Assembly: GCF_900113175.1 (NCBI RefSeq)
Contig: NZ_FOOK01000017.1
Location: 1-64,000 of the forward strand
Source: Planifilum fulgidum
Lineage (GTDB): Bacteria; Bacillota; Bacilli; Thermoactinomycetales; DSM-44946
Length of the DNA: 64,000 bases
Direction of reading: 5' to 3'
Shown: piece after piece, positions 1 through 64,000 of the stretch
How positions within the stretch are numbered: position 1 is the first letter of the stretch
How the letters are laid out: each line of letters begins with the position of its first letter
Translations under genes and position numbers: made by a program
Notes under the pieces: generated by a model
Told to the model about the DNA's origin: nothing
Databases searched by the model: none
What the model saw: only the letters and a program-made list of their open reading frames with translations

Positions 1-198
1 CGACGGAGTCAGACCATTGAGCGCAGCTTCGCTGACGCCAAAGAACTTCATGGGCTTCGTTATGCACGCTACAGGGGGCTTGCCAAAGTCAGAGAGCAAT
101 GCCTCCTTATTGCCGTGGCTCAAAACATCAAAAAAATGGCCTTGCTCCTCTCGAAGAGAGGAAAAGGCTTTGTGATCCGCCTAATTTACCAAATCTAA
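1..198 (+). pseudogene. IS1182-like transposase, C-terminal fragment (cut by window edge)
   Basis: The reading frame is open from base 1 and ends at TAA 196-198, giving 65 residues. The translation (IERSFADAKELHGLRYARY, then RGLAKVREQ and AQNIKKMALLL) matches the typical C-terminal end of IS1182-family DDE transposases, in which a conserved E lies in this helix. Only the end is visible, so it is unknown whether the element is complete to the left. The frame ends about 30 bp before a strong hairpin. Family assignment is by motif recognition. Confidence 0.75.
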
Positions 199-231
199 TT
201 TCCTTTATCTGTTTATTTCCCATAAACATGC

Positions 232-270
232 AACCCCTGGCGCTTTTCTTGCGAAAAGAGCCAGGGGGTT
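232..270. terminator. Hairpin downstream of the transposase fragment
   Basis: A long stem (CCCTGGC plus GCTTTTC paired with GAAAAGA plus GCCAGGG) has a four-base loop. It lies between the transposase stop and ilvA, which converges from the right. It may terminate the transposase or form part of the IS end; no convincing T-tract follows on the minus strand. Confidence 0.5.
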
Positions 271-284
271 TGTCATCAATCTCA

Positions 285-318
285 GGGAGGGCGATGGCCC
301 TCCCCTTTTTTCTTTTTT
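285..318 (+). terminator. Rho-independent terminator, plus strand
   Basis: GGGAGGGC pairs with GCCCTCCC around a four-base loop, followed by a T-rich run broken by one C. It is oriented to stop rightward transcription from the transposase side before it enters the convergent ilvA gene. Confidence 0.6.
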
Positions 319-325
319 GGACGGA

Positions 326-1609
326 TCATATCAGCAGGTGGAAAAGCTGGGGATCCTTGTTGATTTCAATATAGGGGAAACCCTTTTTGTTCATGCGTTC
401 GATCAGCGAAGCGTAATCCTCCCGGTTTTTCAGCTCGATTCCAACCAGGGCCGGGCCGTTGTCCTTGTTGTTCTTTTTGGTGTACTCGAACCGGGTGATA
501 TCGTCATTCTCCCCGAGCACGTCGTCCAGAAATTCGCGCAGGGCGCCGGCCCGCTGCGGGAAATTGATGATGAAATAGTGTTTGAGCCCTTCGTGAATCA
601 GCGAGCGCTCCTTGATTTCCTGCATCCGGTCGATGTCGTTGTTTCCGCCGCTGATGATGCAGACCACGTTCTTTCCCCGGATCTGTTCCCGGAAAAAGTC
701 GAGGGCGGACACGGGGAGCGCCCCCGCCGGTTCGACAACGATGGCGTGTTGGTTGTACAAATTCAGGATGGTGGTGCACACTTTTCCTTCCGGCACGGCA
801 ATCACGTCATCCACGTTTTCCCGGCAGATCCTGAAGGTCAGATTGCCCACCTGCTTGACCGCCGCCCCGTCCACAAAGGGTTCGATCTCCTCCAATTTCA
901 CCACGCGCCCCTGTTTCAGCGACTCCCGCATGCTTTGGGCGCCGGCGGGTTCCACCCCGATCACCTTGGTCTCCGGGTACACGCTTTTGATATAGGAGCT
1001 GACGCCGGCGATCAGCCCGCCGCCGCCGACGGTGACAAACACATAATCCGGGGGCTGTTTCAGGTCATTGAGGATTTCGATCCCGATGGTGCCCTGCCCG
1101 ACGATGGTGCGGTAATCGTCAAAGGGGTGGATGAAGGCCATTTGGTGCTTCTTGACATAGTCCATGGCCCGCTGGAAGGAATCGTCGAAGGTATCGCCGG
1201 TCAGGATCACTTCCACATATTCGCCGCCGTAATGTTTGACCTGATGGATCTTTTGCCGCGGTGTCGTGGTCGGCATGAATATCTTTCCGGGAATCCCGAG
1301 GTGGCGGCAGGAGTAGGCCACCCCCTGGGCGTGGTTTCCCGCGCTGGCACAGACCACCCCCTTCTTCCGCTCTTCCTCGGGAAGGCTGCAAATGGTGTTA
1401 TAGGCGCCCCGAATTTTGAAGGAACGGACGGTTTGCAGGTCTTCCCGCTTCAAATGGACGTCGCAACCGTATTTCTCGGACAGGAGGCGGTTATATTCAA
1501 GGGGAGTGTGCACGCAGACTTTTTTCAGCCTCTGGCTGGCAATGAGAATATCCTCGATTTTGACGTGATCGACCTGATCGGCGCGCGTTTGGTCCAAAGT
1601 TTTTCCCAT
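326..1609 (-). CDS. ilvA: Threonine dehydratase, biosynthetic type
   Basis: A 427-residue PLP-dependent threonine ammonia-lyase that deaminates threonine to 2-oxobutanoate, the first step towards isoleucine. The N-terminal two thirds show the fold-type II pattern: SFKIRGAYN (residues about 63-71) holds the Schiff-base lysine, followed by SAGNHAQGVA and the glycine-rich VTVGGGGLIAG phosphate loop; SGGNNDI lies near residue 320. The last 90 residues resemble the ACT-like regulatory domain of Bacillus IlvA, suggesting isoleucine feedback, and the length matches that family. The ATG at 1609 sits only one base after AGGTGG, an unusually tight spacing, but no other in-frame start fits better. No ilv or leu genes are adjacent. 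Confidence 0.93.
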   Translation of the reverse strand: MGKTLDQTRADQVDHVKIEDILIASQRLKKVCVHTPLEYNRLLSEKYGCDVHLKREDLQTVRSFKIRGAYNTICSLPEEERKKGVVCASAGNHAQGVAYSCRHLGIPGKIFMPTTTPRQKIHQVKHYGGEYVEVILTGDTFDDSFQRAMDYVKKHQMAFIHPFDDYRTIVGQGTIGIEILNDLKQPPDYVFVTVGGGGLIAGVSSYIKSVYPETKVIGVEPAGAQSMRESLKQGRVVKLEEIEPFVDGAAVKQVGNLTFRICRENVDDVIAVPEGKVCTTILNLYNQHAIVVEPAGALPVSALDFFREQIRGKNVVCIISGGNNDIDRMQEIKERSLIHEGLKHYFIINFPQRAGALREFLDDVLGENDDITRFEYTKKNNKDNGPALVGIELKNREDYASLIERMNKKGFPYIEINKDPQLFHLLI

Positions 1610-1752
1610 CCCACCTCATCCTTTTGCATTTTAATGTTTATTTGATTTTATAGCGCACCGGACACCCGGATGTCCAGCGTTTTCCGGAAGGGCCTAAACG
1701 TGACGGGCGGTTTCGTTTCAGCGCCGCCACGCGTCGAAAACAACAAACAACA

Positions 1753-1782
1753 ATTAAAAAAACCTCGCGGATTTCGCGAGGA
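1753..1782 (-). terminator. lexA terminator
   Basis: On the minus strand, CCTCGCG-aaatc-CGCGAGG is followed by seven Ts, a canonical intrinsic terminator 25 bp after the lexA stop. Confidence 0.9.
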
Positions 1783-1806
1783 TCATGCGGCGGATCGGCG
1801 GCGCCC

Positions 1807-2427
1807 TCAATGGATGCGGCGGATGAGCCCCACCACTTTGCCGAGGATGGTCACCTGGGGAAGCAGAATGGGCTCCATGAGGTCATTTTCCGGTTGAAGG
1901 CGGACATAATCCTTTTCCTTGTAAAAGCGCTTCACGGTGGCCTCTTCATCCGGGGTCATGGCCACGACGATGTCGCCGTTGTCCGCGGTGGGCTGTTGCC
2001 GGACGATGACGTAGTCCTTGTCGAAGATGCCGGCATTGATCATGCTGTCCCCCTGTACGGAAAGGATGAAATGCTTGCCGTTGCCCACCATTTTTTTGGG
2101 AAGGGGAATGTATTCCTCAATGTTTTCCACGGCGGTGATCGGTTCTCCGGCAGTCACCTTCCCGACCAGCGGAACCATCACCGTGTCGGTTTCCGGGCGG
2201 CGTTCCTTCGTCGGGCGATCCAAAATCTCAATGGCCCTCGGCTTGGTCGGATCGCGCCGGATGAATCCCTTTTTTTCCAGGCGGGACAAATGGCCGTGAA
2301 CGGTCGAACTGGAGGCGAGCCCCACCGCTTCGCCGATTTCCCGGACGGAGGGAGGGTAACCCTTTTCCTCCACCTCTTTTTTTATGTAATCCAGAATCGC
2401 CTGTTGCCGGGGAGACAGTTTGGACAT
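1807..2427 (-). CDS. lexA: LexA, SOS-response repressor and self-cleaving protease
   Basis: A 206-residue LexA. Residues 1-70 form the winged-helix DNA-binding domain ([12 protein letters not shown], then [21 protein letters not shown]). The Ala-Gly cleavage site lies in GKVTAGEPI, the catalytic serine in [11 protein letters not shown] and the lysine in EEATVKRFY. RecA-stimulated self-cleavage lifts repression. An upstream ATG at 2451 is possible, but the ATG at 2427 has AAGGAGATGAG in front and gives the usual LexA N-terminus, so it was chosen. The gene is divergent from yneA as in Bacillus subtilis, with two SOS-box-like sites between them that point to autoregulation. Confidence 0.96.
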
Positions 2428-2519
2428 GCGCTCATCTCCTTTCTCGGACACAGGTCAGCACCGCCCTGCGGCAAATTAGGCCCCGAAAACCCATATCCGC
2501 TGAATTCCTCCCATTTTTC

Positions 2520-2548
2520 AGTATACATGAAAGGCAAACAAAACACAA
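2520..2548 (-). promoter_or_regulatory. lexA sigma-A promoter
   Basis: Minus strand: TTGTGT (2543-2548), a 17-bp spacer, then TATACT (2520-2525). Position and spacing fit transcription into lexA. The -35 overlaps a near-consensus SOS box. Confidence 0.75.
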
Positions 2549-2559
2549 ACATGAGTTCG
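2546..2559. promoter_or_regulatory. Second SOS box (lexA proximal)
   Basis: CAAAC-ATGA-GTTCG resembles the Bacillus LexA box (CGAAC-N4-GTTCG) with both half sites present and small deviations. It overlaps the lexA -35 hexamer, consistent with autorepression. Confidence 0.6.
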
Positions 2560-2568
2560 GAGAACGCC

Positions 2569-2597
2569 TTGACAGAACGCGTGTTCTGTAATATGCT
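2569..2597 (+). promoter_or_regulatory. yneA sigma-A promoter
   Basis: TTGACA (2569-2574), exactly 17 bp, then TATGCT (2592-2597). The spacer is almost filled by the main SOS box, so LexA binding should block this promoter. Confidence 0.8.
2573..2588. promoter_or_regulatory. Main SOS box (LexA operator)
   Basis: CAGAACGCGTGTTCTG contains GAAC-N4-GTTC with extended symmetrical arms, matching the Bacillus SOS box. It lies between the yneA -35 and -10 elements. Confidence 0.9.
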
Positions 2598-2652
2598 TGG
2601 TTCAAAGGTAATTATTTGAAATGAACATCCGGCGCCGACGGAGGGGGAAGGG

Positions 2653-2928
2653 ATGAAGCGGAGGGGAACGGCTCTTATCGGAATCCTTTGTTTTCTGTTG
2701 ATGATTGCGGTCGCCTGGGGAGGCCGGGCGGCCGGCGACGGTCCGGAGCCGACGGTGGATGTTCGCGTCGAGCCCGGTGACACGCTGTGGAGTCTGGCCC
2801 GGAGGCATGCGGATGATTCCGTCGACATCCGGGAACTGATCAGCGATATACGACGGATCAATCAGCTGGAGGATGCCGTGATCCATCCCGGCCAGACACT
2901 GAAAATCCCTGTCCGCAAAGGGGAGTGA
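2653..2928 (+). CDS. yneA: YneA-like SOS-induced cell-division suppressor (LysM protein)
   Basis: A 91-residue protein with an N-terminal membrane or signal segment (GTALIGILCFLLMIAVAWGG) followed by one LysM domain (VEPGDTLWSLARR to GQTLKIPV) that should bind peptidoglycan. In Bacillus subtilis, YneA has the same size and domain order, lies divergent from lexA, and halts division during DNA damage. Start ATG follows GGAGGGGGAAGGG. The promoter is overlapped by a LexA box. The yneB-ynzC genes that follow yneA in Bacillus are not present here. The assignment rests on domain plus context and is strong. Confidence 0.88.
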   Translation: MKRRGTALIGILCFLLMIAVAWGGRAAGDGPEPTVDVRVEPGDTLWSLARRHADDSVDIRELISDIRRINQLEDAVIHPGQTLKIPVRKGE

Positions 2929-3078
2929 CCGCCGTTTCCTTTGAGCGCGTTTGTTTGCCGGCCGGCCGTTACCATGCGGAAAACGTACGAAACCGGAGGA
3001 TTTCTGAAGATCGCGGCTCCCATTTTTTCTTTTCATTTTTCATCTGGATAGGATCTTTCAGCCTCTGTGTCATCGCTT

Positions 3079-3106
3079 TTGACGGGCCGCCTTCCGATTT
3101 TATAAA
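3079..3106 (+). promoter_or_regulatory. Probable promoter of the opuA operon
   Basis: TTGACG (3079-3084), 16 bp, TATAAA (3101-3106), giving a leader of about 130 bases before opuAA. The rest of the 318-bp gap between yneA and opuAA shows no gene. Confidence 0.55.
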
Positions 3107-3246
3107 ATAAATGCAGGTCCTTTGGAAACCGCATTTTTTTATTTTTTCCGGGAGTGTCGGGATGCTTTCGGAGAGGGGCTCCTGAGGGTTCGCCTCTTGT
3201 GCCGCCCCATATTATCTGAATTTTCTAAAAGAAAGGGGGTCGTTTC

Positions 3247-4458
3247 TTGCCGAAAATCGAAGTGAGAAACCTCACCAAAATTTTTGGGCGCCATCCCTTG
3301 CGGGGATTGGCGCTGTTGAAGCAAGGCAAAAGCAAAGAAGAAATATTCAGGGAGACGGGGATGACCGTCGGGGTCAACCGGGCTTCCTTTTCGGTGGAGA
3401 GCGGAGAAGTTTTCGTGATCATGGGTCTGTCCGGAAGCGGCAAATCCACTCTGGTCCGGCTGTTGAACCGGCTTATTGAACCGACGGAAGGAACGGTGCT
3501 CGTCGACGGGGACGACGTGACGAAGATGAGCGCCGATGAGCTTAGGCAAATGCGCAGGACCAAGATGGGAATGGTCTTTCAGCGGTTTGCCCTGTTTCCC
3601 CACAAGAGCGTCCGCGAAAATGTGGAATACGGCCTGGAAGTGCAGGGGGTGCCCAAGCGGGAACGCAGGGAAAAAGCTCTCCAGTCCCTGGAGCTGGTGG
3701 GTCTGAGGGATTACGCCGACCAGTTGCCGGACCAACTTTCCGGCGGGATGCAACAGCGGGTGGGCCTGGCCCGGGCCCTGGCCACCGATCCGGACATTTT
3801 GCTGATGGATGAAGCCTTCAGCGCCCTCGATCCCTTGATCCGCAAGGAAATGCAGGATGAGATGATGGAGCTTCAGTCCACCATGAACAAGACGATCGTT
3901 TTTATCACCCACGATTTGGACGAGGCGTTGCGCATCGGCGACCGCATCGCCCTGATGAAAGACGGATCGATCGTCCAGATCGGGACGCCGGAGGAGATCC
4001 TGACCAATCCGGCCAACGAATACGTGGAAAAATTTGTGGAAGACGTCAACATCACCAAGGTGCTGACGGCCGGCTCCGTCATGAAGCGGCCGGAGGTGTT
4101 GGTCCTGGGCAAAGAAGGGCCCCGGGTGGCTCTGAAACGGATGAGGGAAAGGGGCCTTTCCGGGCTGATGGTGGTTGACCGGACCCGGAAACTGGTCGGA
4201 ATCCTGACCGCGGAGGCGGCGCGAAGCCTGTTGGATGAGAAGAGCGATCGAAGCATGGAAGATGTGTTGGTGAGAGACGTCGTTATGGCGCACAAGGATA
4301 CGCCCGTGAGCGAGCTCTTGCCCAAAATGGCCGAAAAGCAGTTTTCTCATCCGGCGGCGGTCATCGACGATCAGGGCAAACTGCGCGGAGTGGTGGTGCA
4401 AGGCGCCATCTTTGCCGCCCTGGCCGGAAACGGGGTGAAACAGGATGAACCTTCCTAA
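3247..4458 (+). CDS. opuAA: Glycine betaine/proline-type ABC transporter, ATP-binding subunit (OpuAA-like)
   Basis: A 403-residue ATPase of the OpuAA/ProV family. Walker A is GLSGSGKSTL (about residues 60-69), the signature motif LSGGMQQRVGLARAL, Walker B DILLMDEAFSALDPL, and the switch histidine lies in FITHD. About 120 C-terminal residues form tandem CBS domains (SVMKRPEVLVL, then LVRDVVMAHKDTPVSELL), which in this family sense ionic strength or cyclic-di-AMP. The start is a TTG preceded by AAAGGGGG; no ATG fits the conserved N-terminus PKIEVRNLTKIFG. The stop overlaps the next start by 14 bp, so the subunits are translationally coupled. Expected role: osmotically stimulated uptake of compatible solutes. 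Confidence 0.92.
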   Translation: MPKIEVRNLTKIFGRHPLRGLALLKQGKSKEEIFRETGMTVGVNRASFSVESGEVFVIMGLSGSGKSTLVRLLNRLIEPTEGTVLVDGDDVTKMSADELRQMRRTKMGMVFQRFALFPHKSVRENVEYGLEVQGVPKRERREKALQSLELVGLRDYADQLPDQLSGGMQQRVGLARALATDPDILLMDEAFSALDPLIRKEMQDEMMELQSTMNKTIVFITHDLDEALRIGDRIALMKDGSIVQIGTPEEILTNPANEYVEKFVEDVNITKVLTAGSVMKRPEVLVLGKEGPRVALKRMRERGLSGLMVVDRTRKLVGILTAEAARSLLDEKSDRSMEDVLVRDVVMAHKDTPVSELLPKMAEKQFSHPAAVIDDQGKLRGVVVQGAIFAALAGNGVKQDEPS

Positions 4459-6151
4459 GCTTCCCCTGGACCGGTGGGTGGACAAAGCCGTCCGATGGCT
4501 CCAGGATCACTTTGCCGCCCTGTTTGACTGGATTTCGTCCGGGATTCAGCCGCTTGTCGCCTTTTTCCAGTCCCTTTTCACCGCGTTGCCCCCGGTGCCG
4601 ACCGCCGTGCTCATCGCCGCCTTGGCGCTGTTGGCGAGCCGGCTGTCGGTGTCGCTGTTCACCCTGTTCGGTCTGCTTTTGATTTACAATCTGGGTTATT
4701 GGAACGAGGCGGCCGAAACCATCTCCCTGGTGCTGACCGCGACCACCCTTTCCGTCGTCGTCGGGGTTCCCCTGGGCATTGTGGCCGCCAAAAGCCGGAG
4801 GGCGCAAAACCTCCTCACTCCGATTTTGGACTTCATGCAGACAATGCCCGCCTTCGTCTATCTGATTCCGGCCGTGTTCTTCTTCGCCCTGGGGGCCGTG
4901 CCGGGAGTGATCGCTTCGGTCATCTTTGCAATGCCCCCGACCATTCGCCTCACCAGCCTCGGAATCCGTCAAGTGTCCGGCGACTTGATTGAGGCGGCGG
5001 AAGCCTTCGGCTCGACGCCCGCCCAGAAACTCTTCAAGGTGCAACTTCCCCTGGCCAAGTCGACGATCATGGCCGGAATCAACCAGACGATCATGCTTTC
5101 CCTGTCCATGGTCGTCATCGCTTCCATGATCGGGGCCGGCGGATTGGGCACCGTCGTGCTGCAGGCGATCACCCGCCTGGAGGTCGGAAAGGGCTTTGAA
5201 GGCGGATTGTCCATTGTGATCATCGCCATCATCCTGGATCGGATCACCCAAAGCTTGGCCCGGGACAGGAAACGGACACCCGTCCGGGAAAAAGGGAAAA
5301 AAGGGCGATGGAAAGCGGGATTGGCGATCCTGATCGTTCTTACGATGGTCGGCGCCGCCCTGGCGCAACATTCGGTGACAAACCAGCAAACCGTCACCCT
5401 GACCTATGTGAACTGGGAGTCGGAAGTGGCCAGCACCTATGTGTTGAAACACGTTCTGGAAGAGGAAGGCTTTCACGTGGAATTGAAGGAAGTGGATGCC
5501 GGCCCGATGTTCGCCGCGGTGGCCAGCGGGGATGCGGACGGCACGACGGCGGCTTGGCTGCCCGTGACCCACAAGGATTACATGGCGGAATACAAGGACC
5601 GGGTGGTTGATTTGGGCCCCAATCTGGAAGGAACCCGGGTCGGTCTGGTGGTGCCGGAGTATGTGGAGGCGGACTCCATCGAGGATCTGAAGAGCCGGGC
5701 GGAGGAGTTTGACAACCGGATCATCGGCATCGAAGCCGGGGCCGGCGTGGTCCAACTCGCGGAAAAAGCGATTGAAGATTACGGTCTGGACATGGAACTG
5801 GTGACCAGCTCCAGCGCGGCCATGACCGCGTCCCTCGAAAAGGCGTACCGGGCGAAGGAGCCGATCGTGGTCACCGGTTGGAAGCCTCACTGGAAATTTG
5901 CCAAGATGAAATTGAAGTTCCTGGAGGACACGAAGAAAACCTTCGGGGAAACGGAAAACATTCACACCCTGGTCCGGAAGGGATTGAAAGAGGACAATCC
6001 GAAGGCCTACCGGATCATGGACCGGTTCCGCTGGACTGCTCAGGACATGGAAGAAGTGATGCTGATGATCCAGGAAGGAAAGACGCCGGAGGAAGCCGCG
6101 GCCCACTGGGTGGAAAATCATCCGGACAAGGTGAAGGAGTGGACGAAGTAG
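4445..6151 (+). CDS. opuABC: OpuA permease fused to its substrate-binding domain
   Basis: A 568-residue fusion. Residues about 50-275 form the ProW-like permease with several membrane helices and the coupling-loop motif EAAEAFGSTPAQKL. A helix near residues 285-305 leads into an OpuAC-type binding domain that faces outside. Aromatic residues likely to form the betaine cage are visible (TYVNWESE, TAAWLPVTH, VTGWKPHWKF). The fusion is known from lactococcal and related OpuABC systems, whereas Bacillus subtilis has separate OpuAB and OpuAC. Overlap with opuAA and a terminator right after the stop define a two-gene operon. The last 42 bases plus the terminator are duplicated at 9047. Confidence 0.92.
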   Translation: MNLPKLPLDRWVDKAVRWLQDHFAALFDWISSGIQPLVAFFQSLFTALPPVPTAVLIAALALLASRLSVSLFTLFGLLLIYNLGYWNEAAETISLVLTATTLSVVVGVPLGIVAAKSRRAQNLLTPILDFMQTMPAFVYLIPAVFFFALGAVPGVIASVIFAMPPTIRLTSLGIRQVSGDLIEAAEAFGSTPAQKLFKVQLPLAKSTIMAGINQTIMLSLSMVVIASMIGAGGLGTVVLQAITRLEVGKGFEGGLSIVIIAIILDRITQSLARDRKRTPVREKGKKGRWKAGLAILIVLTMVGAALAQHSVTNQQTVTLTYVNWESEVASTYVLKHVLEEEGFHVELKEVDAGPMFAAVASGDADGTTAAWLPVTHKDYMAEYKDRVVDLGPNLEGTRVGLVVPEYVEADSIEDLKSRAEEFDNRIIGIEAGAGVVQLAEKAIEDYGLDMELVTSSSAAMTASLEKAYRAKEPIVVTGWKPHWKFAKMKLKFLEDTKKTFGETENIHTLVRKGLKEDNPKAYRIMDRFRWTAQDMEEVMLMIQEGKTPEEAAAHWVENHPDKVKEWTK

Positions 6152-6156
6152 AAGAA

Positions 6157-6183
6157 ACCACCGCCAACAGGCGGTGGTTTTTT
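6157..6183 (+). terminator. opuA operon terminator
   Basis: ACCACCGCC-aaca-GGCGGTGGT followed by T5, six bases after the opuABC stop. A copy with compensating loop changes lies at 9094-9120. Confidence 0.92.
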
Positions 6184-6230
6184 GCCGGATCCCTCAGGCG
6201 GGCGGCGGGATGTGCCACCCTTTTCCCGAT

Positions 6231-6470
6231 CTCCCTGGTTTCTGCGTTTTTCCGGCCGGAGCGTTTTCCGCCTTTTTCTTGGAAACAGCCAGAGGCGCAC
6301 CTCCTCCGGCAAATCGCTTGGAAGGGCTTCGACTTGATCGACGGTTTTCATCGAATAATGACATTGAACAAATACCAACCAACCGGTCATCGCTGGATGG
6401 GATGCGCGCTTCCAGACCGTTGTCCATGCTCATGCGGACCAGGAAGCGGGGGATACAAGGCGGGGCAATT
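6231..6470 (-). pseudogene. Rearranged, frameshifted fragment of asnB
   Basis: On the minus strand two frames together read MSMDNGLEAR, DDRLVG, YSMKTVDQVE and LPEEVR, which align with the C-terminal region of the asnB gene at 12530-14319 (nucleotides about 12778-12960). A separate 19-bp match to asnB around 13038-13056 lies at the low-coordinate end, so the piece order differs from the parent. Deletions (for example GCGCGGCGCAGC missing near 6320) and frameshifts show that it is dead. Downstream, 6471-6580 carries a strong hairpin and no gene. Confidence 0.7.
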
Positions 6471-6525
6471 CCGCTGTTTTCTTCCCGTTTCCTCTCTCGC
6501 CTCGCTAAAAAGCCGGATCATTCCC

Positions 6526-6555
6526 CGCCCATCGCCCCGGCGGGGGCGATGGGCG
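6526..6555 (+). terminator. GC-rich hairpin upstream of the acyl-CoA dehydrogenase
   Basis: CGCCCATCGCCCC pairs with GGGGCGATGGGCG (13 bp, four-base loop), followed by a T/C-rich tract with T5. It may insulate the acyl-CoA dehydrogenase promoter from upstream transcription. Confidence 0.55.
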
Positions 6556-6591
6556 GATTCTCTCTTTTTCAAATGATCTCACTTCTTGCAC

Positions 6592-6621
6592 TTGACGGAA
6601 CGCCCGACATCGTTCTACAAT
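6592..6621 (+). promoter_or_regulatory. Promoter of the acyl-CoA dehydrogenase gene
   Basis: TTGACG (6592-6597), 18 bp, TACAAT (6616-6621). A downstream inverted repeat CTCCGGT-actg-ACCGGAG at 6634-6651 could be an operator; the regulator is unknown. Confidence 0.65.
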
Positions 6622-6767
6622 ATTAACGAGTACCCTCCGGTACTGACCGGAGCGGATTTTTCCCGCATCATTGGCTGCGAAGCGGGGAAAGAGGGTGCTG
6701 GTGCGGGAACCTTTTCTTTTGCCGGGTCCGGTACCAGTACGTATCAGTATCTATCCGGAGGTGGGCC

Positions 6768-7934
6768 TTGTTGAAGACGAAAGCCATGAGCGGCCTGAGC
6801 TTTCAGCTGTCTGAAGAACAGGAAGAGCTGCGAAAATGGGCCCGGGGATTTGCCGAGAAGGAAATCCGGCCCGTCGCGGCGGAGTACGACGAAAAGGAAG
6901 AGTTTCCGTATGAAGTGCTCAAGAAGGCGGCAAAGGTCGGCCTGACCAACTATATGGCCCCCGAGGAGTACGGCGGAGGCGGGCTGACGAGCGTCATGGC
7001 CGCTTGCCTGATCCTCGAGGAGCTTTACTGGGGCTGCGCCGGAATCGCCACCTCCCTCTCGGCCGCCGGTTTGGCGGGGCTTCCCATCTATTACATGGGA
7101 AATGAAGAGCAGAAGAAAAAATGGATTCCTTATCTGTGCGATCCGGAAAACCCGCGCCTGGGCGCGATGGCATTGACGGAACCGGGGGCGGGGTCCGATG
7201 TGAAGGCGATTCAGACGCGCGCGGTCCGCGACGGGGATGAATGGGTGATCAACGGGCGGAAGTGTTTTATCACCAACGGAGGCATTGCCGATCTGTACGT
7301 GGTGTTCGCCAAGACCGATCCCGATGCCGGCTACCACGGCGTATCCGCCTTTATCGTCCCCGGGGACACGCCGGGACTTTACGGGGGCAAAAAAGAGCGG
7401 AAAATGGGGATTCGCGCCTCCCACACCGGCGACGTGATCTTCGACAATGTGCGGGTGCCCCATGAAAACTTGCTCGGCGAAGAGAACATGGCCTTTTTCG
7501 GCGCGATGAAGATGCTGGAGTATTCCCGTCCGGCGGTGGCGGCGGGAGCGGTCGGCGTGGCCCGGGCGGCCTATGAATACGCGCTGGAGTACGCAAAGCA
7601 GCGGGTCCAATTCGGCCGTCCCATCTTCAAAAATCAGGCGATTTCCTTCATGCTGGCCGACATGAAGACCAAGATCGACGCCGCCCGCCTTTTGACCTGG
7701 CGCGCGGCGGAATTGGCCGACCGGGGAGAATCCTGCGCCGTGGAGGGCAGCATGGCCAAGGCCTTTGCGGCGGAGGTCGCGATGGAAGTGACGACCAATG
7801 CCGTTCAGATCCTCGGCGGCTACGGTTACATGCGGGACTATCCGGTGGAGAAGTGGATGCGGGACGCCAAGATTTTGTCCATCTACGAAGGCACGACGCA
7901 AATCCAGAAAAAGGTGATCGCCGCGGGATTGTGA
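6768..7934 (+). CDS. Acyl-CoA dehydrogenase
   Basis: A 388-residue FAD-dependent acyl-CoA dehydrogenase that oxidises acyl-CoA to the 2,3-enoyl-CoA and passes electrons to ETF. Family marks: MALTEPGAGSDV (FAD and substrate loop), KCFITNGG, the AYEYALEYAKQRVQFGRPI helix, QILGGYGYMRDYPVEKW and the C-terminal YEGTTQIQK. The catalytic glutamate of this class is expected in IYEGT. The TTG at 6768 follows GGAGGTGGGCC and is preferred over the ATG at 6786. Substrate chain length cannot be read from sequence. The neighbouring SCP2 gene suggests a lipid or sterol-like role, but no beta-oxidation partners are adjacent. Confidence 0.9.
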   Translation: MLKTKAMSGLSFQLSEEQEELRKWARGFAEKEIRPVAAEYDEKEEFPYEVLKKAAKVGLTNYMAPEEYGGGGLTSVMAACLILEELYWGCAGIATSLSAAGLAGLPIYYMGNEEQKKKWIPYLCDPENPRLGAMALTEPGAGSDVKAIQTRAVRDGDEWVINGRKCFITNGGIADLYVVFAKTDPDAGYHGVSAFIVPGDTPGLYGGKKERKMGIRASHTGDVIFDNVRVPHENLLGEENMAFFGAMKMLEYSRPAVAAGAVGVARAAYEYALEYAKQRVQFGRPIFKNQAISFMLADMKTKIDAARLLTWRAAELADRGESCAVEGSMAKAFAAEVAMEVTTNAVQILGGYGYMRDYPVEKWMRDAKILSIYEGTTQIQKKVIAAGL

Positions 7935-8025
7935 CGATTGCCGCATCTTTGAACTTGTAAAACCCTCGGTGTTGTAGTACTGTTATAGCGAACATCATAT
8001 GAAAACAGACGAAAGGGGAAAGAAA

Positions 8026-8391
8026 ATGGGTAAAGATTTGAAAGACTACACTCTGGATGAAATATTCCAAAAGGTGGAAGAAGTTTTGAACAAGGAGCCC
8101 GGACCGACCCAGGGGATTCAAGCGGTCTACCAGTACGAAATCAGCGGCGAAGGAGGAGGCACTTACCAGCTCCACCTGTCCGACGGAAAGGCGAAGGTGG
8201 AGAAGGGCGAGGCGGCAAATGCCGACTGCACGCTGCAGATGTCCCTGGACGACTTCCGGGATCTGCTCCTGGGCAATCTGAACGGAACCGCCGCCTTCAT
8301 GGCCGGCAAGCTGAAAGTGAAAGGAAACCTCGGGCTGGCGATGAAAATGGAAAACGTGCTGCGTCAGTATGATGTGAAGCAGTATATTTGA
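8026..8391 (+). CDS. SCP2 sterol-binding domain protein
   Basis: A 121-residue single-domain protein. The translation (YQYEISGEGGGTYQLHLSDG, then AANADCTLQMSLDDFRDLLLGNLNGTAAFMAGKLKVKGNLGLAMKM) is the complete SCP2 fold, a small cytosolic lipid-binding domain in which KLKVKGN is near invariant. The ATG at 8026 has AAGGGGAAAGAAA before it; an in-frame ATG at 7999 lacks a good ribosome site. It lies 90 bp after the acyl-CoA dehydrogenase on the same strand and is closed by a terminator, so the two may share transcription. Ligand unknown; it probably carries fatty acyl-CoA or polyisoprenoid-like lipids. Confidence 0.88.
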   Translation: MGKDLKDYTLDEIFQKVEEVLNKEPGPTQGIQAVYQYEISGEGGGTYQLHLSDGKAKVEKGEAANADCTLQMSLDDFRDLLLGNLNGTAAFMAGKLKVKGNLGLAMKMENVLRQYDVKQYI

Positions 8392-8413
8392 TCCTTGCAA
8401 GATAATCAAGAAA

Positions 8414-8450
8414 TCAGCCACTTCGCATGCCGAAGTGGCTGACTGTTTTT
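8414..8450 (+). terminator. Terminator of the SCP2 gene
   Basis: TCAGCCACTTCG-catgc-CGAAGTGGCTGA then CTGTTTTT, 22 bases after the stop. Confidence 0.9.
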
Positions 8451-8451
8451 A

Positions 8452-9046
8452 TGGGTGCAAAAACCCGCATGAATGCATCCGCCATCGGCAGGATCTCCAC
8501 CCCCCGTCCGATCAGGCGTCCCTTCGGAAAGGGTTGCATCGATTCGATCATCCTCGGGGAACCTTCCGATCTTCGCTTCGTCGGCGAACAGAAGGGGGCG
8601 GACTGGACACTGAAAAGCGAGGGGACCGACGAGCCGATCGAGGTGACCAAGAAAGGGGACCAAATCGAGCTCGTCCGGAGCGAAAACCGGGAAACATTGT
8701 CCGAACGTCCCGGGACCATCTCCTGTTGCTCCGGGAGGCGGCCGGATCGGCATCCGCCCGAATGACATCGGCTCCAGCTTGGGCGGGAATCGCCGTTCCC
8801 CGATGGAGAAGAACGTCGATCTAGCCACGGTCACTGTGATGTAACCGATCGTCGCGTATGTTGGATTGACAGCGGACGTCACCAATCCGATCCTTCGTTT
8901 GGGGAGAAGGCGAGTTGTCACCAGGGCGGATCATGCGTAAAATGCCGCAATTCCTTAAACGTCAGCTGGCTTGCCTCGGTGCCCCCTCCCGCTTGCGCTC
9001 TAACCCGCATCACCGCCTCGATAAAAGCGGCTTCTCCCATCTCGGC
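8452..9046. other. Gene-poor stretch with unidentified coding remnants
   Basis: No complete gene is supported. Plus-strand frames contain protein-like pieces (for example LRFVGEQKGADWTLKSEG near 8570-8620, then GGRIGIRPNDIGSSLGGNRR in another frame near 8740-8800). Minus-strand 8935-9045 reads MGEAAFIEAVMRVRAQAGGG and ASQLTFKELRHF before a stop. None was recognised. The change of frame and lack of ribosome sites suggest decayed genes left by rearrangement. Confidence 0.4.
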
Positions 9047-9275
9047 GTGGAAAATCATCCGGACAAGGTGAAGGAGTGGACGAAGTAGAAGAAACCACCG
9101 CCTGTTGGCGGTGGTTTTTTGTCGGATCCCTCAGGCGGGGCGGCGGGATGTGCCACCTTTTTCCCGATCTCCCTGGTTTCTGCGTTTTTCCGGCCGGATC
9201 GTTTTCCACCTTTTTCTTGGAAACAGCCAGATGCGCACTTCCTCCGGCAAATCACTTGGAAAGGCGCGGCGCAGA
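9047..9275. repeat. Second copy of the opuABC tail, its terminator and asnB debris
   Basis: Bases 9047 to about 9250 match 6110 to about 6309 at roughly 95% by eye: the last 14 codons of opuABC, the terminator (9094-9120) and the following asnB-like debris. The match starts abruptly at GTGGAAAATCATCCGG. At the right end this copy keeps AAGGCGCGGCGCAG, which also occurs in asnB (near 12806) but is missing from the 6.3-kb copy. Both copies therefore derive from a longer ancestor. Confidence 0.85.
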
Positions 9276-9801
9276 GGGAACGAAAGGAACAACGGGCTTT
9301 TTTTCGATCTCCCCTCAAATCGACGAGTCGTCCGTTCCAAGGCGAAACCGCGGTGGAGGAGCCTCATTCGTTGATCCGTAAATCGTTGCCACTTTTGAGG
9401 CGTGTCCACCACATACCCGATTTGATCAACGCCCATCACCTTCATCAAGGTCAACGTTTCCTGCAACAGATGCGTGCCGATGGAAAGATGCCGCTCATGC
9501 TCCCAAGGCAAGTCCAACAGCACCGGTTTTCCGATCTTGGGGAGGGCCCAATGGGCGCCACGGCCCGTCAGCCGATTTTCCTGCGGGGCGACAAGCACCC
9601 CTTTCGGCGGATCGACCCCTTTTGCATCATCCGGTCCACATACAGTTTCACGTCGTCGGCATGGCCGGGATCGGTCCATACGACGATGAAATCCTTCCAT
9701 TTATCCGGTCGGACGGGGCGAACCGGGATGAAATTCCTTAAAACGGAGGATAAAAAAACCGAAACAAAAGGTGGGCGGCACGGCATCTTTATTCCTTTCA
9801 C
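9276..9801 (-). pseudogene. GNAT-like acetyltransferase remnant with frameshift
   Basis: Two overlapping minus-strand frames join into one protein: WKDFIVVWTDPGHADDVKLY and VDRMMQKG, then VDPPKGVLVAPQENRLTG, LSIGTHLLQETLTLMK, VMGVDQIGYVV and MRLLHRGFALERTTRRF. The last part has the shape of a GNAT C-terminus. The switch falls in a GGGG run near 9615-9622, where one added G would restore the frame. The 3' end runs into the asnB debris at about 9275, so the gene also lost its natural end. GNAT is a tentative recognition from the C-terminal pattern only. Confidence 0.5.
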
Positions 9802-9914
9802 GTCCTCCGGAGGGCGGACGGTTATTTGTCAGATGGCGCATCCTGTTCTTTCGGATACCGAAACCTGCTTTTCCCAGCTCGCCCGTCAGCTCCTGGAGGG
9901 GGTGAATCCCAGGC

Positions 9915-9953
9915 GGGGGCACGGAACCTTCGGCGGTGATGTTCCGTGCCCCC
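9915..9953. repeat. Perfect 13-bp inverted repeat
   Basis: GGGGGCACGGAAC and GTTCCGTGCCCCC are separated by 13 bases. No T-tract follows on either strand, so it is not a normal intrinsic terminator. It lies 90 bp downstream of the tyrosine recombinase gene; it could be a recombination site, a stable RNA 3' end, or the end of a lost element. Confidence 0.6.
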
Positions 9954-10043
9954 GGGTGAAAGGGAGGCGTGACACCCCTCAAGACCAAGGTGGTGATTCG
10001 GGGAGTCTCCATCCCCTCGACGGGAATGGAAGGGGAGAGGAAG

Positions 10044-11153
10044 TCACATCAAACTGTCCAGCCGCTTGAGCGCCTCATCCTTCTCCGAATTGATGACGTG
10101 GGTGTAGATTTGGGTTGTCTGGATGCTGGAGTGGCCGAGAATCTCCTGGACCACGCGCAGATTTTCCCCGTTGGAGAGGAGCAGAGTGGCCAGGGTGTGG
10201 CGCAGTTTGTGGGGGGAGATGTTGGCCGCTTTGGGAGGAAGATTGGCCTCCCGGACATATTTTTGGATCGCTTCATACACTCCCTTCCGGCTGAGGCGGG
10301 TCCGATTGCGATTGAGGAAGAGGGCCTCCCGGTGTTCCGGGGGGATGCCATCCGAGGGCCGTTGCGCCAGGTAATCCCGAAGGGCCTGGTAGGCGGTGTT
10401 GTTCAATTTCAGCATCCGTTCCCGGCCCCCTTTGCCCAGAACGATCACCCGCGCCGTGTCCCCGTCCGGCTGAATGCTGTTCAGATTGAGACCGACCAAC
10501 TCGGACACGCGCATCCCGGTCCCCAGAAGAAGGAGGAGAATGGCCCTGTCACGGGCTTCGATCCAGGGAAACGTGCGATGGTCTCCGCGGTTGCGTTCGT
10601 GATAGCTGTCGACCGCCTTGATGAGCCGGAGGGCTTCGTCCCGGGTGAGGAAGACGGGCATGCGGCGGCGGGAGCGGGAGCGGAGGGAGGCATCCTCGTA
10701 TTCCTGCATGGGGTCGCGTTCCAGGTATCCGGATTTGACCAAAAAGCGGAAGAGAGAGCGGAGGGAAGCTCTCTTCCTTTCTTTTCCGCTGCGGGAATTT
10801 TCCCGGAAATGTTTCCGCTTGACCCACTGTTGCCGGATGGCGCCGGTTTTCGGATCCTTCGAGCGGATTTTCACCCAGACGGTCCGCTCATACCCGTTTT
10901 CGATGTGTCTGAAAAACCGCTGGATGGTGCGCGGAGTGACCGATTCGAAACCGATGTTGCGGGAAGCGAGAAAATCGAAGAAGAGAGCGAAGTCATAGGC
11001 GTAATTGGCGATGGTTTGACGGGAGCGGTCGGCGCTGATCATCTCCAGAAAAAAATCCTGAACCGCTTCCGGAAAACGGGCGATGATCCGGTTGATGTTT
11101 TCCGGAAGGCGGCGGGAGATGACGGGAAAGTCGGAGGGGGGCAACATGTGCAT
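10044..11153 (-). CDS. Tyrosine recombinase (Xer-like)
   Basis: A 369-residue site-specific recombinase. The N-terminal SAM-like core-binding domain covers about residues 25-150 (RSRQTIANYAYDFALFFDFL). The catalytic domain carries Arg I in LGTGMRVSELVGL, the beta-hairpin lysine in GKGGRERML, HKLRHTLATLLLS (His-x-x-Arg), the second His in LGHSSIQTTQ and the nucleophile in QIYTHV. The overall pattern and ending (DEALKRLDSL) recall chromosomal Xer enzymes, especially XerS, more than phage integrases, but a long basic insert near residues 110-150 is unusual. Start ATG 11153 follows AAAAGGAGCG; the ATG six bases later has better spacing. Surrounding debris makes a role in local rearrangement possible, but none is shown. 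Confidence 0.85.
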   Translation of the reverse strand: MHMLPPSDFPVISRRLPENINRIIARFPEAVQDFFLEMISADRSRQTIANYAYDFALFFDFLASRNIGFESVTPRTIQRFFRHIENGYERTVWVKIRSKDPKTGAIRQQWVKRKHFRENSRSGKERKRASLRSLFRFLVKSGYLERDPMQEYEDASLRSRSRRRMPVFLTRDEALRLIKAVDSYHERNRGDHRTFPWIEARDRAILLLLLGTGMRVSELVGLNLNSIQPDGDTARVIVLGKGGRERMLKLNNTAYQALRDYLAQRPSDGIPPEHREALFLNRNRTRLSRKGVYEAIQKYVREANLPPKAANISPHKLRHTLATLLLSNGENLRVVQEILGHSSIQTTQIYTHVINSEKDEALKRLDSLM

Positions 11154-11340
11154 CGCTCCTTTTGCAAACCGGATTGTGCCGGCGGGATTTATTTCGGCTT
11201 CAGCGGCATACCCGGAGCCGCTGATCAGGAAATCGGGCCGCGTCGGATAAACGTCCCTTTCGATCGGGTGGAGGAGGCGACCCGGAAATATTTTGTAACC
11301 TTATTATAACGGGTTAAAAAGGGTTCCGAAAGGGGAGGGC

Positions 11341-11831
11341 CATGAGAAAAAGCGCGTGTTTCGACGGCCACCGTCTCCCGGGTGTTGAACGGGCATCCGT
11401 ACGTGTCCGAACGTAGCCGTCCGGCGGTTGAAGAAGCCATTCGCCAGCTGAATTACACTCCCAATTCCTCGGCGGTTCATCTGAAGCGGGGAAAGAACCG
11501 GGGTCATCGCCGCCATTATCAAGCAGCGACGTCGCCCAGTGCGAAACCCAGGCAAGGGACGCGGTCCTGATCAACCTGCTCTCCCTCAAATATTTGATCC
11601 GCGAAGCCGTCGACGCAGGAGTTGAAAAATTATTTTCCCGTCTTCTTTTGCCGTCTACGATCCCCGTTCGACGACGATCACCCGCTGGCTTGGCAGGTGA
11701 AGCTGTCCGTGCCGCTAAAGCCGACGTCCGGAGTGTAGGTGAAGGAGCCGTCGGGATTCAATACGAGCGTTTCGTTGGCGGAACCGTCGACCAACTGGGC
11801 CGTCAGCGGATCGCCGCATGAGAAAAAGCGC
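11341..11831. mobile_element. Patchwork insertion of three gene fragments flanked by a 15-bp direct repeat
   Basis: Both ends carry CATGAGAAAAAGCGC (11341-11355 and 11817-11831). Between them, 11356 to about 11523 copies the start of the LacI gene (16776-16942), 11521-11684 copies the epimerase gene (20523-20684), and 11683-11816 is the reverse complement of the second repeat of the tandem-95 gene (about 19462-19598). Each piece is about 97% identical to its source, and the junctions share about one base. There is no transposase and no open frame. The type label is a convenience: this is an inserted segment, not a known element. Confidence 0.85.
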
Positions 11832-11853
11832 CCTGAACAAAGAGGGCGCTTTT
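11823..11853 (-). terminator. Terminator of the secreted-protein gene
   Basis: AAAAGCGCCCT-ttgttc-AGGGCGCTTTT, read on the minus strand just after the stop at 11857. Its T-tract is the right-hand copy of the 15-bp repeat flanking the patchwork insertion. Confidence 0.85.
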
Positions 11854-11856
11854 GTC

Positions 11857-12312
11857 TTAACGATGGCGGCGCCAAACTTTCCATCCTTCATCGGTCTTAG
11901 CCACGAAGATCTGACCTTGCGACAAACTGGCGCTCGGCAGAAACTCCGGGAAGAACAATTCCACGAGCATAGATTTCCCGGCGACCGCTTGGCCGCATTG
12001 TTGCTCGGCGATTTCGGAGTAGGGGGAGGCCTCGGGATTCGCGAGGGGGATGATTCTCTTTACCTCATAATTTTGGTAACGGGAATCTTCCCCATAGGCC
12101 TCCCGGATCAGTTGCGGGAGCGCATCGCGAATTTCTCTTCCGGCTTTGTCATCCGGTTTGATCAGATCATCCGACTTCGGACATCGCTCGGATGTTGCCG
12201 GAAACCTTTCCGTTGCCCCGGCGGGAAGAAAAGAAAAGCCGGCGGCTCCGGTGACTGCCAGGGCGAGTAAAAGGCAGAGCAGACCTTTATTAACAGTAAG
12301 GGAATGTTTCAT
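11857..12312 (-). CDS. Hypothetical secreted protein
   Basis: A 151-residue protein with a clear Sec signal peptide ([20 protein letters not shown], probable cleavage at PAGATE). The mature part is about 120 residues with two cysteines (SERCPKSD and EQQCGQAV) and an ending ([17 protein letters not shown]) like small NTF2- or lumazine-type secreted domains. No family was recognised. Start ATG 12312 is preceded by AAAAGGAGCGTGATGAAAT. It is a single-gene unit with its own terminator; the region 12313-12480 upstream has no gene. Confidence 0.75.
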
Positions 12313-12482
12313 ATTTCATCACGCTCCTTTTGCCGATTTGAAAAATATTGTCCCTCGTTTTCTCCTGCAAGATGCCCGCGTATTTCACTACTGTCCCGCG
12401 ATCATTGCGGTCTGAAAGGAAATGACGCCGAGATTGTTTCGGATCATCAGGAAAAGGGAGGTGAGAGAGGCAACCGATTGAC

Positions 12483-12522
12483 AAAAAAAGGCTGAGCGCC
12501 TTATGAACACCCAGCCTTTTTT
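12483..12522 (-). terminator. asnB terminator
   Basis: AAAGGCTG and CAGCCTTT stem with an 18-base loop and a minus-strand T7 tract, directly after the asnB stop. Confidence 0.8.
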
Positions 12523-12529
12523 CATGGGA

Positions 12530-14319
12530 CTACAGTTTCAACGAGATCTTGTAGTCCCGCAACCACTGATTGACGTGAAGGACAAATTCCATCATTTTTC
12601 CGACTTCAAAGGGAGCTTTTTCGAAGAGATGTCCGGAAATGTAGTTGAGTTTTTGTTTGTCCAAAAAGGGAACCAGAGGCGCTTGCGGATCTTCGATCAT
12701 TTCATTCAACATGCTGCGGATGTTTTGGTAGTACCCCGGATCCGTGTTCGAGGGATAAGCGCTTTTCTTGCGGGTGAGCACTTCTTCCGGCAAATAACCT
12801 TGAAAGGCGCGGCGCAGCAGGCTTTTTTCGACTTGATCGACGGTTTTCATCGAATAGGGAACGTTGAACAAATATTGGACCAACCGGTAATCGCTGAATG
12901 GAACACGCGCTTCCAGACCGTTGTCCATGCTCATGCGGTCTTTCCGCTCCAGCAAATAGGACAGGAAGCGGGTGATGAAAAGGTAGGACATTTCGCGCTG
13001 TTTTTCTTCGATTCCCGTTCTTGATATCTGCGTTCCCTGTGTTCTTCCGGCCGGAGCGTTTTCAGCGTCTCTTCATTCAATATGTCTCGGAAGTAGCGAA
13101 TTTGCGCGCTCCATGGGAACGTTCCGGAGAACAAAAATTCATCCTGGTGAAACCAGGGATATCCGCTGAAAACTTCATCGGCGGATTCACCGGACAGGGT
13201 GACCGTCGCATCTTTTTTCATTTCACGGAACAACAGATGCAGCGAAGCTTCCATTTCGCCCAGTGCCGGCAAATCACGGGCTTTCAGGGGGCGGAACAGG
13301 TGTTCAGTCAGCTCGTCCCGGCTGATGACCACCGTGCGGTGATCGGTATGGGCGTATTCTGAAACGATTTTCACAAACGGCTCATCCCGGCTGGCGTGCA
13401 ACAGGCTGGTTTTGAAGTGCTGCTCGCTTCCGGCAAAGTCAAGGGAGTAGGTGCGGAGTCTTTTGCCTTCTTCCGCCAGATACCGGGAAGCCATGGAAGC
13501 GAGCCCGCTGGAATCCAGTCCGCCGGACAACATGGACACGACGGGTTTATCGGCGATCAATTGGCGTTTGACGGTGTCTTTCAGGATTTCCCGGATTTTT
13601 TCAACCGTCGAATCCACATCGTCTTCATGCGGTTTGCTTTCCAGTTTCCAATATTGGCGATGATGCGCTTTTTCTTTTGTGAAAATGATGTAATGACCCG
13701 GCCGGACTTCCTGAATCCCGCGGAACACACCGAAACCGGGTGTGCGGATGGGACCCATCGCGAAGATTTCGCTGAATCCTTCGGCGTCCACTTCCGGTTG
13801 GACTTCCGGATGCGCCAGGAGGGCCTTCAATTCGGAAGCGAACAGCAGGCCGGTATGATGCACCTTATAAAAGAGGGGCTTGACGCCGAGGCGGTCGCGG
13901 GCCAGCATCAATGCGCTTTGCCGTTCATCCCAGATGGCAAAGGCAAACGCCCCGTTTATGCGCCGGATGAAATCTTCTCCCCATTCCAAATAACTGCGCA
14001 GCAACACTTCCGCATCCGATTTCGTCCCGAACCGGTGGCCGAGGTTTTCAAGTTCCGATTTCAGTTCCTGATAGTCATCAATAAACCCGTCGCAGGAAAG
14101 CACGATGGAGTGATCCCCCGAGCGCCAAACCATCGGTTGTTTTCCGTCGGCGGGATCGAGGACATGGAGACGGCGGTGACCCATCGCCGCGCGCTTGGAT
14201 AACCAATGCCCTTCATCATCGGGGCCGCGATGCCGAATCGCATCGGTCATGGAGCGCAATACATCCCGCTTCCCGGACAGGTCCCTTTGCCAGTCGATCC
14301 AACCCGCAACGCCGCTCAT
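12530..14319 (-). pseudogene. asnB: Asparagine synthetase (glutamine-hydrolysing type), frameshifted and glutaminase-impaired
   Basis: Two frames together encode an AsnB/AsnO-like protein of about 595 residues. Frame 1 (start 14319, SD AAAGGAGATGATT) covers the Ntn domain and most of the synthetase domain, with the PP-loop SMLSGGLDSSGLAS and LSGESADEVFSGYPWF intact. A missing base in the CCC run at 13014-13016 shifts the frame; one added base restores EEKQREMSYLF and the rest to 12530. The N-terminus reads MSGVAGWIDW, so the catalytic Cys2 nucleophile is Ser (codon AGC), and the usual NGE glutamine-binding loop reads CDGFIDD. Glutaminase activity should be lost; an ammonia-dependent enzyme would be possible only if the frameshift is a sequencing error. 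Pieces of this gene are scattered at 6.2 and 9.2 kb. Confidence 0.85.
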
Positions 14320-14669
14320 GCCAAATCATCTCCTTTAATGAAGTGACGAAATTCCCAACATATTTTATTTTAAAACAACGAAGGAAAAAATGAAAATCTT
14401 TTTGTAGAGCGGGCACAAAAAATAGGATTTGAGGGAATCGGTTTGTGCAGAAAACCGGATGAAACGGGCAAAAACGGCCTTGCCGAAAAAAGGTTTCCCG
14501 CGACAAGGCGCTGCTGCGCGTAAGCAAAATCAAAAGAAAACGGAAACGTTTCAAAGATTGCTGTGAAAGGCGGGGGGAGAAGCGTTTTTTGCCGCTGTTT
14601 TCGGGCTAAAAAACGTTACAAAATGTTTCTTTTGTTACGTTGATGCCGAGCAAATCCTTTTTGGATGAC

Positions 14670-14696
14670 AAAAAAGCCCCGAAACGGGGCTTTTTT
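14670..14696 (-). terminator. Xylanase terminator
   Basis: AAAAAGCCCC-gaaa-CGGGGCTTTTTT immediately after the xylanase stop; symmetrical A/T runs make it usable in both directions. Confidence 0.92.
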
Positions 14697-16138
14697 CAAT
14701 TCCACAGATACACATTGTCGACATAAACGGATGTCCGGCCCGACGAACCCTCGGTCCCGATGAATTGCACGCCGTATTCTCTGATGTCCGAAGTGTTTAC
14801 GCCGGAAAGGTTCAGCGTCAGTTCCCTTACTTCTCCGGGGCGGATCGTCTGCCAGCCGCTGTCCTTCCAGGTGTAGTTGCTTCCGTATTTGACATACAAC
14901 TTCACGCCCAAGCCGTTTCCGTAATTCCCCCAGGTCGCTCCTTTGACGGTGGCTCTCAGCAGCGAGTGTCCGGAGAAATTGAAATTGCCGCTCTTGTACA
15001 AATAGTGTTGGCTTCCGTTGGAAAGCTGGATATCCCCTTGAAGCGATCGGGAGCCCTTGGCGCTCCAGGCGTCGGTGGACCAGGGGCCTCCCACCAGGTT
15101 GCGGCCGCTCCATCCTTCGGTGCCGGTCTCGAAGTCGGCGTAGGCTCCATCGCCGCCTCCTCCGCCTCCGCCGCCGTCACCGTTGCCGAAGTACACTTCC
15201 CTGAGCCAGGTAAGGGCGGGGCGCTCCTGGCCCGAGCGGGTGATCAGATGGGTTCCATCCTGCCAGGTTTCACCTTCGATGTAACCCCAGATGGTGACTC
15301 CTTGCACTGCCGGGTGCTCCCAGAGAACCGGAAACTTTTCTTGGTACCGGGCCAATTGCGTCTGATCGTCTCCGGTCATGTCAAGTTCGGAGACATAAAT
15401 GGGAAGCCCGGTTGAGGCCAGCATGTTCAGGACGTTTCTCATGGTGCTGACGCTTACGTTGTCCATGTTGAAATAATGGCATTGGATGCCGATTCCGTCG
15501 ATCAAGCCCCGGCTTTTGAGCAGCTGGATGATTTCCAGGTACTGGGCGGCGGCGTTGGGATCGCTGATGATCCCGTACTCGTTGATGAGCAATTTGGAAT
15601 TGGGAAAGGCCTGCCTCGCCTGCTCAAAGGACCATATCACCCAATCCCAGCCCGTCGCTCCGTCTCCCCCGATGGCATTCTTGTAGGAAGGCGGCGCATG
15701 CAGGGGCTCATTGACCACATCGACAAATTCGGCTCCCCGGTACCGCTGCCCGGCCGCCTGGATCCACTCGATCACCTCTGCCCGCTGTTCCGATGCGGAA
15801 AGCCCTCTCACCCAGCCGGGCTCCTGACTGCCCCATACCAGCGTGTGGAATTTGAAGGGAAATCCGTTGTTCTTGGCGTAATTGTAGGCCATATCCGCCT
15901 GGCTCCAATTCATGTTGTCCCTCGAAGACTCGACGGATTCCCATTTCGTCGAATTTTCCGGGGTGACCTGATCCCAGTATGTGGCGAAGTTGGAAGGGAT
16001 GTAACCCGCGATGACATTCCCGAGAAATTTGCCCTTCGCAATCCCCGCGTGGGCGGGATTCGGGTTGGCTGCCAGCGCAGAAAGCGAGAGAACCAACACA
16101 AACGCGACCGAAACAATCAGCGGTTTCGACCTCAACAT
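14696..16138 (-). CDS. Secreted GH10 endo-1,4-beta-xylanase with C-terminal carbohydrate-binding domain
   Basis: A 480-residue extracellular xylanase. A signal peptide (LIVSVAFVLVLSLSALA) is followed by a GH10 barrel (about residues 30-320): TPENSTKWES, the acid/base glutamate in FVDVVNEPL, the nucleophile in IYVSELDM, and WGYIEGETW. A linker of eight glycines joins a beta-sandwich of about 140 residues (YADFETGTEGW to TSVYVDNVYLW) that looks like a carbohydrate-binding module. Start ATG follows GGGAGGTTTCCGT. It is transcribed alone from a promoter overlapped by a xyl-type operator, so xylose or xylan induction is likely. No other xylan genes are in the window. Confidence 0.93.
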   Translation of the reverse strand: MLRSKPLIVSVAFVLVLSLSALAANPNPAHAGIAKGKFLGNVIAGYIPSNFATYWDQVTPENSTKWESVESSRDNMNWSQADMAYNYAKNNGFPFKFHTLVWGSQEPGWVRGLSASEQRAEVIEWIQAAGQRYRGAEFVDVVNEPLHAPPSYKNAIGGDGATGWDWVIWSFEQARQAFPNSKLLINEYGIISDPNAAAQYLEIIQLLKSRGLIDGIGIQCHYFNMDNVSVSTMRNVLNMLASTGLPIYVSELDMTGDDQTQLARYQEKFPVLWEHPAVQGVTIWGYIEGETWQDGTHLITRSGQERPALTWLREVYFGNGDGGGGGGGGDGAYADFETGTEGWSGRNLVGGPWSTDAWSAKGSRSLQGDIQLSNGSQHYLYKSGNFNFSGHSLLRATVKGATWGNYGNGLGVKLYVKYGSNYTWKDSGWQTIRPGEVRELTLNLSGVNTSDIREYGVQFIGTEGSSGRTSVYVDNVYLWN

Positions 16139-16353
16139 ACGGAAACCTCCCGATAAACTTCAGGATATTCGATCGAAATCCAAACCCGCGCTGACGAACT
16201 CCTTCCCTGACCTCCCCATCAACTTTTGCAAGAAAGAAAACAAAGATTCCCCCTGATCCCCTCTCTCCCCTCCTTCCTGAAGCCTTTAGGCCGGTTTTTA
16301 TGCGCAATCCTCCGGCGATTCATCCGCTTTTTCAGACGGGCATCATTGCTTTG

Positions 16354-16378
16354 TTAGTTAGTGCATTGTCTAAACTAA
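16354..16378. promoter_or_regulatory. XylR-type operator
   Basis: TTAGTT-N13-AACTAA has the same half sites and 25-bp length as xyl operators of Bacillus. It begins at the -10 element of the xylanase promoter and covers the expected transcription start, so bound repressor would block initiation. No XylR (ROK) gene is in this window. Confidence 0.75.
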
Positions 16379-16406
16379 TTATAACAATCCCCTTCGCCGA
16401 AATCAA
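16378..16406 (-). promoter_or_regulatory. Xylanase sigma-A promoter
   Basis: Minus strand TTGATT (16401-16406), 17 bp, TATAAT (16378-16383): close to consensus. The leader before the ATG is about 230 bases, long enough for further control, but no known riboswitch was recognised. Confidence 0.85.
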
Positions 16407-16511
16407 CATAAATATCGAATTTTTCATTTAATAAAAAATTATTAATACTGACGCTCGATCCCTGCCCCTCCTCCGCTTCCGGCCTGTCCCCGCCGGAAAA
16501 AATCCTTGACC

Positions 16512-16525
16512 TGTAATGCATTACA
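16512..16525. promoter_or_regulatory. 14-bp perfect palindrome, probable operator
   Basis: TGTAATGCATTACA lies immediately after TTGACC (16506-16511), a possible -35 element of the small gene at 16570. Position suggests a repressor site; the nearby LacI-family regulator is one candidate ligand, by proximity only. Confidence 0.55.
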
Positions 16526-16569
16526 CAACGTACCTTTATGCTGAAAAGGATCCTTACGGAGGGTTGCGT

Positions 16570-16689
16570 GTGGAAAAACTGATAATCCTCGTTCTATTTT
16601 TGTTTTCGGTGGGGGCCATGTGGAAGGCGGGTTCCGCGCTTTCGCGCCGTATGCTGGAGGATGCGGAGAAAAGGGATGATTTTAAATAA
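16570..16689 (+). CDS. Small membrane protein, 39 residues
   Basis: A short frame starting with GTG after CGGAGGGTTGC. It encodes EKLIILVLFLFSVGAMW, a single membrane helix, followed by a charged cytoplasmic-like tail (SRRMLEDAEKRDDFK). The good ribosome site, the hydrophobic-then-charged pattern and the position between a palindrome and the LacI gene 48 bp downstream support a real gene. No homologue was recognised. It could be co-transcribed with the regulator. Confidence 0.5.
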   Translation: MEKLIILVLFLFSVGAMWKAGSALSRRMLEDAEKRDDFK

Positions 16690-16736
16690 ATGCATTATTT
16701 ATAATTGAAAACAAATCCGATCGGGTGGTGACTGAA

Positions 16737-17733
16737 ATGGCCAACATTAAGGATATCGCCAAAAAAGGCCGGTGTTTCGACGGCCACCGTCTCCCGGGTG
16801 TTGAACGGGCATCCGTACGTGTCCGAACGGAGCCGTCTGGCGGTTGAAGAAGCCATTCGCCAGCTGAATTACACCCCCAATTCCTCGGCGGTTCATCTGA
16901 AGCGGGGAAAAACCGGGGTCATCGCCGCCATTATCAAGCGCATCGATCACCCCTTCATGAGCGGCTTGATGCAGGGAATCGGCGAGGTCGCCCTGAGAAA
17001 GGGATACCAGATCATGGTGTGTCAAACCCGGCTTCAGGCGCGGGAAGAACTGAGATTTCTCCATCTGTTGCAGACCAAACAGGTGGACGGCATCCTTCTG
17101 GAAGACATGCAAAACGATTGGAAGGAGGTGGCGCCCTATGCCGCCTGCGGATCGCTCGTTCTGGTGAATTCCTATGAGGAAAAAGCCAACGTTCCCATGG
17201 TTTACGTCAACAACTACAACGGCGCCCGGCAGGCCCTCCTCCACCTGGTGGAAAAAGGGCACCGAGCGATCGCCGTCTGCCTGGCGAAACGGAACAACAC
17301 CCTTTGCACGGTGCAGGGTCCCCGCTGGCGGGCCTATCAGGATGTCCTTGCCGAAGCGGGAATCGAAATAAACAGCCGCTATGTTTTTGAAAATGTAGGC
17401 ACGAGCAATGTCCTCTCCGGAAAAGAACTCTTCCGGGCCATACGGGAGATGTCGAACAAACCCACCGCCCTGTTCACGGGCAGCGACCAAGTGGCCGCGG
17501 GCTTTATCCTCGAGGCGCAGAGGCACGGGGTCCGGATACCCGAAGACATCGCCGTCGTCGGCTTTGACAACCAACCGATCGCCGAACTGATGGATATCAC
17601 AACCGTATATCAACCCACCCGGGAAATGGGAGAACACGCCTCGGAAATCCTGTTCCGCTTGATCGAGGGTTCGCCCGTCGACCCAAGCGTCGTCGAAATG
17701 CCTCACCAATTGGTGGTGCGGTCCACCACCTGA
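16737..17733 (+). pseudogene. LacI/CcpB-type transcriptional regulator, frameshifted in the DNA-binding helix
   Basis: From ATG 16737 (SD GGGTGGTG) the frame reads MANIKDIAKK, then breaks at A6GG (16761-16768). Removing one base gives [20 protein letters not shown], the textbook LacI helix-turn-helix and hinge. The remainder to 17733 is an intact ligand-binding domain ([50 protein letters not shown]). A protein starting at GTG 16798 would lack DNA binding. Total corrected length is about 331 residues. Next to the xylanase, it may be a sugar-responsive regulator. The frameshift may be real, a slippage site, or a sequencing error. Its first 180 bases were copied into the patchwork at 11.4 kb. 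Confidence 0.85.
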
Positions 17734-17748
17734 CATTGGCGGCAAAGC

Positions 17749-17792
17749 CATCACCCGATTCGCTCCACATTCCGGGTGCGAGTCGGGTGATG
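17749..17792 (+). terminator. Hairpin after the LacI gene
   Basis: CATCACCCGATTCGC pairs with GCGAGTCGGGTGATG (15 bp with one G-T pair, 14-base loop). Only a weak T-rich tract follows (TTCTCTTT), so termination is plausible but not certain. Confidence 0.55.
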
Positions 17793-17849
17793 ATTCTCTT
17801 TGCGTGATGGTGATCGTCGTCTTGTTAGTCAACATATTCAGAATTTCAG

Positions 17850-18064
17850 CGACCAAGTGAAGCCGAATGAGCGGACCGTGTGCCCTCCTCAATAAAGGAA
17901 TTGGTGTAGACGAGCCCCTCCGGTCTTGCTCCACAACATTTTCCGGGGAAACCTCTCATCTCCACCCGTTGCTTCAGATGCTCCGGATCCGTAAACGCCT
18001 TGTACACCTGCTCCTGCGGCGCATCGAAGGTGCGCGCGATATACAACTCGTTCGGATTGGACAT
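17850..18064 (-). pseudogene. SRPBCC/AHSA1-like protein remnant
   Basis: Minus strand from 18064: MSNPNELYIARTFDAPQE, then QVYKAFTDPEHLKQ, the standard N-terminus of AHSA1-type SRPBCC proteins. It then diverges into shifted frames (ERFPRKMLWSKTGG, then LVYTNSFIEEGT) and lacks the rest of the domain. Upstream 18065-18360 reads protein-like in part (ERLKEPNDWPETFRPVGEER) but was not recognised. Confidence 0.6.
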
Positions 18065-18100
18065 TGGAGCGCGATGTTCCGCGGCGGGACTTTTTGAAGT

Positions 18101-18960
18101 GCCGGGCAGATAATCCTCCAACTGATCGGACCTCTCCTCCCCGACGGGGCGAAAGGTTTCCGGCCAATCGTTTGGCTCTTTGAGCCGCTCGCAGCTTGCG
18201 GATCCGCCGGTCGCCGATCGGATGCATCCCGACGAACCCGGCATCACTGAGTGTCATCCGGAGGTATAAAGGGTTTTCCGCAGCGGAAAATCCTCTCCCA
18301 AGAGACAAAAAGCTTAAGGGACCCTTGTCGTACAAATGCATTGGAATTACGGTCAGACCTTGCATGGATTCAGCCGGCCTTGGCCTCCTTCACCCTTGAC
18401 CTTTATCTTGTCCTCCCCTTTGCGACCGACGCTTCCATGACGTCCCGGTCATCTGCATTCGATTGACAATATAATCGGACTGCTCTTTCCGCCCTTATTA
18501 GCACGTGCCCCGCAACAAATAAGTTTCGAGATTTTTGCCGCTTCAGCGGCCGCCTTCTGTTCGCGACTGCCCGCCCTGGACTTCATCAGAAGCGTGACAA
18601 ACTCGTTTTCGACAAATGGGGTTTTCTTCTGACTGATTTTTTTGGGCGTTTTGTTTGAGAGGGGTGTTTTGATTGTTTGATTTTCAAACGAGTTTATAAA
18701 CCAAACATAAACAACTAAAAAACAACCATTGCCGCAATCGGGATTCCCATTCCCGTTCCTTTCTTTCACTTAAATTCCGGCCGCCCGGGTGCAATCCACC
18801 GGAAAACCCCGTTCTTCCTTCTCCGCCCCTCGCACGGAAAGGGAAAATCGTTTCGTAGACTGATTGTCCGGCTCCAAACGGCCTATCGCACAATTTTCCC
18901 TTGCCTGCACATCAGCCCTTTCTCTCTACTCTATAAAAACATATTGATAAGTTGGGAGGT
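18101..18960. other. Gene-free stretch with degraded coding debris
   Basis: About 860 bp without a supportable gene. Minus strand near 18555-18630 reads VENEFVTLLMKSRAGSREQK, which recalls the small helix-turn-helix N-terminus found on sigma-like proteins of mobile elements, but the frame has no start signal and the region is short. Base composition around 18580-18760 is distinctly A/T-richer than the flanks. Confidence 0.35.
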
Positions 18961-18968
18961 GAAATGGG

Positions 18969-19658
18969 TTGATCGTCAACATCCTCAATAGCGTGTTCAA
19001 TTTCGTTCAAGGGGTTGTTTCCACGATCTTCGGCTCCGGCGTTCTTCCGCCGCAACCGCCGCTTCCTCCGCCGCCTCAGCTTCGACCCATCGCGCGGGAC
19101 GATTTCTACACCACCGATGAAGGAACCCCTCTCTCTGTCCCTGCTCCCGGCGTGCTGGCCAACGATTTTGACTTCAGGGGACTTCCCCTCACGGCCATTT
19201 TGATCAGCAATCCGTCCAACGGCACGCTGACATTCAACTCGGACGGCTCCTTTGTCTACACGCCGAATGCCGGCTTCACAGGGACGGACACCTTCACGTA
19301 TCAAGCCAGCAACGGGGTTTCCAGATCCCTGGTGGCCACGGTCACCATTACTGTAAACGCCACGAACCAGCCTCCCGTCGCCAACGACGATTCCTACACG
19401 ACTGATGTGGATACACCCCTCACGGTTCCTGCTCCCGGAGTCTTGGCCAACGACACCGATCCGAACGGCGATCCGCTGACGGCCCAGTTGGTCGACGGTC
19501 CCGCCAACGGAACGCTCGTATTGAATCCCGACGGCTCCTTCACCTACACTCCGGACACCGGCTTTAGCGGCACGGACAGCTTCACCTACCAAGCCAGCGA
19601 CGGAAGCGCCCTGTCCAATGTCGCCACTGTCACTATTGATGTTGGGTTGACTCCGTGA
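18969..19658 (+). CDS. Putative spore-surface fibre protein with two tandem-95/cadherin-like repeats
   Basis: 229 residues. Residues 1-22 form an amphipathic start (IVNILNSVFNFVQGVV), followed by a proline-rich stretch (LPPQPPLPPPPQLRP) and two Ig-like repeats of about 88 residues. Each has DxxYTTDxxTPLxVPAPGVL, LANDxDxxGxPL and NPDGSFxYTPxxGFxGTDxF, the acidic Ca-binding pattern of this family. There is no signal peptide or sortase motif, so secretion by normal routes is unlikely; assembly inside the mother cell would fit. The TTG start follows GGGAGGTG; the ATG before it meets a stop. Neighbours are small Sm-like proteins and sugar genes. The spore role is inference. Confidence 0.8.
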   Translation: MIVNILNSVFNFVQGVVSTIFGSGVLPPQPPLPPPPQLRPIARDDFYTTDEGTPLSVPAPGVLANDFDFRGLPLTAILISNPSNGTLTFNSDGSFVYTPNAGFTGTDTFTYQASNGVSRSLVATVTITVNATNQPPVANDDSYTTDVDTPLTVPAPGVLANDTDPNGDPLTAQLVDGPANGTLVLNPDGSFTYTPDTGFSGTDSFTYQASDGSALSNVATVTIDVGLTP

Positions 19659-19683
19659 CAAATAGATCCTCATAAACAATGAC

Positions 19684-19715
19684 TCCCCCTATCTGTCGGT
19701 CATAGGGGGATTTTT
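19684..19715 (+). terminator. Terminator after the repeat protein
   Basis: TCCCCCTA-tctgtcggtca-TAGGGGGA then T5. Confidence 0.9.
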
Positions 19716-19774
19716 GATGAAAACGGGCAAAAAACAAGCGTCTATTTTCTGAGAGGTTTGTAATATTTGCCCTT

Positions 19775-19802
19775 ACTCTTTTATTCTCCGACAAATAATC
19801 TA
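19775..19802 (+). promoter_or_regulatory. Possible sigma-K-type promoter
   Basis: AC (19775-19776), 17 bp, AATAATCTA (19794-19802), one mismatch from the Bacillus sigma-K -10 (CATA-N3-TA). It would leave a leader of only about 15 bases, which weakens the call. It would fit late mother-cell expression. Confidence 0.25.
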
Positions 19803-19823
19803 TGATCACGGAGGTGAAGAAGA

Positions 19824-20099
19824 GTGGTGTTAAATAACACGCTGAATGAAGTATTTGATTTTGTCGAAGAGGTCTTGGGTATCGTTCTCAACCGGGGCGT
19901 TCCGGACGACCAATCCATCAGACGTTTGTTCCAATCCTACATGGGAATGAACGTCACCGTTGAAACGACCGGAGGCGACGTAACCGGACAAGTAACCTTT
20001 GTCGGTGCCGATTTCCTCGAATTGCAGGCGGGCGGGGAGATCATTTTGATTCCGTTCAGCAGCATTATCTTTGTCTCTCCCCAAGGAGGTGTGATGTGA
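19824..20099 (+). CDS. Small Sm-like (DUF2642-type) protein with N-terminal helix
   Basis: 91 residues. The N-terminus (VVLNNTLNEVFDFVEEVLGI) resembles that of the fibre protein at 18969. The C-terminal 55 residues (MGMNVTVETTGGDVTGQVTF, GADFLELQ, IILIPFSSIIFVSP) form a small beta-barrel pattern like DUF2642/Sm-fold proteins of Bacillus spores. Start GTG follows GGAGGTG. It sits two bases before the next gene. It likely acts as a structural or scaffold component; no enzymatic residues are evident. Confidence 0.7.
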   Translation: MVLNNTLNEVFDFVEEVLGIVLNRGVPDDQSIRRLFQSYMGMNVTVETTGGDVTGQVTFVGADFLELQAGGEIILIPFSSIIFVSPQGGVM

Positions 20100-20100
20100 G

Positions 20101-20307
20101 ATGGATCTGGAAAACCGGCTTCGCCAATTCATCGGCCGTACGGTCCAAGTGGTGGTTCCCCAGGGCAGCGGCCCGTTTGAGGGACAACTCGTCAGCGTGA
20201 CCAACGGTGCCTTCACGATTCAGACGGCTCCTCCGCCGGGATACGGCTCTTCCAGCCTTCTGACCTTCCTCATCCGAAACATCAGCTATGTGAGGATCCT
20301 GGCATAA
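20101..20307 (+). CDS. Second small Sm-like protein
   Basis: 68 residues: LENRLRQFIGRTVQVVVPQG, FEGQLVSVTNGAFTIQT and LLTFLIRNISYVRIL. This is the same barrel pattern as the preceding gene (short strand, G-x-L/V turn, final hydrophobic strand) without the N-terminal helix. AAGGAGGTG lies nine bases before the ATG. The stop codon is directly followed by the ATG of the epimerase, so the small proteins and the sugar gene are one transcription and translation unit. Confidence 0.7.
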   Translation: MDLENRLRQFIGRTVQVVVPQGSGPFEGQLVSVTNGAFTIQTAPPPGYGSSSLLTFLIRNISYVRILA

Positions 20308-21219
20308 ATGATTCTGATCACCGGCGCGGCGGGATATATCGGAACCAAGCTGGTGGATTTTCTCTCCAAAAGGGGCATGCCGATCCGGGCCATCGACAAT
20401 TTCCGGGTGCAGACCGTGTCTGAAATCAACGGCGTGCCCATCGAAAAAATGGATCTGACGGTGGAAGAAGATGTGAAAAAGATGGTCCGGGATGTCCGCA
20501 CCATCATCCATTTGGGAGCCATCAGCGACGTCGCCCAGTGCGAAACCCAGGCAAGGGACGCGGTCCTGATCAACCTGCTCTCCCTCAAATACTTGATCCG
20601 CGAAGCCGTCAACGCAGGAGTTGAAAAAATCATTTTCCCGTCTTCTTTTGCCGTCTACGATCCCCGTTCGACGACGATCACCGAGCAATCGCCGGCAAAT
20701 CCCAGAAACTTCTACGGACAGCTCAAGAAGTGGGCGGAAGAGCTGCTTCTCGCCGAACAAGAAAGAGGCAATCTGGAAACCGTGATCTTCCGGCAGGCCA
20801 ACGTTTACGGCAGGAGCCGGGTGCCGAAGCAAACCGTGGTGGAAAGCTTCTGCAAGGCGCTGCTTGCCAACCAAAAAATCCAGGTCCGCGGGACCGGACG
20901 ACAGACGCGCAACTTCATCCACGTGGATGACGTGGTGTGGGCCTATCATCAGGCCCTTTCCCCTTCCGTCCGCGGCATCTACAATCTCGGCGGGGAAGAA
21001 ACCTTGAGCATTTGGGACCTTGCCCAACTGGTCAACCAAGTAGGACGGGAATGCCTCGGACGGTCGGTTCCCGTCGTCCGCCGGCAAAAAGGCGCCTTTA
21101 AAGAAGAAAGAACGCATTTTGCCGCTGTGGATACCGGAAAAATAAAAACGCTCTTCAGGGGGAGAAAATTGAAAAGCCTCAAAGAGGGGATACGGGAATA
21201 CTTCCTGGATCCCGCCTAG
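20308..21219 (+). CDS. NAD-dependent nucleotide-sugar epimerase/dehydratase
   Basis: 303 residues, extended SDR family. The Rossmann nucleotide motif is GAAGYIGTKLV at the N-terminus, followed by IHLGAISDVAQ, the catalytic serine in IIFPSSFAVYD and YGQLKKWAEE (Tyr-x3-Lys). RQANVYGRSR and NFIHVDDVVWAYHQA are typical of sugar epimerases. Substrate not predictable. It starts immediately at the end of the Sm-like gene and ends with a 4-bp overlap with the convergent acetyltransferase. A 162-bp piece of this gene is found in the patchwork at 11.5 kb. Confidence 0.88.
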   Translation: MILITGAAGYIGTKLVDFLSKRGMPIRAIDNFRVQTVSEINGVPIEKMDLTVEEDVKKMVRDVRTIIHLGAISDVAQCETQARDAVLINLLSLKYLIREAVNAGVEKIIFPSSFAVYDPRSTTITEQSPANPRNFYGQLKKWAEELLLAEQERGNLETVIFRQANVYGRSRVPKQTVVESFCKALLANQKIQVRGTGRQTRNFIHVDDVVWAYHQALSPSVRGIYNLGGEETLSIWDLAQLVNQVGRECLGRSVPVVRRQKGAFKEERTHFAAVDTGKIKTLFRGRKLKSLKEGIREYFLDPA

Positions 21220-21953
21220 GGCGATCGAGGGGGAAGATTGGAAAGCCACTGGTCTTCGGGAACCGTCCGGTAGGGTTTGGCCGGCACCCCTTTGACAATG
21301 GTTTTGACGGGAACATCCCTTGTCACCACACTTCCCGCAGCGACAAATCCCTCTTCATGAACCGTCACTCCCGGAAGCAAGACCGCTCCGGCTCCAATTC
21401 TTCCTCCTCTTTTTACATGCACCCCCTTAAAGGCGATCGGACGCGGGGCGCGGGCCGCAAAGGGATCGTTCGATGTGACCACGCAGGGAGCCACAAACGC
21501 GTCGTCCTCCAAACGGGAATAGGCCGTGATATATGCATTGGTCTCCAGCTTGACCCGGTCTCCGATGTGGATGTGATTTTCCAGCGCCACCCCTCTGCCG
21601 ACGACGCACTTCCTTCCGATCACCACATGTTCCCGCACGGTGGCGAGATCCGCAATGAAGCAATCTTCCCCGACGACGCATCCGCGGTACAAGATGCTGC
21701 CGCTCCCGATTTGCACATTGTTTCCGATCCTTGCGGGGGGAGTATTTTCCCCCTTTCCTCTCATCGGCGCCTTTCCCACAATCGTGTGGTCGCCGATTCG
21801 CACCCGGTCCCCGATCCACGTCCGGTCGTGGATGATCACGTGGGAACCGATCTCCACATCGTCCCCCACGATCACCCCTGAACCGATATAGGAAAACAAC
21901 CCGATGCGGACATTTCTTCCAAGCCGGGCCTGCGGATGAACGAAGGGATTCAA
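21216..21953 (-). CDS. Left-handed beta-helix N-acyltransferase (WbpD-like)
   Basis: 245 residues made almost entirely of hexapeptide repeats (for example IGSGVIVGDDVEIGSHVIIH and GAGAVLLPGVTVHEEGFVAA), ending in VVKGVPAKPY, which is typical of sugar O/N-acetyltransferases. Together with the overlapping aminotransferase it should acetylate an amino group installed on a nucleotide sugar. Start ATG 21953 overlaps the stop of the DegT gene by four bases. Acyl donor is presumed acetyl-CoA. Confidence 0.85.
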   Translation of the reverse strand: MNPFVHPQARLGRNVRIGLFSYIGSGVIVGDDVEIGSHVIIHDRTWIGDRVRIGDHTIVGKAPMRGKGENTPPARIGNNVQIGSGSILYRGCVVGEDCFIADLATVREHVVIGRKCVVGRGVALENHIHIGDRVKLETNAYITAYSRLEDDAFVAPCVVTSNDPFAARAPRPIAFKGVHVKRGGRIGAGAVLLPGVTVHEEGFVAAGSVVTRDVPVKTIVKGVPAKPYRTVPEDQWLSNLPPRSP

Positions 21954-23059
21954 AGGGCCTTCCCCTCCTTGAAAAAGCGGATCACTTTCTCGATGATGAG
22001 CTCCTGCTCCTCATCGGAAAGTTCCGGATAAACCGGCAATGCCAGCGTTGTCCCCGCGACCGCCTCCGCCCGGGGCAGCGAAGGGACGGGAAAGCGGTCT
22101 TTCCAGGCCTTCTGGCGGTGCAGCGGAAGGGGGTAGTAGATTTCGCATTCGATGCCATGGCGCGCAAGCCATTTTTTCAAAGAAGCGCTGCGGGGGGTGC
22201 GAACAACGAACAGGTGGTAGACCGGGGTGACTGGGGGCTCTTCCGAAGGAAGCTGAAGGGGCAGCCCTTGAAAAGCTTCCTGATAACGCCGGGCCAATGT
22301 TCGCCGTCGCTGAATCCACTTCGGCAGATGTTTCAGCTTGATGCGCAGAATCGCCGCCTGAATCTCATCCAGCCGGCTGTTGAACCCGAAGAGGGAGTGG
22401 TGATACTTCCGGTAAGCCCCGTGGGTGCGCAACAGGCGGATCCGCTCATCCAGCCGCGGGTCGGATGTCGTGATCATGCCGCCGTCCCCCATCCCGCCCA
22501 GGTTTTTGGTGGGATAAAAGGAAAAGCAACCGGCATCGCCCCAGGACCCCACGGGTTTGCCTCCGATGTCGGCGCCAATCGCTTGGCAGGCGTCCTCCAC
22601 GAGGTGCAATCCATAACGCCGGGCGATGGAGGCCAGCGATCTCATATCCGCCGGATGGCCAAACAGGTGCACCGGAAGGATCGCTTTTGTGCGGGGCGTG
22701 ATCGCCCGCTCCACCTGCTCGGGATCCAGGTTGAAGTGGCGGGTTTCAATATCCGCCAGGACCGGCCGGGCGCCTGTCTGGACGATCGCTTCGACGGTGG
22801 CGAAAAAGGTGTAAGGGCTGGTGATCACCTCGTCCCCTTCCCCCACCCCCAATGCCCGCAGGGTCAAAAAGAGGGCATCCGTTCCGCTGTTCACCCCGAT
22901 TCCGTATCGGGTTCCGCAAAAGGCGGCCATCTCCTTTTCAAAGGCTTCACAGTTTTTTCCCAAAACGAATCGTCCCTGATCCATCACCTCTCCGATCGCT
23001 CTTTCCATCTCACCCTTCAGGGACTGATGCTGACGCCGGATATCGATTAACGGAATCAT
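21950..23059 (-). CDS. DegT/DnrJ/EryC1-family sugar aminotransferase (WbpE-like)
   Basis: 369 residues, PLP-dependent aminotransferase acting on keto-sugars. The PLP lysine is in FYPTKNLGGMGDGG (about residue 185); GVNSGTDALFLTLRALG, VITSPYTFFATVEAI, PVHLFGHPADM and LVEDACQAIGA are all conserved. Forms a two-gene unit with the N-acyltransferase. Start ATG 23059 has GGAGGAGGGGGG in front. The 63-bp gap to the divergent oxidoreductase is likely the control region of both. Confidence 0.92.
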   Translation of the reverse strand: MIPLIDIRRQHQSLKGEMERAIGEVMDQGRFVLGKNCEAFEKEMAAFCGTRYGIGVNSGTDALFLTLRALGVGEGDEVITSPYTFFATVEAIVQTGARPVLADIETRHFNLDPEQVERAITPRTKAILPVHLFGHPADMRSLASIARRYGLHLVEDACQAIGADIGGKPVGSWGDAGCFSFYPTKNLGGMGDGGMITTSDPRLDERIRLLRTHGAYRKYHHSLFGFNSRLDEIQAAILRIKLKHLPKWIQRRRTLARRYQEAFQGLPLQLPSEEPPVTPVYHLFVVRTPRSASLKKWLARHGIECEIYYPLPLHRQKAWKDRFPVPSLPRAEAVAGTTLALPVYPELSDEEQELIIEKVIRFFKEGKAL

Positions 23060-23122
23060 CCGCCCCCCTCCTCCATCTCTTTCATCCTATGACGAACGGT
23101 TGAGGATTATTTCCGAAGGGAG

Positions 23123-24103
23123 ATGGAGCGCTTGGACGCAAAAAAAATTCCAATCGGGTTGGTGGGAGCGGGTTTTATGGGAGAAAATCACCTCCGAAAT
23201 CTGATCACCTTATCCGGAGTGGAAATCGTCGGGATTTTTGATTCCGACGCTTCAAAGGCGGATGCCCTGGCGAAAAAATATCGGGTGCCGCGGGCGCAAA
23301 GCCTGCATGATTTGCTGAAGCAGGCCGAAGCCGTCGTCATCTGCGTGCCGACCACCGCCCATTATGACGTGGCGTCGGAAGCCGTCCGAAACGGATGCCA
23401 TGTGTTTCTGGAAAAACCCTTCACCCATACCGTTGACGAGGCCCGATCCCTGTGCCGGCTCGCCGACAAGCACAAAGTTCGCATCCAAGTGGGGCATGTG
23501 GAGCGGTTCAATCCGGTGATCCAAACCCTTCTGAAATCGGTTCGATACGAAAACCTGCTCATGGGAGAATTTTACCGGTATGTTCCCTTGAGAAAACACA
23601 TCGATGCAGACGTGTTGCTCACCCTGATGGTGCACGACCTGGATCTGATCCTCCGCTTGGCCGATCGGATGAAAACTTCTCCCGTCCGCTTCGCCGCATC
23701 CGGTCGGACCGTCCACCCCAAGGAGATGAACCGGGGTCTCATCGACAATGCGATGGTTCAAATCCTCTTCGACTCTTCCTTTCTCGTGAATGTCCATGCG
23801 GTCCGCACGGGGGCCTTGCACAGGCGGGAGATCATTCTGACGGAGACCGATCGGACTTGGGTTGCCGACCTGTTGAATCATCGGCTGCATCTTTTCACCC
23901 GACTCGGCCGGCACACCAAACAAGTCGATCACCGGACCGTGAAAATACCGGCAACGTCTCCCCTGCTGGAGGAGATCAAGCACTTTGTCTCCTCCGTGAA
24001 AACCGGCCGGCCGCCCCTTGTGACCCATCGTGACGGGCTGAACGTCATGGAGCTTGTCGAAAAGATCCGATCCAACATGAAAACGGGGAGTGATGCGATG
24101 TGA
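23123..24103 (+). CDS. Gfo/Idh/MocA-family oxidoreductase (WbpB-like)
   Basis: 326 residues. The N-terminal NAD(P) fold has GLVGAGFMGENHL; VICVPTTAHYDVA and CHVFLEKPFTHTV carry the family EKP motif, and VGHVERFNPVI follows. Such enzymes oxidise or epimerise nucleotide sugars. With the DegT and acyltransferase genes it matches a WbpB/E/D-type acetamido-sugar route. The ATG abuts the ribosome site AAGGGAG with no spacer; the TTG nine bases later (23132) has proper spacing and may be the true start. The stop overlaps the next GTG by four bases. Confidence 0.87.
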   Translation: MERLDAKKIPIGLVGAGFMGENHLRNLITLSGVEIVGIFDSDASKADALAKKYRVPRAQSLHDLLKQAEAVVICVPTTAHYDVASEAVRNGCHVFLEKPFTHTVDEARSLCRLADKHKVRIQVGHVERFNPVIQTLLKSVRYENLLMGEFYRYVPLRKHIDADVLLTLMVHDLDLILRLADRMKTSPVRFAASGRTVHPKEMNRGLIDNAMVQILFDSSFLVNVHAVRTGALHRREIILTETDRTWVADLLNHRLHLFTRLGRHTKQVDHRTVKIPATSPLLEEIKHFVSSVKTGRPPLVTHRDGLNVMELVEKIRSNMKTGSDAM

Positions 24104-25248
24104 TTTTGGTCACCGGAGCCGACGGCTATATCGGCTGGCCGCTGATGTTGAGGCTCAGCCGGGCCTTTCCCGAGGAGCGAATCATCGGAGTGGACCATTT
24201 CGGCCGGCGCCGCTGGGTTGAGGAAATCGGAAGCGTCAGCGCCATTCCGATCGCGCCGATGGAAAGGCGGATGAAGACGGCAAAAGAGTTCGGCATGTGC
24301 AACCTTTCCTTCATCGAAGCGGACCTGACAAACTATCAAAAGGTATGCCAGATATTGAAAACCTTCCGACCCCGCGTCATTCTGCACGTGGCCGCCCAAC
24401 CGGCCGCCCCCTTCTCCCACCTTCACGCTCCCCTGGCCGATCTGACGCAGGAGAACAATAACCGGATGTGCCGAAACCTGCTCTGGGGGATCAAAGAATG
24501 CGGGTTGGAACATTCCACCCACCTGATTGAAACCACCACGACGGGAGTCTACGGATCGCCCAATTTCACCATTCCCGAAGGATTCATCCATGTGGAGACC
24601 GATTCCGGCTCCGATACGATTCCCTATCCCGGGATGGCCACATCGTGGTACCACATGAGCAAAGCCAATGACGTCAACAGCCTGTACCTCGCATCCAGAC
24701 TGTGGGGGCTGACCATTACCGACTTGAGGACAGCCATCGTGTTCGGAACCGGAACCAGAGAAACGCGCCTGCACCCCGATCTGGCAACCCGGTTCGACTT
24801 CGATTTTTACTTCGGGGTGGTTCCCAACCGCTTCTGCGCGCAGATGCTGGCCGGCCACCCGATCACCATCTATGGAAAAGGGGAACAGAAAAAGCCGATG
24901 ATCGCCCTGGAGGATGCCGTCCAATCCCTGGCGAAAGCGGCCGCCTATTCCCCTCCGAAGCAGAAATTTCAGGTGTTTAACCAGATGACCATCCTGGCCA
25001 GCCCCAAACAGCTGGCGGAACAGGTCCAACGCGCCGGACGGAAGCAGGGATTGCAGGCGGAGGTTGTCCATATTCCCAATCCCCGAAAAGAGAATGAGAC
25101 CCATCAGATGAAAATGGAAAACGGGGGATTCCGCAAGCACTTTCTTCCGGAAGAACCCGTTTCGCTACAGGAAGGCATCGACCGGATGGTGAGGGACCTG
25201 CTTCCCTACCGCCCGGTGTTCAAACAATATGAGGACCGCTTCCTGTAA
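24100..25248 (+). CDS. SDR-family enzyme resembling UDP-sulfoquinovose synthase (SQD1-like)
   Basis: 382 residues. The N-terminal nucleotide motif is VTGADGYIGWPLMLRL, then HFGRRRWVEEIGSVSAIPI, ETTTTGVYGSPNFTIPEGF, WYHMSKANDVNSLYLASRLW, VVPNRFCAQMLAGHPITIYG and KFQVFNQMT. This run matches the SQD1 family more closely than ordinary epimerases, including the G-x-YG-P loop and the YHxSK catalytic pair. SQD1 makes UDP-sulfoquinovose from UDP-glucose and sulfite. Substrate identity here is inference; no sulfite supply gene is adjacent. Starts with GTG overlapping the previous stop. Confidence 0.75.
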   Translation: MILVTGADGYIGWPLMLRLSRAFPEERIIGVDHFGRRRWVEEIGSVSAIPIAPMERRMKTAKEFGMCNLSFIEADLTNYQKVCQILKTFRPRVILHVAAQPAAPFSHLHAPLADLTQENNNRMCRNLLWGIKECGLEHSTHLIETTTTGVYGSPNFTIPEGFIHVETDSGSDTIPYPGMATSWYHMSKANDVNSLYLASRLWGLTITDLRTAIVFGTGTRETRLHPDLATRFDFDFYFGVVPNRFCAQMLAGHPITIYGKGEQKKPMIALEDAVQSLAKAAAYSPPKQKFQVFNQMTILASPKQLAEQVQRAGRKQGLQAEVVHIPNPRKENETHQMKMENGGFRKHFLPEEPVSLQEGIDRMVRDLLPYRPVFKQYEDRFL

Positions 25249-25262
25249 AGGTGGGTGGGCTT

Positions 25263-26867
25263 ATGAAATGGTACTACCTTGAAAACTACGTCAACTATGT
25301 TGAAACCGTTCCTTCCGGATTCAAAGAGAACAACATCCCCCTCTTTGTGCCCAAACCGGACCTGACGCCCCAGGAGCTGGTCCATCAGCTGAACCAATAC
25401 CGTCCGGATGTCATTCTGACCAACGGGTGGACCCCCTTTCATCGGGAACCCTACTTCCAGGTCGTCAGACGTTATTGCGAAGAAACCGACAGCCTTCACG
25501 TGTTTTGGTCCACGGAAGATCCTCTTCACACCGATTATTGGTCATTGTATGTATTGGAAACCGGGCGGCCCGATGTCGTTTTCACCCATTCCTACGACTG
25601 CACGAAAATATACCAGGAAAGGGGACTCCCTTCCTATTACCTCCCCTTTGCCTGCAATCCCCGGATTCACCGCACCCTGCCCCCGGTGCCGCAGTATCAG
25701 TCGGATGTGGCTCTGGTCGCCAATTTCTCCAACGCGACCATGGAAAGCTGGCGTCTGCAGAGCCTCCGCATTTTGCTGGAACCCTTGCTGCGGGAAAACA
25801 TCTCGTTGAAGATCTGGGGGAAGGGTTGGGAGCAGGGGAAAAACCTTCTCCCGTTTTCGGTGCCGAATCATGTCATCGGCGGCCCCATTCCCTACAGGCG
25901 CGTTCCCTACGTGTACGCTTCCGCCAAGATTATTCTCGGGATTCAGAACCACCAGGAAGTTTTAACCCGCCGAACATGGGAGTGCATCGGGACGGGCGGT
26001 TTGTTGATCACCAACCACATCCCCGCCGTGCTTCGCCATTTCAAGCCCAATCATCACCTGCTGACCAGTCGCCATCCGGAAGAGACCCGCGCCCTGGTCC
26101 GCAACCTGCTGAAAAACCGGCCGCTGCGCGACCGCATTGCGGCCAACGGTCAAAAGCATGTTCATCAAAACCACCGCTACGGCCACCGCGTGCGGGAAAT
26201 GGTGGAAAAGGTCTCCGAGTTGCTGCAATTCAAGCGGGAACAGCGGAGAAGCTACCGGTTTCCTTCCCCCTCTCCCGTTCAGGAGATTCGAAGCCGGCAG
26301 GCATTTACCTGCACCTCCCCCGGCGGGCAGCCGATGGATCGGCCGACATTGGTGATCAAAAGAAATAAAGGACTGCTGAGGGATTATCGAAGCTGTTTGC
26401 TGTTCCCCCTCGAATCCTGTCTGAACGAAGGATTCGATGTCCAACTGGCCCGGGTGAAATTGTTTCTCTCCGTCAATCCCGACCGGAACACCGCGATCAA
26501 ATGCCAATATTTCAGTTCCAAGGAACAGCCCACCAGCCTCCCCCGCGATCTCGTCCTGGAAGGAGAAAGCAGCGCGATACCCGTCACCGCGATAAACAAG
26601 GAAAAACCTTATCAAGCGCCGGTGACGATCCCGGTCACTCCCCTGGTTAGGCGTTTGATCCGGGAAGGGAAAAAAACCTTGATGATTTACCTGTCCATCC
26701 CGCCTGAGAAGGAGGGAACCGTCCAATTTCTGGGACCGCAGATCCCGAGAACCCATCCTCTGGCCAAACTTGTATATTACGAACGCTTCACGCCCCGTTT
26801 GGAAATCAGGTATCGGAGGCGTCCCGGGACGGACCTAAATCCCCCCTGGGAGCCGTTTGCCCGTTAG
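25263..26867 (+). CDS. CgeB-like spore-surface glycosyltransferase with C-terminal accessory domain
   Basis: 534 residues from ATG 25263, which follows GGTGGGTGGGC; the GTG at 25251 lies before that site. Residues about 1-330 match the CgeB/spore-maturation glycosyltransferase family: HVFWSTEDPLHTDYWSLYVL, VFTHSYDCTKIYQERG, the GT-B donor region YASAKIILGIQNHQEVLTRR and WECIGTGGLLIT. After a linker, residues about 340-530 form a beta-rich domain (FPLESCLNEGFDVQLARVKL) like DNRLRE/propeptide-type domains. Expected to move sugars onto the spore outer layer. Last gene of the cluster and convergent with the RDD gene, four bases away. Confidence 0.85.
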   Translation: MKWYYLENYVNYVETVPSGFKENNIPLFVPKPDLTPQELVHQLNQYRPDVILTNGWTPFHREPYFQVVRRYCEETDSLHVFWSTEDPLHTDYWSLYVLETGRPDVVFTHSYDCTKIYQERGLPSYYLPFACNPRIHRTLPPVPQYQSDVALVANFSNATMESWRLQSLRILLEPLLRENISLKIWGKGWEQGKNLLPFSVPNHVIGGPIPYRRVPYVYASAKIILGIQNHQEVLTRRTWECIGTGGLLITNHIPAVLRHFKPNHHLLTSRHPEETRALVRNLLKNRPLRDRIAANGQKHVHQNHRYGHRVREMVEKVSELLQFKREQRRSYRFPSPSPVQEIRSRQAFTCTSPGGQPMDRPTLVIKRNKGLLRDYRSCLLFPLESCLNEGFDVQLARVKLFLSVNPDRNTAIKCQYFSSKEQPTSLPRDLVLEGESSAIPVTAINKEKPYQAPVTIPVTPLVRRLIREGKKTLMIYLSIPPEKEGTVQFLGPQIPRTHPLAKLVYYERFTPRLEIRYRRRPGTDLNPPWEPFAR

Positions 26868-26871
26868 CGCG

Positions 26872-27624
26872 TCATTGGATGGAGGAATACCGGGTCTGCT
26901 TCAGATAGGCATAGATCTTTTCGAGGAGGAGTTCGGCATCGTCAGGTTCTGTTTCCCCGTCCGCTTGGATCCGCCGCAAAAGATTTTGGGCCAGCGCTTT
27001 TCTTCGGTCGGGATCCATCTGGCTTCGCCGTTTCAAAAACTCCTCGATGAGCAAATACTGATCGTCTCCCAGCCGTCCAAACGGTCGCAGCCTGTTTTTT
27101 TCATCCTCCGACAGGGGAAGTTCCGCAAGGGAACTTTTCCCTTTTTTTCGCTTGCTTTTTCTCTCGCGGATCACCAGCGTCCCCGCCGCCAGATCGCCGA
27201 TTCGCTTTTCCTTGCGGTGTAGCCACATGAAAATCAAACCGATCAGCAGAAAGAGATCCGCGAGAATCAGGACATTGCGCAAAAAAATCGCCCAAAAGCC
27301 GGGACTCTGGCCGGTATCCGTCACCAGGCGCAGTCCCATTATTCGCTTTCCGACCGTCTGGCCCGTGAAATATTCCGTGAGCACGAAGTAGGCCAGGGGA
27401 AGTGCGGCGGAGACCACCAAAAAGACGGCAAAGAAGACGGATGCGGGAAGATGCCCGGATATCACCAGCACAGTAAAGGGAAGGGAGAGGGTGAGCAGCA
27501 AAAAGTTCACCAGCGATATCAGGGCCAAATCGATCAATTTGGCGGCGGCCCGGCTTCCGAGGCCGGCCGTCTCAAACCGGATCTCCACGTATTCGGGAGT
27601 GATCACGGCGACGCGATTCTCCAT
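26872..27624 (-). CDS. RDD-family membrane protein
   Basis: 250 residues with the RDD domain (GLGSRAAAKLIDLALISLVN, then GQTVGKRIMGLRLV) and about four membrane helices. A charged cytoplasmic tail follows (residues about 175-250: RKSKRKKGKSS, EEFLKRRSQMDPDRRKALAQ). ATG 27624 has GGGGAGAGG before it; the frame stays open much further upstream but overlaps the divergent gene, so that extension was rejected. RDD proteins accompany MoxR/DUF58/SpoIIM loci; proposed roles include ion or osmolyte transport. The tail coding region is duplicated, with a deletion, at 35759-35989. Confidence 0.88.
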   Translation of the reverse strand: MENRVAVITPEYVEIRFETAGLGSRAAAKLIDLALISLVNFLLLTLSLPFTVLVISGHLPASVFFAVFLVVSAALPLAYFVLTEYFTGQTVGKRIMGLRLVTDTGQSPGFWAIFLRNVLILADLFLLIGLIFMWLHRKEKRIGDLAAGTLVIRERKSKRKKGKSSLAELPLSEDEKNRLRPFGRLGDDQYLLIEEFLKRRSQMDPDRRKALAQNLLRRIQADGETEPDDAELLLEKIYAYLKQTRYSSIQ

Positions 27625-27690
27625 CGTTTCCTCTCCCCTTTCGTACTTGGCACGGATTCGTGTTACAATCAGTCTGTGGAGGTGAAAGAA

Positions 27691-28674
27691 ATGCCGCTCC
27701 CGCAATCCCGGCAAAGGCTCGGGGCGTTTGTCCAGAAAAACCAATCCCGGTGGGCGCGCCTGGAAGAACTCATCCGTCATTTTCACAGGAGATCTCTTTC
27801 CAAACGGGAACTGGACGAGCTCGGCTTTCTTTATCGCCAGGTGGCCGGCCATCTCGCGTATGCCCAAACCTACTTTCCCGGCCATGACATCACCCGCCGT
27901 TTGAACGAACTGACGCTGAAAGCCCACAATCTCATCTACGGCACCGTGAAGAAGCGGCGGTTTCCCAAACTGTTCGCTTTTTTCTTCCGCGACTTTCCCC
28001 TGCTGTTTTACGAGCGGATTCCGTTTTTTCTCGTCGCCCTGTCGCTGTTTTCGCTCGGGGCCCTTCTCGCCTTTTTTCTGACCCTGGGCGATCCCCGGCT
28101 CGCGTCCCTGTTTTTTCCCCCGGGGATGGCGGAAAGCATCGATCCCCAGGCGGGCCCGGCGGGGGAATGGAATCATTCCGTCGTTTCCGGTCAGATCATG
28201 GTGAACAACATTCAAGTGGCCTTTCTCTGTTTCGCCTTCGGCGCGCTGCTCGGCGTCGGAACCGTCTGGATCCTCCTGTATAACGGAGCGCTCATCGGCG
28301 CCCTCGCCGCCCTCTTCCACCGGGCCGGGGAATCCTACACCTTCTGGGCCTACATCTGGCCGCACGGGGTGACCGAATTGACGGCGGTATTCATCGCCGG
28401 GGGAGCAGGTCTTTCCCTCGCCTACTCCTTTTTCGTTCCCGGGGAGCTGACCCGGGGCGAATCCTTCAAGCGCGAGGGGAAAGTGACCATCCAGCTGATG
28501 ATGGGCGTCATTCCCCTGTTTGTGTTTGCCGCCCTCATCGAGGGATTTTTGACGCCGGCGCCCTGGCCCCACTGGACCAAGTACCTGCTGGCGCTTTTCA
28601 CCCTGATGCTTCTCTTTCTTTATTTCGGGAACGCGTGGCTCCGAAAGGGAAAAAGCCCCGGCCGCTCCTTCTGA
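27691..28674 (+). CDS. SpoIIM/DUF95-family membrane protein
   Basis: 327 residues. A soluble helical N-terminus (residues 1-105) is followed by about five membrane segments (FFLVALSLFSLGALLAFFLT, VAFLCFAFGALLGVGTVWIL, ELTAVFIAGGAGLSLAYSFF, LLALFTLMLLFLYFGNAWL). WPHGVTELTAVFIAG is the stage II sporulation protein M family signature. This type occurs in MoxR loci as well as in sporulation, so engulfment function is not implied. Start ATG follows GTGGAGGTGAAAGAA. Divergent from the RDD gene and closed by a bidirectional terminator. Confidence 0.88.
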   Translation: MPLPQSRQRLGAFVQKNQSRWARLEELIRHFHRRSLSKRELDELGFLYRQVAGHLAYAQTYFPGHDITRRLNELTLKAHNLIYGTVKKRRFPKLFAFFFRDFPLLFYERIPFFLVALSLFSLGALLAFFLTLGDPRLASLFFPPGMAESIDPQAGPAGEWNHSVVSGQIMVNNIQVAFLCFAFGALLGVGTVWILLYNGALIGALAALFHRAGESYTFWAYIWPHGVTELTAVFIAGGAGLSLAYSFFVPGELTRGESFKREGKVTIQLMMGVIPLFVFAALIEGFLTPAPWPHWTKYLLALFTLMLLFLYFGNAWLRKGKSPGRSF

Positions 28675-28678
28675 GTCG

Positions 28679-28712
28679 ATATCCCGCCCCGATCGGGGCG
28701 GGATATTTTTTC
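28679..28712. terminator. Bidirectional terminator between the SpoIIM-like and DUF58 genes
   Basis: TATCCCGCCCCGATCGGGGC with continuation GGGATA forms a 12-bp stem, with T6 on the plus strand. It separates two convergent genes. Confidence 0.9.
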
Positions 28713-28715
28713 CCT

Positions 28716-30077
28716 TCACAGGGCGGACCGGTTTTTCACTTCCAGATAGGAATGGATCACCGCCGGCGCCAATCGGTCGGAGGGAGAATCCAACACCAAA
28801 ATCCCCTGCCTGCGAAGCCGGCTGAGCCGCTCTTCCCTCTCCCGCTCCAGTTCCTTTGCCACCGCCTTTCGGAAAACCTCTTCCTCCCGGACGGGCCAGC
28901 TCTCCGCCTGCCCTTTCAGGAAAGGATCCTGGATGGTAACGGTGAGGATGAGATGCCTCCGCTTCAAAACGGCCAGATATTGCATCAATTCATCCGAAAA
29001 GATGAGGTTGTCCGCATCGGTGAACAAAACCACCAGAGACCGCCGTTTTTGGCGAAACGCAAGGGTTTCCAGGGCTGTTCGGTAATCGGATTCCGACAAG
29101 TCGGGTTCCAAGTCGAATGAAGCGCGGATCAGCCGCTCAAGATGATCCGCCCCCTTCCCCGGCGGAACCCACCGCTTGATGCGGTTGGAAAAAGCGAGAA
29201 GGCTGACTTGATCCCCCCGTTCCAGGGAAATCGCCGAAAGCGCCAAAGCCGCTTCCAGTGAACGGTCAAGGCGGGTTTGCCCCTTTTCGCGGATTCCCAT
29301 CACGCGGCCTGAATCCAGCAGAATGGCGATCAGCTGCCCCTGTTCGGGCTGATACACATTGGTCACCAGACGTCCCCGGCGGGCCGAAGACGTCCAGTTG
29401 ATCATCCTCGGTTCGTCGTCGGGTACATACTCCCGGGTGTGGGAGAAATCGGAGCCCCGCTCCCAGGAGCGGCGGGGATGGGAGCCGCTCAGCACAAGCG
29501 CCTTCCGGTACACTCCTCCGCGGATCCGCCGCACCTCGGTCAAGGGTGGATACACCACTGCCTCTTCTTGCGCATTGAAACCCCTTTGCCGGATGACCAG
29601 CCGGAGCGGACCCATGGCCCGAAGGTGAATGCGGTCAAACCGATGCCTTCCCCGCCGGTGAGGGCGGGCGGAATAGACCGCCTCCGCGGTTTCCCCCGGC
29701 GGGACGGAAACCTTCATCGTCCGCCGGTCGATCCGGAATCCCTCCGGGTAATCGTCCCGGATCTCCAGCTGAAGCGCAAAGGGAAGCGGGTTGAACACCT
29801 CCACCCGGACGGGATGATCCATCCCCAGTTCCCAGACGGAACCGCTCTTTCTTCTGACCGTCAGACGGGACACGCCCCGGAGAAAGGCCGCGTCGATCAG
29901 CGCGAGCAACAGAATGCATCCGTTATAAAGGCTGAAAAACAGCATCCCGCGATTCATCCAGGCTCCCAGCAGAATGATGCCGATCCCCGCGGTCAAAAGG
30001 GCGATCATCAGCGGCCCCGGCAACCAGGCGTTATCGCGGAACCTGGATCGAACGGACGATTTCCTCGATGACGTCAT
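28716..30077 (-). CDS. DUF58-domain membrane protein
   Basis: 453 residues. Two helices near the N-terminus (LMIALLTAGIGIILLGAWM, GMLFFSLYNGCILLLALID) precede a beta-rich region and the DUF58 core (SHPRRSWERGSDFSHTREYV, then PDDEPRMINWTSSAR) and a von Willebrand A-like segment (LIAILLDSGRVMG, SLVVLFTDADNLIF). DUF58 proteins work with MoxR ATPases, possibly as chaperone targets. The ATG at 30077 overlaps the end of moxR by 46 bp, so the true start may be the TTG near residue 19. Confidence 0.9.
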   Translation of the reverse strand: MTSSRKSSVRSRFRDNAWLPGPLMIALLTAGIGIILLGAWMNRGMLFFSLYNGCILLLALIDAAFLRGVSRLTVRRKSGSVWELGMDHPVRVEVFNPLPFALQLEIRDDYPEGFRIDRRTMKVSVPPGETAEAVYSARPHRRGRHRFDRIHLRAMGPLRLVIRQRGFNAQEEAVVYPPLTEVRRIRGGVYRKALVLSGSHPRRSWERGSDFSHTREYVPDDEPRMINWTSSARRGRLVTNVYQPEQGQLIAILLDSGRVMGIREKGQTRLDRSLEAALALSAISLERGDQVSLLAFSNRIKRWVPPGKGADHLERLIRASFDLEPDLSESDYRTALETLAFRQKRRSLVVLFTDADNLIFSDELMQYLAVLKRRHLILTVTIQDPFLKGQAESWPVREEEVFRKAVAKELEREREERLSRLRRQGILVLDSPSDRLAPAVIHSYLEVKNRSAL

Positions 30078-30990
30078 CGGTTTTCATCCCTTCCAATTCC
30101 GCCTCCGGCGTGAGAAGAATCCGGTGGCGGAGCACCGGTTTTACCACCGTTTTCACATCGTCGGGCGTCACAAAATGGCGTCCGTCCATGGCGGCCAGGG
30201 CCCGGCTCAAGGTGAGCAGGCTCAGGCCGGCCCGGGGACTGCCTCCCAGGGCGATGCGGGGGTCTTGGCGGGTGTTGCGGATGATGGAGGCGATGTATCG
30301 GAGCACCGATTCCTCCACGATGATCCGATCCACTTCCTCCCGCAGCGCCAACAGTTCCTCGGCTCCCACCACTTTCTCCAGCCTGGCTTCCCGGCCGGCC
30401 GAAAGCCGGTGCTCGCGCAAAAGCGCCACTTCCTCCTCTTCTCCGGGATAGTCGACGATCAATTTGACGGAGAAGCGGTCCAGCTGCGCCTCCGGCAGGG
30501 GATAAGTCCCTTCATATTCGAGGGGGTTTTGGGTGGCGACGACGAAAAAGGGAGACGGCAGCGGTATCGATTCTCCGTCGATGGATACCTGCCCTTCCTC
30601 CATGGCCTCGAGAAGGGCCGCCTGCGTCTTGGGCGGGGTCCGGTTGATCTCGTCCGCCAAAAGCAAATGGGTGAACACCGGTCCCCTTTTGAAGGAAAAA
30701 CGTCCCGACTGCGGGTCGTACACCTTGGTGCCGGTGACATCCGCCGGCATCAGATCCGGTGTGAATTGAATGCGGGCAAAGGCCGCATCCACCGTTTTGG
30801 CCAGCGAGCGAACCATGAGCGTTTTCCCCAGGCCGGGCACCCCTTCCAGAAGGACGTGCCCTCCGGTCAACAGATTGGCCCACAACAGCCGCAGATTGAG
30901 GCTGGAACCGAGCACCGCGAATTTGAGTTGCCCCAATACCCTTTCAGTGGTCTCGGCAATCCGGTTTACCCCTGTTGTCTGAATTTCCAT
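30031..30990 (-). CDS. MoxR-type AAA+ ATPase
   Basis: 319 residues. Walker A is LLEGVPGLGKTLMVRSLA, Walker B FTHLLLADEINRTPPKTQAA, sensor 1 PFFVVATQNPLEYEG, and the C-terminal lid carries GGSPRAGLSLLTLSRALAAM. MoxR proteins act as chaperones for membrane or periplasmic complexes. ATG 30990 (SD AAGGGAG, eight bases) is preferred over the ATG at 31011, which would include the ribosome site. It is between DUF4350 and DUF58 genes in a tight operon. Confidence 0.93.
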   Translation of the reverse strand: MEIQTTGVNRIAETTERVLGQLKFAVLGSSLNLRLLWANLLTGGHVLLEGVPGLGKTLMVRSLAKTVDAAFARIQFTPDLMPADVTGTKVYDPQSGRFSFKRGPVFTHLLLADEINRTPPKTQAALLEAMEEGQVSIDGESIPLPSPFFVVATQNPLEYEGTYPLPEAQLDRFSVKLIVDYPGEEEEVALLREHRLSAGREARLEKVVGAEELLALREEVDRIIVEESVLRYIASIIRNTRQDPRIALGGSPRAGLSLLTLSRALAAMDGRHFVTPDDVKTVVKPVLRHRILLTPEAELEGMKTDDVIEEIVRSIQVPR

Positions 30991-32153
30991 TTCCCAATCT
31001 CCCTTCTGCATCCTTCCATTTCCTGAGCGAGACGGATCAGTTCTTTTTCCGTGATCTTTGTCTTTTTTCGCTCCATTTCCTCCGTCAGAAGCCGGAATCT
31101 TCGCCCGGTTTCCCTGCCCGCAAGCGATGAGATGCGCTCTTCCAGCCGGTCCCGGGATGCCCCGGAGGGAAAACCGACCATCCTGGAAACCTCCCGAAGG
31201 AAGGAACGCTCCAATATCTCAAGGGACTCCCGGCGCAGGCGGGAAGCTTGGTACAGGGAAGCCAGGGCCTGCACGAACTCATCCTGACTCCTTTGCCGCT
31301 CCACCGTTTCCCAGCGGGGAGCGGCAAAACGTTTCCCCCGCACATACAGCCACAGGAGGAGAGCGGCACCCGCCTCCGCCGCCGCAAAAATTCCCTGATC
31401 CGCAAACCAGTCCTTCAGTTTTTGGGCGGGGCCCTCCCCGAAGGCTTCTTCTCCGGCGAGGCGGAGACCGCTTTCGTCAAACCAGAGGGTCTTTTCCGCA
31501 AAGGAAGCGAAATACAGAGGAAGGGCCAGGTTGTCCTCCCGGTTGATGAATCGATTGGTGATCATTTCCGGATCGGGGATGTAAAAAATCTGACCCTGTC
31601 CCAACTCCCTCCGGGCCACCAGCATTTCCCCCCGCTGGTCCGTCAACACGGCTTCGATCCCTTCACCGGGGCGGACCCGGCTGTTTTGAGGCAGCACCAG
31701 CCTGTTGATGTTTCGCAGCCACACTTCGGTGCTGCCGGCCACGGGAACGATTTGGGGACCGTCGCCTTCCACGGGGATCGATGAAAAACCCAGCTCTTCG
31801 AAGAGGAGAAATCCGGAACTAGACCATATCACCGCGGTGTTTCCCCTCTCCGCCCATTTCCGGAGGCTGGACATCTCTTTTTTGCCGACACCCCGCAGTT
31901 CGGGCTCGATGATGAAAAGCACGTGCCCCTGCGCGGGCGGGAGGTGATTCCATTCCTTTTCCCATTTTTGGACGCGCATTCCCCGCTCCGCAAGCAAATC
32001 GCGGATCGCCTTTACGCCGGATTTGCCCGGGTTGTCGGAGGAGAAGGGGCGCGTCCCCTCCTCCGGGATCAGGACAGGGAGAAGCACCGCCAAAACCCCC
32101 AACAGGAGAACCAGGAGGAACACGCCGACCCCTTTTTTATCCCGTCGTCGCAT
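30966..32153 (-). CDS. DUF4350-domain membrane protein
   Basis: 395 residues. A helix at the N-terminus (GVFLLVLLLGVLAVLLPVLI) is followed by an extracytoplasmic GATase-like DUF4350 domain (PFSSDNPGKSGVKAIRDLLA, VLFIIEPELRGVGKKE, NTAVIWSSSGFLLFEELG), a second helix near residue 265 (FAAAEAGAALLLWLYVRGKR) and a helical cytoplasmic tail. Start follows AAAGGAGACCCAACCC. Overlaps both neighbours (DUF4129 and moxR), a sign of coupled translation. No enzymatic role assigned. Confidence 0.88.
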   Translation of the reverse strand: MRRRDKKGVGVFLLVLLLGVLAVLLPVLIPEEGTRPFSSDNPGKSGVKAIRDLLAERGMRVQKWEKEWNHLPPAQGHVLFIIEPELRGVGKKEMSSLRKWAERGNTAVIWSSSGFLLFEELGFSSIPVEGDGPQIVPVAGSTEVWLRNINRLVLPQNSRVRPGEGIEAVLTDQRGEMLVARRELGQGQIFYIPDPEMITNRFINREDNLALPLYFASFAEKTLWFDESGLRLAGEEAFGEGPAQKLKDWFADQGIFAAAEAGAALLLWLYVRGKRFAAPRWETVERQRSQDEFVQALASLYQASRLRRESLEILERSFLREVSRMVGFPSGASRDRLEERISSLAGRETGRRFRLLTEEMERKKTKITEKELIRLAQEMEGCRREIGKWKFRQQG

Positions 32154-32784
32154 GGGTTGGGTCTCCTTTCAAGAGCTTGTCCGCTTCTTCGCGAAACCGA
32201 CGATATTCCCCGTGCCCGACCGGAACCTGACCGTACCACGCCTCTTCAAAGCGGAAAACCAGCGATTCGAAAAGGGGGCTCCGCCCGGGCATCCGCAAGC
32301 GGAATTCGGCGATTTGCTCCCTGTGGGTCCGGTGGGATACTTCGCTGAGAACTCCCTGCTCCCTGAGCGACGCCAAGACCGCTTGAAACAGAAAGCGGAT
32401 GGCGAGACGGAAATCTCCGCGGCGAGCGGCCTCTTCGCCGAGCGCCTCCAATTCCCATTTTCCTTTGAGGGATTTTTCCTCGATGTTTCCGATCTTCCTG
32501 TTTTCCAATCGCCTGTCCGGGCTGAGGCGCCGCCTTATCCACAAAAGGCAGAGGGCAAAGAAGAGGAAGAGGATGACGGGCAAAAGCCACAAAGGGACTT
32601 CCCAACCGGACAACCGCCAAGGGATCTCCCATTCGGGCAAGGCCGGGGAGAAAATCTCGCCCAACCCTTCCAGAGATTCGTCGATGAACCGGATTCCTCG
32701 TTCCAACCAATTGGAACCGGTATATTCCCGCCGGCTGAGTATTTCCGCCAACTGCTCGCGTGCCTGCTGATATTCCGCGTCCAT
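32137..32784 (-). CDS. DUF4129-domain membrane protein
   Basis: 215 residues. An outside N-terminal segment of about 65 residues, one helix (PLWLLPVILFLFFALCLLWI), then the cytoplasmic DUF4129 region (LEALGEEAARRGDFRLAIRF, LFQAVLASLREQGVLS, LVFRFEEAWYGQVPVGHGEY). DUF4129 appears with DUF4350, MoxR and DUF58, as here. Start follows GGAGGGGAAGGC. The stop lies inside the DUF4350 gene. Confidence 0.87.
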   Translation of the reverse strand: MDAEYQQAREQLAEILSRREYTGSNWLERGIRFIDESLEGLGEIFSPALPEWEIPWRLSGWEVPLWLLPVILFLFFALCLLWIRRRLSPDRRLENRKIGNIEEKSLKGKWELEALGEEAARRGDFRLAIRFLFQAVLASLREQGVLSEVSHRTHREQIAEFRLRMPGRSPLFESLVFRFEEAWYGQVPVGHGEYRRFREEADKLLKGDPTHATTG

Positions 32785-32801
32785 GCCTTCCCCTCCATTC
32801 C

Positions 32802-33731
32802 TCAGGCCGGGCTCTCCATTTGGGCCATCTGCATTTCGAGGTCGAGTCCTTCCCTTCTCGCCCGGCGGTCAGCATAAATGAGGACCAGCGCAATCATCTT
32901 CAAAGGGGCGGTCAGGCATAAAAAGAACGTGATCGTCAGGGAGATGGCCATGGCGATTCCCATCGAATAGAAAGAGGGATCCGACAAAAGCGCCTGATTG
33001 ATGGTAGACGGAATGCCCGTGATGAAACTGTCCAGAAGAATCAAAATGAACAGCAGGCCGAAGATCCTCCAGAAGGAGGATTTCGTCAGCGTCCAGCTCC
33101 GTTTCAGACATGAAAAATAAGCGAGGCCCTCCTCCGTCATCACCGGGAAAATCAGGCTGAAACGGATAAAGAGATAGAGCGTGAAGAAAATAAAAAACAG
33201 GAACGAGAAAACTATCAGTATTAGCGACACCCAATCGGCCGCCCCAGTCTTGTCTATCAAAAGAAGAAAGATAAAGAGAGAACCGAAATAGATCAGCGGA
33301 TACGCCGTCCCCAAAGCGAACAACAAAAGGCAGGTCAGAATGCTCTTTTTTCCGTATTTTCCGGCCAGTTTCAGACCTTCGATCCAAGTGAAGGACTCAT
33401 CCCTGAAAAACGCGCCCGCGGAAATCCCCGTGACTGCTGCAAACCAGAGGGGCATTAAAATTATCCCGAACAACATGATTACGATCAAAAGGAGTATCAG
33501 CAGGGCGATAATTGCGATGGCGTCCCATTCGGTAACTACCTCCATGCTTCGGATCAGGATCACCCAAGTCGAAACTTCGTTCAGAAAATAGAAAGGACCG
33601 CATAACAGGAGAGTGATCGCAAAAATCGAAACGAATCGATTTTTGTAGAGGCGAAACGTCATGTCCAGGATCTCGCCAAATTCCAACGGCCTGACATGTT
33701 GGGACCGATTTTCCGCAAACGTTTCTTCCAT
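32802..33731 (-). CDS. Polytopic membrane protein, first gene of the MoxR operon
   Basis: 309 residues from ATG 33731 (SD GGAGGAAAAATCTG); ten upstream in-frame residues include that site and were dropped. After a short leader (RPLEFGEILDMTFRLYKNRF) there are six membrane segments, typical of the glycerophosphodiesterase-membrane-domain/YciC-like superfamily seen upstream of DUF4129 genes. Function unknown. It opens a five-gene unit (this gene, DUF4129, DUF4350, moxR, DUF58). Confidence 0.8.
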   Translation of the reverse strand: MEETFAENRSQHVRPLEFGEILDMTFRLYKNRFVSIFAITLLLCGPFYFLNEVSTWVILIRSMEVVTEWDAIAIIALLILLLIVIMLFGIILMPLWFAAVTGISAGAFFRDESFTWIEGLKLAGKYGKKSILTCLLLFALGTAYPLIYFGSLFIFLLLIDKTGAADWVSLILIVFSFLFFIFFTLYLFIRFSLIFPVMTEEGLAYFSCLKRSWTLTKSSFWRIFGLLFILILLDSFITGIPSTINQALLSDPSFYSMGIAMAISLTITFFLCLTAPLKMIALVLIYADRRARREGLDLEMQMAQMESPA

Positions 33732-33757
33732 CAGATTTTTCCTCCAATCACAAACTG

Positions 33758-34822
33758 TCAACGTTCGCGAATCCGTTCGGCAGCGGCATCGTCCAGCCCC
33801 TTCACCAGCGCGATCAGAAAAGCCTTGGCCGCTTCGATATCATCCTTGTCCACAATGGCCGCGTGGGAGTGAATGTATCGGGCGCACACACCGATGGCCG
33901 CGGAGGGAACTCCTGTTCCCGATCGGTGGACCGCTCCCGCGTCGGTTCCGCCTTGGCTGACGAAAAACTGATAGGGAATGTTCTCCTTTTCGGCGGTGTC
34001 CAGCAGATAATCCCTCATGCCGGGAAGCGTGACCATGGTCCGGTCGTAAATGCGGATCAACACTCCGCCGCCCAAACGCCCAAACCCTTCCTTGACCCCG
34101 GGGATGTCTCCGGCGGGACTGGCATCCACTGCGAAGAAAATATCGGGTTGTATGAGATTGGCCGCCGCTTCCGCTCCCCTCAGCCCCAATTCCTCCTGAA
34201 CCGTGGCGCCGGCGATCAGCGTGTTGGGGGGCCTGTCCTTCTTCATCTCCTTGAGCAGCTCGACAGCCATGCCGCAACCGAACCGGTTGTCCCAAGCCTT
34301 GGCCATCAGCCGCCGTCCCCCTTCCATCTCGACAAAGGGGCAAACCGGCACGGCCGGGTCACCGGGGCGTATGCCCATCCGGTCGACTTCCTCCCGGTTT
34401 CGCGCACCGACATCGATAAACATCTCCTCGATCTCCAGCGGCTTGTTGCGCGCCTCCGGCTTGAGCAAGTGCGGCGGCACTGAACCGATGACGCCGGGAA
34501 TGCGCTTTCCCGCCCGGGTGACCACTTCGACCCGCTGGGCGGGCATCACCTGATTCCACCAGCCGCCCAAGGGCTGAAAACGCAGAAAGCCTTCTTCGGT
34601 AATCCTCGTCACCATGAAAGAAACCTCATCCATATGGCCGGCAACCATCACCCGCGGGCCGGATTTTCCGCGGAGGATTCCGAATACTCCACCCAAACGG
34701 TCCTGAACCAACTCATCCGAATGCTTCTCAAGATGAGTCCGCAGAATCCGGCGCACTTCACCCTCAAAGCCGGGAGCGCCCGGCGCCTGTGTCAACTGTT
34801 GAAACAGGGACCAATCGACCAT
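33758..34822 (-). CDS. M42-family metallo-aminopeptidase
   Basis: 354 residues. Metal ligands are visible: VAGHMDEVSFM (His, Asp), AKAWDNRFGCGMAVE (bridging Asp), TVQEELGLRGAE (catalytic and metal Glu), FFAVDASPAGD (Asp) and ARYIHSHAAIV (His). This is the YsdC/FrvX-type tetrahedral peptidase family, cytosolic, releasing N-terminal residues from peptides. The ATG at 34822 is preceded by GGAGTTGAGGTGAAATTG; the frame extends to 35080 without a better start. Transcribed from its own promoter at 34928-34956. Confidence 0.9.
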   Translation of the reverse strand: MVDWSLFQQLTQAPGAPGFEGEVRRILRTHLEKHSDELVQDRLGGVFGILRGKSGPRVMVAGHMDEVSFMVTRITEEGFLRFQPLGGWWNQVMPAQRVEVVTRAGKRIPGVIGSVPPHLLKPEARNKPLEIEEMFIDVGARNREEVDRMGIRPGDPAVPVCPFVEMEGGRRLMAKAWDNRFGCGMAVELLKEMKKDRPPNTLIAGATVQEELGLRGAEAAANLIQPDIFFAVDASPAGDIPGVKEGFGRLGGGVLIRIYDRTMVTLPGMRDYLLDTAEKENIPYQFFVSQGGTDAGAVHRSGTGVPSAAIGVCARYIHSHAAIVDKDDIEAAKAFLIALVKGLDDAAAERIRER

Positions 34823-34927
34823 CAATTTCACCTCAACTCCTATTGATTCCTTCATGTTCTGCCGCATCACGAGCTTGTCCAAGCCGCACAGGGGAATGGG
34901 AGGACATTCCATGCGTCGTTCACTCAA

Positions 34928-34956
34928 AGTATAGCGAAACAGACAAAAGTTCACAA
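34928..34956 (-). promoter_or_regulatory. Promoter of the M42 peptidase gene
   Basis: Minus strand TTGTGA (34951-34956), 17 bp, TATACT (34928-34933), about 100 bp before the start codon. The rest of 34957-35160 shows no gene. Confidence 0.7.
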
Positions 34957-35167
34957 ACCGTCTGCGGGAAAACATAGAAAGAGATCCCAAAGATGCCCTT
35001 AAGCGGCACACAACCATGGTACCGCGAACAGGCCCGTTCTGTACAGCGAAACCCCATAACTTGTCACGACGGCCGGCCAAAAGCCCTTCAGTGAGGCCTT
35101 CGGAGTTGCATTGTGCCTGCAGTTTGTGGTGTGTTTTGTGGGACTTGAATTTGTTTGTTGATTTGGG

Positions 35168-35198
35168 ATTTGTGCTGCAAACCAGTTGTTGATAATAT
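35168..35198 (+). promoter_or_regulatory. Promoter with TTTG-N5-CAAA operator for the winged-helix regulator
   Basis: TTGTGC (35170-35175), 17 bp, TAATAT (35193-35198). The inverted repeat TTTG-TGCTG-CAAA (35169-35181) overlaps the -35, as expected for autorepression. A close copy lies at 36114-36128. Confidence 0.6.
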
Positions 35199-35248
35199 TT
35201 ATATTAAAAGATACAATGAAAGAAATCCACCTTCCGGGGTGATTTCCG

Positions 35249-35566
35249 GTGCCCTTCAAAGAATTGGCCCGAATTGACAAACTGGTGCACGAACCCGCGC
35301 GCCTCGCGATTCTCAACGCTTTGGCCGCCTGTCATGTGGCCGAGTTTCTATTCCTCCAGGAATTGACCGGCTTGACCAAGGGAAACCTCTCCTGTCACCT
35401 TTCCAAATTGGAAAAGGCCAACCTTGTCTCCATCGACAAACATTTTGTTCGCAAAAAAATTCCTCAAACCACCGTGCGAATCACGCCGGAGGGCCGGGCT
35501 GCCGTCGAGAATTATTGGAAAAATCTGGACAGAATCCGGTCGGAAATCGAAAACCTGAAAAATTGA
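35249..35566 (+). CDS. Winged-helix transcriptional regulator (ArsR/MarR-like)
   Basis: 105 residues: KLVHEPARLAILNALAACHV, ELTGLTKGNLSCHLSKLEKA (recognition helix), then a wing and TTVRITPEGRAAVENYW. This is the small one-domain regulator family related to ArsR/PadR that often controls a neighbouring membrane protein gene. Here the downstream region holds only a degraded duplicate, so its original target may be lost. The GTG start follows GGGGTGATTTCC. Probably autoregulated through the TTTG-N5-CAAA box. Confidence 0.82.
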   Translation: MPFKELARIDKLVHEPARLAILNALAACHVAEFLFLQELTGLTKGNLSCHLSKLEKANLVSIDKHFVRKKIPQTTVRITPEGRAAVENYWKNLDRIRSEIENLKN

Positions 35567-35738
35567 CCGGCGCCTTGTCCCTCGTCCGTTCTCCCATCCG
35601 GAGGCGCGGCATCAGGTCCTTAAGGCGATCGCATCCGGGAGCCCCCTTCGCCGGCTTTGAAAAGGGAGCCCTTCGGAAGCCTCCAACCGGAAAGCCCGGG
35701 AAAACGCGTCGGATCCGCCCTCCATCCCGGCGGATGCG

Positions 35739-35989
35739 GAAAAAGCCCGAGGCTTTGTTTGGGAATTGGCGGCCGTTTGAGCGGCTGGGAGAGGAGTTTT
35801 TAAAACGGCGAAGCCAGATGGATCCCGACCGAAGAAAAGCGCTGGCCCAAAATCTCCTGCGGCGGATCCAAGCGGACGGGGAAAGCGAACCTGACGATGC
35901 CGAACTCCTTCTCGAGAAGATCTATGCCTATCTGAGACAGACCCGGTATTCCTCCATCCAATGACGCGCTAACGGACAAACGGCTGACA
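35739..35989 (+). pseudogene. Inverted duplicate of the RDD-gene tail
   Basis: Read on the plus strand, 35775-35964 encodes RPFERLG, EEFLKRRSQMDPDRRKALAQ and LLLEKIYAYLRQTRYSSIQ, ending in the same stop as the RDD gene (26872). Similarity continues about 25 bp past the stop into the 3' end of the CgeB gene. Relative to the parent, a segment coding for about nine residues (DDQYLLIE region) is deleted at 35794. No start or ribosome site belongs to it. Bases 35567-35738 upstream show nothing recognisable. Confidence 0.85.
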
Positions 35990-36086
35990 AGGGAAAATAA
36001 AACGCCCTCTGCGGAAAACCGACCGGCCCCGAGGCGCACCCTTGATTCGGGTAGCGCGGTCGGGCGATGGAATGAAGTGGGTTTTT

Positions 36087-36128
36087 TATAATGGAAGGGT
36101 GATGTGATTTTTTGTTTGTACTGCAAAC
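36087..36128 (+). promoter_or_regulatory. TATAAT and GTTTG-N5-CAAAC box upstream of the MurF-like gene
   Basis: TATAAT at 36087-36092 has a poor -35. The box GTTTG-TACTG-CAAAC (36114-36128) is followed by TTGTTTTTAATATT, closely resembling the sequence around the regulator promoter at 35168. It could be a shared operator or a duplicated promoter piece. Confidence 0.45.
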
Positions 36129-36209
36129 TTGTTTTTAATATTGATCATTTTCCGAACCACCCTTTGCATATTTGCCCAAACCACGGATCAACGGCAGGAA
36201 TAACATAAA

Positions 36210-37649
36210 ATGTCCCAGTCGTCAGGGATCCATCGCCCTTGTCATTTTGGATGGGAGGGGATTGCTACGAAATCCGTTACCCTTGGAAACCTGGCCAGGA
36301 TTATCGGCGGCAACCTGGTCCGCGGAGACGCGAACCTCTGGCTGAAAACGGCAAACTTCGGAAAACCCAAATATCTTCGCTCCGATCAGATCTATTTTTA
36401 CACCAAGAAAAAATCCTGGAACCAGCAACTGGACGCCATCCGGCGTGTTCGTCCGAAAGCCGTCGTCCTTCCGCCCTCGCTCTCACATCATCCGATTCCT
36501 CCCTCCGTCGGATTGATCACCGTCAAAGACACCTTTGCCGCCTTCTGGCGCCTGGCCCTCTGGAATTGGAGACATTGTTCGCCGCGGGTCATCGGAATCA
36601 CCGGCAGCGCCGGCAAATCCACAACCACCGAGATGACGGCATCCATCCTGAAACGGAAATGGTCGATGATCAAAACGCAGGGCAATCTGAACACCTATTC
36701 CTTCCTGCCCTCCTATCTGGTTCGCCTCTCTCCCGGTCACCGCATTCTTTTGTTGGAGATGGGGATGAAATCCCTCAACAACATCGCCCGGCAATGCAGC
36801 GTGGTCCGTCCCGAAATCGGCGCCATCACCAATGTGGGTGAAGCGCACGTCGGAAGCCTGGGCAGTCTCGACCGCGTGGTCCGCGCCAAACAGGAGCTGA
36901 TCGACGGCATGCGGCCGGGGGGCGTCCTCTTCCTCAATGCCGACGATCCCCGATCCCGCAAATTGAACACCCGCCATTTCAGAGGCATCGTACGCACCTT
37001 CGGCATTCGCAATCCGGCCGATGTGCGCGCCCATTCAGTCCGATACACATCCCGGGGGATGGAATTCCGGGTTCGGCTGGATCGGACGGATTATCCCTTC
37101 CGCATTCCCGTTTTCGGCGTGCACAATGTGTACAACGCCCTGGCGGCGATCGGCATCGCCCGTGCGCTCCGCGTTCCGGTCCGGGACATTCAGGAAGGCC
37201 TCGCCCACTTTCAACCGCCGAAAATGCGCCTGCAATTCGTACCGGGACGGGGCGGGCGCACGTTGATCAATGATGCGTGGAATGCCAATCCCACCGCCAT
37301 GATGGAAGGATTGAAAGTACTGAAACACGTATCCCGCGGCCGGCCCGCCGTCGCCGTGCTGGGAGACATGCTCGAACTGGGCAATCTGAGCCGGTGGGCC
37401 CATCAGCAGGTGGGCAAATTCGTCGCCAAGATCTCCCCCGACTGGCTCGTCACCGTGGGAAAAGAGGCCCGGGAGATCGGGACGACTGCCGCGGCAATGG
37501 GGATGAACCCTTCGCGGGTGCGCCACTTCAGGACACGGGAAGGAGCCGCCCGATTTCTGCAGCAACTTCCGCGAAACGCCGTCATCTATTTCAAAGCTTC
37601 GCGAAAACTGCACTTCGAAAAGCTGGTCAAACTGTTGCGCGCCCCATAG
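36210..37649 (+). CDS. murF: MurF-like ligase (Mur ligase family)
   Basis: 479 residues as read from ATG 36210. Three-domain Mur ligase: the N-terminal substrate domain begins near residue 20 (SVTLGNLARIIGGNLVRGD), the central ATPase has VIGITGSAGKSTTTEMTASI, then LLLEMGMKSLNNIAR, ITNVGEAHVGSLGS, and the C-terminal domain has INDAWNANPTAMMEGL and AVLGDMLELG, both typical of MurF. MurF adds D-Ala-D-Ala to the UDP-MurNAc-tripeptide. Divergent residues (for example in the P-loop) and an isolated position suggest a paralogue rather than the housekeeping enzyme. The start is unsure because the best ribosome site (GGGAGGGG near 36250) lies inside the frame. Confidence 0.8.
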   Translation: MSQSSGIHRPCHFGWEGIATKSVTLGNLARIIGGNLVRGDANLWLKTANFGKPKYLRSDQIYFYTKKKSWNQQLDAIRRVRPKAVVLPPSLSHHPIPPSVGLITVKDTFAAFWRLALWNWRHCSPRVIGITGSAGKSTTTEMTASILKRKWSMIKTQGNLNTYSFLPSYLVRLSPGHRILLLEMGMKSLNNIARQCSVVRPEIGAITNVGEAHVGSLGSLDRVVRAKQELIDGMRPGGVLFLNADDPRSRKLNTRHFRGIVRTFGIRNPADVRAHSVRYTSRGMEFRVRLDRTDYPFRIPVFGVHNVYNALAAIGIARALRVPVRDIQEGLAHFQPPKMRLQFVPGRGGRTLINDAWNANPTAMMEGLKVLKHVSRGRPAVAVLGDMLELGNLSRWAHQQVGKFVAKISPDWLVTVGKEAREIGTTAAAMGMNPSRVRHFRTREGAARFLQQLPRNAVIYFKASRKLHFEKLVKLLRAP

Positions 37650-37677
37650 TCCTATATGGGGCAATTTCTTTGAAAGA

Positions 37678-37717
37678 TAAAAACACCGCCGCCAACTGAT
37701 CGGCGGCAGTGTTTTTA
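37678..37717 (+). terminator. Terminator of the MurF-like gene
   Basis: AAACACcGCCGCC-aactgat-CGGCGGCaGTGTTT with T5, 30 bases after the stop. Confidence 0.88.
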
Positions 37718-37739
37718 AGAAAAAGATTCACAGGGGTTG

Positions 37740-38390
37740 CAAAGTCGTTCAAGGCGGGCGGAATGTGATGCCGCTCAAGGAGCACCACAGACAGCCAACA
37801 AGCCATTCGGATGGAACGAAGCGTTGAATTGGACACGGGCAACCGCCGGCTTCCGCGGCAGAAGGAATGAAAAAGCTTATCCGTGCTTCCCCCTTCGGTC
37901 CCACGCGAAATCCCAAAAAGGGTGCAAAAACCCCGTCCGCTGCGCCGAGTCATTTGCGCGCACGGATTTTCGGGGCACACACAAAAAATTTCTTTCCGTC
38001 CCGGGGACGCTTGGAAGCACAATTGGTCCGGCTCACCCCGCCCATCCGCAGCCGTACGGAAAGCCACATGATTTCACCGGGGATCAAGGCGACAGAGCCG
38101 AACCGCCCTTGCCGGATTTGACCACGATGGCGTCACCCGCTTTTTCACCCGAAGGGGAACGTCGCTGAAGGCCCATCGAAGCCCCCGTTTGTGGTCCGCG
38201 GCATCACCTTGCGGAAATGACGAAAATCCCCGGCACACAGCGAAGCTCCCGGCCATGCAAGTGCGTTTCCCGCGCGGAATGGTGCACCCGCCGATTCGCA
38301 TCGTCGGAACGGGTGAAGAGGGAGCGGCGACCCGCGCCGCCCGCCGCGCCTGGACGCTCCTGTGCACGGGGAACGCCCATTCCGGTCTGA
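37740..38390. other. Gene-free stretch
   Basis: About 650 bp with open frames on both strands but no ribosome sites, no recognisable domains and strong third-position irregularity. I see no gene, RNA or repeat here; it could be decayed coding DNA. Confidence 0.4.
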
Positions 38391-39329
38391 TTACGTCACC
38401 TGCTCCCCGAAATCGATCCGGTCGAAGGCCTTCAGCGTAATCAAGTTTTGGACCGTCAAATAGCCTTTCCACTCTTCCTTGGCAACTTGCCAATCCTCGT
38501 GATACTGCCCCCACTCCCAATTGGGATCCCAGGAACCGTCCTCCGCTTGTTTTTCGATCAGGTAATCCAGGTTTCTGGCCACATCACCGGCCAGCTCTTC
38601 GTAAAAGGGAGAACGGGGAGTTTTAACCAATATGAGGGGCTGCATCGAGTATTGATCCCAATGATCGGGCCGGGTTTCCACCAAATCCGCCAGTTGGGAG
38701 CGAATCGCCCCGATGATCCGGTCCCGGACGGGCTTGGGCGCCTGCTCCGCCAGGCGGACATAACAGAGACATTCGTGCATGGTCAATTTTGTCTGGTCGA
38801 GATGCTCCAAGCACCGTCGGGTCGCATCTTCGAGAAAATCCCCCGGAACCCACCGGGAATACCGGTGAAAACAGCCGACGATTTCCGCAAAGGGATTTCC
38901 CCAGGCTTCCTCCACCGACGTTCGTTTCCGCTCCTCGTCGTAGTGCCACCAGGGGGCGTGGGGCACGCGGTTCACCGATTCCGGGACGGCTTTCCATCTG
39001 CCGGCTCGCTCGTCATAGGTTTCGAGAAGGTAACGGATCCCCCTTTCCACAAGGGGATGGTCCGCCGGCGTGTCGACGGCGATCAAATATTGAAATCCGA
39101 CGGTGGTGGCCATCGGTGAAGAGGACTCGAGGCGGAAATCCGGCTCAAGGGCGCGTCCAAATCCCCCGTCTTCGTTCTGATACCTCTCCAACTCCTCCCA
39201 GACCCGTTCCCGGGAACCTTCACCGAACGTGTATTCAAACAAAGCCCGGTCAATTCCGCGGGCCCTCTCCCGAACGAACCTTTTTCCCTTCTCAAAATCC
39301 GGCCGGCTGAGTCGAAGCGGCGAACGCAT
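38391..39329 (-). CDS. Terpene-cyclase-fold (alpha/alpha barrel repeat) protein
   Basis: 312 residues. Repeats of the squalene-hopene/prenyltransferase toroid type: RYQNEDGGFGRALEPDFRLE near residue 50 and KQAEDGSWDPNWEWGQYHED near residue 270 are QW-like motifs, with ATTVGFQYLIA and TVQNLITLKAFDRI helices. The DxDD motif of cyclases is absent, so it is not a squalene-hopene cyclase. It resembles a family of uncharacterised cytosolic proteins in bacilli. Stands alone on the minus strand. Enzymatic role unknown. Confidence 0.75.
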   Translation of the reverse strand: MRSPLRLSRPDFEKGKRFVRERARGIDRALFEYTFGEGSRERVWEELERYQNEDGGFGRALEPDFRLESSSPMATTVGFQYLIAVDTPADHPLVERGIRYLLETYDERAGRWKAVPESVNRVPHAPWWHYDEERKRTSVEEAWGNPFAEIVGCFHRYSRWVPGDFLEDATRRCLEHLDQTKLTMHECLCYVRLAEQAPKPVRDRIIGAIRSQLADLVETRPDHWDQYSMQPLILVKTPRSPFYEELAGDVARNLDYLIEKQAEDGSWDPNWEWGQYHEDWQVAKEEWKGYLTVQNLITLKAFDRIDFGEQVT

Positions 39330-39365
39330 CCATCTCCCTCCTTCTTCACCACCAATCCTTTCTCA

Positions 39366-39998
39366 TCAATTTCTTTCCATAAACACCAGCCTCGCCCCCA
39401 ACAAAACATATATCCCCGCCTTGGTCCGGTTGACCCATTTCGACGAGGTCGCGCTTTTCAGGATATTGCGGCCGAGACGGTGGGTGATCACGGAAACGGA
39501 AGTGAATACGACCAGAGCCTGGGCCGTGAACACCGCTCCCAAAACCGCCATTTGCCAAGAAACCGATCCGGCGTCCGGCGACACGAACTGGGGAAAAAAG
39601 GCCAGAAAAAACAGGGAAACCTTTGGGTTGAGCAGATTCATGAAGATCCCCCGCCGATACAATGCGGCAAAATGCCGGCGGGCCAGGGGGGATTCTTCGG
39701 AGCCGCCCGGCTCCTCCGCTTCGCGCAAAGCCTGAAAGGCCAGGATAAACAGGTAAAGCGCCCCCGCCCACTTCAACACCTGAAAGGCGAAGGAAGAATG
39801 GTACAAAAGGGCGGAAACTCCCAAAACGGCCGCCGTCGTGTGCACCACCAAGCCCGTGCACAGCCCCAGAGCGACGGCGATTCCGTCCCGGCGGCTGTGT
39901 GTGACACTCTGGGCGATGACAAACAAGATGTCCGGGCCCGGCATCAAAGTCAGCATCACGGAGATGCCCGTGAACGTAAGCAAATCTGCAAGATCCAT
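39366..39998 (-). CDS. LysE/RhtB-family amino-acid exporter
   Basis: 210 residues from ATG 39998 (SD GGAGGAAGGGAA); the frame extends to 40091 without a site. Six membrane segments; family marks TLMPGPDILFVIAQSVTHSR (GPD motif), GLCTGLVVHTTAAVLG and RRGIFMNLLNPKVSLFFLAF. Such proteins export threonine, homoserine, lysine or related compounds. It follows the cyclase-fold gene 36 bp away on the same strand and may share its transcript. Confidence 0.9.
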   Translation of the reverse strand: MDLADLLTFTGISVMLTLMPGPDILFVIAQSVTHSRRDGIAVALGLCTGLVVHTTAAVLGVSALLYHSSFAFQVLKWAGALYLFILAFQALREAEEPGGSEESPLARRHFAALYRRGIFMNLLNPKVSLFFLAFFPQFVSPDAGSVSWQMAVLGAVFTAQALVVFTSVSVITHRLGRNILKSATSSKWVNRTKAGIYVLLGARLVFMERN

Positions 39999-40114
39999 TT
40001 CCCTTCCTCCATCGGGCTGAAAGCCCTCTTTTTCGGATGATTGGGAAAAATGCCGCGGCGGGAATGAGACGGGGCGGCCCCTCCATCCCACTTCCCGACT
40101 GCGACAGGCGGGCT

Positions 40115-40960
40115 TCAGTGAATGTCCTTCTTTTTAAACCGGCCGCCGTTGACGTCGTGGATATTGCTCACGGCCAAGAAAGCCTGGGGATCCATCTCCT
40201 GCACAATCATCTTCAGTTTCGCTTCCTCCAGACGGGTCACCACGCAGAAAATCACCTTTTTCTCGTCGCCGGTATAGGCCCCTTCCCCGGACAAATAGGT
40301 GACCCCCCGGCCCAGCCGGTAGAGAAGCGCTTCCCCGATTTCCTTGGCGCGATCGCTGATGATCCACACCGATTTGGTCTCATCCAGCCCTTCGATGACG
40401 ATATCAATCATTTTGTAGGCGATGAAATAGGCCATCAGGGAGTACATGGCCCGTTCCCATCCGAAAACGAACCCCGCGCTTCCCAGGATGAAGATATTGA
40501 AAAACATCACGATTTGGCCGACGGAAAAGGGAAGCCGCTTGTTGAACAGGATGGCCAAAATTTCCGTCCCGTCCAAGGATCCCCCGTAACGGATGACCAT
40601 CCCCACTCCCATCCCCAGAATGATTCCTCCGAAGACGGTGGCCAACAGCGGATCATCCGTAACCGCATCCACGGAATGGAGAAACGCCGTTCCGACCGAC
40701 AGCAGACCCACGGCGAAAAACGTGGACAAGGCGAAGGTCTTTCCGATTTGCTTATACCCGATGTAAAAGAACGGCAGGTTGAGAAGGAAGATCAGAATCC
40801 CCAACTTTATGCCCAATAGATGGGACAACATGATCGATATCCCGACGATTCCCCCGTCAATGATCTTATTGGGCACCAGGAATAGTTCCAGCCCAACCGC
40901 CGCCAATCCGGCACCGATGGCGAGCAACAATCCTTTTTGTGCAATTTTGATTGACCCCAT
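40115..40960 (-). CDS. YitT-family membrane protein (DUF161 plus DUF2179)
   Basis: 281 residues. About five membrane segments in residues 1-175 (LLAIGAGLAAVGLELFLVPN, GGIVGISIMLSHLLGIKLG, GSLDGTEILAILFNKRLPFS) followed by the soluble DUF2179 domain (YTGDEKKVIFCVVTRLEEAK, VQEMDPQAFLAVSNIHDVNG). Transport function suspected, substrate unknown. The ATG at 40960 follows GAGGGGGATGTG. Confidence 0.92.
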   Translation of the reverse strand: MGSIKIAQKGLLLAIGAGLAAVGLELFLVPNKIIDGGIVGISIMLSHLLGIKLGILIFLLNLPFFYIGYKQIGKTFALSTFFAVGLLSVGTAFLHSVDAVTDDPLLATVFGGIILGMGVGMVIRYGGSLDGTEILAILFNKRLPFSVGQIVMFFNIFILGSAGFVFGWERAMYSLMAYFIAYKMIDIVIEGLDETKSVWIISDRAKEIGEALLYRLGRGVTYLSGEGAYTGDEKKVIFCVVTRLEEAKLKMIVQEMDPQAFLAVSNIHDVNGGRFKKKDIH

Positions 40961-41081
40961 CACATCCCCCTCTCTGCGGATGGAAATGATTCGCCTTCTG
41001 CGGTAAATACAAAAAAAATGATAACAAACCTTTTCCGCTCGTCAACCGCCCTTTGGGCGGGCCCTTTTTCGCCGAACGGGG

Positions 41082-41106
41082 AAAAAGCCGGGAAAATCCC
41101 GGCTTT
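41082..41106 (-). terminator. Terminator of the oligopeptide transporter operon
   Basis: Minus strand AAAGCCGGGATTTTCCCGGC followed by T5, 30 bases after the permease stop. Confidence 0.9.
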
Positions 41107-41137
41107 CGGGCCAAGACGGTATCCTTTGGGACCATGC

Positions 41138-42070
41138 TTATCGCCGGGTCGATCGGGTGTCGAAGGCGTCCCTGAGTCCATCGCCGATGAAATTGATCGC
41201 CAGCACGGTGATGACGATCATCATCCCGGGAGGAATCCACAGCCACGGCTGCTGGGTCAAAACGCGGATGTTCCGGGCTCCGTTCAGCATGTTTCCCCAC
41301 GTGGGCGTCGGCTCCGGCACCCCGAAACCGAGAAAGCTGAGGGCTGACTCCACGGAGATCATCACCGCCATCAGCAGGGTGGCGTTGACGATGATCGGAC
41401 CGAGGGCGTTGGGGATCATGTGGCGGAAGATGATTCGAAGATCGCTGCACCCGATCGCCCGGGCGCTGAGCACAAATTCCCTCTCCCTGAGCGAGAGGAA
41501 CTGACCGCGGACGATCCGCGCCGTGGTCGCCCAGGAGGTGAGGGCCAGAGCAACGATCAGCACCCATAGGCTGGTTTTCTCGAGAATGGATGCCAGAAAG
41601 AGAAACATCAGCAGGGTGGGAAGAGTGAGCAGCACGTCCGTGGCGCGCATGATGATCATATCCACCCATTTGCCGTAATACCCGGCGACGGCCCCCAGCG
41701 TGCCCCCGATCAATACCGTAAAAATCATGGTTAAAAGTCCGATCAAGAGAGAGATGCGCCCTCCGTACAACAGGCGGGAAAAGACATCCCTTCCGGTGTC
41801 GTCGGTGCCCAGCCAGTGTTTTCCGTCCGGACGGGCATCGGTGTTGTACAGATCGGAGGCGTACGGATCGTGCTTGGCGATCAACGGGGCGCAGACCGAC
41901 AGCAGCGTGACCGCGAGCAGGATGAAGATCCCGGCCACCGCCATCCGGTTGCGAACAAACCGCCGGAGAGCCAGCTGAAAGGGAGATTTTCCCTTCTTCC
42001 CCTTGGCATCCGGCTTCAGTTCGGGCTCTTGCTCCGGCTGGTTCAGGATCACTTCGGCCGAGGAAGACAT
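41138..42070 (-). CDS. oppC: Oligopeptide ABC transporter permease (OppC/AppC type)
   Basis: 310 residues. A cytoplasmic N-terminus (SPFQLALRRFVRNRMAVAGI) is typical of OppC, followed by six helices. It carries GTDDTGRDVFSRLLYGGRIS in the outside loop and the ATPase-coupling loop VLSARAIGCSDLRIIFRHMI. Start ATG after AGGAGGTGATGGGGG. Last gene of the five-gene operon; pairs with OppB to form the channel. Confidence 0.92.
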   Translation of the reverse strand: MSSSAEVILNQPEQEPELKPDAKGKKGKSPFQLALRRFVRNRMAVAGIFILLAVTLLSVCAPLIAKHDPYASDLYNTDARPDGKHWLGTDDTGRDVFSRLLYGGRISLLIGLLTMIFTVLIGGTLGAVAGYYGKWVDMIIMRATDVLLTLPTLLMFLFLASILEKTSLWVLIVALALTSWATTARIVRGQFLSLREREFVLSARAIGCSDLRIIFRHMIPNALGPIIVNATLLMAVMISVESALSFLGFGVPEPTPTWGNMLNGARNIRVLTQQPWLWIPPGMMIVITVLAINFIGDGLRDAFDTRSTRR

Positions 42071-42083
42071 CCCCCATCACCTC

Positions 42084-43046
42084 CTAGTCGTATCGGATCC
42101 GCGGATCCACCACGCCGTAAAGGATATCCGCCACCAGGTTGCCGACGAGCACGCAAATGGCGATCAGCATTGTCGTTGCCATCAGGATCGGGTAATCCCG
42201 GTTGATCACCGACTCAAACAGCAGCTGCCCCAAACCGGGCCAACTGAAAATCGTCTCCGTGATCACCGCTCCGGAAAAGAGCAGGCCGAGATCCAGGCCA
42301 AACAGCGTCACCAACGGCAGCAGGGCGTTTCGGAGAACATGCCGGCGCAGGACCAGCGGAGCGGGAACCCCCTTGGCATAGGCGGTCCGCACGTAATCCT
42401 GCTGCTTCTCCTCCAGCACGCTGGCCCGGGTGTAGCGCATGTAAGAGGCAATGTTGATGATGGCCAGGGTAAAGGCAGGCAACACCACATGGTGCAACTT
42501 GTCCAGCCACAGGGCGATGCCCTCAAGCCCCGCCCCCGCGGTCACCGTCCCCGAAGAGGGAAACCATCGCAATTTAAAGGCGAAAAGATAGATCAGAAGA
42601 ATTCCCGCGAAAAAACTGGGCATCGACAGGCCGACAAAAGCCGTTCCCGTCAGGGTGTAATCCACCGTGCCGTAAGGATGCTGCGCCGAATAGATTCCCA
42701 GCGGGACCGCCAGGGCATAGGTGAGAATCAGTGCACACACGGCCAGAAAAAACGTGTTCCCGATCCGTTCGGAAATCATCTCGCTCACCGGCGTTTTGTG
42801 GCGGAAGGAGATGCCCAGCTCCCCTTTGACAAAGTTGCCGGCCCAGATGAAATACTGCTCGACGGGACTTTTGTCCAAACCGAACTGTTTGCGCATCTGA
42901 TCATAGTAACGGGCATCCACTTTGGGATCCAGTTGTCCTGTGAAGGCGTCTCCCGGAGCAAACTGGATCATCGTGAAAAGGATGATCGAAATGAGGATCA
43001 GCACGGGAATCATCACGAGCAAACGCCGGATAATGAATGTGGTCAA
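42084..43046 (-). CDS. oppB: Oligopeptide ABC transporter permease (OppB/AppB type)
   Basis: 320 residues, six helices. The N-terminal IIRRLLVMIPVLILISIILF and IQFAPGDAFTG are the usual OppB start; the coupling loop is VRTAYAKGVPAPLVLRRHVL and FSWPGLGQLLFESVINRDYP closes the protein. Start codon TTG, six bases after GGGGGGAG. Separated from oppA by a strong hairpin and from oppC by 13 bp. Confidence 0.93.
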   Translation of the reverse strand: MTTFIIRRLLVMIPVLILISIILFTMIQFAPGDAFTGQLDPKVDARYYDQMRKQFGLDKSPVEQYFIWAGNFVKGELGISFRHKTPVSEMISERIGNTFFLAVCALILTYALAVPLGIYSAQHPYGTVDYTLTGTAFVGLSMPSFFAGILLIYLFAFKLRWFPSSGTVTAGAGLEGIALWLDKLHHVVLPAFTLAIINIASYMRYTRASVLEEKQQDYVRTAYAKGVPAPLVLRRHVLRNALLPLVTLFGLDLGLLFSGAVITETIFSWPGLGQLLFESVINRDYPILMATTMLIAICVLVGNLVADILYGVVDPRIRYD

Positions 43047-43074
43047 AGGCGGCTCCCCCCTCCTTCGGATCCTT

Positions 43075-43110
43075 AAAAAGGGCGTGCGGCCGGGCGCCGC
43101 ACGCCCCTTT
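43075..43110 (-). terminator. Attenuating hairpin between oppA and oppB
   Basis: Minus strand GGGGCGTGCGGC-gcccg-GCCGCACGCCC then T5. Inside the operon it would act as a partial terminator or 3' RNA stabiliser, allowing more binding protein than permease. Confidence 0.85.
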
Positions 43111-43117
43111 CACTGTG

Positions 43118-44809
43118 TCACTGCTGATCCTTCGGAATCCACCAGTCCATCACCTTATAGTGCTCGATGGCCCCGCGCCAGTCGAAAGTGACTCCCTTCA
43201 CCCGCTTGTTCCACGCCTCGATCTTGTTTTGCGAGTAGAGGAAGACGTAGGGCACATCCTCGCTCACCACCTCCGTCCATTTGGCGTAGATTTCCTTCCG
43301 CTTGTTCTGATCCTGGATCGCCTCGGGGCTTTCCACGGCCTCTTTGATCAACTTGTCGCTCTCCTTGTTGACCCAGTGCGGGTAGTTCCAGGGATCGGTG
43401 CTGAGCCAGATGCCGGAGGGATCCGGATCGGGGGTGAGGCTCCAGCCCATCAGCCACATCTCCACCTTATCCTTTTCGACGGCATCGGCGTGGGCGGCAA
43501 ATTCACGGGGTTTGGCCACTTCCACCTTCAGGCCGATCTTCTTCAGGTCCTCCGCGATGATCGGCGCAGTCTTTTCACGGATCGGGTTGCCCGTCGGATA
43601 ATCCAGCTTCAGGCTGAAGGGCTTGCCTTTCGGATCCTCGACGAATCCGTCCCCGTCCTTGTCCTTGTAACCGGCTTCCTCCAGGAGCTGCTTGGCCTTA
43701 TCCGGGTCATAGGGGTAGGCATCCTCCAATTCCTCGTTATAGGCCCAGCTCGCCTTCGGCATGTGCTGGTTCAGCACCGCGCCGTGACCCTTCAACAGGC
43801 CGTCCACCATGGCCTTGCGGTTGATGCCGTAGGCGATCGCCTGGCGCAGCTTTTTGTTTTTCAACTTGGGGTTGTTCAACTTGAAGCCCAAGTACTGATA
43901 GCTGAAATCCTGCGTTTCCTTGATCTCGATGTGCTCCATCGCCTTGATGGTATCAAAATCGTTCGGGGAAATGTCCGACAGGAAGTCGATCTCCCCATTC
44001 TCCAGCGCCGCGATGGCCACATCCTGGGAGATCACCTTCCAGATGATCTGATCCAGATACGGCTTGCCCTTTTCGTAGAAGTGCGGGTTCTTCTCCAGGA
44101 CCACATACTCGTTGGGCTTGATCTCCTTAAATTTGAAGGGGCCGCTGCCGACCGGGTTCTTCTTGGTGGCCTCGTGGTTCGGCATATCCTTCACCGAAAC
44201 CCCTTCGTAAACGTGTTTCGGAATCGGAGTACTCCACAGATTGTCCAAGGTGTTGGCACGGGCCACCGTAAACTCCACCTTCACCGTGTGATCGTCCACC
44301 TTGGTCACGCCGGAGAGCTTTTTCGCTTTCCCTTCATGCATCTCCTTGGCGCCCTTGATCATCTCCACCATGTAGTAGCGGGGACCGCTGTAATCCGGAT
44401 GAGCGATCGTCTCCCAGGTGAAGATCAGATCGTCCGCCGTGATCGGTTCGCCGTCGTGCCACTTGGCGTCCTTCCGCAGTTGGATCGTCAGCTCCTTGCC
44501 GTCCTCGGAAAGCTCCCATTTTTCCGCCAGAAGCGGCACATTGAGCTGCAGCTTGTCGTCGTAAGCCCACAAACTGTCGAAGGTATATTGGAGGACATAA
44601 GCATCATACTGATCCTCGTAGAATGCCGGATTGAAGACCCCCTTCGGCGTGCTGAACATCGACAGCGTCACCGTGCCGCCGGAAACCGGCTGGCCTTCCG
44701 CCTCCCCGCTCTTGCCTTCGTCCGCCTGTTGACCGCAGGCAGCCAGGAAGAAGGACAGGGAAAGAACGAAAATCATGCTGAGAAGAAATGACTTCCTCTT
44801 CATCTCCAT
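43118..44809 (-). CDS. oppA: Oligopeptide-binding lipoprotein (OppA/AppA type)
   Basis: 563 residues. A lipoprotein signal (FVLSLSFFLAACGQQ) gives a lipid-anchored Cys near residue 25. SBP family 5 marks: WELSEDGKELTIQLRKDAKW followed by HDGEPITADDLIFTWE, VGSGPFKFKEI, and KKLRQAIAYGINRKAMVDGL. It captures peptides outside the cell for the OppBCDF complex. Two adjacent ATGs (44809 and 44803) follow AAGGGGGTCG. An intra-operon hairpin after the stop probably raises its relative abundance. Confidence 0.94.
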   Translation of the reverse strand: MEMKRKSFLLSMIFVLSLSFFLAACGQQADEGKSGEAEGQPVSGGTVTLSMFSTPKGVFNPAFYEDQYDAYVLQYTFDSLWAYDDKLQLNVPLLAEKWELSEDGKELTIQLRKDAKWHDGEPITADDLIFTWETIAHPDYSGPRYYMVEMIKGAKEMHEGKAKKLSGVTKVDDHTVKVEFTVARANTLDNLWSTPIPKHVYEGVSVKDMPNHEATKKNPVGSGPFKFKEIKPNEYVVLEKNPHFYEKGKPYLDQIIWKVISQDVAIAALENGEIDFLSDISPNDFDTIKAMEHIEIKETQDFSYQYLGFKLNNPKLKNKKLRQAIAYGINRKAMVDGLLKGHGAVLNQHMPKASWAYNEELEDAYPYDPDKAKQLLEEAGYKDKDGDGFVEDPKGKPFSLKLDYPTGNPIREKTAPIIAEDLKKIGLKVEVAKPREFAAHADAVEKDKVEMWLMGWSLTPDPDPSGIWLSTDPWNYPHWVNKESDKLIKEAVESPEAIQDQNKRKEIYAKWTEVVSEDVPYVFLYSQNKIEAWNKRVKGVTFDWRGAIEHYKVMDWWIPKDQQ

Positions 44810-44896
44810 CGACCCCCTTGATCGATCTTTCTGACCCTCCGAACCGACTTCGCCGATCCATTCTTTCCTCTTCAGGCATCCCCCCTTTACAGGATC

Positions 44897-45883
44897 TCAA
44901 CCCGCTTGAGCTCCCTCATCGAACAAGTGGCAGGCCACATAATGCTCGCCCCCGAGATGAATCATCTCGGGCCGCTCCGCCCGGCACCGGTCGAAGGCCT
45001 TCGGGCAGCGCGGGTGGAAAGCGCATCCCGCGGGAGGATTGGCCGGGCTGGGGACGTTCCCGCTGAGCACGATCCGCTCCCGTTTGTGCCGGGGATTGGG
45101 CACCGGCACGGCGGACAGCAGCGCCTGGGTGTAGGGGTGCGCCGGATGGTCGTAAAGTTCCCGCTTGGGAGCGACCTCCACCATCCGTCCCAGATACATC
45201 ACCCCCACCCGGTCGGAAATGTGCTTGACGACGCTCAAATCGTGGGCGATGAAAATATAAGTCAGACCGAACTGATCCTGCAGATCCTCCATCAAATTCA
45301 GGATTTGCGACTGAATCGACACATCCAGCGCCGATACCGGCTCATCGGCCACGATCAGCTTCGGCCGGAGAGAAAGGGCCCGGGCGATCCCGATCCGCTG
45401 CCGCTGCCCCCCCGAAAACTCGTGGGGATAGCGCTGGACGTAGGCGGGATCCAGCCCCACCGTCTCCATCATCTCCCGCACCTTTTCCTTTCGCTCCCTT
45501 TTTGTGTACAAACCGTGCACCTTCATCGGCTCTTCAATCAGCTCCCCGACGGTCATCGTCGGGTTGAGGGAAGCGAAGGGATCCTGAAACACCATCTGCA
45601 GATCCCGGCGCACCCGGCGCAGGGCCCGTCGGGAAAGATGGGCGATGTCCCGCCCTTCGAACAGGACCTGGCCGTCCGTCGGTTCCAACAGCCGCAAAAT
45701 CGTGCGGCCGGTGGTGGACTTTCCGCAGCCGGACTCCCCGACGAGGCCGAAGGTTTCCCCCTTCTTCACCGAAAAGCTCACCTGGTCGACGGCCTTGACA
45801 TAACCGACCACCCTGCGCAGCACCCCGCCCCGGATCGGAAAATACTTGGAGAGATTTTTCACTTCCAGCACGGTTTCGCTCAT
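44897..45883 (-). CDS. oppF: Oligopeptide ABC transporter ATPase (OppF/AppF type)
   Basis: 328 residues. Walker A is [20 protein letters not shown], signature [17 protein letters not shown], Walker [21 protein letters not shown], and a C-terminal four-cysteine-type iron-sulfur-like segment ([20 protein letters not shown]) typical of OppD/Opp[21 protein letters not shown] is diagnostic for OppF. The ATG at 45883 overlaps the oppD stop; the frame upstream to 46024 lies within oppD and was rejected. Confidence 0.93.
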
Positions 45884-46866
45884 CCCTCGTCCCCCTCTCC
45901 GGTTTCGTGCAGGAAACAGCGGACGCGGTGCCCCGGGGCGATCTCCATCAGTTCCGGTTCGGCCAGACGGCACTTTTCCCAGGCTTTCTCGCAGCGGGGG
46001 GCAAATTTGCATCCCTTGGGCCATTCATCGGGCGACGGAACATTTCCGCGAATGGAGTACAAGCGCTTCTGTTCCTCCTCCAGGCTGGGAACGGATCTCA
46101 GAAGCCCCTCCGTGTACGGATGCGCGGGCTGTTCGAACAGGCGGAAAACGTCCGCCTCCTCCACCACCCGTCCGGCGTACATCACCACAACCCGATCGGC
46201 CATTTCGGCCACGACCCCCAAATCGTGGGTGATCAGCAGGATCGCGGTGTCGAACTTCTCCTTCACCTCGCGCATCAGCTCCAAAATTTGCGCCTGGATG
46301 GTCACATCCAGAGCCGTCGTCGGTTCGTCGGCGATCAACAACTTGGGATTGCACGCCACGGCCATGGCGATCATCGCCCGCTGGCGCATGCCGCCGGACA
46401 ATTGGTGCGGATACTCGTCGACAATCTCCTCGGCCCGCGGAAAGCCGACCAGCTTCAGGAGCTCCACCGTCCGGAGGCGGGCCGCCTTCTTGTCCAACCC
46501 CTGGTGCAGGATCAGACTTTCGGCGATCTGATTCCCGATGGTCATCACCGGGTTGAGCGAGGTCATCGGCTCCTGGAAAATCATCGAAATCTCGTTCCCG
46601 CGGATGCGGACCATCTCCTCCTCCGGTAGCAGACGGATATCCCTGCCGTCAAAGAGGATCTCCCCCTCGACGATCCTCCCCCGTTCAGGAAGCAACCTCA
46701 AAACGGAGAAGGACGTGATGCTCTTCCCGCAACCGGACTCTCCCACCAACGCCAGCGTCTCTTTCCGCCTCACCTCCAGATCGATCCCGTCCACCGCCGG
46801 GACCACGCCGTCATCCTGAAAAAAGTACGTTTTAAGATTCCGAATTCGCAGCAGCGGCTCCGACAA
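45880..46866 (-). CDS. oppD: Oligopeptide ABC transporter ATPase (OppD/AppD type)
   Basis: 328 residues from a TTG at 46866 that has GGGAGGGTGGAA before it (a GTG at 46881 would include part of that site). Walker A is [20 protein letters not shown], signature [17 protein letters not shown], Walker [21 protein letters not shown], and a cysteine-bearing C-terminus ([20 protein letters not shown]). First gene of the oppDFABC-type operon; 195 bp separate it from amtB, with no obvious strong promoter seen. Confidence 0.93.
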
Positions 46867-47061
46867 ATTCCACCCTCCCACCCGTCAAGGATCGAAAATG
46901 GCGTATGAAGAGCGAAAATCAGACAGTTCCTGCATTATTTTATTCTCTTTTCATTTCCAAAAGCCCTTCTTTTGTGTTCAATCCTTCTTGGCAATCCTTT
47001 TGACCTCCTCCCGAAACGCGCAAAAGGGGGGCCGAAATGCACCGGCACCCCCTTCTTTTGC

Positions 47062-48360
47062 TTATGATGCTTCCTCCGCCGACGCTCTCCGGACCACAGT
47101 CACCACGTCGCCGGACGGCGTCAGCTGTTCCGGATATCCATATGCGCCGTGCTCACTCAGATCCAATCCCATCCTTTCCTCTTCCTCCGAAACGCGCAAT
47201 CCGAACAGCCGGTCAATCACCCACAGGGCGACAAAGGAGGCGATCGCCACATACAGGGCGGTCACCGTCACCCCCAGCAACTGAATCAAAAGCTGCCTGA
47301 GCCCGCCCCCATAGAGAAGACCCGGACCTCCCACGCCCACGATCTCGACCAGGCGCGGCGATGCGAAAATCCCCGTGGACAAGGTTCCCCAGATTCCGGC
47401 CACCCCGTGAACGGAAAAGGCGTAGATGGGATCATCCACCCCCCTCCGCTCCAAATAGAAAACGGAAAACACCGCCAGCGCCCCGGCAACCCCTCCGATA
47501 ATCACCGCAGCCCAGGGCTCGACAAAGGCGCAGGATGCCGTGATGGCCACCAGGGCGGCCAACACGCCGTTCAGCATCATCGCGATATCCGCCTTGCCCG
47601 TGAAGATCCGGACGGCGAGCAGGGCCGCAATGGCGCCGCTGGCGGCAGCCAGGTTGGTCGTCAGTGCGACGTAGCCGAAGAAGCCGTCCTGCGCCGACAG
47701 GGTGCTGCCCGGATTGAACCCGAACCATCCGATCCAGATGATCAACACGCCCAACACGGTATACACCTGGTTGTGTCCCGGCAGGGGGTTGGCCGTGCCG
47801 TCCCGGTTGAATTTGCCGATCCGGGGACCGAGCATGAGCGTTGCCACCAGCGCCGCGATTCCGCCTTGCAGGTGAACCACCGTGGAACCGGCAAAATCCT
47901 GCTTGCCGAGCGTCGACAGCCAGCCGCCTCCCCAAATCCAATGGGCGGCAACCGGATAAATCACCGCGACAAACAGCGTCCCGAAAAGGAAATAGGCGCC
48001 CAGTTTGGCCCGTTCGGCAAACCCGCCCCAGGCGATGGCCAGGGAAACCGCGGCAAAGGCCAACTGGAACAAAAACAGGATTTCCGTCGGGATTCCCCCC
48101 TCTTCGGCGGGGAAACGGAGAAACCACCCGCCGGTTCCGAACAGCGGAGTGCCCTCTCCGAAGGCGATGGCATACCCCACAGCCCAAAACGCGATGCCGG
48201 CCAGGGCGAAACTGAGCACCTGCTTGCCGGCGATGTGGCCGGCATTTTTCATGCGGGTGGATCCCGCCTCCAACAGCGCAAAGCCCGCCTGCATGAAAAT
48301 CACAAGAATCGCGCTCAGGGTGACCCAGACCATGTCGACCGAACGTGCGACCGCATCCAT
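47062..48360 (-). CDS. amtB: Ammonium transporter
   Basis: 432 residues from ATG 48360, preceded by GGAGGTGCGGGAG; upstream in-frame ATGs at 48375 and 48426 include that site. Eleven-helix Amt fold: VTLSAILVIFMQAGFALLEA, FGTGGWFLRF, HWIWGGGWLSTLGKQDFAGS, VVHLQGGIAALVATLML, LGVLIIWIGWFGFNPGSTLS and FSVHGVAGIWGTLSTGIFAS. The twin pore histidines fall in VVHLQGG and SVHGVAG. A GlnR/TnrA box lies upstream, so nitrogen limitation should control it. No glnK/PII gene is adjacent, unlike the Bacillus nrgAB operon. Confidence 0.93.
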   Translation of the reverse strand: MDAVARSVDMVWVTLSAILVIFMQAGFALLEAGSTRMKNAGHIAGKQVLSFALAGIAFWAVGYAIAFGEGTPLFGTGGWFLRFPAEEGGIPTEILFLFQLAFAAVSLAIAWGGFAERAKLGAYFLFGTLFVAVIYPVAAHWIWGGGWLSTLGKQDFAGSTVVHLQGGIAALVATLMLGPRIGKFNRDGTANPLPGHNQVYTVLGVLIIWIGWFGFNPGSTLSAQDGFFGYVALTTNLAAASGAIAALLAVRIFTGKADIAMMLNGVLAALVAITASCAFVEPWAAVIIGGVAGALAVFSVFYLERRGVDDPIYAFSVHGVAGIWGTLSTGIFASPRLVEIVGVGGPGLLYGGGLRQLLIQLLGVTVTALYVAIASFVALWVIDRLFGLRVSEEEERMGLDLSEHGAYGYPEQLTPSGDVVTVVRRASAEEAS

Positions 48361-48405
48361 CTCCCGCACCTCCATGTCAGGAAATATTACAAATCTTTCT
48401 GATGT

Positions 48406-48411
48406 ATTGTA
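48406..48411 (-). promoter_or_regulatory. Likely -10 element of amtB
   Basis: TACAAT on the minus strand, without a good -35 at 17 bp, which fits an activator-dependent promoter. The GlnR/TnrA box is centred about 50-57 bp upstream of the expected start. Confidence 0.45.
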
Positions 48412-48447
48412 TGTTATCACACTCACCCGGCGTGCGCAAGGGGGTCT

Positions 48448-48464
48448 TGTTAATTTTCATTACA
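48448..48464. promoter_or_regulatory. GlnR/TnrA box upstream of amtB
   Basis: TGTTA-N7-TTACA matches the Bacillus consensus TGTNA-N7-TNACA exactly. It is placed for activation of amtB by a TnrA-type protein or for control by GlnR. Confidence 0.8.
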
Positions 48465-48498
48465 TATACAGTTCATTTATATGACAAGAATGGGAAAT

Positions 48499-48526
48499 AA
48501 AAAAGACGGGGCCTTCGGCCGCCGTC
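48499..48526 (-). terminator. Terminator of the dnaD-like gene
   Basis: Minus strand GACGGCGGCC-gaa-GGCCCCGTC then T6, directly after the stop. Confidence 0.88.
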
Positions 48527-48531
48527 CGGAT

Positions 48532-49257
48532 TTACTCCTGATTCACCCAATTGTAAAAGGTAAAGGAAGAAGACCCGGGCTTCCGTTCCTCCCCCTGATA
48601 GAGAATCCCCCTTTGCCGGAACCGCCGGGAGTACTCCGCCGCTTCCTCGGCGTTCCGGATGCGGTTTCGCTGCCATTCCAGCAGGATGCGGTCGATATAT
48701 CGAAAACTGGCTTTCCCCGAAAACACCGCCTCCCTCAGGGCGGCCAGAATCAGTTCCTCGGAATAGCCGTCCTGATCCACCCATTGGGTCAGCATCTCGC
48801 ATTCCATCGGCGACAAGGGGCGTCCGAACTCTTCCTCAAAGCGGCGAAACAGATGTTGATATACCGCTTCCTTTTCCCCCTCCGAAGCGGAGCCCACCCG
48901 GCGGTCCAGAAAGGAAGCGGCCAACTGGTGCAAAAGGGGGGAAAGATCATACCTTTCGGAGCGCAGCCCTGCCCTGTCGATTTCCTCTTCAATCTTGAGG
49001 AATCCGCCGCGGACGAGGGATTGCAGCCAGGAAACAATCTGATCCGCGGGAACGCTCATTCGTTCCTCCAGTTCGCTCACCGTCGGAAAAGACTTCCCTT
49101 CCTTTTCCTGAAACACCATGAGGTGCAGAAGAAGCATCACTTGTCCCTCATTGAGACCCAAGCGCTTGTACTCGGAGAACAAAACCGCAGGCAGTGCGAT
49201 GGATCCCTCCTGCAACAGGTGCACCAAAGCAGCGTGCGGAGACCCTTTTCGTTCCAT
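48532..49257 (-). CDS. dnaD: DnaD-domain replication protein
   Basis: 241 residues. The N-terminal winged-helix domain (LPAVLFSEYKRLGLNEGQVM, PTVSELEERMSVPADQIVSW) and C-terminal DnaD domain (FGRPLSPMECEMLTQWVDQD, YSEELILAALREAVFSGKAS, then YIDRILLEWQRN) match DnaD, which helps load the replicative helicase. Location beside asnS is conserved in Bacillus (asnS-dnaD-nth), supporting dnaD over a phage-type relative; nth is absent here. ATG 49257 follows GAGGTGGATGGAC; upstream ATGs lie in that leader. Confidence 0.88.
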   Translation of the reverse strand: MERKGSPHAALVHLLQEGSIALPAVLFSEYKRLGLNEGQVMLLLHLMVFQEKEGKSFPTVSELEERMSVPADQIVSWLQSLVRGGFLKIEEEIDRAGLRSERYDLSPLLHQLAASFLDRRVGSASEGEKEAVYQHLFRRFEEEFGRPLSPMECEMLTQWVDQDGYSEELILAALREAVFSGKASFRYIDRILLEWQRNRIRNAEEAAEYSRRFRQRGILYQGEERKPGSSSFTFYNWVNQE

Positions 49258-49312
49258 GTCCATCCACCTCATCCCTACTATACCAGCGCCAAGGAAGAAA
49301 AAACAGTCTTGA

Positions 49313-49353
49313 AAAACAAAAAGCATCGGTCCCATGCCGATGCTTTTTGTTTT
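49313..49353. terminator. asnS terminator (symmetrical)
   Basis: AAAAAGCATCGG-tcccatg-CCGATGCTTTTT with A/T runs on both sides, between asnS and dnaD on the minus strand. Confidence 0.9.
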
Positions 49354-50643
49354 TTACGGATAGAGGCGGTTCAGCATGCGGGGGAAAGGAATGGTCTCCC
49401 GAACGTGATCCAACCCGCAGATCCAGGCGACCGTCCGTTCCAAACCCAATCCGAAACCGGAATGGGGCACCGTGCCGTACCGGCGGAGATCCAAATACCA
49501 CTCATACGCTTCCCGGGGAAGCCGGTGTTCGACAAACCTCTGCCGAAGGAGCTCCGGATCGTCGATCCGCTGACTTCCGCCGATGATCTCGCCGTATCCC
49601 TCCGGCGCGATCAGATCCGCGCACAAAACCACCTCCGGCCGCGCCGGGTCCGGCTTCATGTAGAAAGCCTTCACTTTCGCCGGATAATGCGTGACGAACA
49701 CCGGTTTGTCGAAGCTTTCGGCGATCTTCGTCTCGTGGGGCGCCCCGAAATCCTCCCCCCATTCAAAGGGCATTCCTTCCCGGTTCAAAAGTTCCACCGC
49801 CTCATCGTAGGTGATCCGGGGAAACGGCGATTTCACTCTTTCCAGGGGAGCGGTGTCCCGGCCGATGGTATTGAGCTCGTCCCGGCACGCCCTGAGCACA
49901 TGCTGCACCACGTGGCTGACCAGCTCTTCCTGGATGCGCAGACTCTCCTCGTGCTCGGTGAAGGCCATTTCGGGCTCGATCATCCAAAATTCGATCAGAT
50001 GGCGGCGCGTTTTCGATTTTTCCGCCCGGAACGTGGGTCCGAAGGAATAAACGCGCCCCAGCGCCATCGCCGCCGCTTCCATATACAGCTGCCCGCTTTG
50101 GGTGAGGAAGGCCTCCTCATCGAAATACCGGGTGGAAAACAGCGTGGTCGTCCCCTCACAGGCGGAAGGGGTCAATATCGGGGGATCCACGAGGGTGAAT
50201 CCCTGTCCGTCCAGCCAGTCCTGAATCGCCCGGATGATTTCGGCGCGAATCTTGAGAATGGCGCGCTGACGGGGGGTGCGGATCCAAAGGTGGCGATGAT
50301 CCATCAGGAAGTCCACACCGTGCTTTTTCAGGGCGATGGGGTACTCCTCGGCAATCTGAATGATCTCAATGTCCTCGACATCCAGCTCATACCCGCCGGG
50401 AGCGCGCTCATCCCGGCGAACCGTCCCCCGGACATACAGGGAGCTTTCTTGGGTCAACTGCCTGGCTCGCTCCCACACCTCCGGGGACACCTGGTTCTTC
50501 ACAAGAACGCCCTGGATGAAACCGGTGCCGTCGCGGAGCTGAAGAAACTGGATCTTTCCGCTGGAACGTTTGTTGTACAGCCATGCGCCCAACTTCACCG
50601 ATTCACCGACATGTTCAGCGATATTGCCAATACGGACCAACAC
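49354..50643 (-). CDS. asnS: Asparaginyl-tRNA synthetase
   Basis: 429 residues from a GTG at 50643 (SD GGGGGAATCAAA); an ATG at 50661 lies within the leader. The N-terminal OB-fold anticodon-binding domain ([20 protein letters not shown]) and class II catalytic core follow: motif 2 [20 protein letters not shown] and motif 3 [16 protein letters not shown]. Charges tRNA-Asn in the cytosol. No T-box leader was seen upstream. Followed by its terminator and dnaD. Confidence 0.95.
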
Positions 50644-50732
50644 TTTGATTCCCCCATCCAATTGCTGACTCGTTCATTATAAACCCACCGGAAAAGGAGA
50701 GTCAATGCGCGCTGGCCCCTGCTTCCGAAACA

Positions 50733-50764
50733 TAAAAAGCGGCCGGCGAAAAGCCGGCCGCCAG
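50733..50764 (-). terminator. glnA terminator
   Basis: Minus strand GGCGGCCGGC-ttttc-GCCGGCCGC then T5, about 100 bp after the glnA stop. A further hairpin (GCAGCCTTCGGAAGGCTGC, 50824-50842) lies between. Confidence 0.88.
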
Positions 50765-50860
50765 CTGTCGGCAGATTCCAGGAGGGGGCTGAAGGGGGCG
50801 GGAAGGAAAACGCGGCCCGTTCCATCGGCGCAGCCTTCGGAAGGCTGCGTTTCCTTAACA

Positions 50861-52201
50861 TCAGTACAGCGACATATACTGCTCCCGTTCCCAGGGATGC
50901 ACTTGCATGCGGAACATGTCCCACTCGATCTCCTTCGCTTGGACGAAGTGGGTCAGGGCGTGTTCCCCGAGGGCTTCGCAGATCACCGGATTCCGCTGCA
51001 ATTCCTCCAGTGCTTCCTTCAGAGTGGAAGGCAGGCTCTCGATTCCCGCGGCGCGCCGTTCCGCATCGTCCATGACGTAAATGTTGCGATCCACTTGCTC
51101 CGGAAGAGGCAGCTCGTTTTTGATGCCGTCCAGCCCGGCCTTCAGCATCACCGCCAGCGCCAGATAAGGATTGGCCGCGGGATCGGGGTTGCGCACTTCG
51201 ATCCGGGTGCTCAATCCCCGGGAAGCCGGAATGCGGACCAGGGGACTTCGGTTTTTCGGCGACCACGCCACGTAGCACGGGGCTTCATAACCGGGCACCA
51301 GCCGCTTGTAGGAATTGACCAGGGGATTGGTGATCGCCGCGAAGGAGCGGGCGTGCTTCAGGATGCCGGCCAGAAAGTGGCGGGCGATTTGGGAAAGGCC
51401 CAGTTCGTCCCTTTCGTCGTAAAAGGCGTTCTCATCCCCCCGGAACAGCGACATGTGGCAGTGCATCCCCGACCCGTTCACGCCGTAGAGGGGCTTTGGC
51501 ATGAACGTGGCGTGCAATCCGTACCGGCGGGCGATATTCTTCACCACCAGTTTGAAGATCTGGATGTTGTCCGCCGTCTGCACCGCATTGGCATACTTAA
51601 AATCGATTTCGTGCTGTCCCGGGGCCACTTCGTGGTGGGAAGCCTCCACTTCGAAACCCAGTTGGTCCAGGGTGACCACGATATCCCGCCGGCAGTTTTC
51701 GCCCAGGTCCAGGGGAGCCAGGTCAAAATAGCCGCCTTTGTCGTTCAGATCCAAGGTGGGCTCCCCTTTTTCATCGGACTTGAACAGGAAAAATTCCGGT
51801 TCCGTCCCCACGTTGAAGGCGGTAAAGCCCATCTCCTCCGCTTCCTTGAGCACCCTTTTCAAAATGCTTCGCGGATCGCCGGGAAAGGGTCTGCCGTCCG
51901 GCAAATAGACGTCACAGATCAAACCGGCCACTTTCCCCTCCGTCCCGGACGTCCAGGGATAAATCACCCAGGAATCGAGATCGGGATACAGGTACATATC
52001 CGATTCCTCGATGCGGACAAACCCTTCGATCGACGATCCGTCGAACATCAACTTGTTGTCCAGCGCCTTTTCCAGTTGGCTGCGGGGGATTTCCACGTTC
52101 TTGATGGTGCCGAGCAAATCGGTAAACTGCAGCCGGATATACCGGACATTCTCCTCTTCCACCATTTTCATGATATCTTCCCGGGTATATCTTCCAGCCA
52201 T
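50861..52201 (-). CDS. glnA: Glutamine synthetase, type I-alpha
   Basis: 446 residues, the usual size of Bacillus GlnA. Makes glutamine from glutamate, ammonia and ATP. Marks: [20 protein letters not shown] (beta-grasp and D50 loop), [34 protein letters not shown] and the adenosine-site RIPASRG. It lacks the adenylylation tyrosine loop of the I-beta type, so control is by feedback and by binding GlnR. Start follows AAGGGAGACTG-like sequence. Forms the glnRA operon, with glnR 40 bp upstream. Confidence 0.96.
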
Positions 52202-52241
52202 ATATCAGTCTCCCTTCTCTCAAAATAAATGCGTCGCGGCA

Positions 52242-52649
52242 TCAATGGAAGAAGCGGGACAACTCCCCTTGAATCAGATGCTGCTGCCCCGGCCGGACCG
52301 GCAATTCATTCAGCTGCCGCTTCAACAGACGGTGCAGCTCTTCCTCCGACAAATCCCGCCGGGACTCCGACTCGGCCAACGGCTGAACCGGTTCGGAGAG
52401 CGGCGCCTTCGGGCGGCTCAGCACTTCCTTGACGCCGGCGATGTTCACCCCTTTTTCCATCAATGCCTTGATCTCCAACAGCCGATCCACGTCATTGAAG
52501 GAAAACAAGCGTTGATTTCCCTTGGTGCGCGCCGGTTTGATCAATCCCTGCTCCTCGTAGTATCGTATCTGGCGAGGAGTCAACTCGGTCAGCTTGGTCA
52601 CAATCCCCATCGGAAACAAAGGCATGTTTCGCCGAACCGAGTCGCGCAC
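52242..52649 (-). CDS. glnR: GlnR, MerR-family nitrogen regulator
   Basis: 135 residues from a GTG at 52649 placed eight bases after GGGAGG; this gives the Bacillus-like N-terminus RDSVRRNMPLFPMGIV. Winged helix: TKLTELTPRQIRYYEEQGLI and GNQRLFSFNDVDRLLEIKAL. The flexible C-terminus (HRLLKRQLNELPVRPG) is the GlnA-sensing tail. It represses glnRA when nitrogen is plentiful, using feedback-inhibited GlnA as partner. An ATG at 52655 is also possible. Confidence 0.94.
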   Translation of the reverse strand: MRDSVRRNMPLFPMGIVTKLTELTPRQIRYYEEQGLIKPARTKGNQRLFSFNDVDRLLEIKALMEKGVNIAGVKEVLSRPKAPLSEPVQPLAESESRRDLSEEELHRLLKRQLNELPVRPGQQHLIQGELSRFFH

Positions 52650-52680
52650 AACCATTCCCTCCCTTCCCTTGTTTGAATAC

Positions 52681-52710
52681 ATTCTATTCCATGACAAGTT
52701 TATTTGTCAA
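52681..52710 (-). promoter_or_regulatory. glnRA sigma-A promoter
   Basis: Minus strand TTGACA (52705-52710), 18 bp, TAGAAT (52681-52686). An inverted repeat TGACAA-gtttat-TTGTCA (52692-52709) spans the -35 and spacer. Confidence 0.8.
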
Positions 52711-52714
52711 CACA

Positions 52715-52731
52715 TGTTAAAAAAAATAACA
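52715..52731. promoter_or_regulatory. GlnR box of glnRA
   Basis: TGTTA-AAAAAAA-TAACA, a perfect TGTNA-N7-TNACA palindrome, just upstream of the -35. Confidence 0.9.
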
Positions 52732-52890
52732 TCTAATGGCCGCGATCGGAACCTTCCGGGGGAGTTATGCCATTTCGACAATACCTGTTGCAGATCGCCT
52801 CGATTTGTGTTAAGTCAATATGAGGGAACGATTGAAATTCCCTGTGTGCATGTAAACGACGATCCTGATTATCGGAAGGGGAGCTCTCCT

Positions 52891-53511
52891 TTGCTGCACT
52901 TAAAAAAGAAAGGAACGGAATTGCTTGATCTGTTGATCCAAAGCGCCGAAAACACATATCAGGCCTCCCTCATTTTCCGGAAGGCCATGAACGGAGACCT
53001 GAATCCAACCGCTTACATTCAGGAACTCAACGATTTGGAAAAGAAGGGCGATCAAATCACCCGCCAAATTTACACGGACCTGGATCAGGTCTTCGTGACC
53101 CCGCTCGACCGGGAAGACATTATCACTTTGGCCTCCAAAATCGATGACGTCATCGACGGCATCGAGGCCACCATTTCCCGATTCGATTACCTGGACATCC
53201 CCTATACGGATCAGACGATGAAACAATTTGCCGAAGTGCTGGTCTCCTCCTGCGAACACATCCTCTCCGCCATGAAACTTCTCTCCCAAAAGAAATACCT
53301 GCAAATCCGCGAGCACACCATTGAAATCAACCATCTGGAAAACGAAGGGAACCGCTTGATGCGGGAAGGAATTCGCACCATTTTCACCAATCCCCGCGAT
53401 CCCTACCATGACTTCAAACTGAAGGAAGTTTACGAGCGGCTGGAGAGAGTGACCGATTGCTGCGAAGACGTGGCCGACATTTTGGACAGCGTGTTGCTGC
53501 GTTATGCCTGA
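52891..53511 (+). CDS. DUF47/PhoU-like protein
   Basis: 206 residues, all helical: LLDLLIQSAENTYQASLIFR, LNDLEKKGDQITRQIYTDLD, FVTPLDREDIITLASKIDDV (the conserved DUF47 core), and VYERLERVTDCCEDVADILD. In bacilli it is paired with a PiT transporter and thought to regulate it. The TTG at 52891 follows GGAAGGGGAG; no ATG fits the conserved N-terminus (HLKKKGTELL). 71 bp before the PiT gene on the same strand. Confidence 0.88.
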   Translation: MLHLKKKGTELLDLLIQSAENTYQASLIFRKAMNGDLNPTAYIQELNDLEKKGDQITRQIYTDLDQVFVTPLDREDIITLASKIDDVIDGIEATISRFDYLDIPYTDQTMKQFAEVLVSSCEHILSAMKLLSQKKYLQIREHTIEINHLENEGNRLMREGIRTIFTNPRDPYHDFKLKEVYERLERVTDCCEDVADILDSVLLRYA

Positions 53512-53582
53512 TCAAATGATGATACACAAACTCTGAATGTAGGGGGTTAGCGCAGCGTGTCTCCTTGCGCGCGCGACAATTG

Positions 53583-54581
53583 ATGGAAACCATCGTCATC
53601 ATCGCTGTCGTCGTGTTTTTGGCTCTGGCCTTTGACTTCATCAACGGATTTCACGATACCGCCAATGCCATCGCCACTTCCGTTTCAACGAGGGCACTCA
53701 GTCCGCGCAACGCCATCCTGCTTGCCGCCACCCTCAACTTCGTCGGCGCCCTGACCTTTACGGGCGTCGCCAAATCGATCGGCGGCAACGTCGCTGACCC
53801 CTCGAAGTTGGATCACGGACTGTTGATCGTAACGGCGGCCCTTATCGCCGCGATTGCCTGGAACCTCATTACCTGGTGGTACGGCATCCCCTCCTCCTCT
53901 TCCCACGCTCTGATCGGTTCCTTGGCGGGGGCCGTCGTGAGCGCGGCGGGGATTGAAGGCATCAACGTATCGGGCTTTTCGGGAATCATAATGGGATTGA
54001 TCTTTTCACCGATCATCGCCTTCGTCGTCGGGTTCATCGTGATGAAGATCGTTTATCTGATCTTTGCCAACCACAGCCCCCGCAAAATCAACAAAGGGTT
54101 CCGGGCCATGCAGGTTCTGACGGCGGCCTTCCAAAGTTTCTCGCACGGCACCAACGACGCCCAAAAAGCGATGGGCGTAATCACCTTTGCGCTGGTTGCC
54201 GGAGGTTTTCAATCGGATCTGGAGGTTCCGCTGTGGGTCAAGGTTGCCGCGGCCACGGCGATGGGGCTCGGCACCTCCTTCGGCGGTTGGAAGATCATCA
54301 AGACGATGGGCTCAAAAATCTTCAAGATCGAACCCGCCAACGGAGTTTCCGCCGACCTCACCTCCGCCTCCGTCATCCTCAGTGCCACCGTGACCGGTTT
54401 TCCGGTCAGCACGACCCATGTGGTCACCTCGGGAATTTTGGGGGTCGGAGCCTCCAAGCGGTTTCGGGAAGTCAAATGGGAAGTGGCCGGAAAAATTGTC
54501 TTGACGTGGTTCATCACGATTCCCATCTCCGCCCTGCTCGCCTGGATCACCTTCAAAGCGATCGAGATTCTCTTTCTGTAA
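53583..54581 (+). CDS. pit: Low-affinity inorganic phosphate transporter (PiT family)
   Basis: 332 residues from ATG 53583. Two inverted PiT repeats: FDFINGFHDTANAIATSVST (first signature) and AFQSFSHGTNDAQKAMGVIT (second), with about ten membrane helices; FPVSTTHVVTSGILGVGAS follows. Moves phosphate-metal complexes with protons or sodium. No good ribosome site precedes the ATG; a TTG at 53565 is an alternative, so the start is unsure. Operon with DUF47 and ended by a terminator. Confidence 0.92.
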   Translation: METIVIIAVVVFLALAFDFINGFHDTANAIATSVSTRALSPRNAILLAATLNFVGALTFTGVAKSIGGNVADPSKLDHGLLIVTAALIAAIAWNLITWWYGIPSSSSHALIGSLAGAVVSAAGIEGINVSGFSGIIMGLIFSPIIAFVVGFIVMKIVYLIFANHSPRKINKGFRAMQVLTAAFQSFSHGTNDAQKAMGVITFALVAGGFQSDLEVPLWVKVAAATAMGLGTSFGGWKIIKTMGSKIFKIEPANGVSADLTSASVILSATVTGFPVSTTHVVTSGILGVGASKRFREVKWEVAGKIVLTWFITIPISALLAWITFKAIEILFL

Positions 54582-54586
54582 AGGAT

Positions 54587-54613
54587 AAACCCTGCCCGGT
54601 GGGCAGGGTTTTT
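54587..54613 (+). terminator. Terminator of the PiT gene
   Basis: AACCCTGCCC-ggt-GGGCAGGGTT followed by T3 and close to the stop. Confidence 0.9.
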
Positions 54614-54870
54614 GGATGGATGCGAAGCAAAATGCAGGCCGGCGTTCAAAGCCGCCGCGAGGCGGGGCTTAAGTCCTCATTCCCCCAGCCGCATTCCTCC
54701 CCCAATCTCTCCCGATCCCGGACCGATACCGCAGAGCGGCACAGGGCTTTGTCACCGCTTCTCTCCCCGATTTAAAGACTGCCTGTGGCGAGAGCACGGC
54801 GAAATTCGGGACAAGCGCATGGACCCGACCCCGGCCTGCAATAAGGGATGACATCCGACTCCACAAACCT

Positions 54871-54900
54871 TAAAACCCCTGCCCACGGGCAGGGGTTTTT
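54871..54900. terminator. Terminator of the DUF456 gene
   Basis: AAAACCCCTGCCC-ac-GGGCAGGGGTTTTT, bidirectional. Bases 54614-54870 between the two terminators contain no supportable gene. Confidence 0.9.
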
Positions 54901-54904
54901 GCTT

Positions 54905-55384
54905 TCACACCGCCAGAATCACAAACCAGATCAAAATGCCGAACATCAGAAGTCCCTTGAAGAACAGGCCGCCGAGAAACCCGACGAGGGTTCCCCACCC
55001 CACCCGGAGGGCTTCCTGCCAGGACTTTCTCTGAATCAGCTCCACGATGACCACGGCCACCAGCGGTCCGACAAGAATGCCCACGGGGCCGAGGATGAAG
55101 GGAAAGATGATCGCCCCGGCCACGGCGGCCAGCACGGAAAGCCGGGACCCCCCGTAAGTTCTCGCCGCCACGCCGCTGGCCACATAGTCGACGAGGAACG
55201 CCACCGCCATGACGATGACCGCCGCCACCCAGAAGGGCCAGTTCAAGGCATCCGAATCGATCAGAAAATGGTACACCAGAAAACCGACAAACAAAAGAGG
55301 GGCATCCGGCAAAACCGGGATCAGAAGCCCCGCAAAGCCCGCCACAAACAGGATCACGACCAAAATCCACCAAAGAACTTCCAT
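54905..55384 (-). CDS. DUF456 membrane protein
   Basis: 159 residues, four or five hydrophobic helices with glycine-rich turns (FAGLLIPVLPDAPLLFVGFL, IFPFILGPVGILVGPLVAVV, VGFLGGLFFKGLLMFGILIW). These are the characteristic DUF456 repeats. Function unknown. Start is three bases after the ynbB-like stop, so it is co-transcribed with it. Confidence 0.88.
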   Translation of the reverse strand: MEVLWWILVVILFVAGFAGLLIPVLPDAPLLFVGFLVYHFLIDSDALNWPFWVAAVIVMAVAFLVDYVASGVAARTYGGSRLSVLAAVAGAIIFPFILGPVGILVGPLVAVVIVELIQRKSWQEALRVGWGTLVGFLGGLFFKGLLMFGILIWFVILAV

Positions 55385-55387
55385 TCC

Positions 55388-56677
55388 TCACGTCTCCTTT
55401 GCCGTGTTTAGGGCCGGCACCTTTCCCGTGGACAACAGTCGATCCAAGGCATGCAAAACGGCGATCTTCACGTGGGAATAGGTAAGCCCCCCCTGCATGT
55501 ATGCGATATAGGGCGGCCTTAAGGGACCGTCCGCCGAAAGCTCGATGCTGGCGCCCTGGACAAAGGTACCTGCAGCCATGATCACCGGATCGTCGTAACC
55601 GGGCATCGGCGCGGGTTCCGGCGCCAGATGGGCGTCGACGGGAGAGGCGGACTGGATTCCCCGGCAAAAGGCGATAAGCAGATCGGGATCGCCGAAGCGC
55701 ACCTGCTGGATGATGTCGGCGCGCGGCTCATCCCAGGCCGGCGAAGCGGAAAACCCCGCCTCCTCCAGCATCGCCGCGGCGAAAACCGCCCCCTTCAGGG
55801 CCTGACCGACAACGTGGGGGGCCAAAAAAAATCCCTGAAAATAATCCCGGAGATGGCCGTAGGTGGCCCCTCCCTCCATGCCAACGCCGGGCGCCACGAG
55901 CCTTGAAGCGGCCCGCTCCACCCATTTTCTTTTTCCGGCGATGTATCCCCCAGTCTTCGCCAAGCCGCCGCCGGGATTTTTTATCAGGGAGCCCGCCATC
56001 AGATCCGCCCCGACGGCCGTCGGTTCCACGTCCTCCACAAATTCGCCGTAGCAATTGTCCACGAATATGACCGCGTCCGGAACGTGCCTTCGCAACCAAC
56101 GGATCATCTCTTCGATGGCCGCAACGGAAAAGGAAGGCCGGTCGGCATACCCGCGGGATCGCTGGATGCCGATGCACTTCGTGTTGGGGCCGATCGCCGC
56201 GCGAACCGCCTCGAAGTCCACCCGCCCCTCCGCAGTCAAGGGAATCTCCCTGTAGGTGATCCCGTAATCGCAAAGGGAACCGGACCCGTCCGCCTCCGTC
56301 CCGATCACCCGATGCAGGGTGTCGTAGGGGGAACCGGTGATGTACAGCAGCTCGTCCCCGGGACGCAACGCCCCGTACAAACAGGCGGCGATGGCGTGGG
56401 TTCCGGAGACGATGTGCGGGCGGACCAGGGCGGTCTCCGCGCCGAACACCCTGGCCACCACCCGCTCCAGGACGGCTCGTCCGAGATCGTCATACCCGTA
56501 TCCCGTGGAGGGAGCCAAATGGTGTTCCCCCACTCCCTCTTCCCGGAAGGCCCTCAACACCTTCCATTGATTTCGCTCCGCCTGCCGATCGATTTCCGCA
56601 AGCCGGAAAGCGATGCGCTCTTCCACCCGTTCGACCCATTTCTTCAGCGTTTGCCCGTGCCTCAGATCCTCGTACAC
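55388..56677 (-). CDS. ynbB: YnbB-like PLP enzyme (methionine gamma-lyase/aluminium-resistance family)
   Basis: 429 residues from a GTG at 56677 (SD AAGGGG); the in-frame GTG at 56695 lacks a site. PLP fold type I: HLAPSTGYGYDDLGR, VRPHIVSGTHAIAACLYGAL, VIFVDNCYGEFVEDVEPTAV, and the PLP lysine in SLIKNPGGGLAKTGGYIAG. The family is annotated as aluminium resistance or methionine gamma-lyase-like, without firm biochemical proof. Its place between hflX and glnR is as in Bacillus, although here glnRA has moved away. Confidence 0.9.
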   Translation of the reverse strand: MYEDLRHGQTLKKWVERVEERIAFRLAEIDRQAERNQWKVLRAFREEGVGEHHLAPSTGYGYDDLGRAVLERVVARVFGAETALVRPHIVSGTHAIAACLYGALRPGDELLYITGSPYDTLHRVIGTEADGSGSLCDYGITYREIPLTAEGRVDFEAVRAAIGPNTKCIGIQRSRGYADRPSFSVAAIEEMIRWLRRHVPDAVIFVDNCYGEFVEDVEPTAVGADLMAGSLIKNPGGGLAKTGGYIAGKRKWVERAASRLVAPGVGMEGGATYGHLRDYFQGFFLAPHVVGQALKGAVFAAAMLEEAGFSASPAWDEPRADIIQQVRFGDPDLLIAFCRGIQSASPVDAHLAPEPAPMPGYDDPVIMAAGTFVQGASIELSADGPLRPPYIAYMQGGLTYSHVKIAVLHALDRLLSTGKVPALNTAKET

Positions 56678-56701
56678 CTCTAACCCCTTTTTCACATGGA
56701 C

Positions 56702-57895
56702 TTAATCGCTGCTGACCCGGATATGCTCCTTCACTTCCTTGGAAAGCCGGCGAAAGCGGCGGAGCGGAAGCCGGAAATCGATCCTGACGGTCACCCCGGA
56801 CACCTCCGACCGAACCACTTCCGCATTCCGGTACAAGGCGGCGATCCACTCCCCGCGGGTCACCGGGAACTCGGCCGACCCGCACACCTGTTCACGGTGA
56901 AGCGCTTGATCGATCGCCTGCTTCAACCGCTCGAGATCCTCGTCGGAGAAAGCCGAAATCCGAAGGGTTCCCTCCTCCTCCGGCATTTCCGCCGCCACCC
57001 GGTCCATCTTGTTGAAAACCGTCAGCGTCGGAATGTCCGCGGCGCCCAGTTCCTGCAACACCTGCTCCACGGCCCGCATCTGCTCGGACGCTTCCGGGTG
57101 GCTGGCATCCACCACGTGAAGCAGCAGATCCGCCTCCTTCACCTGCTCCAGGGTGGAGCGGAACGCCGCAACCAAATGGTGCGGCAGGCGGCGGATAAAT
57201 CCGACGGTGTCGGTCAAAAGCACCTGCTCGCCGGACGGAAGGCGCAAAAAGCGCGACGTGGGATCCAGCGTGGCGAACAGCCTGTCTTCCGAAAGCACAT
57301 CGGAACCGGTGAGCCGGTTGAGAAGCGTCGATTTGCCCGCGTTGGTGTAACCGACCAGGGCCACCTGGACGATCTCCATTTTCCGCCGGCGGTCCCGGTG
57401 CAATTTCCGGTGCCTCCGCACCCGTTCCAGCTCCCGCTTCAGATCGCGGATGCGGCGGTGGATATGGCGCCGGTCCGTCTCCAGTTTGGTCTCCCCGGGT
57501 CCCCGGGTTCCGATGCCTCCCCCCAGACGAGACAGATCGCGTCCCCGTCCCGCCAGGCGGGGAAGAAGATATTCAAGCTGCGCCAACTCCACCTGATACC
57601 GCCCTTCCCGCGTTTTGGCCCGCTGGGCGAAAATGTCCAAAATCAACTGGGTGCGGTCGATCACCTTGCAAGGCATGATCCGCTCCAGGTGATACAACTG
57701 GGCCGGGGTCAGCTCCTGATCGAAGATGACCAAATCGGCTCCCGCGTCCTTCGCCTTCCGGGCGATCTCTTCCGCTTTTCCCCGGCCGATCAGCCAGGAG
57801 GGATCCATTTTATCGCGAAACTGCAATTCCGTCGATACCACCTCAGCCCGTGCGGTATCCGCAAGACGGGCCAACTCCTCCAGAGAGGAACGCAA
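56702..57895 (-). CDS. hflX: GTPase HflX (ribosome-associated), start uncertain
   Basis: 397 residues as read from a TTG at 57895. HflX N-terminal domain (EVVSTELQFRDKMDPSWLIG, LVIFDQELTPAQLYHLERIM, QLEYLLPRLAGRGRDLSRLG) and G domain: G1 LVGYTNAGKSTLLNRLTGSD, G3 LLTDTVGFIRRLP, G4 VFNKMDR. It splits or rescues ribosomes under stress. Conserved sequence continues upstream (AILVGCGPKRTAWD), but a stop (TGA) is reached with no start codon. A good SD-ATG (AAGGAGGATG at about 57974) is in another frame, so a one-base indel near 57955 is suspected. YnbB follows seven bases after the stop. Confidence 0.88.
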   Translation of the reverse strand: MRSSLEELARLADTARAEVVSTELQFRDKMDPSWLIGRGKAEEIARKAKDAGADLVIFDQELTPAQLYHLERIMPCKVIDRTQLILDIFAQRAKTREGRYQVELAQLEYLLPRLAGRGRDLSRLGGGIGTRGPGETKLETDRRHIHRRIRDLKRELERVRRHRKLHRDRRRKMEIVQVALVGYTNAGKSTLLNRLTGSDVLSEDRLFATLDPTSRFLRLPSGEQVLLTDTVGFIRRLPHHLVAAFRSTLEQVKEADLLLHVVDASHPEASEQMRAVEQVLQELGAADIPTLTVFNKMDRVAAEMPEEEGTLRISAFSDEDLERLKQAIDQALHREQVCGSAEFPVTRGEWIAALYRNAEVVRSEVSGVTVRIDFRLPLRRFRRLSKEVKEHIRVSSD

Positions 57896-58002
57896 ATCCC
57901 AAGCGGTCCGCTTCGGGCCGCATCCGACCAGTATCGCTCGTTCACGTTCGCCGATCGGGTCGATCGAAGTTCATCCTCCTTGTGAATCCATAAATCTTGT
58001 CG

Positions 58003-58992
58003 CTATTCACTATTTATTATACCACGAACGGAGCGCCCGGTTCCCAACGTTTCCTCGAACCGCAAATCTTCCGCGCGAATCGTCATCAAATCATCCTTGG
58101 ACGGATACCGCTCGCTCAGGAGGCGCACGGCGTGTTGCCGGATGCCCCGTTCAATCACGTTGCGGATATAGCGGGCATTGCCGAAGGGTTGAGACGTCCG
58201 GTTCATCTCCTTCAGCAATTGCCGCTTGAGCTTTTCCCTGGCCGCCCGGGAAAAGCGGTATTGCCGCTTTTTCAGCATTCTGTCGGCGATTTCCATCAGT
58301 TCCTCGATGGTGAAATCGGGAAAGGCAAGGTGGATGGGAAACCGCGAGGGAAGGCCGGGATTGGAACGCATGAAATGCTCCATCTCCAGGGAATATCCCG
58401 CCAAAATCAAGACGAATTCATCCCGGTGGTCCTCCATCGACTTGACCAGGGTGTCGATCGCCTCCTTGCCGAAATCCCTTTCCCCTCCCCGGGCCAGGGA
58501 ATACGCTTCGTCAACAAAAAGAATCCCGCCCAGGGCCCGTTTCACGTGCTCCCGCGTCTTCTGCGCCGTGTGCCCGATGTATTCGCCCACCAGATCCGCC
58601 CGCTCCACTTCCACCAGATGCCCTTTGGAGAGAATGCCCATCTCTTTCAGCAGCCTGCTCATGATGCGGGCCACCGTCGTTTTGCCCGTCCCCGGATTGC
58701 CGGTGAACACCATGTGCAAAACCTGCTGTTCGGAGGGCAGGCCGGCGGCGGCGCGGCGCCGCCCCACTTCCAGCAAGGCATATATCTCCCGCACAAATTC
58801 CTTCACCTTTTTCAGGCCCACCAATTGGTCCAATTCTTCAAAACAGCGGCTCAGCGCCGGATGCTCTTCCGGATCGACCGGCGGAATCAGGGAGGAACGC
58901 TGATGCGAACGAATGGTTGCGTCTCCTTGGGATTCCCTTTCCAACACCACGTGAATTCGGTTCAACTCCCTTGTGATGACCGTTTTTCCCAT
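58003..58992 (-). CDS. spoVK: Stage V sporulation protein K, AAA+ ATPase
   Basis: 329 residues. Walker A HMVFTGNPGTGKTTVARIMS, Walker B GGILFVDEAYSLARGGERDF, sensor and lid RSNPGLPSRFPIHLAFPDFT and GNARYIRNVIERGIRQHAVR: a CbbX/SpoVK-type ATPase. In Bacillus it is needed for spore maturation in the mother cell. Start ATG 58992 follows AAGAGGTGACCAGGC. Position between hfq and hflX is conserved. It marks the organism as a spore former. Confidence 0.93.
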   Translation of the reverse strand: MGKTVITRELNRIHVVLERESQGDATIRSHQRSSLIPPVDPEEHPALSRCFEELDQLVGLKKVKEFVREIYALLEVGRRRAAAGLPSEQQVLHMVFTGNPGTGKTTVARIMSRLLKEMGILSKGHLVEVERADLVGEYIGHTAQKTREHVKRALGGILFVDEAYSLARGGERDFGKEAIDTLVKSMEDHRDEFVLILAGYSLEMEHFMRSNPGLPSRFPIHLAFPDFTIEELMEIADRMLKKRQYRFSRAAREKLKRQLLKEMNRTSQPFGNARYIRNVIERGIRQHAVRLLSERYPSKDDLMTIRAEDLRFEETLGTGRSVRGIINSE

Positions 58993-59123
58993 GCCTGGTC
59001 ACCTCTTGTTCCGATTCGGCTCATCCCATATATACGCGAAAGCCCAGCAATTGGTGAGAAGCATGAAAAAAATGGGGAAACACCTCGGCATTTTGCGGGG
59101 GGATCTTTGAAGAAATCGAGGCG

Positions 59124-59162
59124 AAAAAAGGGCCCGCCCCCGCCTTTTCGGCGGGGGCGGGC
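59124..59162 (-). terminator. hfq terminator
   Basis: Very GC-rich stem on the minus strand, GCCCGCCCCCGCC-gaaaa-GGCGGGGGCGGGC followed by CCTTTTTT. Confidence 0.9.
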
Positions 59163-59214
59163 AAGCTTCCGGCAGAGGGCCGGTGCCGGACGCGTTTTGT
59201 CTCAAGGGGGAAAA

Positions 59215-59463
59215 TCATTCCTCTTTTTGTTGATTTTCCTCCTGCGGCATCAGAGACACCGGGCGTGCGGGGGTGAAGGTGGAAATGGCATGTTTGTAGA
59301 CCATTTGCTGCTTGCCGTCGCTGTCGATGATGATCGTGTAATTATCGAATCCCCGAACGACGCCCCTCAACTGAAAACCGTTGATCAGATAAATGGTGAC
59401 GGGGACCGACTCTTTGCGGATTTGGTTCAAAAAAGTGTCCTGGATATTGATTGTCTGTTTCAA
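59215..59463 (-). CDS. hfq: RNA chaperone Hfq
   Basis: 82 residues. Sm1 ([20 protein letters not shown]) and Sm2 ([13 protein letters not shown]) motifs are complete, and the residues [14 protein letters not shown] form the N-terminal helix of Bacillus Hfq. Assembles as a hexameric ring that binds U-rich small RNAs and mRNAs. Lies 38 bp after miaA, the classical miaA-hfq pair. Confidence 0.97.
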
Positions 59464-59501
59464 TGGCCGTACCTCCTATGTACATTCACATTTAGTTTAA
59501 T

Positions 59502-60431
59502 CTATTCTTTGTAGGCGGGAAACTTTCCTGCTGCAAGTTCCCAAATTTCTTCCGCGCTTTCCGGCTTATTCACATCGAACCAGTGGATTTCCGGAATCCG
59601 GCGAAACCAGGAAAGCTGCCGCTTGGCGAATTTGCGGGTTCCCCGTTTGATCGCCTCCACCGCCTCTTCGAGGCTGATCTCCCCGTCCAAATACATCATG
59701 ATCTCCTTGTACCCCAGTGCCTGCATCGACGTCAAATCCCGGTGGTACCCCTTGCTTTGCAGGGCCTTCACCTCTTCCACCAGTCCCTCCGCCATCATCT
59801 GATCCACCCGCCGGTTGATCCGCTCGTACAAAAGCCCGCGCGGCATGGTGAGTCCGATCCACAACATATCGTAGCGGGGAGACGATTTTCGCTGCAGTCT
59901 GGAAAAGGGAATCCCCGTGCCCTCGTACACCTCCAGGGCGCGGATGATGCGCCGGCGATCGTTGGGATGAAGGCGCGCGGCCGTGTCGGGATCCACTTTT
60001 TTTAACTTCTCCCACAGCTTCTCATTTCCCTCTTTATCGGCAAACCGGTGCAGTTCCTCCCTCAGCCGGGGATTGCCTTCCACGCCCGGAAGGAGATATC
60101 CGTGGGTCACCGCTTGAATGTAGAGGCCGGTTCCTCCCACGAGGATCGGCAAGCGACCTCTGCGCTGGATATCCTCGATCGCCTCCCGGGCCAAGCGTTG
60201 ATACTCCTCGACCGAAAAGGGATGGTCCGGATCGACGATATCGATCAGGTGGTGGGGAATCCTTTCCCGTTCCTCCGGCGACACCTTGGCCGTCCCGATA
60301 TCCATGTGGCGGTATACCTGCATCGAGTCCCCGGAGACGATCTCGCCCCGGAAGGAGGCGGCCAGGGAGAGGCTGAGCGCCGTTTTTCCGACGGCGGTGG
60401 GTCCGACAATCACCAGAAGCGGCCCCCTCAT
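59502..60431 (-). CDS. miaA: tRNA dimethylallyltransferase
   Basis: 309 residues. P-loop VIVGPTAVGKTALSLSLAAS, SGDSMQVYRHMDIGTAKVSP and VGGTGLYIQAVTHG are diagnostic. Adds a dimethylallyl group to A37 of tRNAs reading UNN codons, in the cytosol. The start overlaps the methyltransferase stop by four bases. Confidence 0.96.
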   Translation of the reverse strand: MRGPLLVIVGPTAVGKTALSLSLAASFRGEIVSGDSMQVYRHMDIGTAKVSPEERERIPHHLIDIVDPDHPFSVEEYQRLAREAIEDIQRRGRLPILVGGTGLYIQAVTHGYLLPGVEGNPRLREELHRFADKEGNEKLWEKLKKVDPDTAARLHPNDRRRIIRALEVYEGTGIPFSRLQRKSSPRYDMLWIGLTMPRGLLYERINRRVDQMMAEGLVEEVKALQSKGYHRDLTSMQALGYKEIMMYLDGEISLEEAVEAIKRGTRKFAKRQLSWFRRIPEIHWFDVNKPESAEEIWELAAGKFPAYKE

Positions 60432-61213
60432 CCATCCTTTCCCTCCACTCGGATCACGCCAAACGCATATGTGGAGGCTTCTCTCGCCACTTTAAATCCC
60501 AAGCGGGCGAACTCGCCGCTGCCCCGCCGCTCTTTGAGGAGCACGGCACGGCGGGCCACCCGGACCGCTTCCTTCACCGACGCCGGATCGAGGGGCTCCG
60601 GATTGGCCAAGGGCCGCAGGGCCTGCATCGCCGAAGACTCCCGGACGGTCTCGCCGAACATCGGATCAAACATCACGATGTCAAAGGAGTTGTCGGGCAG
60701 CCGCGGGAGATAATCGCGATAATCGGCGCAAACCACCTTCACCCTACGCATCGCCTCCGTCAGATCCGCCCGGTCCGTCGTGTAGGTGCGCAGTCCGTAT
60801 TCCACCAATGCCGCAATCACCGGCTGGCTCTCCAGGGCGACCACCTTGCCCTCCGGACCGACCGCAAAGGAGGAGACGATGGCATCCGCTCCCAAGCCGA
60901 GGGTGCAATCCAGAACCTCGTCCCCCCGCCGCATGCCGCTGCTTGCCGCCAGCGGATCGTCCCCCCCGCTTCTCAGCCGCTTCACCCGGACGGCGGACAT
61001 GCTCGGGTGAAAGAAAAACCGGCGGCCCTCCCGGTCTTCCCACCGGATCTCATCCCGGGTCACCACCACCGCCTGCGTGGACCCGGTTTCGGCAAACAGC
61101 TGTTTCAGCGTCTTGCGTTCCCGCGGTATGTAGGGAGCAGAGAGTCTCTCGGACAACTGCCGGGCAATTTCTTCCCTCTCGGGCTGCGGATGATAGGACG
61201 TAGTGACGAACAC
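60428..61213 (-). CDS. Class I SAM-dependent methyltransferase (RsmJ-related family)
   Basis: 261 residues. HPSMSAVRVKRLRSGGDDPL, then the SAM motif I DEVLDCTLGLGADAIVSSFA and motif IV NSFDIVMFDPMFGE (DPMF replaces the NPPF type). This family lies between mutL and miaA in many bacilli; relatives include RsmJ, which methylates 16S rRNA. Target here unknown. Immediately follows mutL (one base apart). Confidence 0.85.
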   Translation of the reverse strand: MFVTTSYHPQPEREEIARQLSERLSAPYIPRERKTLKQLFAETGSTQAVVVTRDEIRWEDREGRRFFFHPSMSAVRVKRLRSGGDDPLAASSGMRRGDEVLDCTLGLGADAIVSSFAVGPEGKVVALESQPVIAALVEYGLRTYTTDRADLTEAMRRVKVVCADYRDYLPRLPDNSFDIVMFDPMFGETVRESSAMQALRPLANPEPLDPASVKEAVRVARRAVLLKERRGSGEFARLGFKVAREASTYAFGVIRVEGKDG

Positions 61214-61214
61214 T

Positions 61215-63056
61215 TCACATCACCCGCTTAAACAGCTTTTCCAGTTCCCGCGTGGAAAAGTGGATCATCACCGGCCGCCCGTGGGGACAGGTGAAGGGAT
61301 TGTCGCACCGGGCCAAATCGGTCAGCAACCGGGACATCTCCTCCCCGCTGAGGCGCCGGTTCGCCTTGATCGCCGCTTTGCAGGCAATCAGTTTGGCTCC
61401 GGCATCCCGGATCCGCTCCGGCCGGACCGCCCCTTCCCTCTTTAACCAGTCGATCAGCTCCCGCAGAATCTCCTCCTCCTGACCCGGCGGAACCCAGCGG
61501 GGATGGGAACGGATCAGGAACGTGTTTCCGCCGAAGGGCTCCAACTCCCAGCCCATTTCTCGAAAGAGGGAAAGCCGGGCCGACACCCTTTCCGCATCCC
61601 CCGGCGAACACTCCATCGGAATGGGCATGAGCAGGGGTTGTCCCGTCGGTTCCTCCCGGCGCATCTCCTCGGAAACCTTCTCATAATAGATCCGTTCGTG
61701 GGCCGCGTGCTGATCGATCAAGTAAAAACCGTCCTCCGCCTGGGCCACGATATAGGTGCCGTGCACCTGGGCCAGAGGCTCCAGGTCGGGAAACCGCTCC
61801 TCCTCCGGGGCAGGAGAAGCGGGCTCTTCCGCCACTTCCTTCCCGGTTTGGGGGCGGACAATCTCTTCCGGCCGATCCGGCGCCTTTTCCGTGAAAAGGG
61901 AAGCGGGTGTCTCCTCCCGCACCCGGTCAACGGCGGATACCTGCGGCTTCATCTCCCTTTTCGCCGGCGAAGGCGGCTTCGATCCACGACGGCCTGCGCT
62001 CCAGTCAAACTGCTGCTGGACCGGCCGCTCCTTTTTCACTTCCCGGGCTTCCACCCGGGGAGCCAGCGAGCGGGTGCGAAAAACCTTTTTGATTTCCTCC
62101 TCGATAAAGGCGGTCAGCTCCTTTTCCTTGCTGAGGCGGACCTCCATCTTGGCGGGATGGACGTTGACATCCACCAGCTTGGGATCCAGCTCGATCGACA
62201 GCACCGCCACCGGGTATCTGGATACCGGGAGAAGCGTCTCGTATCCCCGGAGCACCGCGTGGATCAGCGGCAAACTTCGGATGTAGCGGCCGTTGATGAT
62301 CGTGGAAAGATAGGAGCGGCTCGAGCGGGTCAGCTCGGGACGACCGACCAATCCGGTGAGGAGAAAATCGGCATTCTCCGCTCTCAAGGGAACCATCTTT
62401 GCGGCCGCCTTTCCGCCGTACAGCGCATGGACCACGTGGAGCAGCTTTCCGTCTCCGAGCGTTCGGATCAACTCCCGTCCGTCGTGGCGGAGGGTAAAGC
62501 GGATCTCCGGGTGGGCCAAAGCGAGCCTCCCCACGATGTCCGCCACATGGCTAACTTCAGTGTTGACGGTTTTCAGGTGTTTCAAACGGGCGGGCGTATT
62601 GAAAAACAGGTCGCGCACCACCACTTCCGTCCCGGGGGGATGAGCCGCCTCACCGACCGATCGCACCTCCCCTCCTTCCAGCTCGATCCGGGTCGCCGCG
62701 GCCGCTCCCCTTTCCGCCGTGGTCAGGGTCATCCGGGACACGGAGGCGATGCTGGGCAGGGCTTCTCCGCGGAATCCCAGCGTGTGGATGGCAAAGAGAT
62801 CCCTCTCCCGGAGAATTTTGCTCGTCGCATGGCGGCTGAAAGCCAGTTGCGCATCTTCGCGGTCCATTCCGCAGCCGTTGTCCACCACGCGGATGGAGCG
62901 GATCCCTCCTTCTTCGATCTCCACCAGGATCCGGTCCGCCCCTGCGTCGATGGCGTTTTCAATCAGCTCCTTCACGACGGAAGCCGGCCGTTCCACCACT
63001 TCTCCCGCCGCGATCTGGTTGACCAGCCGGTCTTCCAAGATGCGGATTCTGCCCAT
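61215..63056 (-). CDS. mutL: DNA mismatch repair protein MutL
   Basis: 613 residues from ATG 63056 (SD GGAGGGAGATGAG); the in-frame ATG at 63083 includes the site. GHKL ATPase domain: KELIENAIDAGADRI, VVDNGCGMDREDAQLAFSRH, HTLGFRGEALPSIASV. The C-terminal endonuclease domain has YLIDQHAAHERIYYEKV (QHAAHERI is the metal-binding motif) and FTCPHGRPVMIHFS (CPHGRP), so it is a nicking-type MutL. Coupled to mutS: stop and start are one base apart. Confidence 0.96.
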   Translation of the reverse strand: MGRIRILEDRLVNQIAAGEVVERPASVVKELIENAIDAGADRILVEIEEGGIRSIRVVDNGCGMDREDAQLAFSRHATSKILRERDLFAIHTLGFRGEALPSIASVSRMTLTTAERGAAAATRIELEGGEVRSVGEAAHPPGTEVVVRDLFFNTPARLKHLKTVNTEVSHVADIVGRLALAHPEIRFTLRHDGRELIRTLGDGKLLHVVHALYGGKAAAKMVPLRAENADFLLTGLVGRPELTRSSRSYLSTIINGRYIRSLPLIHAVLRGYETLLPVSRYPVAVLSIELDPKLVDVNVHPAKMEVRLSKEKELTAFIEEEIKKVFRTRSLAPRVEAREVKKERPVQQQFDWSAGRRGSKPPSPAKREMKPQVSAVDRVREETPASLFTEKAPDRPEEIVRPQTGKEVAEEPASPAPEEERFPDLEPLAQVHGTYIVAQAEDGFYLIDQHAAHERIYYEKVSEEMRREEPTGQPLLMPIPMECSPGDAERVSARLSLFREMGWELEPFGGNTFLIRSHPRWVPPGQEEEILRELIDWLKREGAVRPERIRDAGAKLIACKAAIKANRRLSGEEMSRLLTDLARCDNPFTCPHGRPVMIHFSTRELEKLFKRVM

Positions 63057-63057
63057 C

Positions 63058-64000
63058 TCATCTCCCTCCGGACTTTTCGTCATCCCTCAGCCGCCGCTGA
63101 AGCTCGTACAGAAACTGGACCGTGTCGAGCGGAGGAGTCCGGAGCACGTCCCAGGACAGGAGATCCTCAATCACCTGTTTTTCCTTCGCGGACATTTCTC
63201 CTTTTTCCCTTTCGGGCTCCGCCATAAACTGAAACAGATTCAGCTGACCGGTCGCCGCCGTTTCCGACCGGCTTTCCAGCTCCTCCAGAATCACCCGGGC
63301 CCTGGAGATCACCGCTTCCGGAAGCCCCGCCCGCTCCGCCACGTGAATTCCGTAACTGCGGTCCGCCCTTCCCGGCTCGATCCGGTGAAGAAACACCACT
63401 TTCCCCTCTTTCTCAATGCAACGGGCGTGAACATTGACCAGACGGGAAAGGGACTCCTCCAGGCCGGTCAGCTCGTGATAATGGGTGGAAAATAGCGTTT
63501 TCGCCCTCACGTGATTGTGAACATACTCCACGATGGCTTGAGCCAAGGCCATTCCGTCGTAGGTGGACGTCCCCCTTCCCACCTCGTCCAGCAGAATGAG
63601 ACTGCTGGGAGTGGCCTGCATCAGGGCTTGCCGCGTCTCCGCCATCTCCACCATGAAGGTGCTCCTGCCGCCCGTCAAATCGTCCGCCGCCCCGATCCGC
63701 GTGAAGATCCGGTCGACGACGGGAATCACCGCCCGTTTGGCCGGAACAAAACAGCCGATCTGAGCCATGATGACGATCAGGGCCGTCTGGCGCATGTACG
63801 TGCTCTTTCCCGCCATGTTGGGCCCGGTGATGAGCAGGATTTGACGGCGGTCTCCATCCATGCGCACATCGTTGGGAACGTATCTCCCCGACTCCATCAC
63901 CGCCTCCACCACCGGGTGACGCCCTTCCTCGATCAGCAACTCCCCGCCCTCTTCCACGGACGGCCGCACGTATTCGCGTTCAAGGGACACCGCGGCGAAG
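63058..64000 (-). CDS. mutS: DNA mismatch recognition protein MutS, C-terminal part (runs off the window)
   Basis: At least 314 residues, open to the right edge. Walker [21 protein letters not shown], Walker [38 protein letters not shown], and the helix-turn-helix dimer region ([20 protein letters not shown]). The tail after residue 240 is the usual MutS C-terminal segment. Recognises mismatches and recruits MutL. First gene of the block mutS-mutL-methyltransferase-miaA-hfq. Confidence 0.96.

Follow-up and report, generated by a model that had tools for sequence, protein, structure and literature searches.

Glutamine amidotransferases serve as models for the coupling of two active sites through an ammonia tunnel. 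An asparagine synthetase engineered to carry serine instead of its catalytic cysteine (Cys1Ser) loses glutamine use, and the fold of the ammonia-dependent synthetase AsnA is not known to be related to that of AsnB. In human ASNS, Asn74, Gly75 and Glu76 are conserved glutamine-site residues (PMC6748925); the glutamine-site Asn and Glu are also described for the wheat and E. coli enzymes, and the Thr and Arg of the E. coli DVTTIRAS segment are listed for aspartate/ATP binding (PMC5775275). Enzymes related to asparagine synthetase (AS) are often repurposed (PMC13060819). Our literature search, which had most subscription journals outside its reach, found no paper on natural Cys2Ser asparagine synthetases. 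Here we describe a gene with this replacement in a 64,000-nucleotide stretch of Planifilum fulgidum DNA (the window), together with its closest relatives, which include a copy in a genome of the same genus (G002).

The disrupted asnB-like gene

The locus comprises the following features:

12530..14319 (-): disrupted AsnB/AsnO-like synthetase gene; first frame of 462 aa, 607 aa in intact relatives
14330..14336 (-): Shine-Dalgarno-like AAAGGAG, whose GGAGATGAT core is kept in 4/4 Ser2 copies
13705..14319 (-): class II glutaminase (Ntn/GATase) domain, codons 1-205 (PF13537/PF13522), relaxed on the window branch
14314..14316 (-): codon 2, AGC (Ser), replacing the nucleophile Cys; common to G002, T. 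vulgaris and T. mirandus
14074..14094 (-): glutamine-site loop, residues 76-82, CDGFIDD (N77D, E79F, Y81D, N82D); YNGEIYN in most Cys2 relatives
13507..13527 (-): ATP PP-loop SGGLDSS, intact
13017..13018 (-): frame-shifting 34-bp net deletion after codon 434, from a DNA alignment with G002, T. vulgaris and T. mirandus
12931..13017 (-): out-of-frame tail, 28 codons after E434, ending in a stop at residue 462
12530..13015 (-): C-terminal remnant of 161 residues in another frame, matching PF00733 positions 210-354; dN/dS about 0.1-0.16
12749..12775 (-): TRKKSAYPS motif, conserved in the synthetase domain, downstream of the frame break
12488..12502 (-): terminator-like hairpin downstream of the gene; in relatives the gene is likewise followed by such a stem and a T-run, at no more than chance level in a scan

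The first frame contains 462 codons, 434 of them homologous to the family, and scores 366 bits against TIGR01536, above the curated AsnB cut-off of 267. In a profile search, each half of the gene has matches to TIGR01536 and PF00733, with PF13537 matched by the first half in addition; the cut-off of the lasso cyclase family NF033535 is missed (205 bits vs 525). The MSGVAGW start, the CDGFIDD loop and the intact SGGLDSS PP-loop reported by an earlier sequence-only reading of the window are all present, and the gene lies on the minus strand at the coordinates given there. The AsnB norm is an MCG start, and where the relatives have NGEIYN the window reads SCDGFIDDY, so that in the glutamine site Arg50, Gly78 and Asp102 are kept, with Asn replaced by Asp and Glu by Phe. 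Since the gene lacks the defining Cys2 and glutamine site, the name 'glutamine-hydrolysing asparagine synthetase' does not suit it; that TIGR01536-based annotation labels such proteins 'glutamine-hydrolyzing' despite the lost glutamine site is a warning.

The same reading had called a one-base frameshift at 13005-13020. The alignment rules this out: the lesion is the 34-bp net deletion between 13018 and 13017, equivalent to 11 codons plus one base when compared with the copies of G002, T. vulgaris and T. mirandus. As a result, the RKKS segment of the synthetase domain is missing from the window product and the C-terminal motifs are out of frame; a PP-loop of the form SGGxDS and the downstream synthetase motifs share one frame in the three intact Ser2 relatives and not in the window. 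Of the 15 codons that changed beyond the deletion, 5 are nonsynonymous, compared with 76% expected without constraint (P = 6e-4 against neutrality). Because these downstream codons are constrained, with a dN/dS near 0.1, the deletion should be either recent or false, and an intact synthetase would have been present for most of the window branch. The window copy is most likely a recent pseudogene, mis-assembly being less likely; that the loss is recent is inferred from this residual constraint.

Relatives, origins of Ser2 and selection on the two halves

The nearest homologues of the window gene are those of G002 (89% identity), T. vulgaris DSM 43016 (81%) and T. mirandus (68%), each with 607 intact codons, an MSG start, and the PP-loop and RKKS motif kept. 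The next group, at 55-60% (T. daqus, Marinithermofilum, Fictibacillus, Rossellomorea and others), starts with MCG and carries NGE[IL]YN. In a tree of 76 proteins, the four Ser2 copies form one clade (100/100 support) nested among Cys2 enzymes. The loop states within this clade are YNGEIYN (T. mirandus), FDGFIYN (T. vulgaris), YDGFIYN (G002) and CDGFIDD (window). Ser2 is thus not a private decay of the window copy, which inherited it, along with most of the loop changes, from the clade. Cys2 had been taken as otherwise invariant, and relatives with an intact Cys2 and NGE had been named as the mark of a simple pseudogene; the nearest relatives all carry Ser2.

Two further Ser2 enzymes occur elsewhere in Bacilli. 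One, in G012, starts ATG TCT GGA, retains the NGEIYN loop and is frame-broken in mid-gene; the other, in G347 (40% identical), starts ATG AGC GGT, also retains NGEIYN and has an open frame of 617 codons. Ser2 thus has at least three origins, two of them independent of the window clade. The replacement is rare: our pattern survey covered 399 Bacilli genomes, 166 of them with a match, and nearly all AsnB-type proteins among the matches listed have Cys2. Two candidate classes of further Cys2 loss were rejected: at the loci read, no AsnB frame begins at the MTGISGW/MSGITGW starts seen in several Bacilli, and the readable pattern matches with Gly or Ala at residue 2 are unrelated proteins.

The distribution of the gene does not follow that of rpoB. 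RpoB of the window genome is 91% identical to that of genome G006 and 87% to that of T. vulgaris, whereas for the asnB-like gene the corresponding values are 60% and 81%; another AsnB of the window genome is 62% identical to its T. vulgaris counterpart. The simplest reading of these identities suggests that the gene passed horizontally between Thermoactinomyces and the genus of the window.

Selection on the two halves, which the sequence-only reading had proposed to compare, was estimated with codon models (61 states, branch classes, F3x4 frequencies) and comes, on the window branch, to a dN/dS of about 0.26 for the glutaminase half and about 0.1 for the synthetase half. Separate fits give 0.25 and 0.105, respectively, and a fit to the four Ser2 copies only, with separate branch lengths, gives 0.262 and 0.106 (difference p = 0.027). 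The joint 14-taxon model gives 0.32 and 0.086 (p = 2e-5), but it shares branch lengths, and the glutaminase half also has a slightly raised level of synonymous change, so that the conservative p is preferable. By counting, the changed codons on the window branch are 15 nonsynonymous/23 synonymous in the glutaminase half and 9/27 in the synthetase half; the N/S ratio does not separate the domains on this branch (p = 0.22), whereas the density of nonsynonymous changes differs between them (p = 0.004). On the window branch, the synthetase half remained under purifying selection and the glutaminase half was relaxed. There is general relaxation as well, with dN/dS raised in both domains in part of the Ser2 clade: in the joint model, the other Ser2/DGF branches have values of about 0.2 in both halves, as against 0.06-0.08 for the T. 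mirandus and Cys2 branches. For the glutaminase half, T. mirandus has a value of 0.056, compared with 0.060 for Cys2 enzymes, on a branch near synonymous saturation; with this half constrained to the same degree as in Cys2 enzymes, some function may survive the Ser2 change by itself. For the stem branch, dN/dS reaches 7.4 in one partition and was discarded as uninterpretable, its synonymous sites being saturated.

Genomic surroundings

Three further full AsnB-family frames, all with Cys2, are present in the window genome, and another Cys2 AsnB occurs in 8/8 genomes compared. AsnA (PF03590) was found in none of the eight genomes (the window genome and seven relatives), with a control match in E. 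coli. At least 4 of the 13 subfamily copies found in Thermoactinomycetales are frame-broken (window, G012, G027 and G024). The broken copies outside the window, in three Thermoactinomycetales genomes, are each interrupted at a different place (L058:8842-10661, which is the Ser2 copy of G012, L059:8923-10748 and L060:8933-10766).

Across the loci compared, no operon or biosynthetic cluster around the gene is conserved. The asnB-like locus is collinear between G002 and the window; one small neighbouring gene is common to the window, G002 and T. mirandus, which share no other neighbour. Three loci of genus g5 (L053, L055 and L057) have a Cys2 relative near nadB-, nadC- and nadA-like genes, a TetR-type regulator and a symporter (names assigned by eye).

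The surroundings contain further lesions and duplications. Two genes that are open in G002 are broken in the window, one GNAT-like (8746-9729) and one SRPBCC-like (about 17885-18064); the reverse is true of a lacI-type regulator gene (16798-17733), broken in G002 and open in the window (gene names assigned by eye). At a terminator, positions 11342-11831 form a mosaic of three short segments copied from nearby genes and placed end to end: 11347-11524 corresponds to 16763-16939 in the lacI-type gene (96%), 11524-11682 to 20523-20682 in an epimerase gene (97.5%), and 11683-11816 to 19599-19466, reversed (96%). This mosaic has a 14-bp direct repeat, ATGAGAAAAAGCGC, on its flanks and is absent from the collinear site of G002; in a search of the whole 3.38 Mb genome its sources lie only within 10 kb, except for one 50-bp match (84%) on contig C16. 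As a guess, template switching during replication or a locally templated repair might have produced it. At 6242-6437, after the terminator of a transporter gene ending at 6151, lie rearranged pieces of the asnB-like gene (12775-12938 and 13037-13066; 88-90%), and a 219-bp copy of 6110-6327 is inserted in the GNAT-like gene at 9047-9274, the sources of both being local. Finally, 26843-27045 and 35791-35993 are inverted copies of about 203 bp, 93.6% identical and 9 kb apart.

Probable course of glutaminase loss, alternatives and known systems

The staged changes, the shared clade, the unequal selection and the deletion are established at the level of sequence. They are best accounted for, with fair probability in our judgement, by a stepwise loss of the glutaminase that left a presumably ammonia-fed synthetase, followed by recent pseudogenization of the window copy. 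The ancestor would have been a glutamine-dependent AsnO/TsnB9-like synthetase. Cys2 would have changed to Ser in the ancestor of the four Thermoactinomycetales copies, the loop from NGEIYN to DGFIYN in the common ancestor of the copies in T. vulgaris, G002 and the window, and then to DGFIDD in the window only, the ATP-dependent synthetase half being retained throughout. The amide would be made from free ammonia and not from glutamine, the gene would have moved horizontally between Thermoactinomyces and the genus of the window, and the 34-bp deletion would be the last step, truncating what is most likely now a recent pseudogene. For the intact relatives, we infer that glutaminase activity has been lost and that ammonia is used. 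A decaying gene, or an ammonia-dependent or differently used enzyme, was the choice offered by the sequence-only reading; both seem to hold, in succession, with an altered enzyme in the clade and then a deletion in the window. Among relatives at 68-89% identity to the window copy, the glutaminase is seen to be dismantled in a readable order with the synthetase constrained, and this series allows a direct test of how, and in what order, the coupling breaks down and of whether Ser can take over from Cys.

Several other readings bear on parts of this scheme. The subfamily could simply be dispensable beside other AsnB genes, Ser2, the loop changes and frame loss being ordinary stages of decay; the frame-broken copies across the order, the joint occurrence of Ser2 and a frameshift in G012, the other Cys2 AsnB in each of the eight genomes and the neighbouring window genes broken relative to G002 all fit this. 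We nevertheless hold it to be rather unlikely, because the frames of the clade are intact in three other genomes, over 607 codons, and the synthetase domain is constrained (dN/dS about 0.1 on the window branch), which argues for an altered enzyme and not for decay of the window copy; the apparent movement of the gene between genera also speaks against decay. If the deletion were an assembly or sequencing fault, the window copy would really be intact, as the constraint persisting downstream of the break and the draft state of the assembly (62 contigs) might suggest. A 34-bp loss outside a homopolymer is, however, atypical of base-calling errors, and nearby window genes show other real-looking lesions and insertions; gene loss being common in the region, a real deletion is plausible, and a fault quite improbable.

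The serine could also be a working N-terminal nucleophile, as in other Ntn hydrolases, enzymes with Ser2 and an intact NGE still hydrolysing an amide donor. All three independent replacements are indeed to Ser, by two codon routes (AGY and TCT), Ser2 coexists with an intact NGEIYN in T. mirandus, G012 and G347, and the glutaminase domain of T. mirandus is fully constrained. Yet single-step codon access and Met removal favour Ser too, the loss of glutamine use by engineered Cys1Ser counts against a working serine, and the proposal hardly fits the window, G002 and T. vulgaris copies, in which the glutamine-site Asn and Glu are also gone; we regard it as doubtful. A carboxylate other than aspartate, as in TsnB9, beta-lactam synthetase and the lasso cyclases, the nucleophile being ammonia or a substrate amine, is somewhat unlikely. 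It would agree with TsnB9 being closer than AsnB among solved structures, with the frequent repurposing of AS-like enzymes (PMC13060819) and with the replacement of the E. coli DVTTIRAS segment by DLPALGEMEAS in the window. This segment is DLPGIGEMETS in Cys2 relatives, however, and DLPG is found throughout the AsnO-like branch as sampled, including the other AsnO-like copy of the window genome; nor is there a shared biosynthetic cluster in the loci compared. Elements of these proposals can be combined into a horizontally shared AsnB-type series at successive steps of glutaminase loss, running from a constrained Ser2/NGE state, possibly a serine-nucleophile amidase, to an ammonia- or amine-fed synthetase with a non-aspartate substrate, a scheme we consider unlikely as a whole.

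Compared with known systems, the window gene resembles AsnB/AsnO (TIGR01536; 1CT9) in its two-domain architecture, PP-loop, SGExADE and RKKS motifs and score above the cut-off, but it is without Cys2, the glutamine-site Asn and Glu and the E. coli TTxR segment, and its reading frame is interrupted. Modelled with AlphaFold2, the G002 protein is folded across both domains (pTM 0.85); its structural matches, best first, are TsnB9 (TM 0.88-0.94, 37% identity), AsnB and human ASNS, and the beta-lactam and carbapenam synthetases. The hydroxyamidotransferase TsnB9 (7YLZ) is thus the nearest solved structure by fold as well as by sequence (E = 4e-147), which makes aspartate no more than a putative substrate of the window-type enzyme. 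TsnB9 keeps MCG where the window gene has MSG, and it lies in a hydroxamate cluster (PMC13418202), none such being seen around the window gene. Neighbouring amidooxygenase genes would mark a TsnB9-type enzyme; the neighbours in the loci of the relatives, compared with each other, form no shared cluster. The likeness of the window-type enzyme to the ammonia-dependent AsnA (PF03590) lies in the proposed use of ammonia. Beta-lactam synthetase (1JGT) and carbapenam synthetase (1Q15) are 16-19% identical by fold alignment and differ in making beta-lactams. Both are AsnB-fold enzymes that presumably no longer use glutamine, and they provide a structural precedent for a dead glutaminase domain.
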